IMG/VR virus record: IMGVR_UViG_3300009151_000004
Location: 1 to 45,778 of that record
Length of the DNA: 45,778 nucleotides
Source of the DNA: a virus
Reading direction: 5' to 3' (one strand)
Shown: piece by piece, positions 1-45,778 of the stretch
Layout of the letters: every line of letters starts with the position of its first letter
Position numbering within the stretch: position 1 is the stretch's first letter
The notes under the pieces: generated by a model
Seen by the model: only the letters and a program-made list of their open reading frames with translations
Databases searched by the model: none
Told to the model about the DNA's origin: nothing
Program-made: the position numbers and the translations under genes

Positions 1-123
1 ACAAGCCGTTGGGCTACCAGGAAGCAGCGCAGCTGCAGGCCCTGGCCGGCGGCGTGGAACTGATCAGCCAGGAGAGCGCGGTGGAAGAGTTGCAGCGTGG
101 TGGCTTCAACCGGGCGACCAGCA
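1..123. repeat. Left copy of 123-bp terminal direct repeat
   Basis: Bases 1-123 are identical to 45656-45778. The portal reading frame continues in register across the join, so this is most simply the overlap of a circular assembly of a complete genome of about 45,655 bp. A genuine short packaged terminal repeat is possible but less likely, because it lies inside the portal gene. Confidence 0.95.
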
Positions 124-257
124 GCGTGGAGGACGAGATGAAGCGGATCATGGCGGAACGGCCCACGCTGGGGGCCCCGACGACGGGGCGGAATGACATG
201 ACCACGCTGGTGACCACACCGGTGGATCAAGCGCAGCCAACGGCGCCTGGGGCCTGA
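1..257 (+). CDS. Portal protein (DUF4055 type), C-terminal part
   Basis: This is the 3' end of the portal gene that starts at 44404 and runs over the contig join. Codons lie in register from base 3, and the stop TGA is at 255-257. The piece holds the acidic C-terminal tail, followed by a Pro/Thr/Ala-rich end. Joined, 44404-45655 plus 1-257 gives 1509 nt, exactly 503 codons including the stop. Portal proteins form the dodecameric ring at the capsid vertex through which DNA is packaged and ejected. A GGAAAGCT element follows the stop directly. Confidence 0.85.
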   Translation, partial: KPLGYQEAAQLQALAGGVELISQESAVEELQRGGFNRATSSVEDEMKRIMAERPTLGAPTTGRNDMTTLVTTPVDQAQPTAPGA

Positions 258-259
258 TC

Positions 260-275
260 GGAAAGCTAAGCCGTA
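260..275 (+). promoter_or_regulatory. Start-associated GGAAAGCT element, copy 1
   Basis: GGAAAGCTAAGCCGTA lies right after the portal stop and begins 31 nt before the ATG at 291. The longer string TGATCGGAAAGCT is shared exactly with the copy before the portal gene at 44370. Confidence 0.6.
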
Positions 276-290
276 ACCGCATGGGGAACC

Positions 291-479
291 ATGGCTGACC
301 AACTTCACGAAGCACTTGTCGAGCTGATCGGCGAATCCGAATGCGGTCTGTTTGAGGTCGTCGGTGTACTCGAAGCGGTGAAGCACGAAGTCTTGCTGGC
401 TTCCCTGGCCGACGAGGACGAGGGCGAAGAGGGCGACGAGGGCGAAGAGGGCGACGCTGAAGCCTGCGTGGTTGGTTGA
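291..479 (+). CDS. Small acidic protein between portal and gpF-like gene
   Basis: This 62-residue protein starts at ATG 291, the first start in this frame after the portal stop. It has an apparently helical N-terminal half (residues 4-40). The C-terminal half is very acidic, with a duplicated GEEGDEGEEGD run at residues 44-55. I do not recognise the family. Its place between portal and head-morphogenesis genes suggests a virion or assembly role, but this is position only. The acidic DNA run is a short in-frame repeat that could vary in length by slippage. Confidence 0.6.
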   Translation: MADQLHEALVELIGESECGLFEVVGVLEAVKHEVLLASLADEDEGEEGDEGEEGDAEACVVG

Positions 480-520
480 TGGGCGCCCCGGTCGTCACCG
501 CCATCGGCCGCCATTGACCC

Positions 521-1660
521 ATGGCCCAGGGCGACCAAATCGTCAGCAGCGTTGACAGCTACGCCGCGATCCTCGACGAGCTGGAGAGGCGGATGGTGGC
601 CAATACCACCGCCATGCTCCGCACCGCCCTGGATCGCGTGCTGGCGGACCTGAGGCGCCACTATGCGGCCTACCTGGCGGCTGTGGGCCCCTCTAACGTG
701 GACCCCGAGGGCAACACCATCAGGGCCCCCGGTGCCTACAGCTCCGCCGAGGCCACCGCCAAGTACCGGGCAATCCTGCGAGACGCTCAGCAGTTCCTGC
801 CACCGGAAGAGGTCAAGGCCTGGCAGCAGCAGTTCACCACCGACCTAGTGGAGGCCCTCGCTATTGGCGGTGAGGCTGCAGCGGCCCTGCAGACCATCGT
901 CACCGGCGCCGCCGCTCAGTTCGCTGGGGCTAATCCGCTGGCGATCAGGGCCGCCACCCAGGCCGCAACCGCGTTCATGGAAGGCGAGGCCGCCCGGTTC
1001 CGCGATCAGATCGCCCAAATTGTCAGCGAAGGGGTCGCCCGTGGATGGGGCTCCAAGAAGCTTGAGCGGCAGATTGTTGGGGCCCTCGAGGGAACAACCG
1101 ACCCTATGGGCAAGACCGCCCGCATGGGCCTCCGCCAGCGAGCTGAGGTGATCGCCCGGTCGGAACTGGCCAATGCCTACGTCAAGGGGGCCATTGATCA
1201 CAACCTGGCCGAGGGTTTCGCCTACATCCGCTGGGTCTCCGCCACTGATGAGCGGGCCTGCCGGTGGTGCCTCAGCCGTCACGGGCGCATCTTCCCTGCT
1301 GACCAAGTGGTGATCCCTGCCCACCCGCAATGCCGCTGCACACCGGTCCCGGTCAACACGACCGACATGCAGCAGGAGGATCCCGTGATCCGTGACACCT
1401 TCCTCGATGGGGAGTTCTGGCGAGGCGAGCATGAAGCCGGGGTGAAAGCCCTGGCCAAGCATGAGGGAATCAGCGAGGACAAGGCGCGGGCCCTGCTGGA
1501 GAAGGCACTGAATGCACCCACCGCCAGCGAGCGATACCTGTTCCCAGATCGCAAGCACAGTGTGCAGCCATCAACGCCGCTGGATGCGCCAACGGATGGG
1601 CGAACTTTCAGCCAGGCGATCGAAGAACTGGCGGCCAAGCGTAGAGCGGCTAGGGGGTAG
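521..1660 (+). CDS. Mu gpF-like head morphogenesis protein
   Basis: This 379-residue minor head protein starts at ATG 521. The C-terminal half shows the Mu gpF signature: an ARSELANAY helix, then SATDERACRWC, then a PAHPQCRC segment, roughly residues 210-285. These Cys/His residues are the conserved core of the family. The N-terminal 200 residues are mostly helical and Ala-rich, and a tail of about 90 residues follows the gpF core. Proteins of this type follow the portal gene and are thought to be internal head proteins needed for assembly or DNA injection. The 3' end overlaps the opposite-strand gene at 1650 by 11 nt. Confidence 0.85.
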   Translation: MAQGDQIVSSVDSYAAILDELERRMVANTTAMLRTALDRVLADLRRHYAAYLAAVGPSNVDPEGNTIRAPGAYSSAEATAKYRAILRDAQQFLPPEEVKAWQQQFTTDLVEALAIGGEAAAALQTIVTGAAAQFAGANPLAIRAATQAATAFMEGEAARFRDQIAQIVSEGVARGWGSKKLERQIVGALEGTTDPMGKTARMGLRQRAEVIARSELANAYVKGAIDHNLAEGFAYIRWVSATDERACRWCLSRHGRIFPADQVVIPAHPQCRCTPVPVNTTDMQQEDPVIRDTFLDGEFWRGEHEAGVKALAKHEGISEDKARALLEKALNAPTASERYLFPDRKHSVQPSTPLDAPTDGRTFSQAIEELAAKRRAARG

Positions 1661-2144
1661 GTGGCAGGTTTTGGGAGTAACGATCGGCCAGCCCCTGCAC
1701 CAGGGCACGAACGCGGTCATGGAGATCAGCGGAAGGGCCATCGCTAGGGGGATCCGCTGGGGTGACTGGCGCGCTGCGCTGGTTCCAGGTGGTGGCGGCT
1801 TCTGACCGTGCGAATTCTTCCCCCTGTTTTGGGTCGTAATCAATGTGTGGGCCAGTGGCCTGGCATTTGTGACAACGAATATAAAAATAACCCCATTCAT
1901 CAGGCGCTTGATCAAAAAGCTCAACATCAATGCTCCCGCAGAATGGGCAAGGCGCAAGGGTTGGGGTGGTCATGGTGGTGGTATTGCTAACCAAGCTCAC
2001 AACATAGGACCCATTTAGACCCTCGTGAGGAAACTTAAGTCTTTGCAATACAATCTTTTCACCTGGAAGTGGCGTTCGTCGTGCAAGTAGCACCCACGTC
2101 CCATCCTCAAGCTGTAGGGGGGCTCGAAAGTCGGGATCAGTCAT
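1650..2144 (-). CDS. Lar-like zinc-ribbon protein (restriction alleviation family)
   Basis: This 164-residue protein is on the minus strand. Residues 64-110 carry APCPFCG (Cys66, Cys69), an aromatic stretch GYFYIRCHKC (Cys91, Cys94) and a C-terminal Ala/Trp helix. That is the layout of Lar-type restriction alleviation proteins, which reduce host type I restriction of unmodified phage DNA. The chosen start (ATG complement at 2144) keeps an extra N-terminal domain of about 55 residues. An internal ATG at 1973 would give a typical Lar-length protein. The gene is antisense to the late operon and diverges from 2279. The function is inferred from the motif only. Confidence 0.65.
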   Translation of the reverse strand: MTDPDFRAPLQLEDGTWVLLARRTPLPGEKIVLQRLKFPHEGLNGSYVVSLVSNTTTMTTPTLAPCPFCGSIDVELFDQAPDEWGYFYIRCHKCQATGPHIDYDPKQGEEFARSEAATTWNQRSAPVTPADPPSDGPSADLHDRVRALVQGLADRYSQNLPPTP

Positions 2145-2216
2145 GGTCTTCCCGTGGTGGTGGTGAAAAAATGCCGGAGGCGCGAGCCCCACTCCCATAG
2201 GAACCCCCGGCCCTCA

Positions 2217-2243
2217 GATCCTAAGCCGTTGCAGTTTCCAAAG
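2217..2243 (-). promoter_or_regulatory. Divergent-region element B, copy 1
   Basis: CCTAAGCCGTTGCAGTTTCC with flanks lies between the divergent starts at 2144 (minus) and 2279 (plus). Read on the minus strand it ends in CGGCTTAGGAT, which also occurs as TGGCTTAGGAT before the small terminase gene (40910-40920). Confidence 0.5.
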
Positions 2244-2278
2244 CCAGCACGGCAAACTGGGAAAACGAAACGCTGCCG

Positions 2279-2467
2279 ATGCCCCCCGATCTCCGAGCGT
2301 TTCTGACTCTCCACGCCACCGTCAGTGCCCGCGACGAAGAGGCCACCCGCCAGGTTCTCCGCGACGTGGCCCTGACCATGGAGCGCCGCACCGCCCACAA
2401 GGTCGTTGGGATGCTGGAGCGTTCCATCAGCATCGGCGCCCGGGTCTGGCTGCAGAAGTTGGCCTGA
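2279..2467 (+). CDS. Hypothetical 62-residue protein upstream of HNH gene
   Basis: ATG 2279 to TGA 2467, directly abutting the HNH start. The protein is largely alpha-helical and charged (residues 14-60), with many Arg residues and no Cys. I do not recognise it. Tight coupling to the HNH endonuclease and the shared divergent promoter region with element B suggest the two are co-expressed as a small accessory cassette inserted among head genes. Confidence 0.55.
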   Translation: MPPDLRAFLTLHATVSARDEEATRQVLRDVALTMERRTAHKVVGMLERSISIGARVWLQKLA

Positions 2468-2800
2468 ATGGGCCACCGAATTGAGGGGTCGGAGCTGATC
2501 CCCAAGCGGGCCACCAAGGCGAGCTTCAGGCGCGAGATCATCAATGCCTGGGATGGGTGCTGCGCCTACTGCGGGTGCCAGCCCGAGAAGGTGACGCTGG
2601 ACCATGTGGTGCCCAAGGCTCGGGGCGGGACCACGGAGCGGGCCAACCTAGTGCCGGCCTGCGCGGGCTGCAACGGGGCCAAAAACCACTGTGATGTCTG
2701 GGCCTGGTATCGCCTACAGCCGTTCTTCTGCGCCGGCAGGGAGGCCAGGATCAGGGACTGGCTGGCCCCCATCACTTCATCTTCTTGCGGCCACCCTTAG
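2468..2800 (+). CDS. HNH endonuclease
   Basis: This 110-residue protein begins at ATG 2468 immediately after the previous stop. It shows a zinc-bound HNH fold: CAYC (Cys32, Cys35), LDHVVPKARGG (Asp45-His46), an Asn at residue 60 and CAGC (Cys65, Cys68) followed by NGAKN. HNH proteins near terminase and portal genes assist cohesive-end DNA packaging in several phages. Here the gene is after the gpF-like gene, so it could equally be a free-standing homing-type nuclease. Its last 29 nt overlap the opposite-strand gene ending at 2772. Confidence 0.85.
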   Translation: MGHRIEGSELIPKRATKASFRREIINAWDGCCAYCGCQPEKVTLDHVVPKARGGTTERANLVPACAGCNGAKNHCDVWAWYRLQPFFCAGREARIRDWLAPITSSSCGHP

Positions 2801-2942
2801 ACGCCTTGGCCTTGACCGAGAGACCAATGGCGATCGCCTGCTTCTGACTCTTGACCACGGGGCCCTTTTTGGTGCCGCTGTTCAGGGTGCCGGCCTTCCA
2901 CTCCTTCATGATCTTGCCCATGGCCTTGGCGCCCTTGGTCAT
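2772..2942 (-). CDS. Small basic protein, DUF6496-like
   Basis: This 56-residue Lys-rich protein is on the minus strand. It contains the pattern MKEWKAGTLNSGTKKGP, then KSQKQAIAIGLS and a Lys-rich tail. This closely matches the small DUF6496-type proteins (short basic proteins of unknown role found in many bacteria). The start is uncertain. ATG at 2942 is conservative, a GTG further upstream adds about 10 basic residues, and ATG at 3017 would overlap the divergent gene at 3016. It overlaps the HNH gene tail-to-tail. It may bind nucleic acid, judging only by charge. Confidence 0.65.
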   Translation of the reverse strand: MTKGAKAMGKIMKEWKAGTLNSGTKKGPVVKSQKQAIAIGLSVKAKASKGGRKKMK

Positions 2943-2987
2943 CTTCGCTTTGGCCACGGGAGCACCGATCACTGATGAATGTTTCCA

Positions 2988-3000
2988 GGAAACCTGAGCC
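2988..3000 (+). promoter_or_regulatory. Start-associated GGAAA element, variant copy
   Basis: GGAAACCTGAGCC differs from the main form GGAAAGCTGAGCC at one base and begins 28 nt before ATG 3016. It overlaps a palindrome GTTTCCAGGAAAC (2981-2993). Confidence 0.5.
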
Positions 3001-3015
3001 AGATCGTGCGGCGCC

Positions 3016-3510
3016 ATGGCCATCCCCACCCTGAACAGCTTGTGGCGCACCACCACCAAGAATGACCGCGAGCTGATCCGGGGCTATGCCGGCTGGCCCC
3101 TGTCGGTGAGCAACCTGACGGAGCTGACGGCGATCCTCAACCGGGTGGCGATCACCTCCACCGCTGCTGTTGTGCAGGTGCAGAAATGGATCGACGAAAT
3201 CGAGAACTTGGAGAGCGACTACGCCGACCAGGTGGAGAGCGGGACCGCGCATCTGGGCAATGCAGCGAGCTACGAAGGCCCCGCCCCAGGCACGACCTTG
3301 ACCCGCGACGACATCAAGCGCAAGGCGGATGTTCTGGAGTGGGACACCAGCCTGCTTCAGGTGAAATACCAATCGGGCGGCGCTGGTGGGACGGCAGGCG
3401 CCGTGCTCGGCGGTCGTTTGGCCGACTTGAAAGGCCGAATTTTCCAGACCCTGGGGATTCAGCCGGTCGTCGCCGGCAGCAGCGGCATGGCCCAGTTGAT
3501 TCGCAGCTGA
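3016..3510 (+). CDS. Putative head-tail connector region protein
   Basis: This 164-residue protein starts at ATG 3016. It has a helical N-terminal two-thirds, with a long predicted helix around residues 48-75, and a Gly-rich loop near residues 120-135. I do not recognise the family. It is the first gene of a tight run (3016, 3515, 3993) placed between head and tail genes, where adaptor, stopper and tail-completion proteins usually sit. A connector role is therefore plausible, but only from position. Confidence 0.6.
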   Translation: MAIPTLNSLWRTTTKNDRELIRGYAGWPLSVSNLTELTAILNRVAITSTAAVVQVQKWIDEIENLESDYADQVESGTAHLGNAASYEGPAPGTTLTRDDIKRKADVLEWDTSLLQVKYQSGGAGGTAGAVLGGRLADLKGRIFQTLGIQPVVAGSSGMAQLIRS

Positions 3511-3514
3511 GCTG

Positions 3515-3988
3515 ATGGCCACCGACTTCTCCCCCTACGCCAATCTGCGGATGCTCTGGACACCGCCTGGCACCATCACCACCTTCCGCGAGGGGGTGCC
3601 GGCAGCCGGCCCTGCCGTGGTGGTCGAGGCCTTCGCCAAGAGCCAGGGCCGCAGTGAGCAGGACCTGCCTGGTGTCAAGGCTGGGTCGCTGATCCTGGAG
3701 GGCTACATCACCCGCTGGGCCCTGCTGGGCAATGCAAGCTGGCTGGTGGCCGGCGCTTCACTGAGCTGGACTGAGACCGGCTACCGCCCCGTTGGGATGC
3801 TCCCTGGCGCCGAAGGTAAGGCCGTGCTCACCGACCTGACGGTGCTGCCGACCCTGGCCGATGGCGCGGAACAGGGTCAGCTCCGCATCCTCGAACTGGG
3901 CCAGCCGTTTGGTGTTGGTGGCATCGGGGCGGAACTACGCGAGGCCCTGGGTGACAAGTTCCGGGCGGCCCTTTCCACCGCGATCTGA
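3515..3988 (+). CDS. Putative head-tail connector region protein
   Basis: This 157-residue protein starts 4 nt after the previous stop, indicating translational coupling. The sequence is mainly beta-type with many Gly/Pro/Val turns, as expected for a small barrel, and a short helix near the end. I do not recognise the family. A stopper or head-closure role would fit the gene order and predicted fold, but nothing diagnostic is visible. Confidence 0.6.
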   Translation: MATDFSPYANLRMLWTPPGTITTFREGVPAAGPAVVVEAFAKSQGRSEQDLPGVKAGSLILEGYITRWALLGNASWLVAGASLSWTETGYRPVGMLPGAEGKAVLTDLTVLPTLADGAEQGQLRILELGQPFGVGGIGAELREALGDKFRAALSTAI

Positions 3989-3992
3989 TCCC

Positions 3993-4475
3993 ATGAGCAT
4001 CAAAGTTGAGACCACGGTGAGCGGCCCTGGGCCTGGGGAGGTGAACCAGATGCTGGCCCGGATCGTGGGCGAGGAGTTTGTTCAGTTGATCGATCGCTAT
4101 CAGGCCTCGTTCAACGCACAGGCATGGGAATGGCCACGAGAAACCAAGCGTTACATGGGAAGGAGTCGCGGCAAATCGGGAAAAGCAAGGCGAAGCTTTG
4201 TGGTAGTCGGCAGCCCCCGCAATATCAAAGACCGAGGAACCTTGCTTCAGTCGTTTCACTATTCCAACCCCAATCCTTTTGTCCTGGAGGCCCGCTGGAG
4301 CGCCAACTACGCCACCGCCGTTCACGAAGGGGCCCGGCTGCGCAACGGCACCATCCTTCCTGCCAGGCCCTGGACCGATGCGGTCAGTGGTGCGGTGCAG
4401 GCTCCGGGGATCCCTGCCTATCCGCTGGGTGAGAAGCTGCGCCAGCGGATCCTGGAGGCCGTGGCGGGAACCTGA
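3993..4475 (+). CDS. Putative neck/tail completion protein (HK97 gp10-like)
   Basis: ATG 3993, four nt after the previous stop, gives 160 residues. An upstream in-frame extension exists but would overlap the previous gene. The C-terminal half reads AVHEGARLRNGTILPARPWTDAV, resembling the 'G-T-x-x-x-x-A-R-P-W/F' ending of HK97 gp10-type tail-completion proteins. The middle is basic (residues 50-75). Such proteins join the neck to the tail tube. The assignment rests on this weak motif plus gene order. Confidence 0.55.
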   Translation: MSIKVETTVSGPGPGEVNQMLARIVGEEFVQLIDRYQASFNAQAWEWPRETKRYMGRSRGKSGKARRSFVVVGSPRNIKDRGTLLQSFHYSNPNPFVLEARWSANYATAVHEGARLRNGTILPARPWTDAVSGAVQAPGIPAYPLGEKLRQRILEAVAGT

Positions 4476-4478
4476 GCC

Positions 4479-4493
4479 GGAAAGCTAAGCCGT
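4479..4493 (+). promoter_or_regulatory. Start-associated GGAAAGCT element, copy 2
   Basis: GGAAAGCTAAGCCGTT begins 3 nt after the preceding stop and 31 nt before GTG 4510. Confidence 0.6.
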
Positions 4494-4509
4494 TCGGTCA
4501 GGCTGACCC

Positions 4510-5217
4510 GTGCCCCTTCCCTTCGTCACTGCCCCTGAAGTCAAGGTCGAGGACGTGGGCGACGCCAGCACGGGCATCCTCCAGTTCCCGGTCTTCGGCT
4601 CTCTCCTGGCCGGGGAGCGGATCATGATCGATCAGGTCAATTACCAGTCCACGGTGACGGAGCAGACCCACCGGCTGGCTCAGATCATCCGCGAGGTGGA
4701 TGCCCTACCGGAGCCGACCGCCAATCTGGTGGCCGCCCGCCTGATGGCCCGGCACATCGGCATCCCCGTGGTGCTGGAGCCCCTGGAGGACGCCATCCGC
4801 CTGCGGGAGCACCGGCTGATCAGGGACATCGATGCCCGCCTGTCAGCCCAGAACCAGGCGCAGGTAACGCGGCTTGTCACCGCAGCGATCGTCTACCGCC
4901 TGGGGAAGGTGGACCCCTCCTGTGCAGCCTGGACCGATGAGGACACCGCCGGTCTGACCGAGGGCCTCCGCGATGCCATCTATGCCTTCATGCTGCGGGA
5001 GCAGCGGGGCGGCGGGGCCCCAGTTGACCCCGATACCGTGCTTCAGGCAATGGCCGACAGCCTGGGAAAGCCGGACCTGCCCAAACCGACTGGGGTGCCA
5101 TCTTCTGGCGGCTCAATGACCTCTGGCCCCACAACCCCGCCTTCACCCGCGAGCGATTCGCCTGGTGCCCTGAAACCTTCATCTGGGAAGCCCTCGAAGA
5201 AGGCGCCCGCCTCCTGA
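4510..5217 (+). CDS. Tail assembly chaperone, short form (gpG-like)
   Basis: GTG 4510 to TGA 5217 gives 235 residues. The body (residues 1-185) is a mixed, mostly helical domain. From residue 187 on, the zero-frame tail is low-complexity Pro/Ser/Thr/Lys and is probably only the unshifted end. A lambda-type slippery heptamer lies at 5064-5070 in the correct register, so a fraction of ribosomes should produce the long form ending at 5825. In lambda-like phages the G and GT products bind the tape measure and recruit tube subunits. Here the pair precedes the tube gene, whereas in lambda it follows it. Confidence 0.75.
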   Translation: MPLPFVTAPEVKVEDVGDASTGILQFPVFGSLLAGERIMIDQVNYQSTVTEQTHRLAQIIREVDALPEPTANLVAARLMARHIGIPVVLEPLEDAIRLREHRLIRDIDARLSAQNQAQVTRLVTAAIVYRLGKVDPSCAAWTDEDTAGLTEGLRDAIYAFMLREQRGGGAPVDPDTVLQAMADSLGKPDLPKPTGVPSSGGSMTSGPTTPPSPASDSPGALKPSSGKPSKKAPAS

Positions 5218-5825
5218 GGGAACGGCAGCACGCGGCAGAGTTGCCGATCGCCAACCTGCACGCCTGGTACGCCAACGCACACCGGGACACCGAGAAGCGG
5301 CCCGAACCATTCACTGAGGAGGACTTCTGCCGATCCCTGCCACCCAAGGCGGGCGGGGGAGCGCCTACCGGCCCGCCTGCGGAGGCCGGCGCTGCGATGC
5401 TGGCCCTCTGCGAGCAACGCCAGGCGCCAGGTTTTGCCATGGCCTTCTATGACGCCCTGGCCACTGCCGGGGAGGGGGCACCCGCGCCCACACCGCTGGC
5501 CCTTCTGGCTGATGACGCTCTGCTGCTGGCCCCGATCGAGCACCAGGACGGTTGGCGCGGTCTGCTGCTGGCTGAGGACACCGCCGCCGGCCAGGTGCGG
5601 GCCTTCAGGTTGGCGGATGATCCGGGGCGGGTGGTGACGTTGCTTGTCCCATCCGCTCCCGATGCTGCAGCGCCAGCATGGGCGGCGGAAGGCGCATGGC
5701 TGCCCACCGCTCGATCTCCCGATAGCACTGATCTACCTGATGAGCCGCTACTTCCCAGTGCTCGAAATAGCCCAGCGACCACCGGCGACCCTGCCACCAC
5801 ACCCGAGCCTGATAGGGCTTGTTGA
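4510..5825 (+). CDS. Tail assembly chaperone, frameshifted long form (gpGT-like)
   Basis: A -1 slip at G_GGA_AAG (5064-5070) moves ribosomes into the frame that ends at 5825, giving about 438 residues. The shifted frame is clearly protein-like from the slip point on: TDWGAIFWRLNDLWPHNP, then WCPETFIWEALEEGARLL, then TEEDFCRSLPP. There is no independent start before 5241, so it needs the frameshift. After about 5640 the sequence becomes low-complexity and overlaps the opposite-strand AP2-like gene. This matches the T extension of tail chaperones that contacts the tape measure protein. Confidence 0.75.
5064..5070 (+). promoter_or_regulatory. Programmed -1 ribosomal frameshift site
   Basis: The heptamer G_GGA_AAG is in zero-frame register with the 4510 gene. 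This is the same heptamer used by phage lambda between G and T. A short GC-rich stretch follows, but no clear pseudoknot could be assigned by eye. Confidence 0.8.
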
Positions 5826-5868
5826 CGGCATGGGGGCAGTAACAGACGCCGCGAGGAAGGGAGGCCAT
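5605..5868 (-). CDS. Small AP2-like DNA-binding protein
   Basis: This 87-residue minus-strand protein starts at ATG complement 5868. Residues 19-57 read YQARVWWQGRRWSLGYFE followed by an Ala/Tyr helix. This is the three-strand plus helix pattern of AP2 domains, as found attached to phage homing nucleases. No HNH or other nuclease domain is present, so it would be a free-standing DNA binder. A GGAAAGCT element precedes it on its own strand. Its 3' two-thirds lie antisense to the frameshifted end of the tail chaperone gene. The AP2 reading is from sequence pattern only. Confidence 0.55.
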   Translation of the reverse strand: MASLPRGVCYCPHAVNKPYQARVWWQGRRWSLGYFEHWEVAAHQVDQCYREIERWAAMRLPPPMLALQHRERMGQATSPPAPDHPPT

Positions 5869-5873
5869 GCCTG

Positions 5874-5881
5874 AGCTTTCC
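5874..5881 (-). promoter_or_regulatory. Start-associated GGAAAGCT element, minus-strand copy
   Basis: GGAAAGCTCAGGCATG on the minus strand places the element 13 nt before the AP2-like start. It nearly repeats the 7049 copy GGAAAGCTGAGGCATG, so the element follows gene orientation. Confidence 0.6.
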
Positions 5882-5898
5882 CCCTAAGCCACTGGCGG

Positions 5899-5908
5899 GG
5901 CTTAAGCC
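5899..5908. promoter_or_regulatory. Palindrome in divergent region
   Basis: GGCTTAAGCC, a perfect 10-bp palindrome, lies between the AP2-like gene (minus) and the tail tube gene (plus). A related CCCCCTAAGCC occurs at 5880-5890. It could be an operator. Confidence 0.35.
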
Positions 5909-5953
5909 ACGGGGAAACCTGCCGGGTAACGCACCGGCCAGGCCGGAACAATC

Positions 5954-6787
5954 ATGGCCCAAACATGGGAGCAGGCTTACGGGTTCAGGTTCTACTTTGT
6001 GCCGATGAAGTCGGCGTCGGTGGACCTGACCCAGGTGGCACTGGGTGGCCTGGGCTCCGGCAAGTTCATTGACAACACCACCGTTCAAAGCGCCACCGCC
6101 AAGGTCATCACCGCCGGCACTGGTGACACCTTCGCCCTTGGTGTTGGCGCTGTCTCTGTCACCAATGCGGCCCTAGCCTCCAACGTGGCGACCTTGACCT
6201 TTGCGGCGGCTCATGGCATCACCGTTGGCAAGCGCATCGCGGTGAAGGATCTGCCGTCGCCCTTCACCAGCCTCAATGGGTCGTTCGTGGTCACGGCTGT
6301 CACCACCGTCAGCCCCTTCACGCTGAGTTACGCCCTGACTAGCTCCAACATCACCACGGCGGCGGTCTCCGCCGGTTCCGTTGCCCCCAGCCTGCTGCTG
6401 GATGGCACCGATCCCCCGTTCCGCCTGCTGGGGCTGATGAACATCCAGCCCAGCAACAGCACCAAGAAGGAGTCCGTGGTCATCTATGACGACGAGGCCG
6501 GCAGCTATGACACCCCGATTGCAACCGGGAAGTCAAAGGAATGGAGCCTGGAAGGTGCGATGAACTACTCGGACACCGCCTGGCGTGCCATGCGGTTCTG
6601 CGAAGAGTTCAACGTGGTTGAGAAACTGATGGTGAAATACGCCGTCATTGGGCCAAACAACGGCAAGCAGGTTGAGTATGGCTTTGGGTTTTTCGAGAAC
6701 TACCAGCCTGACCAAAATGCCGGTGGGGTGATCAAGTACAAGGTGAGCATGGCCGGTTACGGCAAGGTGGGCCTTGATCTGCTCTGA
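5954..6787 (+). CDS. Major tail (tube) protein with inserted beta domain
   Basis: This 277-residue protein starts at ATG 5954. The N-terminal and C-terminal parts (about 1-50 and 145-277) have the beta-rich character of tube subunits, ending in KYKVSMAGYGKVG. Residues 67-142 form an inserted module with the pattern NVATLTFAAAHGITVG, NGSFVVTAV and FTLSYALTSSNITT. The same module recurs in the capsid-region protein at 18466 (residues 138-208), indicating a shared surface domain. It is called a tube protein from its place between chaperone and terminator/tape measure genes and from its size. Confidence 0.7.
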   Translation: MAQTWEQAYGFRFYFVPMKSASVDLTQVALGGLGSGKFIDNTTVQSATAKVITAGTGDTFALGVGAVSVTNAALASNVATLTFAAAHGITVGKRIAVKDLPSPFTSLNGSFVVTAVTTVSPFTLSYALTSSNITTAAVSAGSVAPSLLLDGTDPPFRLLGLMNIQPSNSTKKESVVIYDDEAGSYDTPIATGKSKEWSLEGAMNYSDTAWRAMRFCEEFNVVEKLMVKYAVIGPNNGKQVEYGFGFFENYQPDQNAGGVIKYKVSMAGYGKVGLDLL

Positions 6788-6811
6788 TCGGCGTTCTTGA
6801 CTGGCCGCAAC

Positions 6812-6826
6812 AGAAAGCTGCGATGT
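6812..6826 (+). promoter_or_regulatory. Start-associated element, degenerate copy
   Basis: AGAAAGCTGCGATG retains the AAAGCT core and begins 31 nt before ATG 6843. It is weaker than the other copies. Confidence 0.4.
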
Positions 6827-6842
6827 CTTCGCACTGACTCCC

Positions 6843-7025
6843 ATGTCACCTGTTGTTATCACCGCCCCAGTCGCCCGACCGCAGCAGACAGGACGCCTCT
6901 CCCTGCGGTTGCCGGAAGCCCAGCTGCAGCAACTGGAAGCCGTCGCCACAAAGCACGGTGTCCCCCGCTGCGACGTCGCCCGCGATCTGCTTGCCCAGGC
7001 CCTCGCTGCGCTTGAGGTGGCCTGA
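6843..7025 (+). CDS. Ribbon-helix-helix DNA-binding protein
   Basis: This 60-residue protein starts at ATG 6843. Residues 18-58 read RLSLRLPEAQLQQLEAVA followed by a second helix ending in LLAQALAAL. That is the beta strand plus two helices of CopG/Arc-type RHH proteins, which dimerise and bind operators. Its position inside the tail operon, between tube and terminator genes, is unusual for a regulator. It could be a late-gene autoregulator or an antitoxin-like remnant. A different reading frame starting at 6797 is a shadow. Confidence 0.7.
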   Translation: MSPVVITAPVARPQQTGRLSLRLPEAQLQQLEAVATKHGVPRCDVARDLLAQALAALEVA

Positions 7026-7048
7026 CACCGAGCTCGGCCCGCCCGCCG

Positions 7049-7061
7049 GGAAAGCTGAGGC
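7049..7061 (+). promoter_or_regulatory. Start-associated GGAAAGCT element, copy 4
   Basis: GGAAAGCTGAGGC abuts ATG 7062, a spacing of 13 nt from the first base. The same short spacing is seen for the minus-strand copy at 5881. Confidence 0.6.
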
Positions 7062-7508
7062 ATGAGCCTACCCACGACCGCACAGGAGCTATACGACCTG
7101 CTGGTGGGCGATGCCGTGGTATCAGCGGCCCTAGGCGCCTACACCCCTCGCGATGGTGACGCCATCCCCGCAATCGCGGTGGTCAAGCGGAATGAGGCGC
7201 TGCCCGAGGGCGTTACCGTCGCGGGCCTGGAGGTGGTGATCATGGCCAACCCCGATTACGCCACCCAGGCGATGCTCACCGGCGAGACGGGACTGAACCC
7301 GCAGTTCAGGGTCTACATCAGCGAATGGTCGCCAGCAAGCGGCCTACTGGCCCTCCAGGCACTGACCCAGCGCATCATCGCCCTGCTTCCTGGCTGCCGT
7401 GCAGTGCCGATCGGTGGCGACCACCCCGGGCGCGGGATTGGGGTGCTCGATCAGTACGCCCTGAGCTGGACCAATCCCACCCAGTACGTCGTGACACCAG
7501 AGGGCTGA
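7062..7508 (+). CDS. Putative tail terminator protein
   Basis: This 148-residue protein starts at ATG 7062. It opens with a helical stretch (TTAQELYDLLVGDAVVSAAL). A beta-rich middle and a helix containing ALQALTQRIIALL follow. This order resembles tail terminator proteins of the lambda gpU / minor tail protein class, which cap the tube at its head-proximal end. It lies directly before the tape measure gene with a 1-nt gap. The family match is by general shape and position only. Confidence 0.5.
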   Translation: MSLPTTAQELYDLLVGDAVVSAALGAYTPRDGDAIPAIAVVKRNEALPEGVTVAGLEVVIMANPDYATQAMLTGETGLNPQFRVYISEWSPASGLLALQALTQRIIALLPGCRAVPIGGDHPGRGIGVLDQYALSWTNPTQYVVTPEG

Positions 7509-7509
7509 G

Positions 7510-10410
7510 ATGGCAGGGAACGAATGGGTTGTCAAGGTCACGGCCGACGTGAAGGGTGTGCTCGATGCCTCGCGGCAGATCGGGCAGGCAGGTAAGCAGG
7601 CAGGGGAGGAGTTCAAGCGTGGGTTCAGCGGCAGCGATCAGACGCTCAATGGGTTGCGTGGTCGGCTGTCGGAGCTGAATCAGACCCTGGAGAAAACGGC
7701 CATTGGTTCCAAGCAGTTTGCGGCAACCCAAAGGGAGATAGCGCAAGCGCAAAGGCAGGTGGATGCCGCACTGGCCAGCGGTACTGGGGCAATGAACAGC
7801 TTTAGCAAGGCCGTGGAGGGTGTCGCCTTGCAAGCCGCTGCATTCATTGGCCTGTACCAGGCAATCACCTTTGTCGGTAAAGCGGTCACAGAGCTTGACA
7901 ATGCTGGGGCAGCAGTTCGCACTCTTGGCACAAATTCCAAGGAGTTAAGTGCTGCCTTGCTTGATCTTTCAATCGAGCTAAAGAGCAACGTAAGCCAAGG
8001 TGAATTACTAAAGTCTTCATACGATATAGTTTCGAGTGGGTTTACTAAAACATCAGAAGTCACCGATATTCTCAGGGCTTCCGTTTTGGGTGCGACGGGA
8101 GGCTTTGCCGAGCTTGGCGACGTTACGAAAACCGTTTCAGGCATTATCAACGCCTATGGGTTGACATCGAAAGACGCTCAAGGAATTGTCGACACCCTTG
8201 TGCAAACCCAAAACGATGGTGTCATCACTGTTAGACAGCTAAGCGACAATATAGGAAATGTTGCGTCTATTGCAGCTGCAGCAGGGATACCATTTAAGGA
8301 ATTGAGTGCTGCAATTTCAACGGCAACCCTAAAAGGTGTCCCGGTTGAGCAGACATTTACGGGACTGCGCCAGGCAATCACGTCAATTTTGAAACCGAGT
8401 GAAGAGGCCAAAAGCCTTGCAAAGCAACTGGGTCTTAGTTTTGACCTGGCATCGCTCAAGGCCCGTGGTTTTGGTGGCTTCCTTGCAGACGTGCAGACCA
8501 AGACCGGAGGGGCAGCCGATAAGATTGCTATTTTGTTGGGTTCTGTTGAAGCTCAGACAGCAATTCAACCCCTGTTAAATGACCAGCTGAAAACATACAA
8601 TCAACAGCTAGATAATCAAAATCAAAAGAGTGGCCAGGCAGCAGAAGCAAGCAAAATTGCAACAGAAACCATAGCCAGCGGCTTCAACCAGGTTGTCAAC
8701 GCCACTAAGAACCTTGTCGGGACAGTCAACACGGCACTTCCAGGAGCGTCAGGTGAGTTCAGCAAGCTCGCCAAGGTTATTGAGGTTGGAACGAGGTTGT
8801 TCGTGGCCGCAGGGCCAACTATTGGCAAGGCATTAAAGCAAGCGTTTAACCCATTGTCAGCAATTTCTGATAATCCTATATTCGAAAAGCTAGTAAATGC
8901 AAGCCTTGATTCACTATTGAAGCTGGGCGGCGGCAGTAAGCAGGTTACGACTGAACTTGACAAGCAAAATCAAACACAAGCACAAATTAACGCCAAGCAA
9001 AAAGAAAGGGAAGCTATCGAAGGGCAAATCCTTGGTAACAAACGAAGCCAGAATCTAGAGGATCAAACCGCCAATCAAAACGCGCAAAAACTCCTAGAGG
9101 CCTATGGCAACATTGCTAAAACTCAGGTTGATGGTCAGGTAAAAGTCAGCCAGGCAGGTATCAACCTTGGCCAGGCGCTAATCAGCCTGGAAGAATCGCG
9201 GTTTGGCATCGTTAGAAGCTACAACCAGTATCAAATAGATCAAGCTCAAAAACGTGGTGCAAGTGAGAGGCAGCTGCAGGAGCTTGAGCAGCAAGGTCGA
9301 GGCATTGAGATTGCAGCGCTTACGTTTAAGTATAACGCACTCCTACAGCAGCAGACCCTACAAAGGAACCTGTTATCTCTTCAACAGCAGCAAGCCACGC
9401 TGGAAGCAAATCTAGCGTCTAGAACAGCAGGGTTAGAAGTAAAAAAAGCCGAACTGAACCTGCAAGCGGCCTTGCTTTCAGGTGATGCGGTAGCAAAGCA
9501 AAAGGCAGAAATTGAGCTTGAGATTGCCAAGGCGGGCCTTGAGGTGCAAAATTCCAAGCTTGACATCTTGACCCAGATACAGCCGATTGAACGGCAGATA
9601 ACCGACGCGACTAGCGAGACAGCTCAAAACCAGATCAAATCCGAAGCTGCCGCCAAGGGCCTGGCCCTGGCCGCCGATGGCACGTTCAAGGCCGTCAAGG
9701 ATGCCTCCAACGAGTTCAGGAGCCTTGGTGACTCCCTGAAGGTTCCCCTCAACCAACAGGGTTCGTTTGCTGAGCTGGCCAGGGAAGTCGGCCTCACCGT
9801 GAAGGACACTGGCAAGGGCTATTTCGATATCGGGCAGGCATTAAGCAAGTCCAGCGCCCCAGCGGCGAACGACATCAAAGACAGCATGGGGATCGCCTCC
9901 AGGGCCACGGCACTGGCCAAGGCGCAGGCGGGGGGACTGGCCAGCAACATGGACAGCGCAGCCCAGGCCGCCGCGAGCTTTTACACCTCCCTGGCCAAGG
10001 CCTCTGGCCTCCCCGAGGCTCGCTTCACCGGTGGCCCGGTCGCCGCCGGCCAGACCTATCGCGTCAACGACGGTCCCAGCGGGATGAGCCTTGGGCAGGA
10101 AGCCTTCCTATCGGCATCGGGGGCCCTGTCCCTGATCAACCGCCCCATGAACAGCCTCTGGACAGCCCCATCACGAGGCACCGTGATCCCGGCGAGCGTG
10201 ACCAGTCGCCTCAAGGGTGCCGGTGTCCTCGGTGGTGGTGCCGGCGTGCTGCGTGGCCCGGATCCAGCGATGGCCCATCTCAGCCTGGCGGTCGGAAACC
10301 TGAGCCAGGAAGTTGCCGAACTGAGGCGCAAGGCGTGGAATGTTTCGGTCGGTGTTCGAGGCGATGGATCCGGCCTGAAGCTGGCGCAGACCATGGCGCG
10401 GATGCGTTGA
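7510..10410 (+). CDS. Tail tape measure protein
   Basis: This 966-residue protein starts at ATG 7510. Residues 1-110 are helical and Gln/Ala-rich. Residues 130-350 match the TP901-type tape measure core (GKAVTELDNAG, SGFTKTSEVTDILRAS, LKGVPVEQTFTGLRQA). Residues 480-700 are a long Gln-rich coiled coil, and the C-terminal 250 residues are Gly/Pro/Ala-rich. The protein fills the tail lumen, sets tail length and is ejected with the DNA. The DNA from about 7900 to 9650 is visibly AT-richer and uses different codons from the flanking genes. Confidence 0.9.
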   Translation: MAGNEWVVKVTADVKGVLDASRQIGQAGKQAGEEFKRGFSGSDQTLNGLRGRLSELNQTLEKTAIGSKQFAATQREIAQAQRQVDAALASGTGAMNSFSKAVEGVALQAAAFIGLYQAITFVGKAVTELDNAGAAVRTLGTNSKELSAALLDLSIELKSNVSQGELLKSSYDIVSSGFTKTSEVTDILRASVLGATGGFAELGDVTKTVSGIINAYGLTSKDAQGIVDTLVQTQNDGVITVRQLSDNIGNVASIAAAAGIPFKELSAAISTATLKGVPVEQTFTGLRQAITSILKPSEEAKSLAKQLGLSFDLASLKARGFGGFLADVQTKTGGAADKIAILLGSVEAQTAIQPLLNDQLKTYNQQLDNQNQKSGQAAEASKIATETIASGFNQVVNATKNLVGTVNTALPGASGEFSKLAKVIEVGTRLFVAAGPTIGKALKQAFNPLSAISDNPIFEKLVNASLDSLLKLGGGSKQVTTELDKQNQTQAQINAKQKEREAIEGQILGNKRSQNLEDQTANQNAQKLLEAYGNIAKTQVDGQVKVSQAGINLGQALISLEESRFGIVRSYNQYQIDQAQKRGASERQLQELEQQGRGIEIAALTFKYNALLQQQTLQRNLLSLQQQQATLEANLASRTAGLEVKKAELNLQAALLSGDAVAKQKAEIELEIAKAGLEVQNSKLDILTQIQPIERQITDATSETAQNQIKSEAAAKGLALAADGTFKAVKDASNEFRSLGDSLKVPLNQQGSFAELAREVGLTVKDTGKGYFDIGQALSKSSAPAANDIKDSMGIASRATALAKAQAGGLASNMDSAAQAAASFYTSLAKASGLPEARFTGGPVAAGQTYRVNDGPSGMSLGQEAFLSASGALSLINRPMNSLWTAPSRGTVIPASVTSRLKGAGVLGGGAGVLRGPDPAMAHLSLAVGNLSQEVAELRRKAWNVSVGVRGDGSGLKLAQTMARMR

Positions 10411-10420
10411 GGGTGCCCTG

Positions 10421-11191
10421 ATGGCCCTTCAGCTCAGCTATGGCGGCTCGACCCTGACGCTGCGATACCTGCAGGCGCAGCCGATCGGTTATGCCGAGGC
10501 TGAGACTGAACAGGGTCTGGTGGCGCGGCGGTTCACCGTGGCGGGCCTCTGCACCCCGGCCCAGTGGGTGACGTGCTGCAGCTTGTTTGATGCGTGGCAG
10601 GCGGCCAAGATCACCGAAGCTCCAACCCTGGCCAGCCGGGCGGTGGGGGCCACCGTGGCGCTGACCTGCGCGGCCCATGGCCGGAGCGTCACCAGCCTGG
10701 CGTGCTGGTTCACCGGCGCCCCAGCGGGCGAGACGGTCGAGGGTGGGGCATGGGTGAAGGTGTCTTTCTCCCTGATCGATGCGGCCCAACAGCTGACGGT
10801 GCTGCTGAGGCAAAACGAGAAGAGCCGCCTGGGGGGCGATGCGTTCACCCCTGCCTACGGGACCATCACCCTGGGAGCCACGACGCTGGCCCTGCTGGAG
10901 CAGCCGGAGGGCTATGAAGATGGCCCCAGCCTGGAGCCCACCTCCACTGGTGGCTTCGTGGCTCGGGGCCCCCTGGTGGTGAGCGAGGTGCGCAACGTCA
11001 AGGGCGTCACCGATGCCAACGGCTGGGCGGCGGTTCAGTCCTGGTTCAAGACCACCATCGCGGCCCGACCGGGTGCCTCGGACTTTTGGCCGGTGGGTGA
11101 GCTGGGCCTGGAGCGGGACAAGATCGTGTCAAGCGGGGCAGTAGTTGAGCGCTTCATCGTGTCGGTGAAGCTCAAGCGGAGGGCTGCCTGA
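10421..11191 (+). CDS. Putative distal tail protein
   Basis: This 256-residue protein starts at ATG 10421, 10 nt after the tape measure gene, and its TGA overlaps the next ATG. The sequence is beta-rich and looks like two similar halves. Each half contains a short LSYGGSTLTL or YGTITLGATTLAL segment, followed later by a W-containing helix and a final strand (KVSFSLIDA and ERFIVSVKLKRR). A two-domain distal tail protein joining tube to tip fits the order tape measure, Dit, tip. The family itself is not recognised. Confidence 0.55.
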   Translation: MALQLSYGGSTLTLRYLQAQPIGYAEAETEQGLVARRFTVAGLCTPAQWVTCCSLFDAWQAAKITEAPTLASRAVGATVALTCAAHGRSVTSLACWFTGAPAGETVEGGAWVKVSFSLIDAAQQLTVLLRQNEKSRLGGDAFTPAYGTITLGATTLALLEQPEGYEDGPSLEPTSTGGFVARGPLVVSEVRNVKGVTDANGWAAVQSWFKTTIAARPGASDFWPVGELGLERDKIVSSGAVVERFIVSVKLKRRAA

Positions 11192-14100
11192 TGCCGGCCG
11201 GCGTGATCGATGTCAGGGCCCAGGTCTTCAGCAACCTGGGGCCCGTGATCAGCGGACAGCTCTCGGATGATCCGGTGGCGCCAGGGGTGGGCCTGCTGCG
11301 CACCCAGGGTGAGGTGGTGATCAATGGCCTCATCCAGCCTGCCCGTGGCACCGAGATCAAGCTGGGGGTCCGCCTGCCCGACGGCAACGTGACGCGGTTC
11401 CCCAGGCGCCTGCGGGTGCTCAAAGCCGAGAGCGACCCGATCAACAACGAGACCATGTTGACGGTGGGCTGCCTACTGGCCCTGCGGTGGGACTTCGTGC
11501 AACCAGCGGCCTTCTTTGCCGCCAACGATCCCCCATGGTCCAACGTGGACACGGCGGCAGGGTCGGCGCCGATCGTCTCGTTCCTGCAAAACGTGGTGGT
11601 GTTCTGCCTTGCCAACTGCTCGATCGTTCAAGCCAGTGGCAACCCTGCTATTCCCGGCGTCAAGGCTGTAGAGAAAATCGACGTATCAAATGGATACCTA
11701 AACATCGCCAGCACAATTATCGCTGAAGCTGGTCTCTACGGCTTTATTGATGCCAACGAAAAGTTGCGGTTGCGCAGTGTGCTGTTCCCCAGGACCAAGG
11801 GGCCTCTGCTGACGGTCAACGACACGATCACCAACGATTCAATCGGGAACGCCTCACCGCCAGAGCGGATCACGATCGGTTACGGCCAGGCAGTGCTGCC
11901 GACGGTTGAGACACCAGCCAACTACCAGCCCCAAAACCCGACTGACAAGCCCTACAACTGGCCCCCATACGATCCCTACAATCCAGCCGATCCTACGCCT
12001 CCATACGATCCAGAGCGCGACCCCGAACGAAGTTGGACCTATCAGAAAACGATCAGCCCTGCTGAAACGTTCATAACTGACTATCGAGTCAAGGTAGGTG
12101 ATTCCTACCAGACGAAAACCGATCAGGTGACCTTTGCTTCCACGTCGGAGGTAGTTACTCAGTATGTGCCGCTTACCTATACAGACAAGGACGGCAAAGA
12201 GCAAAGCCAGGACGTTGTATTTAGCACCATTTCGACGACGACCACATGTGTAGCGGCAGCCAATCCGACCCGGTGGAAGTCCAAGCTTGAGGCCGGAAGC
12301 CCTGCCTATCCAGGCACGGCCTTGACAAAGCAAACCGAAACTTACAACAAATACACAATCACCGAAGATGGCCCAGTAGAAAGTGAGGTCACAACGTTTG
12401 AGTATGAGCCCAGGATTGCCTTTGCCGGTGGCTTGGCGATTGAAAATTACAAGAACATTGACCTTGGTACTGGCAATATCTTAGCCCGTAAAACAATCGT
12501 TCAAAAAGAGCAAAATAAAACGGCTGATTTAACGCTTCAAGCCACGACTTTCTATCAAGCCTGGGGAACCACATCAGGTGGAAAAACCGCTGCATCCGTG
12601 CTTGCAGCTGCCTTAAAAAAAGCAAGCGACGCGGATCGGATCAGTGGCACCTACAAACTGGTCGATCGTATGGCGGCACTAATTTGTGTCGGGGTTGAAA
12701 AGACCATCAACCTCGGTCGCGGCGTTGCTCCCGTGATCCCCAGCAATCTGAAGCAGCAGAACGACAGACTAAAAAGGCTGCAGGATGATCTAAAGCTTAA
12801 TGGTGGCTGGGAAAAAACGGATTCAAATGACAGTCAGAGGAATGGCGAAAAATCCAAGAGTCAAATCATCACGCTTCTGTTTGGTTCTGACTGGACACTT
12901 AAGACCGATCGGTTTGATATGCAATATGCCCCAGATAGTTACATGGCCCCTGCGGATATAACTGTAAGCAATGGCACCGGATTACGTCACTACCACGTTC
13001 CAAGCGTCACAGCCGCTTACTACTACGGGAGGGTGCTCCAAGCCATCCTCTCTGGCATGGCCCACGGCAAAAGCATCACCACCGAGTTGCGCAACCTGCC
13101 CAGCGAACCCATGGGCACCCTCTACCTGGAGGCGGCCGGCACCATCGGCAGGTTCCGCGCCAATGGCACAACCTTTGCCTTTGACTCCCAGGGGCTGATT
13201 GCTGGCTGTGACGCCATGCTCGATGGCGGTGCTGGCCTACTGGCCGGTGCCAGTGGTGCCGACTGGTTCCCCCTGGAGGTGCCAGCGGCAAACCTGCCGA
13301 CGATCACCCCGGCGACCAACAGCAGCCCGGCCCTGGCCAACACGATCACAACCCCAAGCGGGTTTGACCCTGCGGCGCCTGGAAGCGTCTGGACCAGCCT
13401 GGGAACGGCCGGTGTTGAGGGCGATGTCTATGCGGCCGAGCTGACGGTGGCCAGCACGGTCAAGGCCCTTTCGGAGACGGTGCAACGTGAAAGCGTGAGC
13501 CGATCGCTGACCTGGCTGCTGGACGCCCCCTACAACGCGACGCCGGTCACCGTTTCGCTGGTGAGCGTGGCGACTTCCTACGGGACTTTTTCCGCGTTCA
13601 CGGCCACCACCGCCCCTGGCGTTGCCTGGGTCACGACGGTCACCCTGTTTGAGCCTGGGACCAGACGGGACGGGCGTGGGTACAACGACGGCGTGGCCTG
13701 GGTCACAACTGACACCACGTTCACGCCAGGCGGCAGGACCAACGGGCCCAACAACGGCGTGGCATGGGTCACACCATCGACCGTGTTCACGCCAGGGGCC
13801 CGGTTCAATGGTGTGGGGCTGAACCTGGGTGTTCAGTGGGTGACGGCTTCCACCACCTTCACGCCTGGAAGTCGCTCCGTTGGCACGCCATGGGTGCCAA
13901 CCGCTTTGGATCTGTGGTACGAAAATCCAACGAGCGGCGCTTCTTGGGTTGATAAATCTCACAGTCGCGCCTTGGTGCAAACCACAACAAGCCAGCAACC
14001 AACCCTCAACACATCTGCTCTTAATGGACTGCCGGGCCTGGTATTTGATGGAGTTAATGATGTCATGGTCTGCTCTGATGCTGGGGCAAACGGGGTTGCT

Positions 14101-14643
14101 AATTTCTCAATGTTCCTAGTGATAAAATATCTTTCAATATCCACAGCCGAAAATGGCGATGATCTGATAGCGGGAATTGGAGGCGGCAATAATAATGGCT
14201 CAAATAGATACGCTTTCAGAAGTGCTGCTAATGGTGGTAATAATCAAGGATTTAACACACTTAAAGATGGGTTAAATGGCAGTGGAAACGTTGGCTCCTC
14301 TAGCGGCATAAACTGTGACGCGGGCGGTTCTTTCCATATTTGGTCGTTTGTTCAAAGCGGAACTAGTGTCATCATTGCGCGTGATGGTGTTTCGCAATCA
14401 TTCACAATGAGCCAATCTCAGCTGGCGGTTTCGACACCAGAGGCGATGTTGGGCGCATATTTGGGCGTTGCGTGGTTTGCCAATATCTCTGTCTGCGCGT
14501 GGCTGGCTGAGTATCGGGCTGTTAGCTCCGCTGACCAGCAACGATATGAAGGCCTTCTGGCTGACACCTACTGGCGCAAACAGGGTGCAGCTGTGCCACT
14601 GCTCAGTAGCCACCCCTACTACGCCGGGGTGCCAACGACCTAG
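11191..14643 (+). CDS. Large tail tip / host-recognition protein with LamG-like end
   Basis: This 1150-residue protein has an ATG at 11191 overlapping the previous stop. Residues 1-300 are beta-rich, as in tip hub proteins. Residues about 240-280 are a Pro/Tyr/Asp linker. Residues about 810-900 carry four imperfect tandem repeats of 22-24 residues (GVAWVT..T.FTPG.R). From about residue 910 a concanavalin/LamG-like domain begins (NGLPGLVFDGVNDVM, later QQRYEGLLADTYW), the usual form of carbohydrate-binding phage modules. The DNA of this end is AT-richer than the repeats, which suggests a swapped receptor-binding module. It probably combines baseplate hub and receptor binding. Confidence 0.7.
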   Translation: MPAGVIDVRAQVFSNLGPVISGQLSDDPVAPGVGLLRTQGEVVINGLIQPARGTEIKLGVRLPDGNVTRFPRRLRVLKAESDPINNETMLTVGCLLALRWDFVQPAAFFAANDPPWSNVDTAAGSAPIVSFLQNVVVFCLANCSIVQASGNPAIPGVKAVEKIDVSNGYLNIASTIIAEAGLYGFIDANEKLRLRSVLFPRTKGPLLTVNDTITNDSIGNASPPERITIGYGQAVLPTVETPANYQPQNPTDKPYNWPPYDPYNPADPTPPYDPERDPERSWTYQKTISPAETFITDYRVKVGDSYQTKTDQVTFASTSEVVTQYVPLTYTDKDGKEQSQDVVFSTISTTTTCVAAANPTRWKSKLEAGSPAYPGTALTKQTETYNKYTITEDGPVESEVTTFEYEPRIAFAGGLAIENYKNIDLGTGNILARKTIVQKEQNKTADLTLQATTFYQAWGTTSGGKTAASVLAAALKKASDADRISGTYKLVDRMAALICVGVEKTINLGRGVAPVIPSNLKQQNDRLKRLQDDLKLNGGWEKTDSNDSQRNGEKSKSQIITLLFGSDWTLKTDRFDMQYAPDSYMAPADITVSNGTGLRHYHVPSVTAAYYYGRVLQAILSGMAHGKSITTELRNLPSEPMGTLYLEAAGTIGRFRANGTTFAFDSQGLIAGCDAMLDGGAGLLAGASGADWFPLEVPAANLPTITPATNSSPALANTITTPSGFDPAAPGSVWTSLGTAGVEGDVYAAELTVASTVKALSETVQRESVSRSLTWLLDAPYNATPVTVSLVSVATSYGTFSAFTATTAPGVAWVTTVTLFEPGTRRDGRGYNDGVAWVTTDTTFTPGGRTNGPNNGVAWVTPSTVFTPGARFNGVGLNLGVQWVTASTTFTPGSRSVGTPWVPTALDLWYENPTSGASWVDKSHSRALVQTTTSQQPTLNTSALNGLPGLVFDGVNDVMVCSDAGANGVANFSMFLVIKYLSISTAENGDDLIAGIGGGNNNGSNRYAFRSAANGGNNQGFNTLKDGLNGSGNVGSSSGINCDAGGSFHIWSFVQSGTSVIIARDGVSQSFTMSQSQLAVSTPEAMLGAYLGVAWFANISVCAWLAEYRAVSSADQQRYEGLLADTYWRKQGAAVPLLSSHPYYAGVPTT
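13618..13895 (+). repeat. In-frame tandem repeats in tail tip gene
   Basis: Four imperfect units start at 13618, 13690, 13756 and 13828 (72, 66 and 72 nt apart). Each encodes GV-W-VT..T.F.PG.R. They form a probable spacer between hub and lectin-like domain. Confidence 0.8.
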
Positions 14644-14675
14644 CCAACTACTGACTGAATCGTTTTCCAGTAACG

Positions 14676-14690
14676 GGAAAGCTGAGCCGT
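14676..14690 (+). promoter_or_regulatory. Start-associated GGAAAGCT element, copy 5
   Basis: GGAAAGCTGAGCCGT begins 30 nt before ATG 14706. The following AAGGCTTGAG can pair with GAGCC to form a small hairpin. Confidence 0.6.
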
Positions 14691-14705
14691 AAGGCTTGAG
14701 TTGGA

Positions 14706-15137
14706 ATGGCGTCCATCATCTATGACAGCTTCGCGGCTGACGTGTTTGCGGGCAACTGCAACACCACGCACAGCTACAAGGCGATGCTGGTCACCTCGGC
14801 CTACACCGAGGACAGGGGGGCCCACAGCAAGCGATCCTCCATCACCAACGAGGTCACGGGGACCGGTTACACCGCCGGTGGGGCAGCGGTGACGCTGAGC
14901 GCTGCGGTAAACACCACGACCCACGAGCTGCTCCTGACGATCGGCGCAGTGAACTGGCCCGCATCCACCATCACGGCGCGAAAGATGGTCATCTACCGGG
15001 CCAGAGGTGGTGCATCCTCTGTTGATGAGCTGGTCTGCTGCGTGGATAACGGTGCCGACCTGGTGAGCAGCGCCAGCACGATGACCTGGAATGGTGGCGG
15101 CAGCACCTGGAAGATCCCGCTATCAGCCCCGGCCTAA
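14706..15137 (+). CDS. Conserved small virion protein
   Basis: This 143-residue protein starts at ATG 14706. It has the pattern ASIIYDSFAADVFAGNCN, then YKAMLVTSAYTEDRGAHS, then TNEVTGTGYTAGGAAVTL. I recognise this as a widespread type of small phage structural protein usually near fibre or capsid genes, with no settled function. The rest is beta-rich (residues 60-143). It lies in a run of small genes between the tail tip and the capsid genes, each preceded by a GGAAAGCT element, and probably contributes to tip or head decoration. Confidence 0.65.
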   Translation: MASIIYDSFAADVFAGNCNTTHSYKAMLVTSAYTEDRGAHSKRSSITNEVTGTGYTAGGAAVTLSAAVNTTTHELLLTIGAVNWPASTITARKMVIYRARGGASSVDELVCCVDNGADLVSSASTMTWNGGGSTWKIPLSAPA

Positions 15138-15146
15138 GGGCACGCT

Positions 15147-15160
15147 GGAAAGCTCCGATA
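15147..15160 (+). promoter_or_regulatory. Start-associated GGAAAGCT element, copy 6
   Basis: GGAAAGCTCCGATAAGC begins 27 nt before ATG 15174. It shares GGAAAGCTCCGA with the copy at 16536. Confidence 0.55.
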
Positions 15161-15173
15161 AGCGCTGGCTCCC

Positions 15174-15572
15174 ATGGAAGTATTGATCTCGCCCGATGCG
15201 CTGGGTAAGCAGGCGCAACTAGCCTATGAGGGCAAGACCTACCGAATGTTCCTGGCCTACCGCAATGGCGTGGAGCTGTCGCAGTCCAGCCTGATGACCG
15301 CTTGGAGCGCCGTGAAGTTGGCGGCGGGCAATGGGTATGCCGAGGTCACCGGCACAATCGGGGCGGGTGCCTGGAACAGCGGAAATGCCAGGTATGAGCT
15401 GCCGGCATTCACCATGGGGCTGACTGCCACAGGCGCCGGCTTCACGTTTGATGCCGTCGTCCTCCAGGTGGACAACCGCACCTATCCCGATCGGGTGGTC
15501 CTGCTGCCAGGGCCGGAGACGCTGCAGTCTGGGCAGAGCAAGACCTATGTCATCCTGGCGGCCCAGGGATGA
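15174..15572 (+). CDS. Hypothetical beta-rich virion protein
   Basis: This 132-residue protein starts at ATG 15174. It is almost wholly beta-type with alternating hydrophobic residues, and its stop overlaps the start of the next gene. I do not recognise it. The order and the tight coupling with 15569 suggest a structural unit such as a fibre-tip or tail appendage component. Confidence 0.6.
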   Translation: MEVLISPDALGKQAQLAYEGKTYRMFLAYRNGVELSQSSLMTAWSAVKLAAGNGYAEVTGTIGAGAWNSGNARYELPAFTMGLTATGAGFTFDAVVLQVDNRTYPDRVVLLPGPETLQSGQSKTYVILAAQG

Positions 15573-16375
15573 GCCTGATTGTTGACATCAATCCGGTGCC
15601 GTGGGAGATCCTGGAGCTGGTCAAGGCCAGGATCCTCAAGAACCGGGCGAAGCGACAGCCACAGGAGCAACTGGGAGAACTGAAGCGGGCGATGAGCCTT
15701 CGGCATGGGCCGCTGTCGCGGAAGCGCAGGGAGGAGGAGCCAAGTTTTGTGGGTCAAAGCAACACTCCTTATTTTGCTTTTTTAATTGGCGGAAATCCAA
15801 GGTTTATTGGATTTAAAACAACAGTAAAGCCTGGATACGAAAATTCTCCACCTGGAGAATTACAGTTATATGATTATCAGGTAATCTATGATTTTCCAGG
15901 GAGTGTAACGTTTAAGCTAGGTGAAGTCGCTCTTGGAGACATTGTTCCGCCTGTTGCTGCCAATACATGGATAGCATATTTATTTATTTGGTCAGGCAAC
16001 GACGAAGCCCAAAAAGACTTAATCAACAGTGAAAAAACATTTATTTCTGGCAAATACTCTGTTCAAGAATTTGTACGAATGAATCCACTTGGAAGCGCAC
16101 CAAGCTACAGAGAAATTACTGCTGTATTTGATTGGAAAATAATCATCATTGACAAAAATAAATTACCAGAACCAGGGCCTGGCGATAGATTAAGGCTAGA
16201 ATTTTTTCCTTTACAGGCTAATAACAGCATTAACGAAGGTCAAAATCTGAATTTTTGTGCTGGTTATTACGAAAAAGACAAGCCTGTGTACAAGGTTTTC
16301 GGATCTACACCAAAACAACCAATAACTTCCATTTTGGAATATCCAATAGATCCTGATCAAAATCCCATCTTCTAG
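15569..16375 (+). CDS. Hypothetical protein, AT-rich 3' two-thirds
   Basis: This 268-residue protein has an ATG overlapping the previous stop. Residues 1-60 are basic and helical (many Arg/Lys). From residue 65 on, a beta-rich, aromatic region begins (YFAFLIGGNPRFIGF, YDYQVIYDF). Base composition changes sharply at about 15750: before it the DNA is GC-rich like its neighbours, after it AT-rich to the end. This resembles an adhesin-type module exchanged onto a conserved N-terminal anchor. I do not recognise the family. Confidence 0.65.
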   Translation: MSLIVDINPVPWEILELVKARILKNRAKRQPQEQLGELKRAMSLRHGPLSRKRREEEPSFVGQSNTPYFAFLIGGNPRFIGFKTTVKPGYENSPPGELQLYDYQVIYDFPGSVTFKLGEVALGDIVPPVAANTWIAYLFIWSGNDEAQKDLINSEKTFISGKYSVQEFVRMNPLGSAPSYREITAVFDWKIIIIDKNKLPEPGPGDRLRLEFFPLQANNSINEGQNLNFCAGYYEKDKPVYKVFGSTPKQPITSILEYPIDPDQNPIF

Positions 16376-16385
16376 CCGGCGGATC

Positions 16386-16532
16386 ATGTCTTCAGCAGCT
16401 AACGCCCCCCTCCCAGCATCCTTTGAAACCCTGCTGGAGACGGTGCAAACCCGTCAGCTGGCCAACCGCATGGCAGCCGCCGAACGCGAGCAGGAGCGGC
16501 GCCAAAGACCTAAGCCACGGGGCTGTTGTTGA
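16386..16532 (+). CDS. Small basic helical protein
   Basis: ATG 16386 to TGA 16532 gives 48 residues. It reads as one amphipathic, charged helix (FETLLETVQTRQLANRMAAA, then many Glu/Arg) ending in Pro-Lys-Pro-Arg-Gly-Cys-Cys. Its stop is followed after 3 nt by a GGAAAGCT element. It fills an otherwise empty gap upstream of the scaffold gene, so a capsid-assembly role is possible. The function is unknown. Confidence 0.5.
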   Translation: MSSAANAPLPASFETLLETVQTRQLANRMAAAEREQERRQRPKPRGCC

Positions 16533-16535
16533 TTC

Positions 16536-16549
16536 GGAAAGCTCCGAGG
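16536..16549 (+). promoter_or_regulatory. Start-associated GGAAAGCT element, copy 7
   Basis: GGAAAGCTCCGAGG begins 26 nt before GTG 16562 and 29 nt before ATG 16565. The spacing favours ATG 16565 as the scaffold start if the usual distance holds. Confidence 0.55.
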
Positions 16550-16561
16550 TAGTTCGCGGGC

Positions 16562-17362
16562 GTGATGCCCCGAAGCATGAAGAATCGATGGTTGCTCCAG
16601 GGCCCTGAAGCTGGCAGCGAGGGCGGTGATGGAATTGGCGGAGGCGCAGGGTCAACCACTGGCGTTCCCAGCTCTACCACCGCTGGCGAGGGCGAGGGCG
16701 ACGACCTCTCCCGCGTGCGCCATGCCCTTGACCGCGAGCGGAACGTCAACCGGGAAAAGGATCGCCGGCTGGGGGCCCTGGAGGCGCAACTGAAGGAGCT
16801 GACCACCACGAACCCCGACGCGGTGCGGGCTGCTGAGGCCAAAGCGCAGCAGGCCCTGCAAGAGCGGCAGTTGATCGAAGAGCGCTCCCGCCTGGAGCGC
16901 GAGCAGATCGAAGCCAAGTATTCCCAGCAGCTCCAGCAGGCCAACACCGAACTACAGGCCGAACGAGAGGCCCGCCAGCGCGAGCTGGTCCGTGTCCATG
17001 CCGAGAAGGCCTTCATCGGCGCCAAGGGCTCCATGGTGGCCAGCACCATCGACGGTTCCACACCGTTTGATTCGGTGTGGGCACGCTTTGGCGACCACTT
17101 CCGCATCGAAAACGGGGCCCTGGTGGTGGTGGATGCCGCAGGCAACCCTGAGATTGACAGTGAGACCGGTAGGCGGTTTGAACCCACCAAATGGCTGGGT
17201 CGCCTGCAATCCGATCCGGTGTGGGGCCGCAACTTTGAGCCCGCCATGGGCAGCGGCAGCGGGGCCCGCAGCAGCCGTGATGGCCGCGTCTCCGTTGGCA
17301 AGGACCTGATGGCCCAGCCCCTCGGCTCCCTCTTTGCCGACGCCTTCGGTGGAGCGGCTTAG
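16562..17362 (+). CDS. Putative capsid scaffolding protein
   Basis: The protein has 266 residues from GTG 16562; ATG 16565 or 16577 are alternatives. Residues 15-45 are Gly/Ser-rich. Residues 48-145 form a long charged coiled coil (RVRHALDRERNVNREKDRRL, then Glu/Gln heptads). A compact C-terminal region follows (residues 150-266). Scaffolds of HK97-fold phages look like this and directly precede the major capsid gene, as here (17507). They line the procapsid interior and leave or are cleaved before packaging. No protease domain is visible. Confidence 0.75.
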   Translation: MMPRSMKNRWLLQGPEAGSEGGDGIGGGAGSTTGVPSSTTAGEGEGDDLSRVRHALDRERNVNREKDRRLGALEAQLKELTTTNPDAVRAAEAKAQQALQERQLIEERSRLEREQIEAKYSQQLQQANTELQAEREARQRELVRVHAEKAFIGAKGSMVASTIDGSTPFDSVWARFGDHFRIENGALVVVDAAGNPEIDSETGRRFEPTKWLGRLQSDPVWGRNFEPAMGSGSGARSSRDGRVSVGKDLMAQPLGSLFADAFGGAA

Positions 17363-17453
17363 GAAGCCGGGAAATATCGAACAGCAGGGACTGGCAGAGG
17401 GCGTGACGCCAATGCTGGTCCCAAATCAATCAGCTAGGCGTGAGGCCCTGCGG

Positions 17454-17504
17454 TGAATTTTCCGGCGTGATGCCACCCCCCTCTGACCTTCACCTGAATT
17501 TTCC
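17454..17504. repeat. Direct repeat TGAATTTTCC upstream of capsid gene
   Basis: TGAATTTTCC occurs at 17454-17463 and again at 17495-17504, just before ATG 17507. The whole gap 17363-17506 holds no gene that I can support. It could carry capsid-gene transcription or translation signals. Confidence 0.4.
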
Positions 17505-17506
17505 CC

Positions 17507-18421
17507 ATGGGATTAACCATTCTGGAAGCCGCCAAGCTGGAGGACAATCTCCAACGGGTGGCCATTACCCGCGCACTTGCGGAAAGCGAAATGATCCGCA
17601 TTCTCCCATTCAAGAATGTAACGGGAGGCCTAGATTATGCCGAAGAAGCTGAGCTGCCCTCTGTTGGCTTCCGTGCGTATAACGAGACTTACGACGAAAG
17701 CTACGGCGTCATTAACCCGCAATATGAACGTCTCAAGTTCATGGGGGGTGATATTGACGTTGATATGCAACGCATCAAGAACTTTGGCGGTGAAAGCAAG
17801 GCTCAGCAAATCGAAGCAAAGACGCGATCCATCCGTCTGACCTTTGAAGACAACATGATCAACGGAGATGAATCCGTTGATCCTCGCGCTTTTGATGGCC
17901 TTAAGACCCGTATCAATCTTGGCAGCTCTCAAGCTGTCAACGCCAACGGTGCTCTTTCGCTGTCAGTTCTTGACGAATTGATTGATGCGGTCGATGGAGA
18001 CACCAAGGTGCTCCACATGAACAAGGCAATGCGGCGCCGCCTTACTGCTGCAAGCCGGAACACCAGTCTTGGAGGGTTTATCACATTCTCCCAAGATGAG
18101 CTCGGCAAAAGGGCAACTTACTACAACGAATGTCGCATCGTTGTAACCGACACCAACGCTCAAAACGTCCAAATCCAGGGGTTCACCGAATCCGGCAGCA
18201 GCACCAGTATTTACTGTGTTGCTTACGGTGACATGCAAACCACCGGAATCCAGGGTCCGCGTACCGATGGAACCTTTGGCATTGATGTCAAGGAGTTTGG
18301 CGAAGTGCCGGATGCCCCCGTTGATCGCACTCGGATTGACTGGTCCATCGGTCTGGCAATTATGAACGGCCGCTCTGCCGCCAGGTGCTACGGAATCACC
18401 AACGCAGCTGTCGTTGCCTGA
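17507..18421 (+). CDS. Major capsid protein
   Basis: This 304-residue protein starts at ATG 17507, follows the scaffold gene, and is of the size expected for a mature HK97-fold capsid protein without a cleaved domain. Its features include an N-terminal helix (ILEAAKLEDNLQRVAITRAL), a middle with PQYERLKFMGGDIDVDMQ and a helix-rich P-like segment, and a beta-rich end (FGIDVKEFGEVPDAPVDR). The codon usage looks different from its neighbours (more A/T at third positions), as is common for very highly expressed genes. Its placement after the tail-tip genes is unusual. Confidence 0.75.
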   Translation: MGLTILEAAKLEDNLQRVAITRALAESEMIRILPFKNVTGGLDYAEEAELPSVGFRAYNETYDESYGVINPQYERLKFMGGDIDVDMQRIKNFGGESKAQQIEAKTRSIRLTFEDNMINGDESVDPRAFDGLKTRINLGSSQAVNANGALSLSVLDELIDAVDGDTKVLHMNKAMRRRLTAASRNTSLGGFITFSQDELGKRATYYNECRIVVTDTNAQNVQIQGFTESGSSTSIYCVAYGDMQTTGIQGPRTDGTFGIDVKEFGEVPDAPVDRTRIDWSIGLAIMNGRSAARCYGITNAAVVA

Positions 18422-18465
18422 TTGTCATTTTGCTCATTTTGCCCATTCTCTGAGGAACTGAATCC

Positions 18466-19146
18466 ATGTCTCGCGCTACTGGACTTACCCCCCGAAGGGG
18501 CTATCAAGTCGACGCCGAAACCATCCTGCTTGGTGCCGTCAAGGCCGGCGCCCGTGGCCGTGCCGCTGAAACCCGTACGGGTGCCGCTCGCCTACTCATC
18601 ACCAACCTGGCCGCCCAGGATGAGTGGAAGCTGGTCGCCGCCGGTGGCTCTGGTGCCTCTGGTGGCTACATCTTCCAGGCTGCCCATGTGGCCGAAGGCG
18701 CCGCCCTCAGCTCCGCCTCCACCTATGCGAACATCGGTGTGGTGACCGCTACCGCCGGTCAAATCAACGAGGTTGCCGTCAGCGGCAAGCAGATCCGCGA
18801 GGCCGTCAAGGTTGCCGGTTCGCTGACCGGTGATGTTCGGGTAAATGCCATCCGGCTCCGTCCTGGCACCGGCACGCTGAGCATCAGCAACGTGGCCCTA
18901 ACCTCCAACGTGGCCACGATCACCCTGTCCGCTGCCCACACGATGTTGGTCGGTGAGATCGTCACTGTGGGTTGCAGCAACCCGCTGGTGAATGGCACCT
19001 TCACCATCACGGCGGTGGCCTCCACCACCTTCAGCTACGCCTCGACCCAGAGCAACATCACCAGCGCTTCGGCGACTGGCACCGTGACCAATGGCGCTGC
19101 CGCTCCGGCTGGCACCAACACGGTGTACCTGGTTCCCGGCGAGTGA
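18466..19146 (+). CDS. Putative capsid decoration or head fibre protein
   Basis: The protein has 226 residues from ATG 18466. Upstream, GAGGAACTGAATCC gives a good ribosome binding site. Residues 1-135 form a small beta-rich domain. Residues 138-208 repeat the module inserted in the tail tube protein (SNVALTSNVATITLSAAH, NGTFTITAV, FSYASTQSNIT). It directly follows the capsid gene and ends before a strong terminator, so it should be made in high amounts. A decoration role on the capsid surface fits, and the shared module would then display the same fold on head and tail. Confidence 0.6.
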   Translation: MSRATGLTPRRGYQVDAETILLGAVKAGARGRAAETRTGAARLLITNLAAQDEWKLVAAGGSGASGGYIFQAAHVAEGAALSSASTYANIGVVTATAGQINEVAVSGKQIREAVKVAGSLTGDVRVNAIRLRPGTGTLSISNVALTSNVATITLSAAHTMLVGEIVTVGCSNPLVNGTFTITAVASTTFSYASTQSNITSASATGTVTNGAAAPAGTNTVYLVPGE

Positions 19147-19172
19147 GTCGCTAGGCGATTCGTGTTCACCTG

Positions 19173-19192
19173 GGGCCCTTCGGGGCCCTTTT
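19173..19192 (+). terminator. Intrinsic terminator after capsid genes
   Basis: A GGGCCC stem (19173-19178), TTCG loop and GGGCCC (19183-19188) are followed by TTTT. The tetraloop and GC stem make a very stable hairpin. It separates the capsid unit from the fibre genes. Confidence 0.85.
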
Positions 19193-19205
19193 CATTTGAG
19201 GCCTG

Positions 19206-19373
19206 ATGAACTTCCCGATTGGATACGGCATTAACCCGCAACCACCGCAGCAGAAGGCGGCCGAGGAACCCGTGCGCCCGCCGTCGGCCCGCAAGCGAGA
19301 ACGGGTGAAGGGTGGCCGGTTTGCTGCAGACGACCCGGCAACGGCAAAAGATGAAGCGTGGGCGGAAAGCTGA
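19206..19373 (+). CDS. Small phage protein with KGGRF-ADDP motif
   Basis: ATG 19206 to TGA 19373 gives 55 residues. The C-terminal half contains RERVKGGRFAADDPATAKDE followed by AW. I recognise K-G-[GK]-[RK]-F-x-A-D-D-P-x-T-x-x-x-E-A-W as a recurring motif of very small phage proteins near capsid genes, with no known function. The last codons overlap a GGAAAGCT element (19364). Confidence 0.65.
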   Translation: MNFPIGYGINPQPPQQKAAEEPVRPPSARKRERVKGGRFAADDPATAKDEAWAES

Positions 19374-19380
19374 AGCAGCG
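19364..19380 (+). promoter_or_regulatory. Start-associated GGAAAGCT element, copy 9
   Basis: GGAAAGCTGAAGCAGCG begins inside the end of the previous gene and lies 28 nt before GTG 19392. Confidence 0.5.
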
Positions 19381-19391
19381 AGGCGTGAGCT

Positions 19392-19751
19392 GTGGCCTGG
19401 GTCGAAAGCGAAGCGATCACCTTGGAGCAGGGGCTCGATGGACTGGTCAAGTTTGAACTGTTCAATGACGGTGCCATGACGGAGCCGTGGCCGTTCCCAT
19501 CGTGGGACGTGAATGCTGTGTTGAGCGATGAGAAGGGACGGACGAGCTATGCGCTGACCACCGTGGTGGATGCCATTAATGGAATTGTGAATGTGATCGT
19601 GCCAGAGGCAGTCGTCAATTCGCTCAAGGTCACGAAGGGATGGTTTTTGGATGTCCTGATGGTGGCCCCAGGCAACGTCCAAGCCGATGACCACCACCTG
19701 GCCTATCTGCCCGTGACCGTGGCCGCCAGGCCCGCCAGGAGGGACGCATGA
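19392..19751 (+). CDS. Hypothetical fibre-associated protein
   Basis: The protein has 119 residues from GTG 19392, and its stop overlaps the next ATG. The sequence is beta-rich with an early LEQGLDGLVKFELFNDGA segment and a later TKGWFLDVLM. It resembles in general layout the small beta-sandwich proteins that sit at the base of receptor-binding fibres. The exact family is not recognised. Coupling to the fibre gene 19748 suggests an attachment partner. Confidence 0.6.
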   Translation: MAWVESEAITLEQGLDGLVKFELFNDGAMTEPWPFPSWDVNAVLSDEKGRTSYALTTVVDAINGIVNVIVPEAVVNSLKVTKGWFLDVLMVAPGNVQADDHHLAYLPVTVAARPARRDA

Positions 19752-21163
19752 CCTGCCCAACCGTTATCCAGGTCACCACTGGCACAGGACCCCCAGGGGT
19801 CGGCCTACCAGCAGGAACGGCGGATGCGGGCAAGTTCGTGCGGAAGGCCGGCAGTACGCCCTACGCCTATGAGTTGGTATCGCAAGATCAGGTCAACAAC
19901 CTTGGTACCGCAGCATCCCGCGACGTGCCCGCCACGGGCGACGCCGGCGCAACTCAGGTGGTGCTGGGCAGCGACGCACGGCTGAGCAACTCCCGCGAGT
20001 GGGCCGCTGCCACTGTCACCCAGGCTCAGGCCGAGGCCGGCACGTCAACCAGCCGCTTCGCATTCACGCCCCAGCGGGTGTTCCAGGCCGCAGCCGCATG
20101 GTGGCAGGCCAACTCCTCGGCGGTTGGCCGTGCCCTGGCCACTGCTGCCACTCAGGCAGATGGGAGGACGGCCCTGGGACTGGGGTCGGCGGCAACTGCG
20201 GCCACTGGTGACTTTGCTGCGGCCTCTCACTCCCAGGCTTGGTCAACCATCACCGGCACCCCTACGAGCGTTGCTGGGTATGGCATCACCGACGCCCTGA
20301 GCACAGGCGCTGCAGCATCCACCTACCAGCCCCTGAGCGCCAATCTGACGGCACTGGGGGCCAATAATGCGTCCTACTACATATCCAGGGCCAACCATAC
20401 CGGCACGCAGGCGGCTAGCACAATCACGGGCCTGGCCACCGTCGCCACCACCGGCGCCTATGGCGACCTGTCTGGACGCCCCACGGCATTTGATCCCGCC
20501 TCCCCTGGCCCCATCGGCGGCACGGCTGCAGCAGCCGGGAGTTTCACCGCCCTGGTGGCCTCCTCTTCCATGCTGTTGCCGGCTGCCGCCCCTGGCACCC
20601 CGGCAGCCGGCCACGTTTATCGGGTCGTCAATCAGCTCCGTTACCGAGATTCCACGGCCACTGAGCAGGTTCTGCTCTATGGCACGGGTAATCTGTCAAA
20701 CCTTACCGACGCCGCAGCGGCACGGACCAATTTGGGCCTTGGCACGCTGGCTGTGGCTGGGGCAGGTGGAGGGCTTTCGGTTCAATCGGGGTCGCTGGTG
20801 CCCATCGATCACATCGCTCTTGTATGCACAAATAACGATGAAACAGGAACCACTGGAAGCAATAGAGCAGAAAAAAGGATTCACCGTGCTTTTATTGTAA
20901 TTGGCTGCTATTGGGAGTGCGCAACAACTGGCAGCACATCTAGCCAGGCCATGCCCTACCTGCGGCCAAGTAGCACGGGCACTAAGGCCAGCTTGTTAAC
21001 GGGTAACGCAGTTCTTGCTGCGTCGGCTGGTTACATCGATGTTTCCGCAAATCTTACCGGCACGCTCACTGGTGTCGCCGGTGATTCTGTTGGCGTTGAT
21101 CTAAACGCCGTTGGCACCGGCGCCAAGGGCCACATCCTCACCATCGTCGTTCGCTATTCCTGA
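19748..21163 (+). CDS. Tail fibre protein
   Basis: This 471-residue protein has an ATG overlapping the previous stop. The composition is Ala/Thr/Gly/Ser-rich. Repeated short units of the ALGLGSAATA / TNLGLGTLA type at about residues 135-150 and 315-335, plus TGDA..VLGSDARLS, are typical of trimeric phage fibre shafts. The last 130 residues form a distinct beta-rich tip containing Cys residues. The DNA turns AT-richer at about 20820, where this tip begins. It probably binds the host surface, with the tip as the variable part. Confidence 0.75.
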   Translation: MTCPTVIQVTTGTGPPGVGLPAGTADAGKFVRKAGSTPYAYELVSQDQVNNLGTAASRDVPATGDAGATQVVLGSDARLSNSREWAAATVTQAQAEAGTSTSRFAFTPQRVFQAAAAWWQANSSAVGRALATAATQADGRTALGLGSAATAATGDFAAASHSQAWSTITGTPTSVAGYGITDALSTGAAASTYQPLSANLTALGANNASYYISRANHTGTQAASTITGLATVATTGAYGDLSGRPTAFDPASPGPIGGTAAAAGSFTALVASSSMLLPAAAPGTPAAGHVYRVVNQLRYRDSTATEQVLLYGTGNLSNLTDAAAARTNLGLGTLAVAGAGGGLSVQSGSLVPIDHIALVCTNNDETGTTGSNRAEKRIHRAFIVIGCYWECATTGSTSSQAMPYLRPSSTGTKASLLTGNAVLAASAGYIDVSANLTGTLTGVAGDSVGVDLNAVGTGAKGHILTIVVRYS

Positions 21164-21165
21164 AC

Positions 21166-21801
21166 ATGACCACAACCGCCAACAATCCAATTACCAAGGT
21201 TGAGTATTACGTTGACGGCCCTTTCGAGGGCGATAGCGTTAAACGCTATGTCCCGGTTGAGAATGGTCAGGTTCTAAAGCCTGCCGGGGTTAAGTGGCCT
21301 TTCAATTTGGGAGCGCCTCATGATATGCCAAGCGACTACTACGAACTGGAGCCATTCCATGGCGTCGACTTTGATCAGCGTTTGCTTTTTGTGGACAACG
21401 AGAAAAGCGGCTGGCGACTGGAGGCATTCAGCCCGAAGCCCCCAGCTGGTCACCCTCAAGGCCGGTATTTCAAGGTTGAAGTCACCAAGCGACGTAGCTC
21501 CGATGAATTGCGCGTACTTGTAAAGGGCTACTATAACCAAGCCAATGGACAATTATGGCCCCAGGAAAGCGGCTACGCAGAAAAGCTTGCATACGCTAAA
21601 GAGCAACTCTCTAGAAATAATCAGCAATTACAGAACACGCTTCAGCAGTATCGAGACGTTGTAAATAGACATGAGCAGTTAATTGCGGCCTCGTTTGCCA
21701 ATGACGCCAATCTTGCAAAACTAAATGCCGAAATTGATGCCGCCGGTGAAACTGGGTTTATTGATTTTCACCCAGAGGACGGATGGATCACCGGCATCTA
21801 G
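21166..21801 (+). CDS. Hypothetical protein with C-terminal coiled coil
   Basis: This 211-residue protein starts at ATG 21166. Residues 1-125 are beta-type and aromatic (YYVDGPFEGDSVKRYVPVEN), as in small fibre-tip or chaperone domains. Residues 140-195 form a Gln/Asn/Glu-rich coiled coil. It follows the fibre gene with a 2-nt gap and could be a fibre tip, a fibre assembly protein or a second adhesin. I do not recognise the family. Confidence 0.6.
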   Translation: MTTTANNPITKVEYYVDGPFEGDSVKRYVPVENGQVLKPAGVKWPFNLGAPHDMPSDYYELEPFHGVDFDQRLLFVDNEKSGWRLEAFSPKPPAGHPQGRYFKVEVTKRRSSDELRVLVKGYYNQANGQLWPQESGYAEKLAYAKEQLSRNNQQLQNTLQQYRDVVNRHEQLIAASFANDANLAKLNAEIDAAGETGFIDFHPEDGWITGI

Positions 21802-21845
21802 CGCCTTCCTGGATCACCCCCGCCAGGGGAGCACCTAATCGAGCC

Positions 21846-22664
21846 ATGCAGATCATCTACCGCCGCCGTACAGCCAGCTACACCCCAACCGACACCGACG
21901 CCATCGCCTACCTGTCGGCGCTGGCAACGGCGGACGTTGCTACTCCTGGCGCCATCGTGCAGCAGGCGGTGGACACATATTTCCAAGGGCTGAAGTCAAA
22001 CAGCCTCTGGACACTGGTCAATCAGATCTACCTCTTTTGTGGTCCACTTACGCTGGCTGGTGCGCTGACGGCTGCCAAGGGATCTAGCCCAACAAATAAT
22101 GGCTTTGGTTCTGGTGATTACAACCAGAAACTAGGACTACCAGGAAACGGAGCAAGCAAATACTTAAGCATCAATACAGCAAGCAACTCAATTAACACTA
22201 CTTCGCATCACTTTTCAGTCACCTGTAGCGGCGGCATGGAAACCAGCGGAGATAGAATCGCCGTTGGTTCTTATGGCAGCTCTAGTGCAAGCTTATTATC
22301 ACTGGATTCATTCGGGGCCGCTGGTATTAACCGAGCTTTCCGGTCTGGTACTTACGTGTTTGGTCAATTTCCAAATCTATCCACTGGTCTAGGTGCCAGT
22401 GGCTATCTATGTGGTTCCAGGACCGCGATCAATGCCGCCTTTATTGACTACAACGGCACAACAGCTAGCAATTCTTCTAGCGTATCTCCAACCTTTATCA
22501 CAGGCTCGCCTTATCTATATGCGTTAAATGTTAACGGAACCGCACAATACTTTAGCGCGATGTCTCTCCAGATCTTTACCAGAGGAGCCGGTCTTACCAC
22601 GGCCCAGTCTGCCACCCTGCGCAGCCTGAATAATTCCTATATTGCCGCCATTTCGGCAATCTAA
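21846..22664 (+). CDS. Putative LamG-like adhesin / fibre protein
   Basis: The protein has 272 residues from ATG 21846; an upstream in-frame extension to 21783 would overlap the previous gene. Residues 1-70 are a mixed anchor containing AIVQQAVDTYFQGLKSNSLW. The remaining 200 residues are Ser/Gly/Asn-rich and beta-type with a final TTAQSATLRSLNNSYIAA helix, the shape of phage LamG-like sugar-binding modules. The layout parallels the end of the tail tip protein (11191), and both are AT-richer than their surroundings. Confidence 0.6.
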   Translation: MQIIYRRRTASYTPTDTDAIAYLSALATADVATPGAIVQQAVDTYFQGLKSNSLWTLVNQIYLFCGPLTLAGALTAAKGSSPTNNGFGSGDYNQKLGLPGNGASKYLSINTASNSINTTSHHFSVTCSGGMETSGDRIAVGSYGSSSASLLSLDSFGAAGINRAFRSGTYVFGQFPNLSTGLGASGYLCGSRTAINAAFIDYNGTTASNSSSVSPTFITGSPYLYALNVNGTAQYFSAMSLQIFTRGAGLTTAQSATLRSLNNSYIAAISAI

Positions 22665-22665
22665 A

Positions 22666-22902
22666 ATGGATCTATCAGCTCTGCAAAGAATTACCATGGG
22701 ACCAGAAGCCGCCATCGCTCTTGCTGCATTAGCCACCGCAATTTGCGGAAGTGGCGTCAAGGCTCTTTATCAGATCGCCAAGGGCCTGGGGAGCTTTGAG
22801 GCCCGTATTGGGATCTGGATCGAGCACAGCGAAAGACGGTTTAATCATCTGGAAAAAATTACAGATGAGCATGATGAGCGATTGAGGCAGGGGAAGCTAT
22901 GA
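22666..22902 (+). CDS. Putative holin-like protein with one membrane segment
   Basis: The protein has 78 residues from ATG 22666, one nt after the previous stop. Residues 19-45 (PEAAIALAALATAICGSGVK and on) form one probable membrane segment. A charged helix follows (residues 55-78: RRFNHLEKITDEHDERLRQ). Its stop overlaps the next start. It lies at the head of the lysis cassette before the endolysin, so a holin or holin-associated role is likely but not proven. Confidence 0.55.
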   Translation: MDLSALQRITMGPEAAIALAALATAICGSGVKALYQIAKGLGSFEARIGIWIEHSERRFNHLEKITDEHDERLRQGKL

Positions 22903-23105
22903 GCAAATTCCTTGGCCCCTGCCTGCTGTTTGCCGGCCTCTGCCTACTAGCCAGCGCGAGTGTGGGCGTTGCTGATTGGGCCGCGTGCCTGCGTGGTCAG
23001 GGTGGTGCAGCGTGCCGGGCCCCCCGGTCCGATGCCATGGCGGCCCTCAGTGGCGCCGCAAACGTGGCCCTTGGTGTGGCCCTGCAGGATAGGGGGTCGC
23101 CCTAA
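22899..23105 (+). CDS. Small membrane or secreted protein in lysis cassette
   Basis: This 68-residue protein has an ATG overlapping the previous stop. The N-terminal hydrophobic segment (residues 4-27) resembles a signal anchor. A second weakly hydrophobic stretch covers residues 46-62. Two Cys residues sit between them (WAACLRGQGGAAC). No classical lipobox is seen, so it is not an obvious Rz1-type lipoprotein. Candidates are a second holin component or a spanin-like protein. It ends tail-to-tail with the minus-strand gene at 23102. Confidence 0.5.
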   Translation: MSKFLGPCLLFAGLCLLASASVGVADWAACLRGQGGAACRAPRSDAMAALSGAANVALGVALQDRGSP

Positions 23106-23440
23106 ACAGGTTGGGCGTGAAAAGCCTCTAGCAACTCGTCCTGCCAGGGCTCCAGATCCTCCGCCGTCGTGTCCGCCCTGGCAATGATGATCGGCTCGAA
23201 ATTGACGATCTCGGCTTTGGTGCTGCTGATGATTTTGACCGTCACGCCGACGATGCCGCGATGGATGCAAGCGGCTGAAAACATGGTGCCCCCTGGCAGC
23301 AGATCAAAAGCACGTCCCATGATCCCAAGGCGCCGCCTGCCTTTCAACGGAAAAACCCGCTCCAGGTCCCAGGAGATAGCGGCTGTTGGCACGGCGGCGG
23401 CTGGTGTTGCGTCAGCTTGCCGGGAAACCTGGGGCAGCAT
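23102..23440 (-). CDS. Hypothetical minus-strand protein in lysis region
   Basis: The protein has 112 residues from the ATG complement at 23440. It has a protein-like mix: an amphipathic middle (LERVFPLKGRRRLGIMGRAF), a beta-rich stretch GIVGVTVKIISSTKAEIV and an acidic end DLEPWQDELLEAF. I do not recognise it. It diverges from the endolysin gene with only 10 nt between starts, so their initiation signals must overlap. An opposite-strand frame at 23169-23447 with a hydrophobic segment is the alternative reading, which I consider less likely. Confidence 0.45.
   Translation of the reverse strand: MLPQVSRQADATPAAAVPTAAISWDLERVFPLKGRRRLGIMGRAFDLLPGGTMFSAACIHRGIVGVTVKIISSTKAEIVNFEPIIIARADTTAEDLEPWQDELLEAFHAQPV
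23423..23435 (+). promoter_or_regulatory. Start-associated GGAAA element, variant copy
   Basis: GGAAACCTGGGGC begins 28 nt before ATG 23451 of the endolysin gene, the common spacing. It shares GGAAACCTG with the variant at 2988. Confidence 0.4.
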
Positions 23441-23450
23441 GAACTGATCA

Positions 23451-24158
23451 ATGGCCCCTTCGATTCGGCTTGATGCGGCGGCACTGGCTACCACCACCCC
23501 AATCCTTCCGCACCAACAGGCGGCCTGGAACTGGCTCCAGGAACAACTGACGGCACCCCAGGTGTCGGAATTTGCGGAACTGTTTAGGGCTGACCCTCCG
23601 GCCAAGCAAGCCCCCGCCAGGCCATCCTCAAACCCCCTCAGCGGCTTCCCGTATTTTCCGCAACTTGACAACGGCCCCGAGGGGTGGCGGCAGTGCCAAA
23701 CGTCGTCCCTGGCCATGTGCCTTTCCTACCTGGGTGTGGCCGGCATCCACGACGACACCGACTACCTGAGGGTGGTGCAACGCTACGGGGACACCACCAG
23801 CCAGGTTGCGCACCAGGCCGCGCTCAAGGCCCTGGGTGTCAAGGCTCGCTTCGTGCAGGACTGCACCGCTGCCCAGGTTCAGGCGGAGATAGGGGCCGGC
23901 TTGCCGGTGGCAATGGGAGTCCTGCATCATGGCCCCGTGCGCGCACCGGCCGGCGGCGGCCATTGGATCACCGCCTATGGGTTCAATGCGACCAGCTACC
24001 TCGTGAACGACCCATACGGAGAGCTGGACCTGATCAATGGCCAATGGCTGCGGACAGGGGGTAGCACCGGCAAAGCGCTCCACTACAGCTTCCGCAACCT
24101 GAACCCGAGGTGGCTCCCGGAGGGCCCCGCCAGCGGCTGGGCCTGGCTGTTCTCCTAA
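23451..24158 (+). CDS. Endolysin, C39-like cysteine peptidase
   Basis: This 235-residue protein starts at ATG 23451. Residues 66-200 match a C39-type papain-like peptidase: YFPQLDN, then WRQCQTSSLAMCLSYLG with the probable nucleophile Cys82, then GGHWITAYGFN with His171, then VNDPYGELD with Asp187. Such enzymes cut peptide bonds in peptidoglycan and serve as endolysins. Residues 1-60 are helical and Pro-rich and could be a cell-wall-binding or linker region. There is no signal peptide, so release would depend on the holin candidates just upstream. Confidence 0.8.
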   Translation: MAPSIRLDAAALATTTPILPHQQAAWNWLQEQLTAPQVSEFAELFRADPPAKQAPARPSSNPLSGFPYFPQLDNGPEGWRQCQTSSLAMCLSYLGVAGIHDDTDYLRVVQRYGDTTSQVAHQAALKALGVKARFVQDCTAAQVQAEIGAGLPVAMGVLHHGPVRAPAGGGHWITAYGFNATSYLVNDPYGELDLINGQWLRTGGSTGKALHYSFRNLNPRWLPEGPASGWAWLFS

Positions 24159-24376
24159 ACCCCAGGGTCAGGCAGCGGAGATGGCCCCACGGTGGGCTCT
24201 GAGACGCCCGTGACGGCCAAGGCGATCCCTTTTTCGAGGCAAAGTCTCCGCAGCTTGTTCCACGCACCGGCGCCAGAGTGTGACTCGACGCAATGATCTC
24301 CGGCGCAGAGGCGCCAGACTGGCTGACCGGCGACGACCACGACTTCCTGAACGGGGACCAGGGGCTTTGAAGTCAC
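24155..24376 (-). CDS. Hypothetical 73-residue protein
   Basis: Minus strand, from a GTG complement at 24376 to a stop overlapping the endolysin stop. It contains GQPVWRLCAGDHCVESHSG and AWNKLRRLCLEKGIALAV, a compact alternation of strand and helix with three Cys residues. I do not recognise the family. The sequence is more protein-like than the other frames here, but the support is moderate. Confidence 0.45.
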   Translation of the reverse strand: MTSKPLVPVQEVVVVAGQPVWRLCAGDHCVESHSGAGAWNKLRRLCLEKGIALAVTGVSEPTVGPSPLPDPGV

Positions 24377-24428
24377 GGGATCGGCGCCATCTGCTGAAGG
24401 TTTCCGGGGGCCACAAAATGGGCGCCCT

Positions 24429-24599
24429 ATGAACCACCGCCGAAAAACCCTGCCACGACTGAGGCCGCACTACGACATCCGCGAAATTGACGAGGATTTG
24501 TATCTGGCTGTCCTGGCCTGCCGTTTGAGTCAAAATGCGGACCCTGACAGCGATCTGGAGTGTGCGCCGCCATCCCTCCAAGTGACAGGAAGGGACTGA
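24429..24599 (+). CDS. Small protein upstream of integrase
   Basis: ATG 24429 to TGA 24599 gives 56 residues. It has a basic N-terminus (HRRKTLPRLR) followed by an acidic helix (YDIREIDEDLYLAVLACRLS). I do not recognise it. It runs in the same direction as the integrase and is separated from it by the inverted repeat at 24623. Confidence 0.4.
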   Translation: MNHRRKTLPRLRPHYDIREIDEDLYLAVLACRLSQNADPDSDLECAPPSLQVTGRD

Positions 24600-24622
24600 A
24601 AGGGCCTCGGAATCCGTCGGTT

Positions 24623-24639
24623 ATGCACGGCTCGTGCAT
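24623..24639. repeat. Inverted repeat upstream of integrase
   Basis: ATGCACG-GCT-CGTGCAT is a perfect 7-bp inverted repeat with a 3-nt centre, 46 nt before the integrase start. It could be an integrase/excisionase arm site, part of attP or an operator for int. Confidence 0.5.
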
Positions 24640-24684
24640 CATGCTCAAGTCGGCAAAACGGACGCGTCGTATTCGCACCCCACC

Positions 24685-25695
24685 ATGGCCTCGATCAATG
24701 CCCAGCGCGGCAGGCTCTACCTGCTGGCCAAGCTGCCCCGGCGCAATGGGGGCCCCGGCCTGCAGCAAACCAGGATCTCCTTGAAGCTGGACGACACCCC
24801 GATCAACCGGCGGGCAGCGGCCAAGCAACTGGCGACCCTGGAGCGGCAACTGGTCGCCGGCACCTTCGAGTGGGCCTACTGGCTTGACGAGGCCCCCGGA
24901 GCGATCACCTGGCGCGAGGCCATCGCTCGGCTTTATCGGGCCCGGGTTGTACTGGGCCGCACGGGGGAGAGCACCTGGCAGGTGAATTATTTGGGCCGCT
25001 TGCGGCAGGTCCCCCAGGGAGGAGCATGCACCACCGAGAGCTTGGCAACGGCCCTGGGGCGCTACGACAGGGGATCAGCCAGCTATAAGGAGCTGTACTA
25101 CTTGCTGCGGCACCTTTCCCGCCTGGTGGCGGTTCCCTTCCCCGAAGTGCCGGTGCCCACATACCACCAGGCCCAACTGGTGGCGGTGCCCACGGATGCG
25201 GAAATCATCGCGTGGGTGGAGGAGGCCCCGGATCCGGCCCGCTGGTACTGGGGGATGATGGCCGCCTACGGCCTCAGGCCCCATGAGATCGAGGGTTCGG
25301 TGCTGATCGATCGGGACCTATGCCAAGTCAACGAGGCCACGAAAACCGGGTTTCGCACGGTTGTCCCGGTTCCTCGTGAGTGGGTGGAACGGTTCGATCT
25401 GCGTGACCGACGCCAGCGGCCAAGGCTGGAAGGGAGCACCAATCGCCCTGATGCGACGAGCCAGTGGCTGAGCAAGGAGTTGCGGCGCCAGGGCCTGTCG
25501 TGGCGGCCTTATGCCTTACGCCATGCCTACGCGGCCAGGTTGTGGCGCCAGGGGGGCAGTCGGCTGGATCTCTACACCGCTGCCAGGCTGATGGGCCACA
25601 CCGCGACCCAACACGCCAAGACCTACCGGGCCCATATCCAGCCCCATCAGGTGGCGGAAGCGGCGGAGCGGGCGCTAGGAGAGGTCATCGCTTGA
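24685..25695 (+). CDS. int: Tyrosine recombinase integrase
   Basis: The protein has 336 residues from ATG 24685 (MASINAQRGRLYLL); an extension to 24634 is possible. The C-terminal catalytic domain shows Arg198 (YGLRPHEI), a likely Lys220, the box YALRHAYAARL with Arg279 and His280, then LMGHTATQ with His305 and the nucleophile Tyr314 (KTYRAH). In the usual HxxR box the first His is replaced by Tyr277. The N-terminal part holds arm-binding and core-binding domains. It catalyses site-specific integration and excision of the prophage. No recognisable tRNA fragment or attP core was found nearby. Confidence 0.85.
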   Translation: MASINAQRGRLYLLAKLPRRNGGPGLQQTRISLKLDDTPINRRAAAKQLATLERQLVAGTFEWAYWLDEAPGAITWREAIARLYRARVVLGRTGESTWQVNYLGRLRQVPQGGACTTESLATALGRYDRGSASYKELYYLLRHLSRLVAVPFPEVPVPTYHQAQLVAVPTDAEIIAWVEEAPDPARWYWGMMAAYGLRPHEIEGSVLIDRDLCQVNEATKTGFRTVVPVPREWVERFDLRDRRQRPRLEGSTNRPDATSQWLSKELRRQGLSWRPYALRHAYAARLWRQGGSRLDLYTAARLMGHTATQHAKTYRAHIQPHQVAEAAERALGEVIA

Positions 25696-25764
25696 AAGGC
25701 CACAACATGGCAACGGGGAAAATAATCAAAATTATGACTAGCAGATAAATGCAGGCCAACACCA
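25696..25764. other. AT-rich gap between integrase and convergent gene
   Basis: Tail-to-tail gap with short A/T runs and no clear terminator hairpin. attP often lies beside int, so this and the gap upstream of int are the two places to look for it. Confidence 0.4.
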
Positions 25765-26124
25765 TCACCGTTTTATGTCTTTAATGAATTGCTCCTTGCT
25801 CCAATGGAGGTTTAACCAGTCGTCAGCTTCTTGCTTGCTAAAAAATGGCCCTATAAAAGCGCGTGGAACCAGACAGCTTTTATCTTCTTTATCTACATCC
25901 CACCACCAATTATACCAACCATCAATAGAAGGTTTTTCGTCCCAAACCCAATCATTGTTCGTGAAGGCTTTCTTCCCCTTGGTTTTGATGCCGCAGACCG
26001 CAGTGATGCCGCGCACAATGGCGTCCCGCACTTCGGTTGCGGCCGAGGTTCTAGCTAGGCGGTGCTGGTGCCACAACTCGGCCCAGACCCAATCTGCAAG
26101 CCTATCGATTTCAGCCTCTGTCAT
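25765..26124 (-). CDS. Hypothetical Trp-rich protein
   Basis: The protein has 119 residues from the ATG complement at 26124 (MTEAEIDRLADWVWAELWHQ). The second half is aromatic (NDWVWDEKP, then GWYNWWWDVD, then FFSKQEADDWLNLHW) and AT-richer. I do not recognise it. It is the last gene of the leftward operon (26677 to 25765) with an HTH protein and a small helical protein, so it may belong to the lysogeny or accessory functions. Confidence 0.6.
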   Translation of the reverse strand: MTEAEIDRLADWVWAELWHQHRLARTSAATEVRDAIVRGITAVCGIKTKGKKAFTNNDWVWDEKPSIDGWYNWWWDVDKEDKSCLVPRAFIGPFFSKQEADDWLNLHWSKEQFIKDIKR

Positions 26125-26129
26125 GCTGA

Positions 26130-26342
26130 TCACGGCTGCAGCAAGCCAGGGGCCACGGCCGCTAGGTTCACGCGCACGGTGCGCCTGGCACTGGCAACTG
26201 GCGCCAGGTCGATCAGCTCCCGGCCCCAGCGCCACCGGCTCCGGCGGTTGGTGTCGGCCTCGGCCACTAGGCGCTTGATATGGCGGTCGGAGACACCCAG
26301 GGCCACCGCAGCTTCGGCGATGGTGAGCAGGGAGCGAGCCAT
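26130..26342 (-). CDS. Excisionase-like helix-turn-helix protein
   Basis: The protein has 70 residues. Its ATG overlaps the stop of the upstream gene (TGATG), showing coupling. Residues 4-30 read SLLTIAEAAVALGVSDRHIK, a MerR/excisionase-type winged HTH start, followed by a basic wing (RRSRWRWGRELIDL). Near an integrase, such proteins often act as excisionases (DNA bending at attP). A plain transcriptional regulator is the alternative. It is on the opposite strand to int. Confidence 0.7.
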   Translation of the reverse strand: MARSLLTIAEAAVALGVSDRHIKRLVAEADTNRRSRWRWGRELIDLAPVASARRTVRVNLAAVAPGLLQP

Positions 26343-26677
26343 CACGCTGCCACCCCCTGGCCCATGTGGCGGGTGTTGACGAAGTGGCGGGTGAAGGCCA
26401 CCACGTCAAGCCGCAGGGTCAGGCTGGGCTCTGGGTAGCCATTGACGCGGCGCCAGGCCACGTACTCGGCTTCCAGAGCGGCATCGGCAATGTGATCGGG
26501 CTCGGGTTGATTTTCGGCGGCCAGGAGGATGTCCTCCAGCGCAGCCAGCCGCAACTGAACGCCATCCCAAGTGGCGGAATCAACGGGCCGGGCTGGTGGC
26601 GGCTCAATGTTCAGGCGCTCTTCCGCCGACGCGATGCGCCTCAGCAGGGTTTCGAGATTGGTGGTGGTGGCAGTCAT
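26342..26677 (-). CDS. Hypothetical helical protein, first of leftward operon
   Basis: The protein has 111 residues from the ATG complement at 26677; a longer in-frame extension runs through the operator region and is unlikely. The sequence is helical and acidic (NLETLLRRIASAEERLNIEP, then RLAALEDILLAAENQPEPD), with a basic, aromatic end. I do not recognise it. It lies directly behind the 26715-26774 operator cluster and so should be the first gene regulated by it. Confidence 0.6.
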   Translation of the reverse strand: MTATTTNLETLLRRIASAEERLNIEPPPARPVDSATWDGVQLRLAALEDILLAAENQPEPDHIADAALEAEYVAWRRVNGYPEPSLTLRLDVVAFTRHFVNTRHMGQGVAA

Positions 26678-26714
26678 GGGCGGTGCGGTCGGCGGTGGCG
26701 GTGTGCGGCTGTTG

Positions 26715-26728
26715 CCGTTGCGCAACGG
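26715..26728. promoter_or_regulatory. Palindromic operator CCGTTGCGCAACGG
   Basis: A perfect 14-bp palindrome upstream of the leftward operon. A second TTGCGCAA core lies at 26767-26774, suggesting a pair of sites for the same dimeric regulator. Confidence 0.6.
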
Positions 26729-26737
26729 TAAGGCATG

Positions 26738-26758
26738 GCGCCGGCTTTTGAAAAGCGG
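26738..26758. promoter_or_regulatory. Palindromic operator GCTTTTNAAAAGC, copy 1
   Basis: The palindrome core is at 26744-26756. The surrounding 21 bp are repeated with a single central difference at 36896-36916. It lies between the 26677 and 26778 genes. Confidence 0.65.
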
Positions 26759-26766
26759 TTGTGCGA

Positions 26767-26774
26767 TTGCGCAA
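26767..26774. promoter_or_regulatory. TTGCGCAA palindrome
   Basis: This shares its core with CCGTTGCGCAACGG at 26715, 52 bp away centre to centre (about five helical turns), compatible with cooperative binding. Confidence 0.45.
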
Positions 26775-26777
26775 CAA

Positions 26778-27539
26778 TTACCGGGCACCGACAAACTCAG
26801 CCACAACTTGACCAGGATCCACATTGGGAAGTTCACTGCTCAAGGCAATAGCTATTAACTCGTCAGCAGATTTGGAATTACGCAGAACCCATGCAGCTGC
26901 TTGCTTAGAGGCCTCAAAATTTATTGGCCAAAGCCCCTGTAATGCTTTTTCAAATGACCAACGACCGAGTTTTAGCTGCTTCAAAACCCACCCCTCACCA
27001 AAAGAAGAATCAATTAAAACGCTGTCATCAATGCCACTGTTGCGCAGTTTGGCAACGGCATTAGCAACTGCATGCACATGGGCCCTCCGCTGGGTCGTGG
27101 TCATCTCCCACGGCTGCCGTCGCTCTGGCCCTGCAACAAGGCGCGGTGCCTCCTGGGGCGCCTGCTCCGGCAGTGTCCGCACCAGTTCATGAAACTGGTC
27201 CGGGTCAGCCATGCGCTGGGCAAGGTCATGTCGTAGGCCCCGTTCGATCATGGGGTGATCAGTGATCACATCCTCCCCGCGTACACGGCAAGTGGCGCGA
27301 CTGACGGGGTAGACGTAGCGCAGAAGGGCAATGTGAGGCGCCACGTCCCTGGGTGGCTGGGGATCTAACATGCGCTGCTGAACGGCAAACAGCAGGGCCT
27401 CTTCGGTGAGGTCGAACTTCGCCCGTTCGGGGAAGGTTTCCCAGGCCATTGTCATGGCGGCTCCGGTGAGCTGTTTGCTCATTGGCAGGAGCTGCATCAG
27501 CGTCGTCAGGGCCGTGTGATGGTTCTCGAGGGTGATCAT
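26778..27539 (-). CDS. Hypothetical protein following the replication gene
   Basis: The protein has 253 residues from the ATG complement at 27539, which overlaps the stop of the replication gene. Residues 1-110 are helical (AMTMAWETFPERAKFDLTEE, later YVYPVSRATCRVR). A Pro/Arg-rich linker follows at 135-150. The last 100 residues are AT-richer and helical, ending in VDPGQVVAEFVGAR. I do not recognise a helicase or loader motif. Close coupling to the initiator suggests a replication partner, but this is context only. Confidence 0.6.
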   Translation of the reverse strand: MITLENHHTALTTLMQLLPMSKQLTGAAMTMAWETFPERAKFDLTEEALLFAVQQRMLDPQPPRDVAPHIALLRYVYPVSRATCRVRGEDVITDHPMIERGLRHDLAQRMADPDQFHELVRTLPEQAPQEAPRLVAGPERRQPWEMTTTQRRAHVHAVANAVAKLRNSGIDDSVLIDSSFGEGWVLKQLKLGRWSFEKALQGLWPINFEASKQAAAWVLRNSKSADELIAIALSSELPNVDPGQVVAEFVGAR

Positions 27540-28582
27540 GCGAGCACCTCGCAGACCACGGTCTGGTCGCCAGCGTTGGCGGCTGCTCTTTTGGCGTCCC
27601 TGGCCTTGATGAAGGCGATGGATTCCATGGCTGCCTCTTCTGGTGTCTGCCTGCGGCTGAAGGCGGCCTGCTGTTGGGCTAGCCGCAGGCCGTAGGTGCG
27701 CCAAAGGGAGTGGGTGACGCTCATCCACGGCTTGATCGAGGCGCGATCAATGCCCTGCTGAAGCTGCGATCGCAGGGCCTCGGTGCCGCCCTGGGGGTCT
27801 TCCTGGATTAGGCTGAGCTGGGTAATCAGGCTGGCCCAGGCCCTCTCAGTGCGGGCCCCTGCCTTGGTGGCCCAGAAACCCAGGATCTCTGGGGCTACGG
27901 GCATCAGCTCAAACGGGATCAACTCCTCGCAGGGCTCAAACCTGCGCCTTCGAGACTTGATTGGGGTCATGGTCGGCGCTGGTGGTGGTTCGGAAACCAT
28001 ACCGCCCTCCGGAGCTTTGGGAACCGCAGCAACCTTCGGCAAAACCTCAACCGCAAGCGCTTCGAGCTGGTCCTGGCCCGCTCTCCCCCCACTGGGGGGT
28101 AAGGGGGGTTCTAAATCTTGTTCAATTCCTCTTGTTAAATCCCTCTTGTTAGGGTCCCCCTTTTGGGGGAGGGGTCCCCTACCCCTTTTGGGGGAGGGGT
28201 GGGATGCCCCTTTTAGGGGATCCCCCTTTTGGGGGAGGGATACCCCTTTTGGGGGAGGGGTCTGTTCGTACCTCACATGGAAAAGAGCGGTCTGACCAAC
28301 ACGGTCCACCCTGCTAATCCAGCCGTTTTCCACAAGCCAGCGAAGGCTTGATCGAATGTCCTCGGCCTTCATCCGGCACTCCAGGGCCAACCGGCTGATG
28401 GACGGGAAAGCCTGATCGTCCTGGCCCGCGTAGTGCCAAAGCCAGGCATAGACGAAAAGGGTGCCTTTGCGATCGGCGCAGGCTTCGAGCAGGGCGATTG
28501 GCACCTGGGCAAACCGTGGTCGCGTAATTCTTGGTTGCGTCAAACTGGCTGCCAATTCGGCAGCATCTTGGGCTTGGGCCAT
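27536..28582 (-). CDS. Replication initiator-like protein with HTH domain
   Basis: The protein has 348 residues from the ATG complement at 28582. The extension to 28894 has no supporting features. Residues 35-105 form a winged helix-turn-helix (FVYAWLWHYAGQDDQAFPSI, later SSLRWLVENGWISR), as in phage replication initiators. Residues 105-150 are a Pro/Lys/Gly linker encoded by iteron-like DNA repeats. Residues 225-348 are a helical domain with Trp/Arg pairs, possibly for recruiting a helicase. Like lambda O, the gene appears to contain the origin it would recognise. The role is inferred from this layout. Confidence 0.65.
   Translation of the reverse strand: MAQAQDAAELAASLTQPRITRPRFAQVPIALLEACADRKGTLFVYAWLWHYAGQDDQAFPSISRLALECRMKAEDIRSSLRWLVENGWISRVDRVGQTALFHVRYEQTPPPKGVSLPQKGDPLKGASHPSPKRGRGPLPQKGDPNKRDLTRGIEQDLEPPLPPSGGRAGQDQLEALAVEVLPKVAAVPKAPEGGMVSEPPPAPTMTPIKSRRRRFEPCEELIPFELMPVAPEILGFWATKAGARTERAWASLITQLSLIQEDPQGGTEALRSQLQQGIDRASIKPWMSVTHSLWRTYGLRLAQQQAAFSRRQTPEEAAMESIAFIKARDAKRAAANAGDQTVVCEVLA
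28085..28260. repeat. Iteron-like array and AT-rich patch, candidate replication origin
   Basis: Five copies of CCCCTTTTGGGGGAGG or close variants start at 28156, 28182, 28207, 28222 and 28243. A related C6-ACT-G6 inverted repeat lies at 28085-28099. Between them, 28108-28152 is AT-rich with repeated CTCTTGTTA. Iterons beside an AT-rich unwinding element inside the initiator gene is the lambda-type origin plan. Alternatively the repeats only encode a flexible linker. Confidence 0.55.
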
Positions 28583-28609
28583 GTAGGATGATTCCGCAAT
28601 TTGGACTTC

Positions 28610-28647
28610 AAAAGCCCTCCGCGTTTGGTCGCTCGGGGGGCTTTTTT
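28610..28647. terminator. Hairpin with T-run in the replication gene leader
   Basis: AAAAGCCCTCCG and CGGGGGGCTTTTTT form a stem with one mismatch. T6 on the plus strand makes it a plus-strand terminator. The minus-strand RNA also ends the stem in UUUU, so it could act in both directions. It lies 28 nt upstream of the initiator start, so it may attenuate that gene or end an antisense RNA. Confidence 0.6.
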
Positions 28648-28806
28648 GTGCCTGGATACCCCTCCGGGCATGACCAGCACCCGGCCATCCTACGGCAACT
28701 GCACCATGGCGCTGCGCTTGCGCAACCTTGAAACCAGGGCGCCGCGCTAAGCCATCGATGCCGATTCTTTCGGTTTGTTCCCTGATGACTGGCGTACCCT
28801 TTGGGA

Positions 28807-29655
28807 ATGAAAGCCACCACCTGCCTGCGTCAGGCCCTGGACTGGCCCACTTTGCCACCACCACCACCGCCGACCGTGCCCGATTCCCTCCCACCAGGCC
28901 GCCAGCTGGCGTCGCGGCGCCACCTGCAGGGCCGGCAGCACCTATCCGCCGTCCTCAATTTTTGGCTCGCACGATCCGGCCTTAGCCATGAGCAGCTTGG
29001 ATCCATCGCTGACTGGGCCATGTCCGAGAAGGGCCTGCTGTCTTCACCGCAGATAAGCCACCTGCGCAACGGGACTGTAGTCAAGCCGTCGCACCGAAAC
29101 CTGGATGCCCTGGGGGGCGCCAACATGGCGATATGGCTATGGCAGCACCGTGGCCCGGAGGTGTGCTTGCGTCGCTACGGGCCCCACAGCGCCTACCGCA
29201 TCCAGGATGAATGGCTGCAAAATGCCATCTGGCTGCACCACCCTGAGCACACCGATGAGGCCCTGAACTACGCCGATTTTTGCGATCTGCAGGCCGGCTA
29301 CCTCGTGCTGCCCTACCTGGGTGAGGTCAACCTTAGCCCCAGCGAAACCAAGGCCATGAACTTGGCCCTGGCCGATCTGTTTGACGGCCTGGCGCAGGAG
29401 CGGATGGGTGATGGCCAGACGATGCGGCAGGCCCTGGAAACCGTGCTGGCCGCCTACCCGGCAACGGCCTCAAGAGATCGCCGCGAGCACCTGCGCAACG
29501 TGATCATGGGCACCGCCGACTACACGAAGGCAGAGCTGGAAAAGGAGCTGTTTTTCCTGGCTGAAACCGTCAGGATTCTTCGAGCACTCCCAGAGGGAGA
29601 GTTTGGGCCTGGTGATCTGCACGCAGAGTTGTCTGCAGGGCGCCGCCGCGCCTGA
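28807..29655 (+). CDS. Putative HTH regulator (repressor-like)
   Basis: The protein has 282 residues from ATG 28807, divergent from the replication gene. Residues 1-45 are Pro/Arg-rich. Residues 48-95 look like an XRE-type HTH: LNFWLARSGLSHEQLGSIAD, then SSPQISHLRNG, where QISHLRNG is the typical recognition-helix end. The remaining 180 residues are helical and acidic with two Trp-rich segments. Its position opposite the replication genes is that expected of a lysogeny repressor or early switch protein. No peptidase (LexA-type) domain is visible. Confidence 0.55.
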   Translation: MKATTCLRQALDWPTLPPPPPPTVPDSLPPGRQLASRRHLQGRQHLSAVLNFWLARSGLSHEQLGSIADWAMSEKGLLSSPQISHLRNGTVVKPSHRNLDALGGANMAIWLWQHRGPEVCLRRYGPHSAYRIQDEWLQNAIWLHHPEHTDEALNYADFCDLQAGYLVLPYLGEVNLSPSETKAMNLALADLFDGLAQERMGDGQTMRQALETVLAAYPATASRDRREHLRNVIMGTADYTKAELEKELFFLAETVRILRALPEGEFGPGDLHAELSAGRRRA

Positions 29656-29794
29656 CGACGTGGAACAGGTAGGAGCCCCCCAGCCAAACCTCGGCTTCGG
29701 TGATGGCGGTCTGCTCGCATAGGGCCCGCCAGATCGCATCTGCCTGGTCCTGGTCAGCGGCGAGGATCCTGATGGGCTGGAGCGATGCAGGCAT
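29570..29794 (-). CDS. Hypothetical 74-residue protein
   Basis: Minus strand, from the ATG complement at 29794. The pattern IRILAADQDQADAIWRALCE, then TEAEVWLGGSYLFHVVRRG is strand-helix-strand, protein-like. The last 86 nt overlap the end of the HTH regulator gene tail-to-tail. I do not recognise it. Together with 30025 it forms a divergent pair sharing the control region 29795-30024. Confidence 0.5.
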   Translation of the reverse strand: MPASLQPIRILAADQDQADAIWRALCEQTAITEAEVWLGGSYLFHVVRRGGALQTTLRADHQAQTLPLGVLEES

Positions 29795-30024
29795 TGAATT
29801 TGGCACAATTTTCCTAGGAGAATCGATCCCCCCCCCCCGCAAGAATGTTGCGAAAGGTCAATGGCTATGCGTTTTGTGCATAACGCAACGGGAGGGGCCG
29901 GAATGACTTCCGCTTCCCAGCCTAGCCGCTGCGGTTTCCAAAGGGCCCAGGGAGAGGTTAAAATCAAAAAGCCAGGGCACAGCCCCCACAGCCAGCGCCC
30001 TGGCGCCACCACCATCCGACCGCC
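29795..30024. promoter_or_regulatory. Divergent control region before recombination genes
   Basis: This region contains a run of 11 C (29828-29838), nested inverted repeats GTTGCG (29847-29852) / CGCAAC (29884-29889) and TATGC (29866-29870) / GCATA (29878-29882), and element B (29921-29944). No gene fits. It probably carries promoters for 29794 (minus) and 30025 (plus). Confidence 0.5.
29921..29944. promoter_or_regulatory. Divergent-region element B, copy 2
   Basis: CCTAGCCGCTGCGGTTTCC plus AAAGG lies 81 nt before ATG 30025. It is closely related to the copies at 2217 and 34530, which also lie between divergent genes. Confidence 0.5.
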
Positions 30025-30885
30025 ATGACTGAGCTTTCTGGGCCCTTGGCCCCACCAAACCTCGGCGCTGTAATAACCAGCGCCGACATTGATAAAAAGG
30101 GCACCGGCTCCTACGCTGCTGATTACGTCAACTGGTGCCGCACCGCCCAGCTTCTGCGTGAACACGCGCCAGGTTGGCAGTTTCACCTTCGGCCCACCGC
30201 CAACGGCCAGCACGTCTGGAGTGCCCCCAATGGCACCGGCTACGTGGTTGGCTACTTTCAGGGCCCTGGTGGTGACTGTACGCCTGATTTTCCCCAGGCG
30301 GTGATGGACAACCGCAACGTTGCCGTTGCACTGGAAAATGTAGATGCTCGCGATCTAACCGATACCCACCGGCGCTGCCTGTGCACAGCCGCCGCTGCTC
30401 AGTTTGGCCTGGCATGGCAGTTGTGGGCCAAGGAGCCGGTGGAGAATCCGCATCGTCAAACGGAATCAGCTTCAGACGGGAAAGCCGCAGACCGCAGTGC
30501 ACCTGCTAATCAGTCGCCAGCACGGCGAACATCTACCAGGCAAGCGGCTCCGACAAGTCAGGCGCCATCCGCCAGGCCCCAACAAGCTCAGCAGCCCAGC
30601 GCCGTCCCAGGGCAAGTCACCCTCGCCGCCGTCACCAAGCGCTGCCTCGATGCAGGCATGACCCCTGATGGGATGCGGGCGATGGCTTACGAACTCAGCA
30701 AAGGCAAAACCGCAGAGATTGGAGGGCTGAATGAGGCTGTCAAGGGCAAGATCTTGAACCTTGGTGTGTCGGCCGCATGGGTGGCCAAGTGGAACGCCGC
30801 CGGGGCTTCTTCTTCGATTGCCGAATCAGGCGATGACGATCCGCCGCTGGCCTGGGGCCTTGCTCCCATTACTGCCGCTGCCTGA
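30025..30885 (+). CDS. Single-strand annealing protein candidate (DUF1071/Sak3-like)
   Basis: The protein has 286 residues from ATG 30025. Residues 18-60 (ADIDKKGTGSYAADYVNWCR, then LLREHAPGWQFHLRP) and residues 92-135 (FPQAVMDNRNVAVALENVDA, then THRRCLCTAAAAQFGLAWQL) follow the order of DUF1071-type phage annealing proteins. Residues 140-195 are a Ser/Pro/Gln linker, and the C-terminal 90 residues are helical. With SSB and a RusA resolvase immediately downstream, it completes a recombination module that anneals complementary single strands during replication or repair. The family assignment is by pattern. Confidence 0.65.
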   Translation: MTELSGPLAPPNLGAVITSADIDKKGTGSYAADYVNWCRTAQLLREHAPGWQFHLRPTANGQHVWSAPNGTGYVVGYFQGPGGDCTPDFPQAVMDNRNVAVALENVDARDLTDTHRRCLCTAAAAQFGLAWQLWAKEPVENPHRQTESASDGKAADRSAPANQSPARRTSTRQAAPTSQAPSARPQQAQQPSAVPGQVTLAAVTKRCLDAGMTPDGMRAMAYELSKGKTAEIGGLNEAVKGKILNLGVSAAWVAKWNAAGASSSIAESGDDDPPLAWGLAPITAAA

Positions 30886-30895
30886 TCAATGGCCC

Positions 30896-30912
30896 GCCGG
30901 GGCCCACACGGC
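30896..30912 (+). repeat. Intergenic hairpin, related copy at 37142
   Basis: GCCG...CGGC hairpin within GGCCCGCCGGGGCCCA (30891-30906). The same 16-mer with one change occurs at 37137-37152. Both follow an early gene stop, so this may be an mRNA 3'-end structure. Confidence 0.4.
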
Positions 30913-30915
30913 AAC

Positions 30916-30934
30916 TTGTAATTTTCACTTACAA
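30916..30934. promoter_or_regulatory. Inverted repeat TTGTAA/TTACAA before ssb
   Basis: TTGTAA-N7-TTACAA lies 10 nt before the ssb ATG. It may form an operator or RNA hairpin controlling ssb translation. Confidence 0.4.
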
Positions 30935-30944
30935 CTTCACCATC

Positions 30945-31322
30945 ATGGCATCACTCAATGTCTGCAGTTTCACCGGTCGCGCTGGTCGTGATCCTGAAAC
31001 TCGTTATTTTGAATCTGGCTCAATGGTTGCTGAGTTCAGCATTGCCGTCGACGGCAGGAAGCGTGACTCAAAACCCCTCTGGCTCAACTTGAAGATATGG
31101 GGAAAGACTGCTGAAGTGGCAGCAAACTATGTGCGCAAGGGCAGCAAGGTTGCTGTTTCGGGTTCGCTTGAAAGCGAAACATGGACCGATAGGGCTTCTG
31201 GTGAAGAGAAAAGCAAGATGGTTCTCAACGTCAAGGAACTCACCTTGCTGGACAGCAGGCGGGATGACCTTGGCGGTGGAGGCTACGGCGGCCCAGCATT
31301 CGATGAAGAAGTGCCGTTCTGA
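30945..31322 (+). CDS. ssb: Single-stranded DNA-binding protein
   Basis: The protein has 125 residues from ATG 30945. The OB-fold signature is clear: MASLNVCSFTGRAGRDPETR, then MVAEFSIAVDGRKR, then WLNLKIWGKTAEVAANYVRKGSKVAVSGSL. A short Gly-rich linker leads to the acidic tip DEEVPF, the form used by SSB to recruit partner proteins. It coats ssDNA during replication and recombination. Its stop overlaps the start of the resolvase gene. Confidence 0.95.
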   Translation: MASLNVCSFTGRAGRDPETRYFESGSMVAEFSIAVDGRKRDSKPLWLNLKIWGKTAEVAANYVRKGSKVAVSGSLESETWTDRASGEEKSKMVLNVKELTLLDSRRDDLGGGGYGGPAFDEEVPF

Positions 31323-31789
31323 TGGAGGCCTTTACCTTTCGGGTCGAGGGCATGGCGCCAGCGCCGCAGGGCAGCAAGATCCATCTGGGCCGGGGGGTGA
31401 TGATCGAATCATGCGCCAACGTCAAGCCCTGGCGGGCGATGGTGGCCCATGCTGCTATTGCCGCCAAGGTGCCCCTGCTCCGGGGCCCAGTGCGGATGTC
31501 GGCAGTGTTCCTGTTTCAGCGACCGGCAGGGCACTACCGCAAGGACGGCACCCTGAAGCCGACAAACTCGGCACTGACCAGCGCCACCGGCAAGGGGGCG
31601 CCGATGTTCCACTGCGTCAAGCCGGACGCCAGCAAGCTCCAGCGATCCACTGAAGACGCCCTTTCAAACTTGGCTTACGAGGATGACGCACGCCTGGTCG
31701 GTTGCGTGATTGAAAAAAGGTGGTGCGCTGGTGATGAAAGGCCAGGAGCACTGATCACCCTGATTCCGCTCCAAAAGCAAAGCCCCTGA
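31322..31789 (+). CDS. rusA: RusA-like Holliday junction resolvase
   Basis: The protein has 155 residues, and its ATG overlaps the ssb stop. RusA family features are an N-terminal strand with Pro (VEGMAPAPQGSK) and the acidic core KPDASKLQRSTEDAL (Asp102, Asp112), followed by AYEDDARLVGCVIEKRW (Asp121, Asp122). These residues bind metal and cut four-way junctions, helping to resolve replication or recombination intermediates before packaging. It is the last gene of the annealing protein, SSB, resolvase cassette, and a strong hairpin overlaps its stop. Confidence 0.9.
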   Translation: MEAFTFRVEGMAPAPQGSKIHLGRGVMIESCANVKPWRAMVAHAAIAAKVPLLRGPVRMSAVFLFQRPAGHYRKDGTLKPTNSALTSATGKGAPMFHCVKPDASKLQRSTEDALSNLAYEDDARLVGCVIEKRWCAGDERPGALITLIPLQKQSP

Positions 31790-31810
31790 CGTTTCCGCCA
31801 GAGGCTTTGC
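31777..31810 (+). terminator. Hairpin overlapping the resolvase stop
   Basis: GCAAAGCCCCTG (31777-31788) pairs with CAGAGGCTTTGC (31799-31810), 11 of 12 bases. A second small hairpin AGGGGC/GCCCCT follows at 31819-31834. There is no T-run, so it may be an RNA-stability or Rho-type end rather than a classic terminator. Confidence 0.55.
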
Positions 31811-31935
31811 CCACCACCAGGGGCGACCGCCCCTAGTGCAGTGGGTACCACCCCGCCTGCCACGCCATTGTATCAGTCCTGACGGTGGCTAGAGGTGGTA
31901 TGTTTGGGGAGTCGGCAAATCCGACGCACCATTTT

Positions 31936-31980
31936 CAACCAACTGGAGAGGCCCTGAGTGGCCCCGGTTGGTAATTACCA
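31936..31980. promoter_or_regulatory. Structured leader and palindrome before 31990
   Basis: CAACC...GGTTG encloses GGCC...GGCC (31936-31970). It is followed by the perfect 12-bp palindrome TGGTAATTACCA (31969-31980), 10 nt before ATG 31990. It could be an operator or translational control hairpin. Confidence 0.45.
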
Positions 31981-31989
31981 CCAAGAACC

Positions 31990-32328
31990 ATGAACACCTT
32001 CAAGGCTCTGCTCCAAGCTGACTGGGCTCCTGCAATCGAATCCATCGCCCGTTTCTTGGGCCGGCTGGTTGCTGTGGCGATCGTCTTGATCCAGTGGGCC
32101 CAGTTCACCCAACGCCGGCCATGGGCGGGCTTGCTTGCGGTGATCAGCTCCCCTCGATCCACTGGCAGCTCCCCTCGACCCAGGTCCATGGCGCCCCTGC
32201 TGCTGCAGCCGGCAGCCCCGGTCCTGCTGCTGGCCGCTGCACCTGAACCGATCGCGCCCACCCCAGCGGCACCACCGGCACGCAAGCGAGGGCGGCGAGC
32301 AACTCGTCAACCCAAGCCAGTGGCTTGA
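31990..32328 (+). CDS. Small membrane-anchored protein
   Basis: The protein has 112 residues from ATG 31990. An amphipathic N-terminus leads into one membrane segment at residues 22-38 (FLGRLVAVAIVLIQWAQF). A Pro/Ala-rich, then strongly basic, tail ends in KRGRRATRQPKP. I do not recognise it. It stands alone between two hairpins and faces the minus-strand gene at 32377. Possible roles are an early host-membrane effector or a superinfection-exclusion type protein, but nothing in the sequence settles this. Confidence 0.55.
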   Translation: MNTFKALLQADWAPAIESIARFLGRLVAVAIVLIQWAQFTQRRPWAGLLAVISSPRSTGSSPRPRSMAPLLLQPAAPVLLLAAAPEPIAPTPAAPPARKRGRRATRQPKPVA

Positions 32329-32331
32329 GGC

Positions 32332-32360
32332 AAAAAAAGGGGGCCATCCAGCCCCCCTTC
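32332..32360 (-). terminator. Intrinsic terminator for the leftward genes
   Basis: Read on the minus strand, GGGGGGC-TGGATG-GCCCCC is followed by TTTTTTT (A7 at 32332-32338). It ends transcription of the 32377 gene and faces the end of 31990. Confidence 0.85.
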
Positions 32361-32376
32361 GATCTCTCCAACAGTT

Positions 32377-32937
32377 TCACCCAACTTTCTGCGTTTTGCG
32401 CCCCCATGTGCTAGCAAGCTGACCGCTGGTCAGCGCCTCATGGGCTTCGTCGAGCTCACCTAGCGCCACACCCAGAGCGATCATCGATTTACGGTCCATC
32501 ATCCGCTGTGCCCGCAGTTTCAAGGCCTCGATCTTTCGCCTGGCCTCCACCACCAGGCCAACAGCCTCCTGCACTTCCCTGGCCATCGGGTCGTAATGCT
32601 CCACCTCTGTGGTGGCTTCCCCATTGGAAACAGGTCGCACCGAGGAAATCCTGGCCTCCTGAGGGGCGGCAGGCACCACCCGAACCACCTTGATGAGCGT
32701 GCTGGCCTGGTGCTGCCGGTAGTTTTCGGCAGCAACGGAATCCCGCCACTCAAAGGCCGGGTGAAGGGGGGCCTCCTCGGGCCTGGCCTCATCGACAACC
32801 ACAGCGGGGATGATCGTGCCATCGCGCTGGCGGATCCGGTCCAGTTCGCTGCCGGCGGTCTGGGCATCGATGCCGAGAGTTTCATCACCATCCTCGATGC
32901 GGAAGGTGTACTCTGTCTGCGCTTTAGTGAAGTTCAT
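32377..32937 (-). CDS. Conserved phage protein of unknown function
   Basis: The protein has 186 residues from the ATG complement at 32937. The middle section shows VVVDEARPEEAPLHPAFEWR, then AAENYRQHQASTLIKVVRVV. I recognise this as a recurring phage family (acidic residues, 'SPLHPxFEW' and 'AAExYRxxQAR' motifs) with no established function. The C-terminal part is a helical hairpin (residues 120-175). It is the last gene before the leftward terminator and lies downstream of the long pentanucleotide array. Confidence 0.65.
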   Translation of the reverse strand: MNFTKAQTEYTFRIEDGDETLGIDAQTAGSELDRIRQRDGTIIPAVVVDEARPEEAPLHPAFEWRDSVAAENYRQHQASTLIKVVRVVPAAPQEARISSVRPVSNGEATTEVEHYDPMAREVQEAVGLVVEARRKIEALKLRAQRMMDRKSMIALGVALGELDEAHEALTSGQLASTWGRKTQKVG

Positions 32938-32994
32938 TGATCAGGGGATAGGGAATGAGGGGGCCCATTCATGCCCCCATTCTGCTGCAATTTG

Positions 32995-33790
32995 GCAACG
33001 GCAACGCCAGCCACGCCTTGCGGTTGCTTGCACCGTCAAGCCAGGCCACGCCGGCCGAACCGGGCCTTGCCTAGTCAAACCACACCTCGCTGGCCGAACC
33101 TTGCCTTACTTTGCCTAGTCAGACCTCGCCTGCCTGGCCGTGCCCAATCGGGCAATGCCGGATCACTCCACGCCTGCCTAGCTATTCCGTGTCTACCAAG
33201 CCATGCCAACGAAGCCATGCCTGCCGTGCCGCTCCTGGTCTGGCAACTCCACACCTCGCCACACCTGCCGTCCCGTTCCCGGTACTGCCGATCCCCGCCT
33301 TTCGGGCCATGCCTGCGATCCCTGGCCATTCACTACCGCGTCCCGCATCGTCACGCCATGCCTGCGACACCTTGGGGTGCCATTCCTCGCCTACCTCGCC
33401 TGCCTGTCTAGGCCGAACCTAGTCCAGCCATCGCTGCCTCGCCTGCCGCTCCTTTCCTGTCCGTGCCCAAGAAGCCTTGCCGGCCACGCCAATTCGGTCC
33501 ACTGCGCCCAAGCCTTGCCCACGGTGCCTTGCCTGCCAACCCGTGCCAATTCAGTCCTGTCTTCACCTCGCCACGCCTGCGCTGCCGTGCTTTGCATAGC
33601 CCGACCACGCCTAGCCAGCCGCGCCAATGGTTTCCACCCCAGGCCACGCCTAGCCGGCCATAACTGGCCAGGCCGTGCCTTGCAAAACCATGCCGGCCAT
33701 TCCGGTCCAACCTGAGCGTGCCACGCCTGCGAAACCCTGCGAATCCTTGAAACGACGCACGTTGCCTAACCTGCGATGCCAGGCCCGGGC
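32995..33790 (-). repeat. Degenerate pentanucleotide array (NNGCC / GGCNN)
   Basis: About 800 bp in which GCC or CC recurs every 5 bases over long stretches, for example AAGCC-ATGCC-AACGA, TTGCC-GGCC-ACGCC and TCGCC-ACGCC, with occasional 4- or 6-base slips that reset the phase. The plus strand is C-rich and the minus strand G-rich (GGCNN). A 5-base period is incompatible with codon structure, and the open frames crossing it give only low-complexity peptides. It lies between two leftward genes, so it may be transcribed as a long G-rich RNA. Confidence 0.8.
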
Positions 33791-33825
33791 AACGGCATGA
33801 CCGCCACCAAGGCCGTGATTGATCC

Positions 33826-34476
33826 TCAGATGATCTCGAACAGCCCAAAGCCCAGGCCGGCAGATGCCTTGCTGTCGGGCCTTCCTTCGCCGATGCCGAC
33901 CTGGAGGCCCACCCGGCTGATCAGGTTGACAAGATCGGTTGAGCTGAACATGCCGGCGTCGTAACGCATCCGCAGGACGGCGGCCCATTCCCGGTACATC
34001 GGCCGGCAGCGCAGATCCACCACGCCCGTGGCATTCCGCGTTGGGGCCACCCACTGTTCAGCCTCTCCTTCGGTGAGACGCACCAGGGGGGCGCCATCCA
34101 CCTTGTCGAACCCGTCAGCAAAAACGCTGAAAGCGAGCTTGGCGTGGGTCATCTTGACGCCCACCGTTTTGCACGCGGAGATCGCACCGTTTCTGAAAGC
34201 GGCAGCGTGAATGCCCTCCCAACCCTCCGCAGAAATGTGCTTGGCATTCTCGAACAGGGCATTGAAATCCTTCGGCTCGCGCACCTTTTTGCCCCTGGCA
34301 CTGCTTCCAGCCTCCTGGGTGGCCCGCATCATCTCGATCGCTTTGGCGCTGAACCGGTTGACAACAAGTGGGCTGGTGCCCCTGATGTTGATGTCGATTC
34401 GCCGGAAGTCCGGGGCTTTGATTGAGATGGCCTCTTCTGCGGCCGGTGCTGCTTTTGCTTTGGTGGCGGTTGCCAT
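33826..34476 (-). CDS. Conserved phage protein with GIGEGRP motif
   Basis: The protein has 216 residues from the ATG complement at 34476; the extension to 34551 crosses element B and is unlikely. Core features are RRIDINIRGTSPLVVNRFSA, then GIHAAAFRNGAISACKTVGV, a conserved Trp (YREWAAVLRM), and the end RVGLQVGIGEGRPDSKASAG. I know this pattern from phage replication/recombination regions, where it is unassigned. The Gly-rich end resembles RAMP-type RNA-binding folds, but that is speculative. It is the first gene of the leftward unit that contains the pentanucleotide array, and it diverges from the Gp157 gene. Confidence 0.6.
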   Translation of the reverse strand: MATATKAKAAPAAEEAISIKAPDFRRIDINIRGTSPLVVNRFSAKAIEMMRATQEAGSSARGKKVREPKDFNALFENAKHISAEGWEGIHAAAFRNGAISACKTVGVKMTHAKLAFSVFADGFDKVDGAPLVRLTEGEAEQWVAPTRNATGVVDLRCRPMYREWAAVLRMRYDAGMFSSTDLVNLISRVGLQVGIGEGRPDSKASAGLGFGLFEII

Positions 34477-34529
34477 TGGTGGTGCTCTCGCGTGGTGATG
34501 ATCAAGAGCCGTGCCGAGCCAGCCGCTGG

Positions 34530-34553
34530 CCTTGGCCGTTGCGGTTTCCAAAT
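34530..34553. promoter_or_regulatory. Divergent-region element B, copy 3
   Basis: CCTTGGCCGTTGCGGTTTCC plus AAAT lies between the divergent starts at 34476 (minus) and 34588 (plus). It shares GCCGTTGC.GTTTCCAAA with the copy at 2217. Confidence 0.5.
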
Positions 34554-34587
34554 GCTACCGTACCTAGGTCAATGCGAAACACCACCA

Positions 34588-35187
34588 ATGACCGCCACTG
34601 CCACCCGCCCTCCCGCCGCCGAGCAGGCCACCCCGCAGGCAACCAGCCTCTATGGCCTTGTTGGTGATGCCTACCGACTGGAGGTTGCCATCTCAGAGGC
34701 CGCTGAGGGCCTGGTTAGCGACGACCCCGAAGTTGTTGAAGCCGCCACCGCCGAGCTGGAGGCCCTGCTGGCTGCCGGTGAAGATGCCAAGGACGCCCTG
34801 CTGGCCAAGGCTGATGCCTGGTGCTGGGTGATTGATCGTCTTCGTGATCAGGCCGCTGCCCGCCGCGCCCATTCCGCTCGCTTGGTGGCCCTGGCCCAGG
34901 CCGACGAGCGCAAGGCCGATGCCATGACGGACAAGCTGGTCGATCGGCTCTTGTTCCTTGACCCGACGGCCACGAAGTTTGACCTGGCCAGCCACCAACT
35001 GAAGAGCACCAAGGTCACCACGGTCGAAATCGAAGACGACATGATTCCTGAGGATCTGCCCGCCGAGTACCAGCGCACCAAGACCACGGTGCAGGTGGAT
35101 CGCGTGGCCCTAAAGGCTGCTCTCAAGGCCGGCACCGAGGTGCATGGCTGCTACCTGTCAGAAGGCCGCTCCTGGCGACTGGGCTGA
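34588..35187 (+). CDS. Gp157-family phage protein
   Basis: The protein has 199 residues from ATG 34588; the upstream extension runs through the promoter region. It follows the siphovirus Gp157 family: helical N-terminal half (LYGLVGDAYRLEVAISEAAE), a coiled coil, then FDLASHQLKSTKVTTVEIED, IPEDLPAEYQRTKTTVQVD and KAALKAGTEVHGCYL. Gp157 proteins are common in early phage regions and have been linked to phage resistance in dairy bacteria, but their mechanism is not established. It heads the rightward early operon here. Confidence 0.9.
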   Translation: MTATATRPPAAEQATPQATSLYGLVGDAYRLEVAISEAAEGLVSDDPEVVEAATAELEALLAAGEDAKDALLAKADAWCWVIDRLRDQAAARRAHSARLVALAQADERKADAMTDKLVDRLLFLDPTATKFDLASHQLKSTKVTTVEIEDDMIPEDLPAEYQRTKTTVQVDRVALKAALKAGTEVHGCYLSEGRSWRLG

Positions 35188-35189
35188 TC

Positions 35190-35324
35190 ATGCCGACCTG
35201 CCCCCACTGCGGCGCCCCGGGCCACCAGCAACCGCCAATGTTTGTGGCTATCACCCCAAGCATGACCGTCAAGGACCACGACGGCATCGCCACCAGCCCA
35301 GCCCCCTTAGTTCTGCAACCATGA
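35190..35324 (+). CDS. Zinc-ribbon mini-protein
   Basis: ATG 35190, two nt after the Gp157 stop, to TGA 35324 gives 44 residues. It begins MPTCPHCGAPG, half of a zinc ribbon (one CxxC pair, so zinc binding would need a partner or His residues). The rest is Pro/Thr-rich. The stop overlaps the next ATG (ATGA), showing translational coupling. The function is unknown. Confidence 0.5.
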   Translation: MPTCPHCGAPGHQQPPMFVAITPSMTVKDHDGIATSPAPLVLQP

Positions 35325-35836
35325 CCGCTATTTCCACGGATCTCACCAAACTCACGCTTGAAGAGCAACGCCAAAACCTGCTACAAGTCGCTCGCACTGT
35401 CTTGGCTGATCCGTCCACCCTCGACATGTTGAAGTTTCATCGGCTCACGGCGGAACAATGGCCACTCGTTTATCCATACAACGTTTATCCATTCAAAACC
35501 GACGTGGAGACCGGAGTGGAGACCGGATGGGCCGAAGTGGCGGCCGCCCATTGCGGCACGGTTCATTGCATCGCGGGACACGCCATTGCCAACGCCGGGG
35601 CGGCCGGCTTTCAGCTCGCCCGTGACTACGACGAACCAGAGGCCGGCCGCATGCTGCTTGGGAACGAGGCGGCCGAGCACTTCTTTGACGACGATGACGA
35701 CGCCTTTGATTTTCTTCGGGCCGTTGTGGCCATCGAAGAAGAAAGGCTCGAGGATCCCGCTCTCAAACGCCCTCTACCGGCAGGGGCTGGCTCTGCGCCA
35801 GGAACAGGAACTTGTGAGCGAGTACCAGTAGCCTGA
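35321..35836 (+). CDS. Hypothetical protein with CGTxHCIAGHA motif
   Basis: The protein has 171 residues from ATG 35321, which overlaps the previous stop. Residues 75-125 read AAAHCGTVHCIAGHAIANAG, then EAGRMLLGNEAAEHFFDD. The Cys-x-x-x-x-Cys-x-x-x-His arrangement with a following Leu-Gly-x-x-x helix recurs in hypothetical proteins of phages and bacteria, and may bind metal. An unusually acidic run DDDDDAFDF follows. The last 20 residues are Pro/Gly/Thr-rich. The function is unknown. Confidence 0.6.
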   Translation: MTAISTDLTKLTLEEQRQNLLQVARTVLADPSTLDMLKFHRLTAEQWPLVYPYNVYPFKTDVETGVETGWAEVAAAHCGTVHCIAGHAIANAGAAGFQLARDYDEPEAGRMLLGNEAAEHFFDDDDDAFDFLRAVVAIEEERLEDPALKRPLPAGAGSAPGTGTCERVPVA

Positions 35837-35875
35837 CGCTGCCGGGTCGGTCCCATCCGCAAGGACGGACGCGGT

Positions 35876-35960
35876 GAGCGGGTTTGAATGGGCCTGCTCT
35901 GAAACCGTACCGAAGGCCCGGTTTCAACCGGTGAGGGCTGGCCCATGGCTGGCCCTTTCC
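35876..35960 (+). promoter_or_regulatory. Leader region with alternative hairpins
   Basis: GAAACCG (35901-35907) can pair with CGGTTTC (35919-35925), but CCGGTT (35918-35923) can instead pair with AACCGG (35926-35931). A following AGGGC/GCCCT stem (35934-35956) ends in TTT. The exclusive pairings upstream of the 36020 operon resemble an attenuator. Confidence 0.4.
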
Positions 35961-36019
35961 CATTGCGCTATGGTGTGAAAGCTCGGCAGAGGTGTCGAGC
36001 ATCATTCGATGTATTCACC

Positions 36020-36205
36020 ATGAAAACCCTGGCCATGCCCGCCTTCCCTGGCGGGTCTCCGTTTGCATCCGCCGTTGACCGCGCCCTTTGGGAGCTGGGC
36101 TACCCCAACGACTTCGAGACCGAGGCTGAGGCCCGCGCCGCCGTCGCTGAACTGCGCCGCCTGCCCGCCTTCGCCGACACCACCTTCAACTTTGTGGAGG
36201 CTTGA
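36020..36205 (+). CDS. Hypothetical 61-residue protein before KilA-N gene
   Basis: The protein starts at ATG 36020 and ends 3 nt before the KilA-N start. It reads ASAVDRALWELGYPNDFETE followed by AEARAAVAELRRLPAF, a compact helical domain. I do not recognise it. It is probably co-translated with the KilA-N protein, since there is no room for a separate promoter. Confidence 0.6.
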   Translation: MKTLAMPAFPGGSPFASAVDRALWELGYPNDFETEAEARAAVAELRRLPAFADTTFNFVEA

Positions 36206-36208
36206 GCT

Positions 36209-36826
36209 ATGACCCGCGCAACCCTGGCTACCTGCGAGTGCTGCGGCGAGCCGCTGGCCCTGGCCCCCGCCAAACCGGCAGCGCCCCAGATCGAGGCCCG
36301 CGAGTGGAACGGCCATCCGATCCAGCGCCGCCAGGTCGATGGCTTCGTGAACGCCACGGCCATGTGCAAGGCCAATGGCAGGCACCTGCCCCATTACCTG
36401 GCCAACGGCCGCACAGCCGAGTACCTGCAAGCCCTCTCGGGGTCAGTCGGAATTCCGACGGACCTCCTGAAGGTCTCTATCGGCAACGGCCCCAACCACC
36501 TGCGAGGCACCTGGATCCACCCTCGCCTGGCGGTGGACCTGGCCCGCTGGATCTCACCCGCCTTTGCCGTCTGGATGGACGGCTGGTTCCTTGAGCAGTT
36601 CCAGCCCTCCCCTTTGCCCACCACCACCAACCACCAGCCCACCTCCAACCACCGAGGAATCCTCGGCAATCCCCGCATCGTGATTCACGCCGCCTCTGAT
36701 CAGGAGGCCGCCGCGTGCTGGGAGCAAGTCGTGGCCACCACCGTGCTTGATGGCCTGATTCATCACCGCCGGCGTGCCCGCCAAGTAGGAGCCTCGCCCA
36801 GATACGAGGTGGCCTTCACCGCCTGA
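36209..36826 (+). CDS. KilA-N domain protein
   Basis: The protein has 205 residues from ATG 36209. A short N-terminal CECCG knuckle (residues 9-13) precedes a KilA-N domain at residues 30-130: GFVNATAMCKANGRHLPHYL, then GTWIHPRLAVDLARWISPAF, then VWMDGWF. KilA-N is a DNA-binding fold found in phage and large-virus regulators. The C-terminal 70 residues are separated by a Pro/Thr/Asn linker and probably give specificity. It is likely an early regulator or antirepressor. A terminator follows directly. Confidence 0.9.
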   Translation: MTRATLATCECCGEPLALAPAKPAAPQIEAREWNGHPIQRRQVDGFVNATAMCKANGRHLPHYLANGRTAEYLQALSGSVGIPTDLLKVSIGNGPNHLRGTWIHPRLAVDLARWISPAFAVWMDGWFLEQFQPSPLPTTTNHQPTSNHRGILGNPRIVIHAASDQEAAACWEQVVATTVLDGLIHHRRRARQVGASPRYEVAFTA

Positions 36827-36831
36827 CCACT

Positions 36832-36861
36832 GGCCCTGGGACTCCCCGGGGCCTTCCTTTT
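36832..36861 (+). terminator. Terminator after KilA-N gene
   Basis: GGCCCTGGG-ACT-CCCCGGGGCC is followed by TTCCTTTT. The stem has one small bulge and an imperfect T-run. Confidence 0.65.
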
Positions 36862-36867
36862 GGCCCA

Positions 36868-36890
36868 GTTGTTACCGTTTCTGAAGCGCA
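36868..36890 (+). promoter_or_regulatory. Element B-like sequence before 36980
   Basis: GTTACCGTTTCTGAAGCGCA resembles GTTACCTTTCTCAAAGCGCA at 40886-40905 and, more loosely, element B. It lies at the start of the control region before 36980. Confidence 0.4.
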
Positions 36891-36895
36891 ACACC

Positions 36896-36916
36896 GCGCC
36901 GGCTTTTCAAAAGCGG
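36896..36916. promoter_or_regulatory. Palindromic operator GCTTTTNAAAAGC, copy 2
   Basis: The core palindrome at 36902-36914 and flanks are identical to 26738-26758 except for the central base. This indicates one regulator acting at both the leftward operon and this rightward early unit. Confidence 0.65.
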
Positions 36917-36955
36917 CTTTAACGGGCTATGCTTTGTGAACCGGGGCAACCCGGC

Positions 36956-36977
36956 CACCACCACCCCAGACCGCCAG
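36956..36977 (+). repeat. Leader direct repeat, copy 1
   Basis: A 22-bp CACCACCACCCC-type leader immediately upstream of ATG 36980, repeated exactly at 37165-37186. Similar CCACCACC..GACCGCCATGA occurs before ATG 30025. Confidence 0.6.
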
Positions 36978-36979
36978 CC

Positions 36980-37126
36980 ATGACCCGCTTTTCCATCCTT
37001 GTCACAAACAGCCGCAACGGTGGTCAGCACGAATTGACAATCGAAGCAACAAACGAGCTCCACGCGTCAGAAATTCTCAAAGCCACCCGCCCCCACTACA
37101 TCATCAAACGAATCGACGCCATTTAA
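36980..37126 (+). CDS. Hypothetical 48-residue protein
   Basis: ATG 36980 directly follows the repeated leader. The pattern RFSILVTNSRNGGQHELTIE, then ELHASEILKATR is strand, strand, helix, a small complete fold. The base composition is AT-richer than its neighbours. I do not recognise it. It is the first gene of a set of very small early genes. Confidence 0.55.
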   Translation: MTRFSILVTNSRNGGQHELTIEATNELHASEILKATRPHYIIKRIDAI

Positions 37127-37141
37127 TTCCCACCACGGCCC

Positions 37142-37158
37142 GCCGGAGCCCATCCGGC
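37142..37158 (+). repeat. Intergenic hairpin, related copy at 30896
   Basis: GCCGG-AGCCCAT-CCGGC hairpin inside GGCCCGCCGGAGCCCA (37137-37152). The 16-mer differs at one base from 30891-30906. Confidence 0.4.
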
Positions 37159-37164
37159 ACTCCA

Positions 37165-37186
37165 CACCACCACCCCAGACCGCCAG
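37165..37186 (+). repeat. Leader direct repeat, copy 2
   Basis: An exact copy of 36956-36977. Its last base is the G of the GTG start at 37186, so this translation start region was duplicated or is conserved as a ribosome-loading leader. Confidence 0.6.
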
Positions 37187-37479
37187 TGATCAAAGCTCTT
37201 GCCGATGCCCTTTTGACCATCGGCCACCACCCCCTCTGCTCCGCTGTTGAGGTCGAGCAAGGCGACAGCGACGGCCTTGCCTTCTTCCTGGACAACGGCA
37301 AAACCGGCGACCCCGCCTGGCCCGCTGACCTGGAGGCCACCATGGCCGATTACGACCAGATCGGCCCTTACCGCCTCACGGTGATCCTGCCCCTGGCCAC
37401 TGAAACCTGGGACGACGAGCCCGGCTGGGAGACCCCCTCGGCCGCCGAGCGCAATCCCAGCATGTTGGCTTGCGCCTAA
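37186..37479 (+). CDS. Hypothetical 97-residue protein
   Basis: GTG 37186 follows the repeated leader. The sequence is mixed alpha/beta: KALADALLTIGHHPLCSAVE, later PYRLTVILPLATETWDDEPG. Acidic overall. I do not recognise it. Sharing its leader with 36980 suggests the same expression timing. Confidence 0.55.
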   Translation: MIKALADALLTIGHHPLCSAVEVEQGDSDGLAFFLDNGKTGDPAWPADLEATMADYDQIGPYRLTVILPLATETWDDEPGWETPSAAERNPSMLACA

Positions 37480-37517
37480 GCCTGCTGCCCTTTCCAAATC
37501 ACATTGCCCCGCTTCCG

Positions 37518-37781
37518 ATGCCCACGATCACCCACACCACCCGCCAGCAGCCGGTGGCCACGGCCTTGGACAAACTGCTGTCCAACGCTGAGGCCACCGC
37601 CAGGGCCCTCGTTGACAACGCTTTCGAGGATGGCAGGCCGGTGGATGCCCTTGCAGCCCGCAACTGGTGGAACCGGTTGGATCGCATTGCTGACCTGATC
37701 GCTGATTCAGCTCATCAGCCCAGGCTAAGTCAGTCCTACTTGCCCTCGTTTCGCTCATTCAGCGGTAAGGAATTCCTTTGA
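37518..37781 (+). CDS. Hypothetical 87-residue helical protein
   Basis: ATG 37518; an in-frame upstream start at 37470 is poorer. The body is one long amphipathic helix pair (VATALDKLLSNAEATARALV, then LAARNWWNRLDRIADLIADS) with a Ser-rich end. It has the look of a small DNA- or protein-binding helical hairpin. I do not recognise it. Confidence 0.55.
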   Translation: MPTITHTTRQQPVATALDKLLSNAEATARALVDNAFEDGRPVDALAARNWWNRLDRIADLIADSAHQPRLSQSYLPSFRSFSGKEFL

Positions 37782-38013
37782 CACCCGGGGGCATAGCACC
37801 GAAGTGACTTTCGGCTCACTGCGCTCCCAGGCGATGCCATCCACTGCTCGGGTCATGCGGTGGAACCAAGCAGCCGTGTAGAAGCGGATGCCAATGGCCT
37901 CTCATCTGTAACGGGACCCGTCGCGGTCTGTCGTTGATACCAGGGCGTTGGGCCCCATAGGACGGCAGCAAGCGCAGCGCCAGTAAGACCCCAAGCTTTT
38001 TCCAGCAACAGTT
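37782..38013. other. Gap without a supported gene
   Basis: 232 nt. It contains a small CCGAA...TTCGG hairpin near 37800. The minus strand has short frames with a hydrophobic stretch, but no start or motif that I can defend. No RNA gene was recognised. It separates the 37186/37518 genes from the next cluster and may hold a promoter. Confidence 0.4.
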
Positions 38014-38226
38014 ATGGCCTTCTCCATCGTTTACCACCGACCGAACACCCATGCAGTCGCCATCCTCCCCGGAATCTTCCAAGCCAACAACCTCCAGCAA
38101 ACCGACTGGGTTACCCCAGAGGGTTGGTCAGCCAGTGACGCCAGACTTGCCTTTGAGGCGCGGCATCCAGGCTGCACCGTCCTTCGTTGTGACGAAATCG
38201 AGGGTATCGAGGGTTCTATCGGATGA
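38014..38226 (+). CDS. Hypothetical 70-residue protein
   Basis: ATG 38014. The protein reads as strands and helices (FSIVYHRPNTHAVAILPGIF, later ASDARLAFEARHPGCTVLRC) and is complete in itself. I do not recognise it. Its stop overlaps the next small membrane gene (ATGA), the first of several overlapping stop/start junctions in this cluster. Confidence 0.55.
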   Translation: MAFSIVYHRPNTHAVAILPGIFQANNLQQTDWVTPEGWSASDARLAFEARHPGCTVLRCDEIEGIEGSIG

Positions 38227-38324
38227 ACCGGTACTTCCTGCCTTCTCTCGCCGGCGCAGCGGTGCTCCTGTGGATCGCACAGCGGAGGCCCAGTGCCCCT
38301 GCCCGCCCACCGATCGCGGAATAG
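38223..38324 (+). CDS. Tiny membrane peptide
   Basis: ATG 38223 (overlapping the previous stop) to TAG 38324 gives 33 residues. It has one membrane segment (YFLPSLAGAAVLLWIAQ) followed by a basic, Pro-rich tail. Too short for family assignment. Its start/stop overlap argues that it is translated. Confidence 0.45.
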   Translation: MNRYFLPSLAGAAVLLWIAQRRPSAPARPPIAE

Positions 38325-38455
38325 GCCCGGCCATCCTGGCCGCCGCCCTTTTGTTTGCCGGTGGTCTAGTGCTTGCCCAGGCCCTGTTCAGCCGTGACGC
38401 CGAGCAGATCCGGCTGCATCAGCAGCAAGTCGCTCCGGTGCTGCGCCATGACTAA
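38270..38455 (+). CDS. Small membrane protein overlapping the previous gene
   Basis: GTG 38270 to TAA 38455 gives 61 residues, sharing 55 nt with the 38223 gene in another frame. A clear membrane segment (PAILAAALLFAGGLVLAQAL) is followed by a polar helix ending in HQQQVAPVLRHD. The start is uncertain. The two overlapping membrane proteins recall nested spanin or holin pairs, but they lie far from the endolysin gene. Confidence 0.4.
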   Translation: MDRTAEAQCPCPPTDRGIGPAILAAALLFAGGLVLAQALFSRDAEQIRLHQQQVAPVLRHD

Positions 38456-38759
38456 ATCATGCTGCGGCAACTGCCGATTTGCGGTGATGCGTGACGGCGA
38501 GCGGGGCGCCTGCCACCGCTACGCCCCACAGCCCTACCCCAACCGTGACCCCTGGGTTCACTGGCCGGCGATCATGGCCTCCAACTGGTGCGGGGAGTGG
38601 TCACCACCACCACCCACCGATGACGATCTGTTTGCCGACTATCACCTGTCAGCCCATGGGACACCGGTTCCATTTGAGACAGCCCCATCGGCGCCTGCTG
38701 CAGACATTCCCCAGGCGCCGATGACCTACGACGATCCCTTTTCCGATCCCCTTCGATGA
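38448..38759 (+). CDS. Cys-rich small protein, probable metal binder
   Basis: The protein has 103 residues from ATG 38448, overlapping the previous gene by 8 nt. Residues 4-40 show SCCGNCRFAVMRDGERGACHRYAP, and WCGEWSPPP follows near residue 52. This CxxC...C-H-R...W-C-G layout recurs in small bacterial and phage proteins that probably hold zinc or an iron-sulphur cluster. The C-terminal 45 residues are Pro/Asp-rich and probably disordered. The function is unknown. Confidence 0.65.
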   Translation: MTKSCCGNCRFAVMRDGERGACHRYAPQPYPNRDPWVHWPAIMASNWCGEWSPPPPTDDDLFADYHLSAHGTPVPFETAPSAPAADIPQAPMTYDDPFSDPLR

Positions 38760-38917
38760 CATACCAAGTCAGCTGGTACGCCAAGCGCACACCAGGCCCG
38801 GGCCGCCGCGCTCATGTTGGAAATGAGTGGTTTGACCATTTTCCTGACGCCAGGAAAAAGGTCGAAGCACTGCTTGAGAAAGGCATGGAAGTGCGGATCC
38901 TGTTGGTGAAAGACTGA
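38756..38917 (+). CDS. Hypothetical 53-residue protein
   Basis: ATG 38756 overlaps the previous stop (ATGA). MTYQVSWYAKRTPGPGRRAH leads to a helix ARKKVEALLEKG and a final strand EVRILLVKD: a small strand-helix-strand unit. I do not recognise it. Its stop again overlaps the next start. Confidence 0.55.
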   Translation: MTYQVSWYAKRTPGPGRRAHVGNEWFDHFPDARKKVEALLEKGMEVRILLVKD

Positions 38918-39075
38918 TGTTTAACTCCGACTTCTGCCCCACCCCACCCGAGGTGGCCCCTGGCCCTGACGCCTGTTGCCCCGACAAAAACCTAAAGCAA
39001 GAACATCGGCAACCGAACATCGCCTTTCATCAACCTCATCATTTAAATCCATGGAAATTGAAAACGATGAAATAG
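38917..39075 (+). CDS. Possible small Pro/His-rich protein
   Basis: ATG 38917 overlaps the previous stop, and the frame ends at TAG 39075, 25 nt inside the next gene. The 52 residues are Pro/His/Cys-rich with no clear secondary structure. Support is only the start/stop overlap and the absence of another candidate in this gap. Confidence 0.35.
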   Translation: MFNSDFCPTPPEVAPGPDACCPDKNLKQEHRQPNIAFHQPHHLNPWKLKTMK

Positions 39076-39353
39076 CAATGGCCGCCATTGTTTATTTCAA
39101 AGACCAAAACTATTCGATTGAACAAGTCTTGCTTGCAATGGCCGTCAAGCCAAAGACAGAGCCTGAAGACCTCTTGCCGTGGCCAGTTGGAGCGGTAGTT
39201 CGAGAAGTAAAAACAGGGTATCGCCTTATTTTAACTGAGCCACTCGTGCCAAGCGATGATTTTGAATTTGTATGCGAAAAAGCGCATGGAGAAAAGCCAG
39301 ATCCTGATTACTCGTATATGTGCAATAACCGATACTGTCGCTGTAGTAACTAA
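39051..39353 (+). CDS. Hypothetical acidic protein in AT-rich patch
   Basis: The protein has 100 residues from ATG 39051; an upstream extension is low-complexity. Residues 1-35 are helical (AMAAIVYFKDQNYSIEQVLL). A Trp-Pro turn and a beta-rich part follow (GAVVREVKTGYRLILTEPLV). The end carries Cys residues (YMCNNRYCRCSN). The DNA is markedly AT-richer than on either side, suggesting a recent acquisition. I do not recognise it. Confidence 0.6.
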   Translation: MEIENDEIAMAAIVYFKDQNYSIEQVLLAMAVKPKTEPEDLLPWPVGAVVREVKTGYRLILTEPLVPSDDFEFVCEKAHGEKPDPDYSYMCNNRYCRCSN

Positions 39354-39383
39354 AAGCCGTAAACTTATTACTGCAAAAGCACC

Positions 39384-40142
39384 ATGAGCACTGACATTCG
39401 CGCCGCCCTGGAAAACCTGCTTTTCAGGCTCGATGCAACAACCGATCGCACCGGCCCCGTGCCGGCATGGGTGGATTCCTATTATGCCGCCCGCGCCGTC
39501 CTGGCTCAGACGGAAGGGAACGACATCCCTGCTGGGCCGCTCTCGGAGCAGGACCTATGCCAACAATGGAATGCTCAGGCTGACGAGTTGAACCAGTGGG
39601 ATTCGCTGGACACCTCTGAGCAACTGGCCTGGGCTCAGGACCGCGCTGTTGCTGTTGACCGCAACCGCCGTGTCGCCTTGGTTGAACCGGGAGGGGAGGG
39701 CCCACTGCCAACCAATTACATCGACTCTGAGCACCAGGGGAAGGACCTCGAACTACTGCAGACTTTTTACCAGGCCTGCGCGTCCGAGGGTGGCACCGCT
39801 GATGAGATTTGCCTGCGTGGCATCCGTGCGGTTCTCGCCCGCTGGGGCCGCCCCGCAGCACCGCCAGTGCCGGGCGGCCCATGGAGGCCGATTCCCGCGC
39901 CTCTATGGGGTGTGCCTGGGCAGGCGGCTGCGCCGGTAGATCGGTTCACCAACGCCGACCGCCTGGCGCTGGCGTTATGTGTCTCCATAAACGGCGCGGC
40001 TGGCTGTCCCATTGGCCCATGCGAAGAATACAGTCGTCGCTCCACCGCCGTTGCCCGCGAGCTTGCCGCGATCCTGCGCGAGCACCACGGGGGTTCGTCT
40101 CAGGTCGCCGATTGGCTCGATGGGGTGGGGGAGCACCCATGA
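39384..40142 (+). CDS. Hypothetical 252-residue protein
   Basis: The protein has 252 residues from ATG 39384. The N-terminal part (residues 1-45) and the middle (TDEICLRGIRAVLARWGRPA) are helical and look like repeats of a DIRAALENLL-type helix. Residues 165-190 are Pro-rich, and the end is helical (STAVARELAAILREHH). I do not recognise it. It is coupled to the next gene by a stop/start overlap. Confidence 0.6.
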   Translation: MSTDIRAALENLLFRLDATTDRTGPVPAWVDSYYAARAVLAQTEGNDIPAGPLSEQDLCQQWNAQADELNQWDSLDTSEQLAWAQDRAVAVDRNRRVALVEPGGEGPLPTNYIDSEHQGKDLELLQTFYQACASEGGTADEICLRGIRAVLARWGRPAAPPVPGGPWRPIPAPLWGVPGQAAAPVDRFTNADRLALALCVSINGAAGCPIGPCEEYSRRSTAVARELAAILREHHGGSSQVADWLDGVGEHP

Positions 40143-40306
40143 GCAATACCAAGCGCTTCGGCTGGGGCCTGCGCATCCTCCAGGTGCGTTCCATCAACGG
40201 CGCCCCCGAGGCCCTTGTCCTCCCGCCCGATCACGAGGCGCCCTTTTGGATGGACCTTCGCCAGATCGCCCAGCACCAAGCCCGCACCATCTACGAACCC
40301 CGATGA
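40139..40306 (+). CDS. Hypothetical 55-residue protein
   Basis: ATG 40139 overlaps the previous stop, and the stop at 40306 overlaps the start of the deaminase-like gene. The sequence is strand-rich (RFGWGLRILQVRSINGAPEA) with a short final helix. I do not recognise it. The overlaps on both sides place it in one translation unit with the nucleotide enzyme. Confidence 0.6.
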   Translation: MSNTKRFGWGLRILQVRSINGAPEALVLPPDHEAPFWMDLRQIAQHQARTIYEPR

Positions 40307-40815
40307 TCCTTGCCGACTTCCAAATCCGCGCCCTGTGCGAAGCGGGTATGGTCACACCCTTTGATCCCACCCTGCTCAATCCCGCCAGCCTGGACCTCCG
40401 CCTGGGGGACAACATCCTCATCGAGTCCGCCGAGGGGCCCACCCTTGTGCCTTGCTCAATCGCTGGCCACACTCCACAGAACCCCTACCGCCTGGTGCCA
40501 GGGGCGTTCTGTTTGGCTGAAACGCAGGAGATGTTTAACCTGCCCAACTGCATCGCCGCTCAGTTTGTGTTGAAGTCTTCCCGTGCTCGCGAAGGAATTC
40601 AACATCTTCTTGCCGGGTTTGCTGACCCCGGCTGGCATGGTTCACGCCTCACCTTGGAAATCAAGAACGTCCGCCAGCTCCACTGGGTTGGCATCTGGCC
40701 TGGCCTCAAGATCGGGCAAATGAAATTCATGAAAATGGATTCCACACCCCTGGCCAGCTATGCGCAGACCGGTCGCTACAACGGGGATGCGACCGTCACA
40801 GCTTCGCGTGGCTGA
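40303..40815 (+). CDS. dcd: dCTP deaminase / dUTPase-family enzyme
   Basis: The protein has 170 residues from ATG 40303. It follows the trimeric dCTP deaminase/dUTPase fold: SLDLRLGDNI near residue 30, FCLAETQEMFNLP near 68, then LKSSRAREGIQHLLAGFADP, GLKIGQMKF and the C-terminal TGRYNGD. These motifs form the nucleotide site. The enzyme would deaminate dCTP or hydrolyse dUTP, feeding dTTP synthesis and keeping uracil out of phage DNA. The SSRAREG segment is the deaminase-type form, but which reaction is catalysed cannot be settled by eye. Confidence 0.85.
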   Translation: MILADFQIRALCEAGMVTPFDPTLLNPASLDLRLGDNILIESAEGPTLVPCSIAGHTPQNPYRLVPGAFCLAETQEMFNLPNCIAAQFVLKSSRAREGIQHLLAGFADPGWHGSRLTLEIKNVRQLHWVGIWPGLKIGQMKFMKMDSTPLASYAQTGRYNGDATVTASRG

Positions 40816-40885
40816 CCGCTGCGCTCGCTGTGCAGCTGGCGGAGGCAAGCCCCCTGTCGCTCAAGTTTCCGATCCCATGCCGCCT

Positions 40886-40920
40886 GTTACCTTTCTCAAA
40901 GCGCAGTAATGGCTTAGGAT
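40886..40920 (+). promoter_or_regulatory. Candidate late promoter / element B relative before terminase
   Basis: GTTACCTTTCTCAAAGCGCA followed by GTAATGGCTTAGGAT. TAGGAT is a fair -10 box, 27 nt before GTG 40948. The last 15 bases match the minus-strand reading of element B at 2217 in 13 positions. Confidence 0.5.
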
Positions 40921-40947
40921 TGCTGTATCGCAACGCCATTGGAACCT

Positions 40948-41442
40948 GTGCCCTCTGGTGGCCGCCCCTCCAAGCTCACCGCTGAATTGGTGAAAGCTGC
41001 ACGCTTGGAAGCGGCCCACGGTCTTCCTGTGGCCTTGATTGCGGATCGACTTGGGATCGGAAGAACAACCGCTCATAATTGGATCAACAATGCTAAAACC
41101 AAAGGCGAAGACAGCCTCGAATATCAATTTCGGGATGCCATCTTTCAGGCAGATGCTGAAGAGTGCAAAAACCTCCTGTCAGGATTAAGGCTTGCCGCCA
41201 AGGGAGACGAGAAAAATTCGCCGAATGCTTGGGCCGCAACCTGGCTGCTAACCCATCACCCCAGACTGCGTGATCACTTCTCCGACGCCGCCGCCGATCG
41301 CCGCGTAGAGCGCAAGACGGTCGCCACCATCATGGATGCCATTGCCGCAGCCGCCCTGGCACCGGATGACGAGCGCCGCCTGCAGCTTCAGATCCAGGCC
41401 CACGGCCTCGGGTTGCCGCCGGCAGACGAGGGGGACGCATGA
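40948..41442 (+). CDS. terS: Terminase small subunit
   Basis: The protein has 164 residues from GTG 40948; TTG 40939 is an alternative. Residues 6-50 form a helix-turn-helix (TAELVKAARLEAAHGLPVAL, then GIGRTTAHNWINNAK), as in small terminase DNA-binding domains. A helical oligomerisation region follows (residues 60-140). It recognises the packaging site and recruits the large subunit, encoded two genes downstream. The stop overlaps the next ATG. Confidence 0.75.
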   Translation: MPSGGRPSKLTAELVKAARLEAAHGLPVALIADRLGIGRTTAHNWINNAKTKGEDSLEYQFRDAIFQADAEECKNLLSGLRLAAKGDEKNSPNAWAATWLLTHHPRLRDHFSDAAADRRVERKTVATIMDAIAAAALAPDDERRLQLQIQAHGLGLPPADEGDA

Positions 41443-41717
41443 CCGACTTAGTCCATACCCTGCTGTCTCGCCGTGCCCTGCTGCCGCCTTGCGCTGTCCT
41501 GGACTGCCTGGACCTCGCCGACTGGCTGGGCCCACGGATTCGGGCCGGCCTGACGCCGCACGTCACCACGGCTGACCTGGAGAACCGTTGGAGCTGCACC
41601 CAGTCCACCGTCAGCCGCCGGGTTTCGGCACTGATGGAGCACGGCTTGATCGAGGCCACGCTGCAGGCAGGGCCTGGCGCCTACTGGGCGGTGAAGCGCG
41701 TGGGGCCGGTAGCGTGA
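41439..41717 (+). CDS. Winged-helix DNA-binding protein between terminase genes
   Basis: This 92-residue protein has an ATG overlapping the previous stop. Residues 35-90 read VTTADLENRWSCTQSTVSRR, then LMEHGLIEATLQAGPG and YWAVKRV, a winged helix with a clear recognition helix (STVSRRVSALMEHG). It may help package-site recognition or regulate late genes. It is unusual to find a second DNA-binding gene between the two terminase subunits. It is coupled to the large subunit gene by overlap. Confidence 0.7.
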   Translation: MTDLVHTLLSRRALLPPCAVLDCLDLADWLGPRIRAGLTPHVTTADLENRWSCTQSTVSRRVSALMEHGLIEATLQAGPGAYWAVKRVGPVA

Positions 41718-43291
41718 CCCCCATCCGCGCGGCTCATCCCTCCGCACGCCTTGCCCTGCTGGAGCTGGAGCAGGAGGCCACCACTGCCACCCTTGCGCCT
41801 CAGGCACCCTACACGCGGTCCTTTGGTGATCACATCGCAGCGGTTTATCCCAAGTTCTCTTTCAGCCGGCACAACACCCGCCTAATTGACATCGGCCAAC
41901 GCATTGGTGCCGGTGAGATCTCCAGGTTGCTGCTGATGCTGCCGCCACGGCACTTCAAATCCACGATCTTCAGTCGATTCCTGCCGTCCTGGTTCATCCG
42001 CCGTTACCCCGATCGCACCTGGGGACAAGGCGCCCACAGCCAACCCCTCGCTGAAGAGTTCGGGCAGGCGGCCCGTGACTACTTCACCGCTTCCGGTGGC
42101 ATCCTTGACCCGAGCAGCGCCGGCAAGGGCCGCTGGAAGGTCGCCGGCCAGCTTGGTGGGTTCTGGGGTGCTGGCGTCGGCAAGGGGACCGGCCTGCCGG
42201 CCCACTTCATCAATGTCGATGACCCGATCAAGAACCGGCAGGAGGCTGAATCCGCCGCCTACCGCCGGCAGCTTTACGACTGGTGGAGCACCGTGCTTAA
42301 CACCCGGGAGGAGCCCGGCTGCAGCAAGTTGATCACCCACACCAGATGGGCCGATGCCGACCTCATCGGCTGGCTGATCACCCAGGTCGAAGAACTTGAG
42401 CGCGATGGCAACGCAGATGCGGCCGAGCCATGGCACGTGATCCAGATGCCGATCATCGCCGAGCCGGTGCAGGTTGCGGTCCCCGCGACGCTCACCCTGG
42501 AGGTCGACGACCGCCAACCTGGGGAGGCCCTGGACCCCGATCGCTACAACGCCGAGTGGGCCCGCAAGAAACGGCTGAACACACCAGAGCGAGATTGGGC
42601 GGCCCTCTATCAGCAGCGACCCCAGCCATCTGGTGGCACGGTCTTCAATGCGGAGATGCTCCGCTTCTACGGCACTCGGGAGCGGCCTGGCCTCGAGGGT
42701 GACGCGATGCTGCCAGATCGGTTCGTTCGCAAGCTGGCGAGCCTGGATTGCACCTTCAAGGACCTCCCAGGCAGTGACATGGTGGCCATGCAGCTATGGG
42801 GCCAGGACGGTGCCGGCGCATGGCTGATCGACCTGGTGAACCAGCGCCTTGACTTTTCGGCGACCATGGACAGGATCCAGACCCTGTGGCCTGCCTGGGG
42901 CTTTGGTGAGCTGCTGGTGGAGGACAAGGCCAATGGCAGCGCCGTGATCAGTGTTCTCAGACGTGCCGCCGCCGGCTTCATCGTTCGAGCGGTTGACCCA
43001 GTGGGCGGGAAGGTGGCCAGGGCCAATGCTGCGACGCCAGAGTTCAACCAGGGCCGCGTCTTCTTTCCCCGCTGGCACCCACTGACGGGAGTGCTCACCG
43101 GGCAGTTGCTGAAGTTCCCCGGCGACAGCTTCGACGACCAAGTGGACGCCTTGAGCCAAGCGATCAACACCATGCAGTCTACCGGCCCGATGCGCGTGAC
43201 TACCGCCACCTACGGCCATGGCGCTGTGGCACAGCCTCCGCGACCGGAGCCACCGCCCCGGCGGCAATCCGCTATTCCCGGCCTCCGATGA
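41714..43291 (+). CDS. terL: Terminase large subunit
   Basis: The protein has 525 residues from GTG 41714, overlapping the previous stop. ATPase motifs: LLLMLPPRHFKST (Walker A, residues 74-84), HFINVDDP (Walker B, 164-171) and ITHTRWADADLIGWL (motif III, 207-221). Nuclease acidic residues: SLDCTFKD (Asp345), LLVEDKAN (Asp404) and GDSFDDQVDAL (474-478). The family normally has PPRHGKS, and here Phe81 replaces that Gly. The protein translocates DNA into the procapsid and cuts it. The C-terminal 50 residues are Pro/Arg-rich. Confidence 0.95.
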   Translation: MTPIRAAHPSARLALLELEQEATTATLAPQAPYTRSFGDHIAAVYPKFSFSRHNTRLIDIGQRIGAGEISRLLLMLPPRHFKSTIFSRFLPSWFIRRYPDRTWGQGAHSQPLAEEFGQAARDYFTASGGILDPSSAGKGRWKVAGQLGGFWGAGVGKGTGLPAHFINVDDPIKNRQEAESAAYRRQLYDWWSTVLNTREEPGCSKLITHTRWADADLIGWLITQVEELERDGNADAAEPWHVIQMPIIAEPVQVAVPATLTLEVDDRQPGEALDPDRYNAEWARKKRLNTPERDWAALYQQRPQPSGGTVFNAEMLRFYGTRERPGLEGDAMLPDRFVRKLASLDCTFKDLPGSDMVAMQLWGQDGAGAWLIDLVNQRLDFSATMDRIQTLWPAWGFGELLVEDKANGSAVISVLRRAAAGFIVRAVDPVGGKVARANAATPEFNQGRVFFPRWHPLTGVLTGQLLKFPGDSFDDQVDALSQAINTMQSTGPMRVTTATYGHGAVAQPPRPEPPPRRQSAIPGLR

Positions 43292-44367
43292 ACACTCTTT
43301 CCAGACCGCAACAGACCGATGCCGTCCCTCAACCTGCCCAAGGCGCCTCTCTCCCAGCTGATCGGCAAGCCGGTGGCGGGGACGTGGAGACTGCGCCAGA
43401 CCACCAACGGGAGCCATTTGGAGTTGTTCCGTTTCGGGGGGAGCTGGAGCCCACCGTCACCAGCAGTGAGGATCCATCAGGCCCGGCCCGGCAGTCACGC
43501 GGTCCTGCTCGATCGCGGCGAGGTGTTCGTGCAGGAGAGCCGCTAGAGCAACCGGAGAAATCCGGCGCACCCCCGCGCACCGAGCTATCAGAGCGGCTGA
43601 TCGTCGAAAACCAGGGCCTGGCGCACGCAGCGGCGAACAAGTGGGCCCGCCGGTGCTCCCGGCCGTTTGAGGACTTCCTGGGGCCCGCCCTGGAGGGCCT
43701 GATCAATGGCTGCCGCCGCTATGACCCATCCAGGCTCAACCCCGCCACTGGGCGTCCCTACGCGGTGTCCTCCTGCGTCTGCCAGTTCATCGAGGGCGCC
43801 ATCAAACATCACATCCGCGACCACGGTTACGACGTGAAACTGCCGTCGAAATGGCGTGAGCACTACCCCCGGGTGAAGCGGTTGCTGGCCGAGGGCCAAA
43901 GCCTGGCGCAGATCGTGGAGGCCCTGCCGGTGTTCACCCAGGACGAGATCACCGAGATGATGGGCGGCATGGTCGGTTCCATCGAACTGGAGGACGAGCT
44001 AACCCTGTTCAGTCAGCACCAGCCCCAAGCCACCGAAACGGACATCGCGCCGACGCTCTATGCCCTGACAGAGGCCGCCTTCGCCAGCCTCAGACCCGCT
44101 GACCGTGGGCTCCTGGAGCGATGGGCCGCCGATCCCGCCCGCCGGCCCTTCCCGTCTGGTCCGATGCTGCAGTTTCATGGCCGCCTGAAGGCCCAGCTGC
44201 GAGGCCGCACCCTGGCCCAGTTCCGTCAGGGCCTGCTGGGCATCGAGATTGCCGTCAGGCCCCCGGAGCCCCGCGAGCGCCGCCCCCGGCAGCCGAAGCC
44301 GGCCCCCGTGGTGCAGTCGTCCCTGTTTGCCCGCCGCAAGCCGCATCCCAAGGCAGTGAAACTGTGA
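43288..44367 (+). CDS. Sigma-70-like protein (regions 2-3)
   Basis: The protein has 359 residues from ATG 43288, which overlaps the terminase stop; GTG 43384 is an alternative. Residues 100-182 follow sigma region 2: ERLIVENQGLAHAAANKWAR, then EDFLGPALEGLINGCRRYDP, then FIEGAIKHHIRDHG. Residues 185-225 resemble region 3 with a short HTH (EGQSLAQIVEALPVFTQDEI). A clear region 4 is not seen. It may bind host RNA polymerase core and direct late transcription. Residues 1-95 are low-complexity, and this DNA also encodes the more protein-like 43319 frame. Confidence 0.6.
   Translation: MNTLSRPQQTDAVPQPAQGASLPADRQAGGGDVETAPDHQREPFGVVPFRGELEPTVTSSEDPSGPARQSRGPARSRRGVRAGEPLEQPEKSGAPPRTELSERLIVENQGLAHAAANKWARRCSRPFEDFLGPALEGLINGCRRYDPSRLNPATGRPYAVSSCVCQFIEGAIKHHIRDHGYDVKLPSKWREHYPRVKRLLAEGQSLAQIVEALPVFTQDEITEMMGGMVGSIELEDELTLFSQHQPQATETDIAPTLYALTEAAFASLRPADRGLLERWAADPARRPFPSGPMLQFHGRLKAQLRGRTLAQFRQGLLGIEIAVRPPEPRERRPRQPKPAPVVQSSLFARRKPHPKAVKL
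43319..43546 (+). CDS. Nested 75-residue protein in another frame
   Basis: ATG 43319 to TAG 43546 lies wholly inside the 5' part of the sigma-like gene in a different frame. APLSQLIGKPVAGTWRLRQT, then HLELFRFGGSWSPPSPAVRI and SHAVLLDRGEVFVQES form a regular small beta fold, more protein-like than the overlapping sigma-frame sequence. I do not recognise it. Either both frames are used or the sigma-like protein starts later. Confidence 0.5.
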   Translation: MPSLNLPKAPLSQLIGKPVAGTWRLRQTTNGSHLELFRFGGSWSPPSPAVRIHQARPGSHAVLLDRGEVFVQESR

Positions 44368-44369
44368 TC

Positions 44370-44380
44370 GGAAAGCTCAG
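44370..44380 (+). promoter_or_regulatory. Start-associated GGAAAGCT element before portal
   Basis: TGATCGGAAAGCTCAGG overlaps the stop of the sigma-like gene. GGAAAGCT begins 34 nt before GTG 44404. The 13-mer TGATCGGAAAGCT is identical to that at the end of the portal gene (255-267). Confidence 0.6.
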
Positions 44381-44403
44381 GAAAGGCAGAGAATCGGGCG
44401 CTG

Positions 44404-45778
44404 GTGAAGTCTGAGCATCCTGGAACCGACCCGAAGCTGCCATCCTTCAGGCATCCGATCCTGGTGGAGCAGGCCGAGGATCTGGAGCGGGCATTTGATG
44501 CGTGGTACTGCTTGAAGGGCGAGAAAGTCAAGCGTAAATACCTGGTCCAGGAACAAGCTGAGCCGTCACTGGCTTACGAAGGACGCCTTAAGCGTGCGGT
44601 GTTCAGCGACTTCTTCAAGGCCGGCATCGAGGCGTTTGCTGGGGTGCTCTCGCGCAGTGATCTAGTAAATCCCCCACCCAGCTTTGAGAAGGCCGAAGAC
44701 AATGTGGACCTAGAGGGCAACAGCCTGCAGGCCTTCTGGCTCACCGTCGATTCTCTGTCTTTACGGGATGGCGGTGTGCCGATCCTGGTCGAAATGCCTG
44801 ACGGCCAGCCCACTGATGGGGCCAGTGAAGCCGCGATGAAGCGCAGGCCTTACCTGGTCAACCGCACCCGGTCAACCATGCTGAACTGGCGCACGACCAT
44901 CGTCAATTCGGTGGAGGTTGTCGTTCGCTGCACTTTTCTGGAGTGGGCCGAGATTGATGATCCTGACGGTGACTTCGGTGTTAAACATGAGGAGCGGTAT
45001 CGGGTGATTGAACCCGGCAAGTGGACCCTCTACAGATTGGCCAAGCGTCTCGATGGGACCATGGCCCTGGAGGAGGTGGGCAACGGCCAATACTTGGACG
45101 CCAATCAGCAACCGCTGAAGGTCTGCCCGGTGGTCTGGTATCCGGCCGAGCGGACTGGCTTTGGCAAGGGAGCCCCCCCTTTGCGGCAGGTGGTTGAGCA
45201 CTGCATCGAGCATTTTCAGATGCGTTCAGATCTGAAAGAGAAAACCCACCGTTGCGCCATGCCGGTGCCCGTCCGCAAGGGCGCCCCGCCGCCAATGCCT
45301 GGCCAGGGGCCCACGCCATTGGTGATTGGCCCGAACACGGCCATTGACGTAGAGAAGGATGGAGACTTCTATTTCGCTGAACCTTCGGCAACGTCTCTGG
45401 CGGAGCAGCGCAGCCAGATTGAGGCGGTTGAGACGCTGATCAATTCGCAGCTGCTGGGGTTTCTCAGCGGGGACAGCAAGCAGACCAAGACCGCCACCCA
45501 GGCTCAATTAGAGGGGGGCCGCACCCAGGTCAACATCAAGGCCATGGGCGAGCGCAAGCGAAGCGCAATGCAGAGCATCCTTGCCATCTGGTGCCTCTAC
45601 ACCGGCGAGGAGCTGGCGGTGGGCGCTGGCCTGACCATGGACGAAAATGCCTACGACAAGCCGTTGGGCTACCAGGAAGCAGCGCAGCTGCAGGCCCTGG
45701 CCGGCGGCGTGGAACTGATCAGCCAGGAGAGCGCGGTGGAAGAGTTGCAGCGTGGTGGCTTCAACCGGGCGACCAGCA
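44404..45778 (+). CDS. Portal protein (DUF4055 type), continues at base 1
   Basis: GTG 44404. The frame runs off the window and continues at 1-257, giving 502 residues. Typical features include an N-terminal helical part (VEQAEDLERAFDAWYCLKGE), FFKAGIEAFAGVLSR near residue 70, a beta-rich wing (EERYRVIEPGKWTLYRL), PLKVCPVVWYPAERTGFGKG, a central helix EHCIEHFQMRSDLKEKTHRC and the crown LINSQLLGFLSGDSKQTKTA. The dodecameric portal nucleates head assembly and is the DNA channel. No standard Shine-Dalgarno is obvious. The start was chosen as the first in-frame codon after the GGAAAGCT element. Confidence 0.85.
   Translation, partial: MKSEHPGTDPKLPSFRHPILVEQAEDLERAFDAWYCLKGEKVKRKYLVQEQAEPSLAYEGRLKRAVFSDFFKAGIEAFAGVLSRSDLVNPPPSFEKAEDNVDLEGNSLQAFWLTVDSLSLRDGGVPILVEMPDGQPTDGASEAAMKRRPYLVNRTRSTMLNWRTTIVNSVEVVVRCTFLEWAEIDDPDGDFGVKHEERYRVIEPGKWTLYRLAKRLDGTMALEEVGNGQYLDANQQPLKVCPVVWYPAERTGFGKGAPPLRQVVEHCIEHFQMRSDLKEKTHRCAMPVPVRKGAPPPMPGQGPTPLVIGPNTAIDVEKDGDFYFAEPSATSLAEQRSQIEAVETLINSQLLGFLSGDSKQTKTATQAQLEGGRTQVNIKAMGERKRSAMQSILAIWCLYTGEELAVGAGLTMDENAYDKPLGYQEAAQLQALAGGVELISQESAVEELQRGGFNRATS
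45656..45778. repeat. Right copy of 123-bp terminal direct repeat
   Basis: This is identical to bases 1-123 (offset 45655). It marks the point where the contig closes into a circle. Features touching either end should be merged across this join. Confidence 0.95.

What the first reader, a model, noticed from the sequence alone, without database searches (positions are those of the whole stretch)
32995..33790. Eight hundred bp of degenerate pentanucleotide array, non-coding, strand-asymmetric
GCC/CC recurs at 5-base intervals well over a hundred times with phase slips, while the other positions of each unit are nearly free. Such a period destroys codon structure, so the selected property is likely DNA or RNA shape, or a protein reading one contact per 5 bases. 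It lies between two leftward conserved phage genes and would give a G-rich (GGCNN)n RNA or a C-rich lagging strand. I recall similar-looking short pentamer tracts in other siphophages near this gene family, but cannot document it here.
Basis: partly seen in the sequence, partly recalled or inferred. Interest (0 to 1): 0.8.

Follow-up and report, generated by a model that had tools for sequence, protein, structure and literature searches.

The report
Phage VIPR guide-RNA array, cyanophage
The odd five-letter repeat tract is the guide-RNA array of a VIPR system, a recently described relative of CRISPR that phages use to recognise DNA (in tested systems, mostly that of rival phages); here it lies beside its RNA-binding protein gene in a cyanophage-like genome and packs about 19 guides end to end.

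Summary
A degenerate GGCNN array fills window 33004-33785 (minus strand), with a spectral peak at period 4.82-4.86, power 22 against a shuffle maximum of 4.2. It is not a DNA-shape element or a coding region. The next gene (33826-34476, minus) is a RAMP protein whose family profile matches the solved SUSP1 Vipr protein (PDB 36pp, E 4e-34) and whose predicted fold matches Csm3/Cas7. The locus is therefore a VIPR system (Viral Interference Programmable Repeat; preprint PMC13142463, April 2026): vipr, a vap-like gene (32377-32937) and a vrRNA array of GGY/NN repeats whose NN dinucleotides read DNA with one base skipped. Of 197 distinct vipr loci from many phages, prophages and MAGs, 178 carry the array on the same strand. 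Decoding 1139 guide runs by the 1-nt-skip rule gave more strong matches than shuffles (10 versus 1.5 on average), several in other phages' vipr genes. The 'phase slips' are guide boundaries: 4-nt GGCA-type units recur every 8-11 repeats, giving about 19 guides here. No target of this window's own guides was found. The kind is known; the delimiter grammar is not stated in the preprint's main text.

The parts
33826..34476 (-). vipr gene (gene A, phrog_4652): RAMP/Cas7-like protein that should bind the array RNA; start taken at the ATG (MATATKAK), the open frame runs on to 34551
   Evidence: profile of 111 homologues matches PDB 36pp 'SUSP1 Vipr protein' E=4.2e-34; AlphaFold model pLDDT 93.9 whose best PDB matches are Csm3/Cas7-type subunits of type III CRISPR complexes
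33004..33785 (-). vrRNA array: 160 GGY/NN units (130 of 5 nt, 27 of 4 nt), about 19 guides of mostly 6-10 units delimited by 4-nt units GGCA/CGCA/GGCC/GGCT
32952..32999 (-). conserved 3' element at the end of the array, one copy per locus; candidate 3' tail or end signal
   Evidence: conserved in an alignment of 15 relatives and as an exact pattern; predicted fold no better than shuffles
32377..32937 (-). gene B (phrog_15946), probable vap (VIPR-associated protein); mostly helical, function unknown
   Evidence: syntenic with vipr in annotated phages, homologue found in 175 fetched loci; model pLDDT 84.7, no significant fold match

Best explanation
This is a phage-borne VIPR locus. Leftward transcription across vipr, the array and vap (inferred) gives a G-rich RNA in which GGY triplets alternate with free NN dinucleotides. 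Vipr, a minimal Cas7-like RAMP, coats the RNA at about one subunit per 5-nt unit (inferred from the preprint's ribonucleoprotein and the RAMP fold). The NN pairs of one guide together base-pair with double-stranded DNA, skipping one target base between pairs (shown experimentally for SUSP1 in PMC13142463; supported here by statistics on relatives of this locus). Binding represses genes of competing phages or of other VIPR systems. Each guide is a run of about 8-11 five-nt repeats, and the 4-nt units (GGCA and relatives) mark where one guide ends and the next begins (a sequence regularity shown here; how the RNA is cut or loaded is inferred).
For: Family match of gene A to the solved SUSP1 Vipr, E=4.2e-34; predicted fold matches Csm/Cas7 RAMPs; GGY/NN unit composition G .91, G .86, C .71 + T .18, then free, free over the fetched arrays; array on the same strand in 178 of 197 distinct vipr loci; skip-1 decoding gives 20 hits of score >=34 against 0, 0 and 2 for skips 0, 2 and 3, and 10 guides >=34 against a mean of 1.5 and maximum of 4 in 20 order-shuffles; 5 of the 19 best hits lie in vipr genes, which are 5.2% of the searched DNA; units between successive GGCA peak at 8-11; description of VIPR in PMC13142463.
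Against: No target of the window's own guides was found. No transcript data. Gene B could not be matched to a named vap. The guides here (mostly 6-10 units between delimiters) are shorter than the 9-16 repeats of the tested vrRNAs, and there is one 3' element per array, not one tail per guide. Reversed-order control reached 4 hits >=34, so some individual hits are chance. The searched DNA was itself selected around vipr genes.
Confidence: 0.9

Rival explanations
1. The array is a VIPR guide array, but its main job here is regulation of or immunity to VIPR systems (guides against vipr genes, including its own), not attack on competitor phages generally.
For: Several strong hits of relatives lie in vipr genes, mostly guides at the start of their array (L164, L034, L193, L217; also L225, not first); the L164 guide also partly matches its own vipr.
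Against: Other strong hits lie outside vipr (L229 to L228 twice, L177 to L176, L134 to a sigma-factor gene, L224 to L229); the searched DNA is centred on vipr; the preprint reports mainly satellite and prophage targets.
Confidence: 0.15
2. The repeats are a DNA element (origin, partition or packaging site, or DNA-shape signal) read as double-stranded DNA by the neighbouring protein.
For: Period near half a helical turn; fixed GG positions; strand asymmetry.
Against: The neighbouring protein is a RAMP of the Vipr family; the array keeps the strand of vipr while its place in the gene pair moves; skip-1 decoding of the NN positions finds targets above shuffles.
Confidence: 0.03
3. It encodes a repetitive protein; parts are annotated as genes in related phages.
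For: Open frames of 84 to 170 aa lie in the tract; genes 43 of phage Pipp and 40 of UmaThurman are annotated over array DNA.
Against: Homologous arrays differ mainly by 1-nt and 5-nt indels, which break any reading frame; open frames are expected because GGCNN repeats rarely make stop codons.
Confidence: 0.01

Closest known systems
VIPR (Viral Interference Programmable Repeat), PMC13142463; SUSP1 and Pseudomonas fulva prophage systems
   Same: Homologous Vipr RAMP, adjacent accessory gene, GGY/NN tandem repeat RNA locus, phage-borne, 1-nt-skip code supported in relatives
   Different: One 0.78-kb array without tails between guides; guides mostly 6-10 units, delimited by 4-nt GGCA-type units; one conserved 3' element at the end of the array; own targets unknown. 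The preprint mentions staggered arrays with overlapping vrRNAs, which may be the same thing; its supplement could not be read
Type III CRISPR Csm3/Cas7 (and type VII Cas7) effectors
   Same: Predicted fold of the effector; a RAMP thought to line up along a guide RNA
   Different: No repeat-spacer array (Tandem Repeats Finder reports nothing in 32995-33790); 5-nt rather than 6-nt periodicity; noncontiguous rather than contiguous pairing

Membership tests
VIPR | Vipr protein: minimal RAMP homologous to SUSP1 Vipr | tested here: met
   family profile hit to PDB 36pp, E=4.2e-34; model matches Csm/Cas7 folds
VIPR | Locus RNA of alternating GGY/NN repeats | tested here: met
   unit listing and composition
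VIPR | Accessory vap gene beside vipr | tested here: inconclusive
   conserved second gene is present, but no vap sequences were available to compare and its fold has no match
VIPR | Carried mostly by phages and prophages | tested here: met
   window is a virus record with terminase, Sak annealing protein and Gp157-like genes
VIPR | vrRNA = 9-16 repeats followed by a 3' tail | tested here: inconclusive
   6-10 units between delimiters in the window; a single conserved 3' element
VIPR | NN dinucleotides match DNA targets with a 1-nt skip | tested here: inconclusive
   met for relatives as a group; no target found for the window's own guides
VIPR | vrRNA transcribed and bound by Vipr; represses targets | not testable with these tools
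   needs RNA sequencing, pull-down and reporter assays
CRISPR-Cas | Array of near-identical repeats and unique spacers | tested here: not met
   Tandem Repeats Finder reports no array in 32995-33790; units are degenerate and 4-5 nt

The most novel reading that the evidence does not exclude
These arrays are compact multi-guide memories. Guides are stored end to end without tails, delimited only by a 4-nt GGCA-type phase shift, and arrays grow and change by single repeats (5 nt) and by steps of about one guide (44 or 48 nt), reaching about 594 units in L192. That would be a guide grammar and turnover mode distinct from both CRISPR arrays and the tailed vrRNAs characterised so far.
Probability: 0.4. 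Interest if true: 0.75.

Novelty: new member of a known kind. Interest (0 to 1): 0.6.

Why it matters
VIPR is a proposed ancestor of CRISPR with a noncontiguous guide code, known here from one recent preprint. This locus and its relatives give an independent statistical check of the 1-nt-skip rule, show the system across cyanophages, actinobacteriophages and many other genomes, and suggest how to parse long arrays into single guides, which is needed to predict targets.

Tried and rejected
Rfam on the locus (no match at E<=1) and on 16 relatives (only two tRNAs, both in L034; no hammerhead ribozyme at gathering threshold). PADLOC, Pfam: nothing for either gene; NCBIfam: nothing for gene A, one sub-threshold hit for gene B. 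Reading 4-nt units as ordinary NN units did not improve target matches. Targets of the window's own guides: about 2.7 Mb of held DNA, four exact IMG/VR scans and 201 genomes of the family of a Synechococcaceae MAG, none convincing; the last gave 17 two-mismatch hits, about nine of which share one sequence pattern, and one 8-unit guide gave 29 IMG/VR hits without related cyanophage context. No sigma-70 promoter-like site was found, and no terminator-like site on the minus strand. A CRISPR array, a coding repeat and a DNA-shape element were considered and rejected (see rivals).

Full report
Observation. The tract at 32995-33790 is real. Lag-5 autocorrelation, the Fourier peak (period 4.82-4.86, power 22 versus a shuffle maximum of 4.2) and a window-wide scan all single it out. 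On the minus strand it reads GGCNN GGCNN...; 130 of its units are 5 nt and 27 are 4 nt.

Neighbours. The gene on its 5' side (33826-34476, minus, phrog_4652) and the gene on its 3' side (32377-32937, minus, phrog_15946) each match 33 records in the phage collection, with the same breakdown by organism (27 Mycobacterium, 5 Gordonia, 1 cyanophage). In the annotated records I opened they occur together: Cylindrospermopsis prophage Cy-LDV1, Gordonia Pipp, Ecliptus, UmaThurman and ODay, Mycobacterium Quico and Gorge (where one 1218-nt gene covers both), and a Rhodoplanes phage-like plasmid. All of these carry the array on the coding strand of the pair, but in different places: between the genes, upstream of the first, or downstream of the second.

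Breadth. Searches of GTDB genomes and IMG/VR brought 20 and 187 further loci, with some overlap with the first 19. A Viterbi detector for GGCNN chains (no hits in 80 shuffled loci) finds the array on the strand of the first gene in 178 of 197 distinct loci. Of the 19 without it, six have less than about 160 bases after the gene, and L170 has the array on the other strand. The largest array, L192, has 594 units.

Identity. A profile of 111 homologues matches PDB 36pp, SUSP1 Vipr protein, with E=4.2e-34. The predicted structure (pLDDT 93.9) has as its best matches Csm/Cas7-type CRISPR subunits. PMC13142463 (bioRxiv, April 2026) describes VIPR: a Vipr RAMP, an accessory gene, and vrRNAs of GGY/NN repeats whose NN dinucleotides pair with DNA with one base skipped, apparently used against competing mobile elements. 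The window locus fits on protein, repeat and genome context.

Code test. I concatenated the NN dinucleotides of runs of 5-nt units and searched held DNA with the arrays masked. Skips of 0, 1, 2 and 3 nt gave 0, 20, 0 and 2 hits of score >=34. With 1139 distinct guide runs and a larger DNA set, 10 guides reached >=34 at skip 1, against a mean of 1.5 (maximum 4) in 20 shuffles of unit order, and 4 for reversed order. Strong hits include two guides of L229 against one 160-bp stretch of L228, a guide of L134 against the annotated sigma-factor gene of Pseudomonas phage LESphi2 (annotation), and guides of L164, L034, L193, L225 and L217 against vipr genes. Hits at the 32 level are partly chance (shuffle mean 6.35 against 19 observed at >=32).

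Guide grammar. Matched guides lie between 4-nt units, usually GGCA. Across arrays, GGCA recurs most often every 8-11 units. In the window, delimiters GGCA, CGCA, GGCC and GGCT give 19 runs, nearly all of 6-10 units. In homologous guides of the cyanophage clade the two G positions change least (0.059, 0.090), the NN positions more (0.129, 0.137) and the Y position most (0.212); the commonest indels are 1 and 5 nt, with a further class at 48 nt. These counts come from all-against-all alignments, so they are not independent events. That the 4-nt units delimit guides is a sequence regularity; RNA processing is inferred.

Limits. No target of the window's own guides was found. Gene B has no solved relative or fold match, so calling it a vap rests on synteny. 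The 3' element (32952-32999) is conserved in sequence, but its fold is not better than shuffles. The preprint's supplement could not be read, so the type of this system and the novelty of the delimiter are open. 'Cyanophage' for the window rests on its relatives (Cy-LDV1, a Synechococcaceae MAG), not on a host record.

Noticed in passing
window 28116-28262: Tandem hairpin-like repeats (consensus GGGTCCCCCTTTTGGGGGAG and relatives); function not examined.
   Followed up: no
window 43288-44367: A sigma-factor-like gene (phrog_36098) directly after the terminase large subunit gene.
   Followed up: no
L023 3724-3993; L026 3595-3918: Genes 43 of Gordonia phage Pipp and 40 of UmaThurman are array DNA annotated as protein genes.
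   Followed up: yes
L028 2803-4020: In Mycobacterium phage Gorge one annotated gene (gp54) covers both vipr and vap.
   Followed up: partly
L030 2195-2510: In Pseudomonas phage LESphi2 the array is in three short blocks, each ending in GGGCTG and a possible hairpin, which looks like the tailed vrRNAs of the preprint.
   Followed up: partly
L192 3672-6565; L199 3752-6383; L211 3676-6442: Very long arrays of 538-594 units, far beyond the vrRNAs tested in the preprint.
   Followed up: no
L170 1469-1915: The one clear array on the strand opposite to vipr.
   Followed up: no
L034 1248-1416; 5711-8127: A contig labelled Bacterium HR16 with three arrays after vipr and two adjacent tRNA genes nearby.
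   Followed up: no
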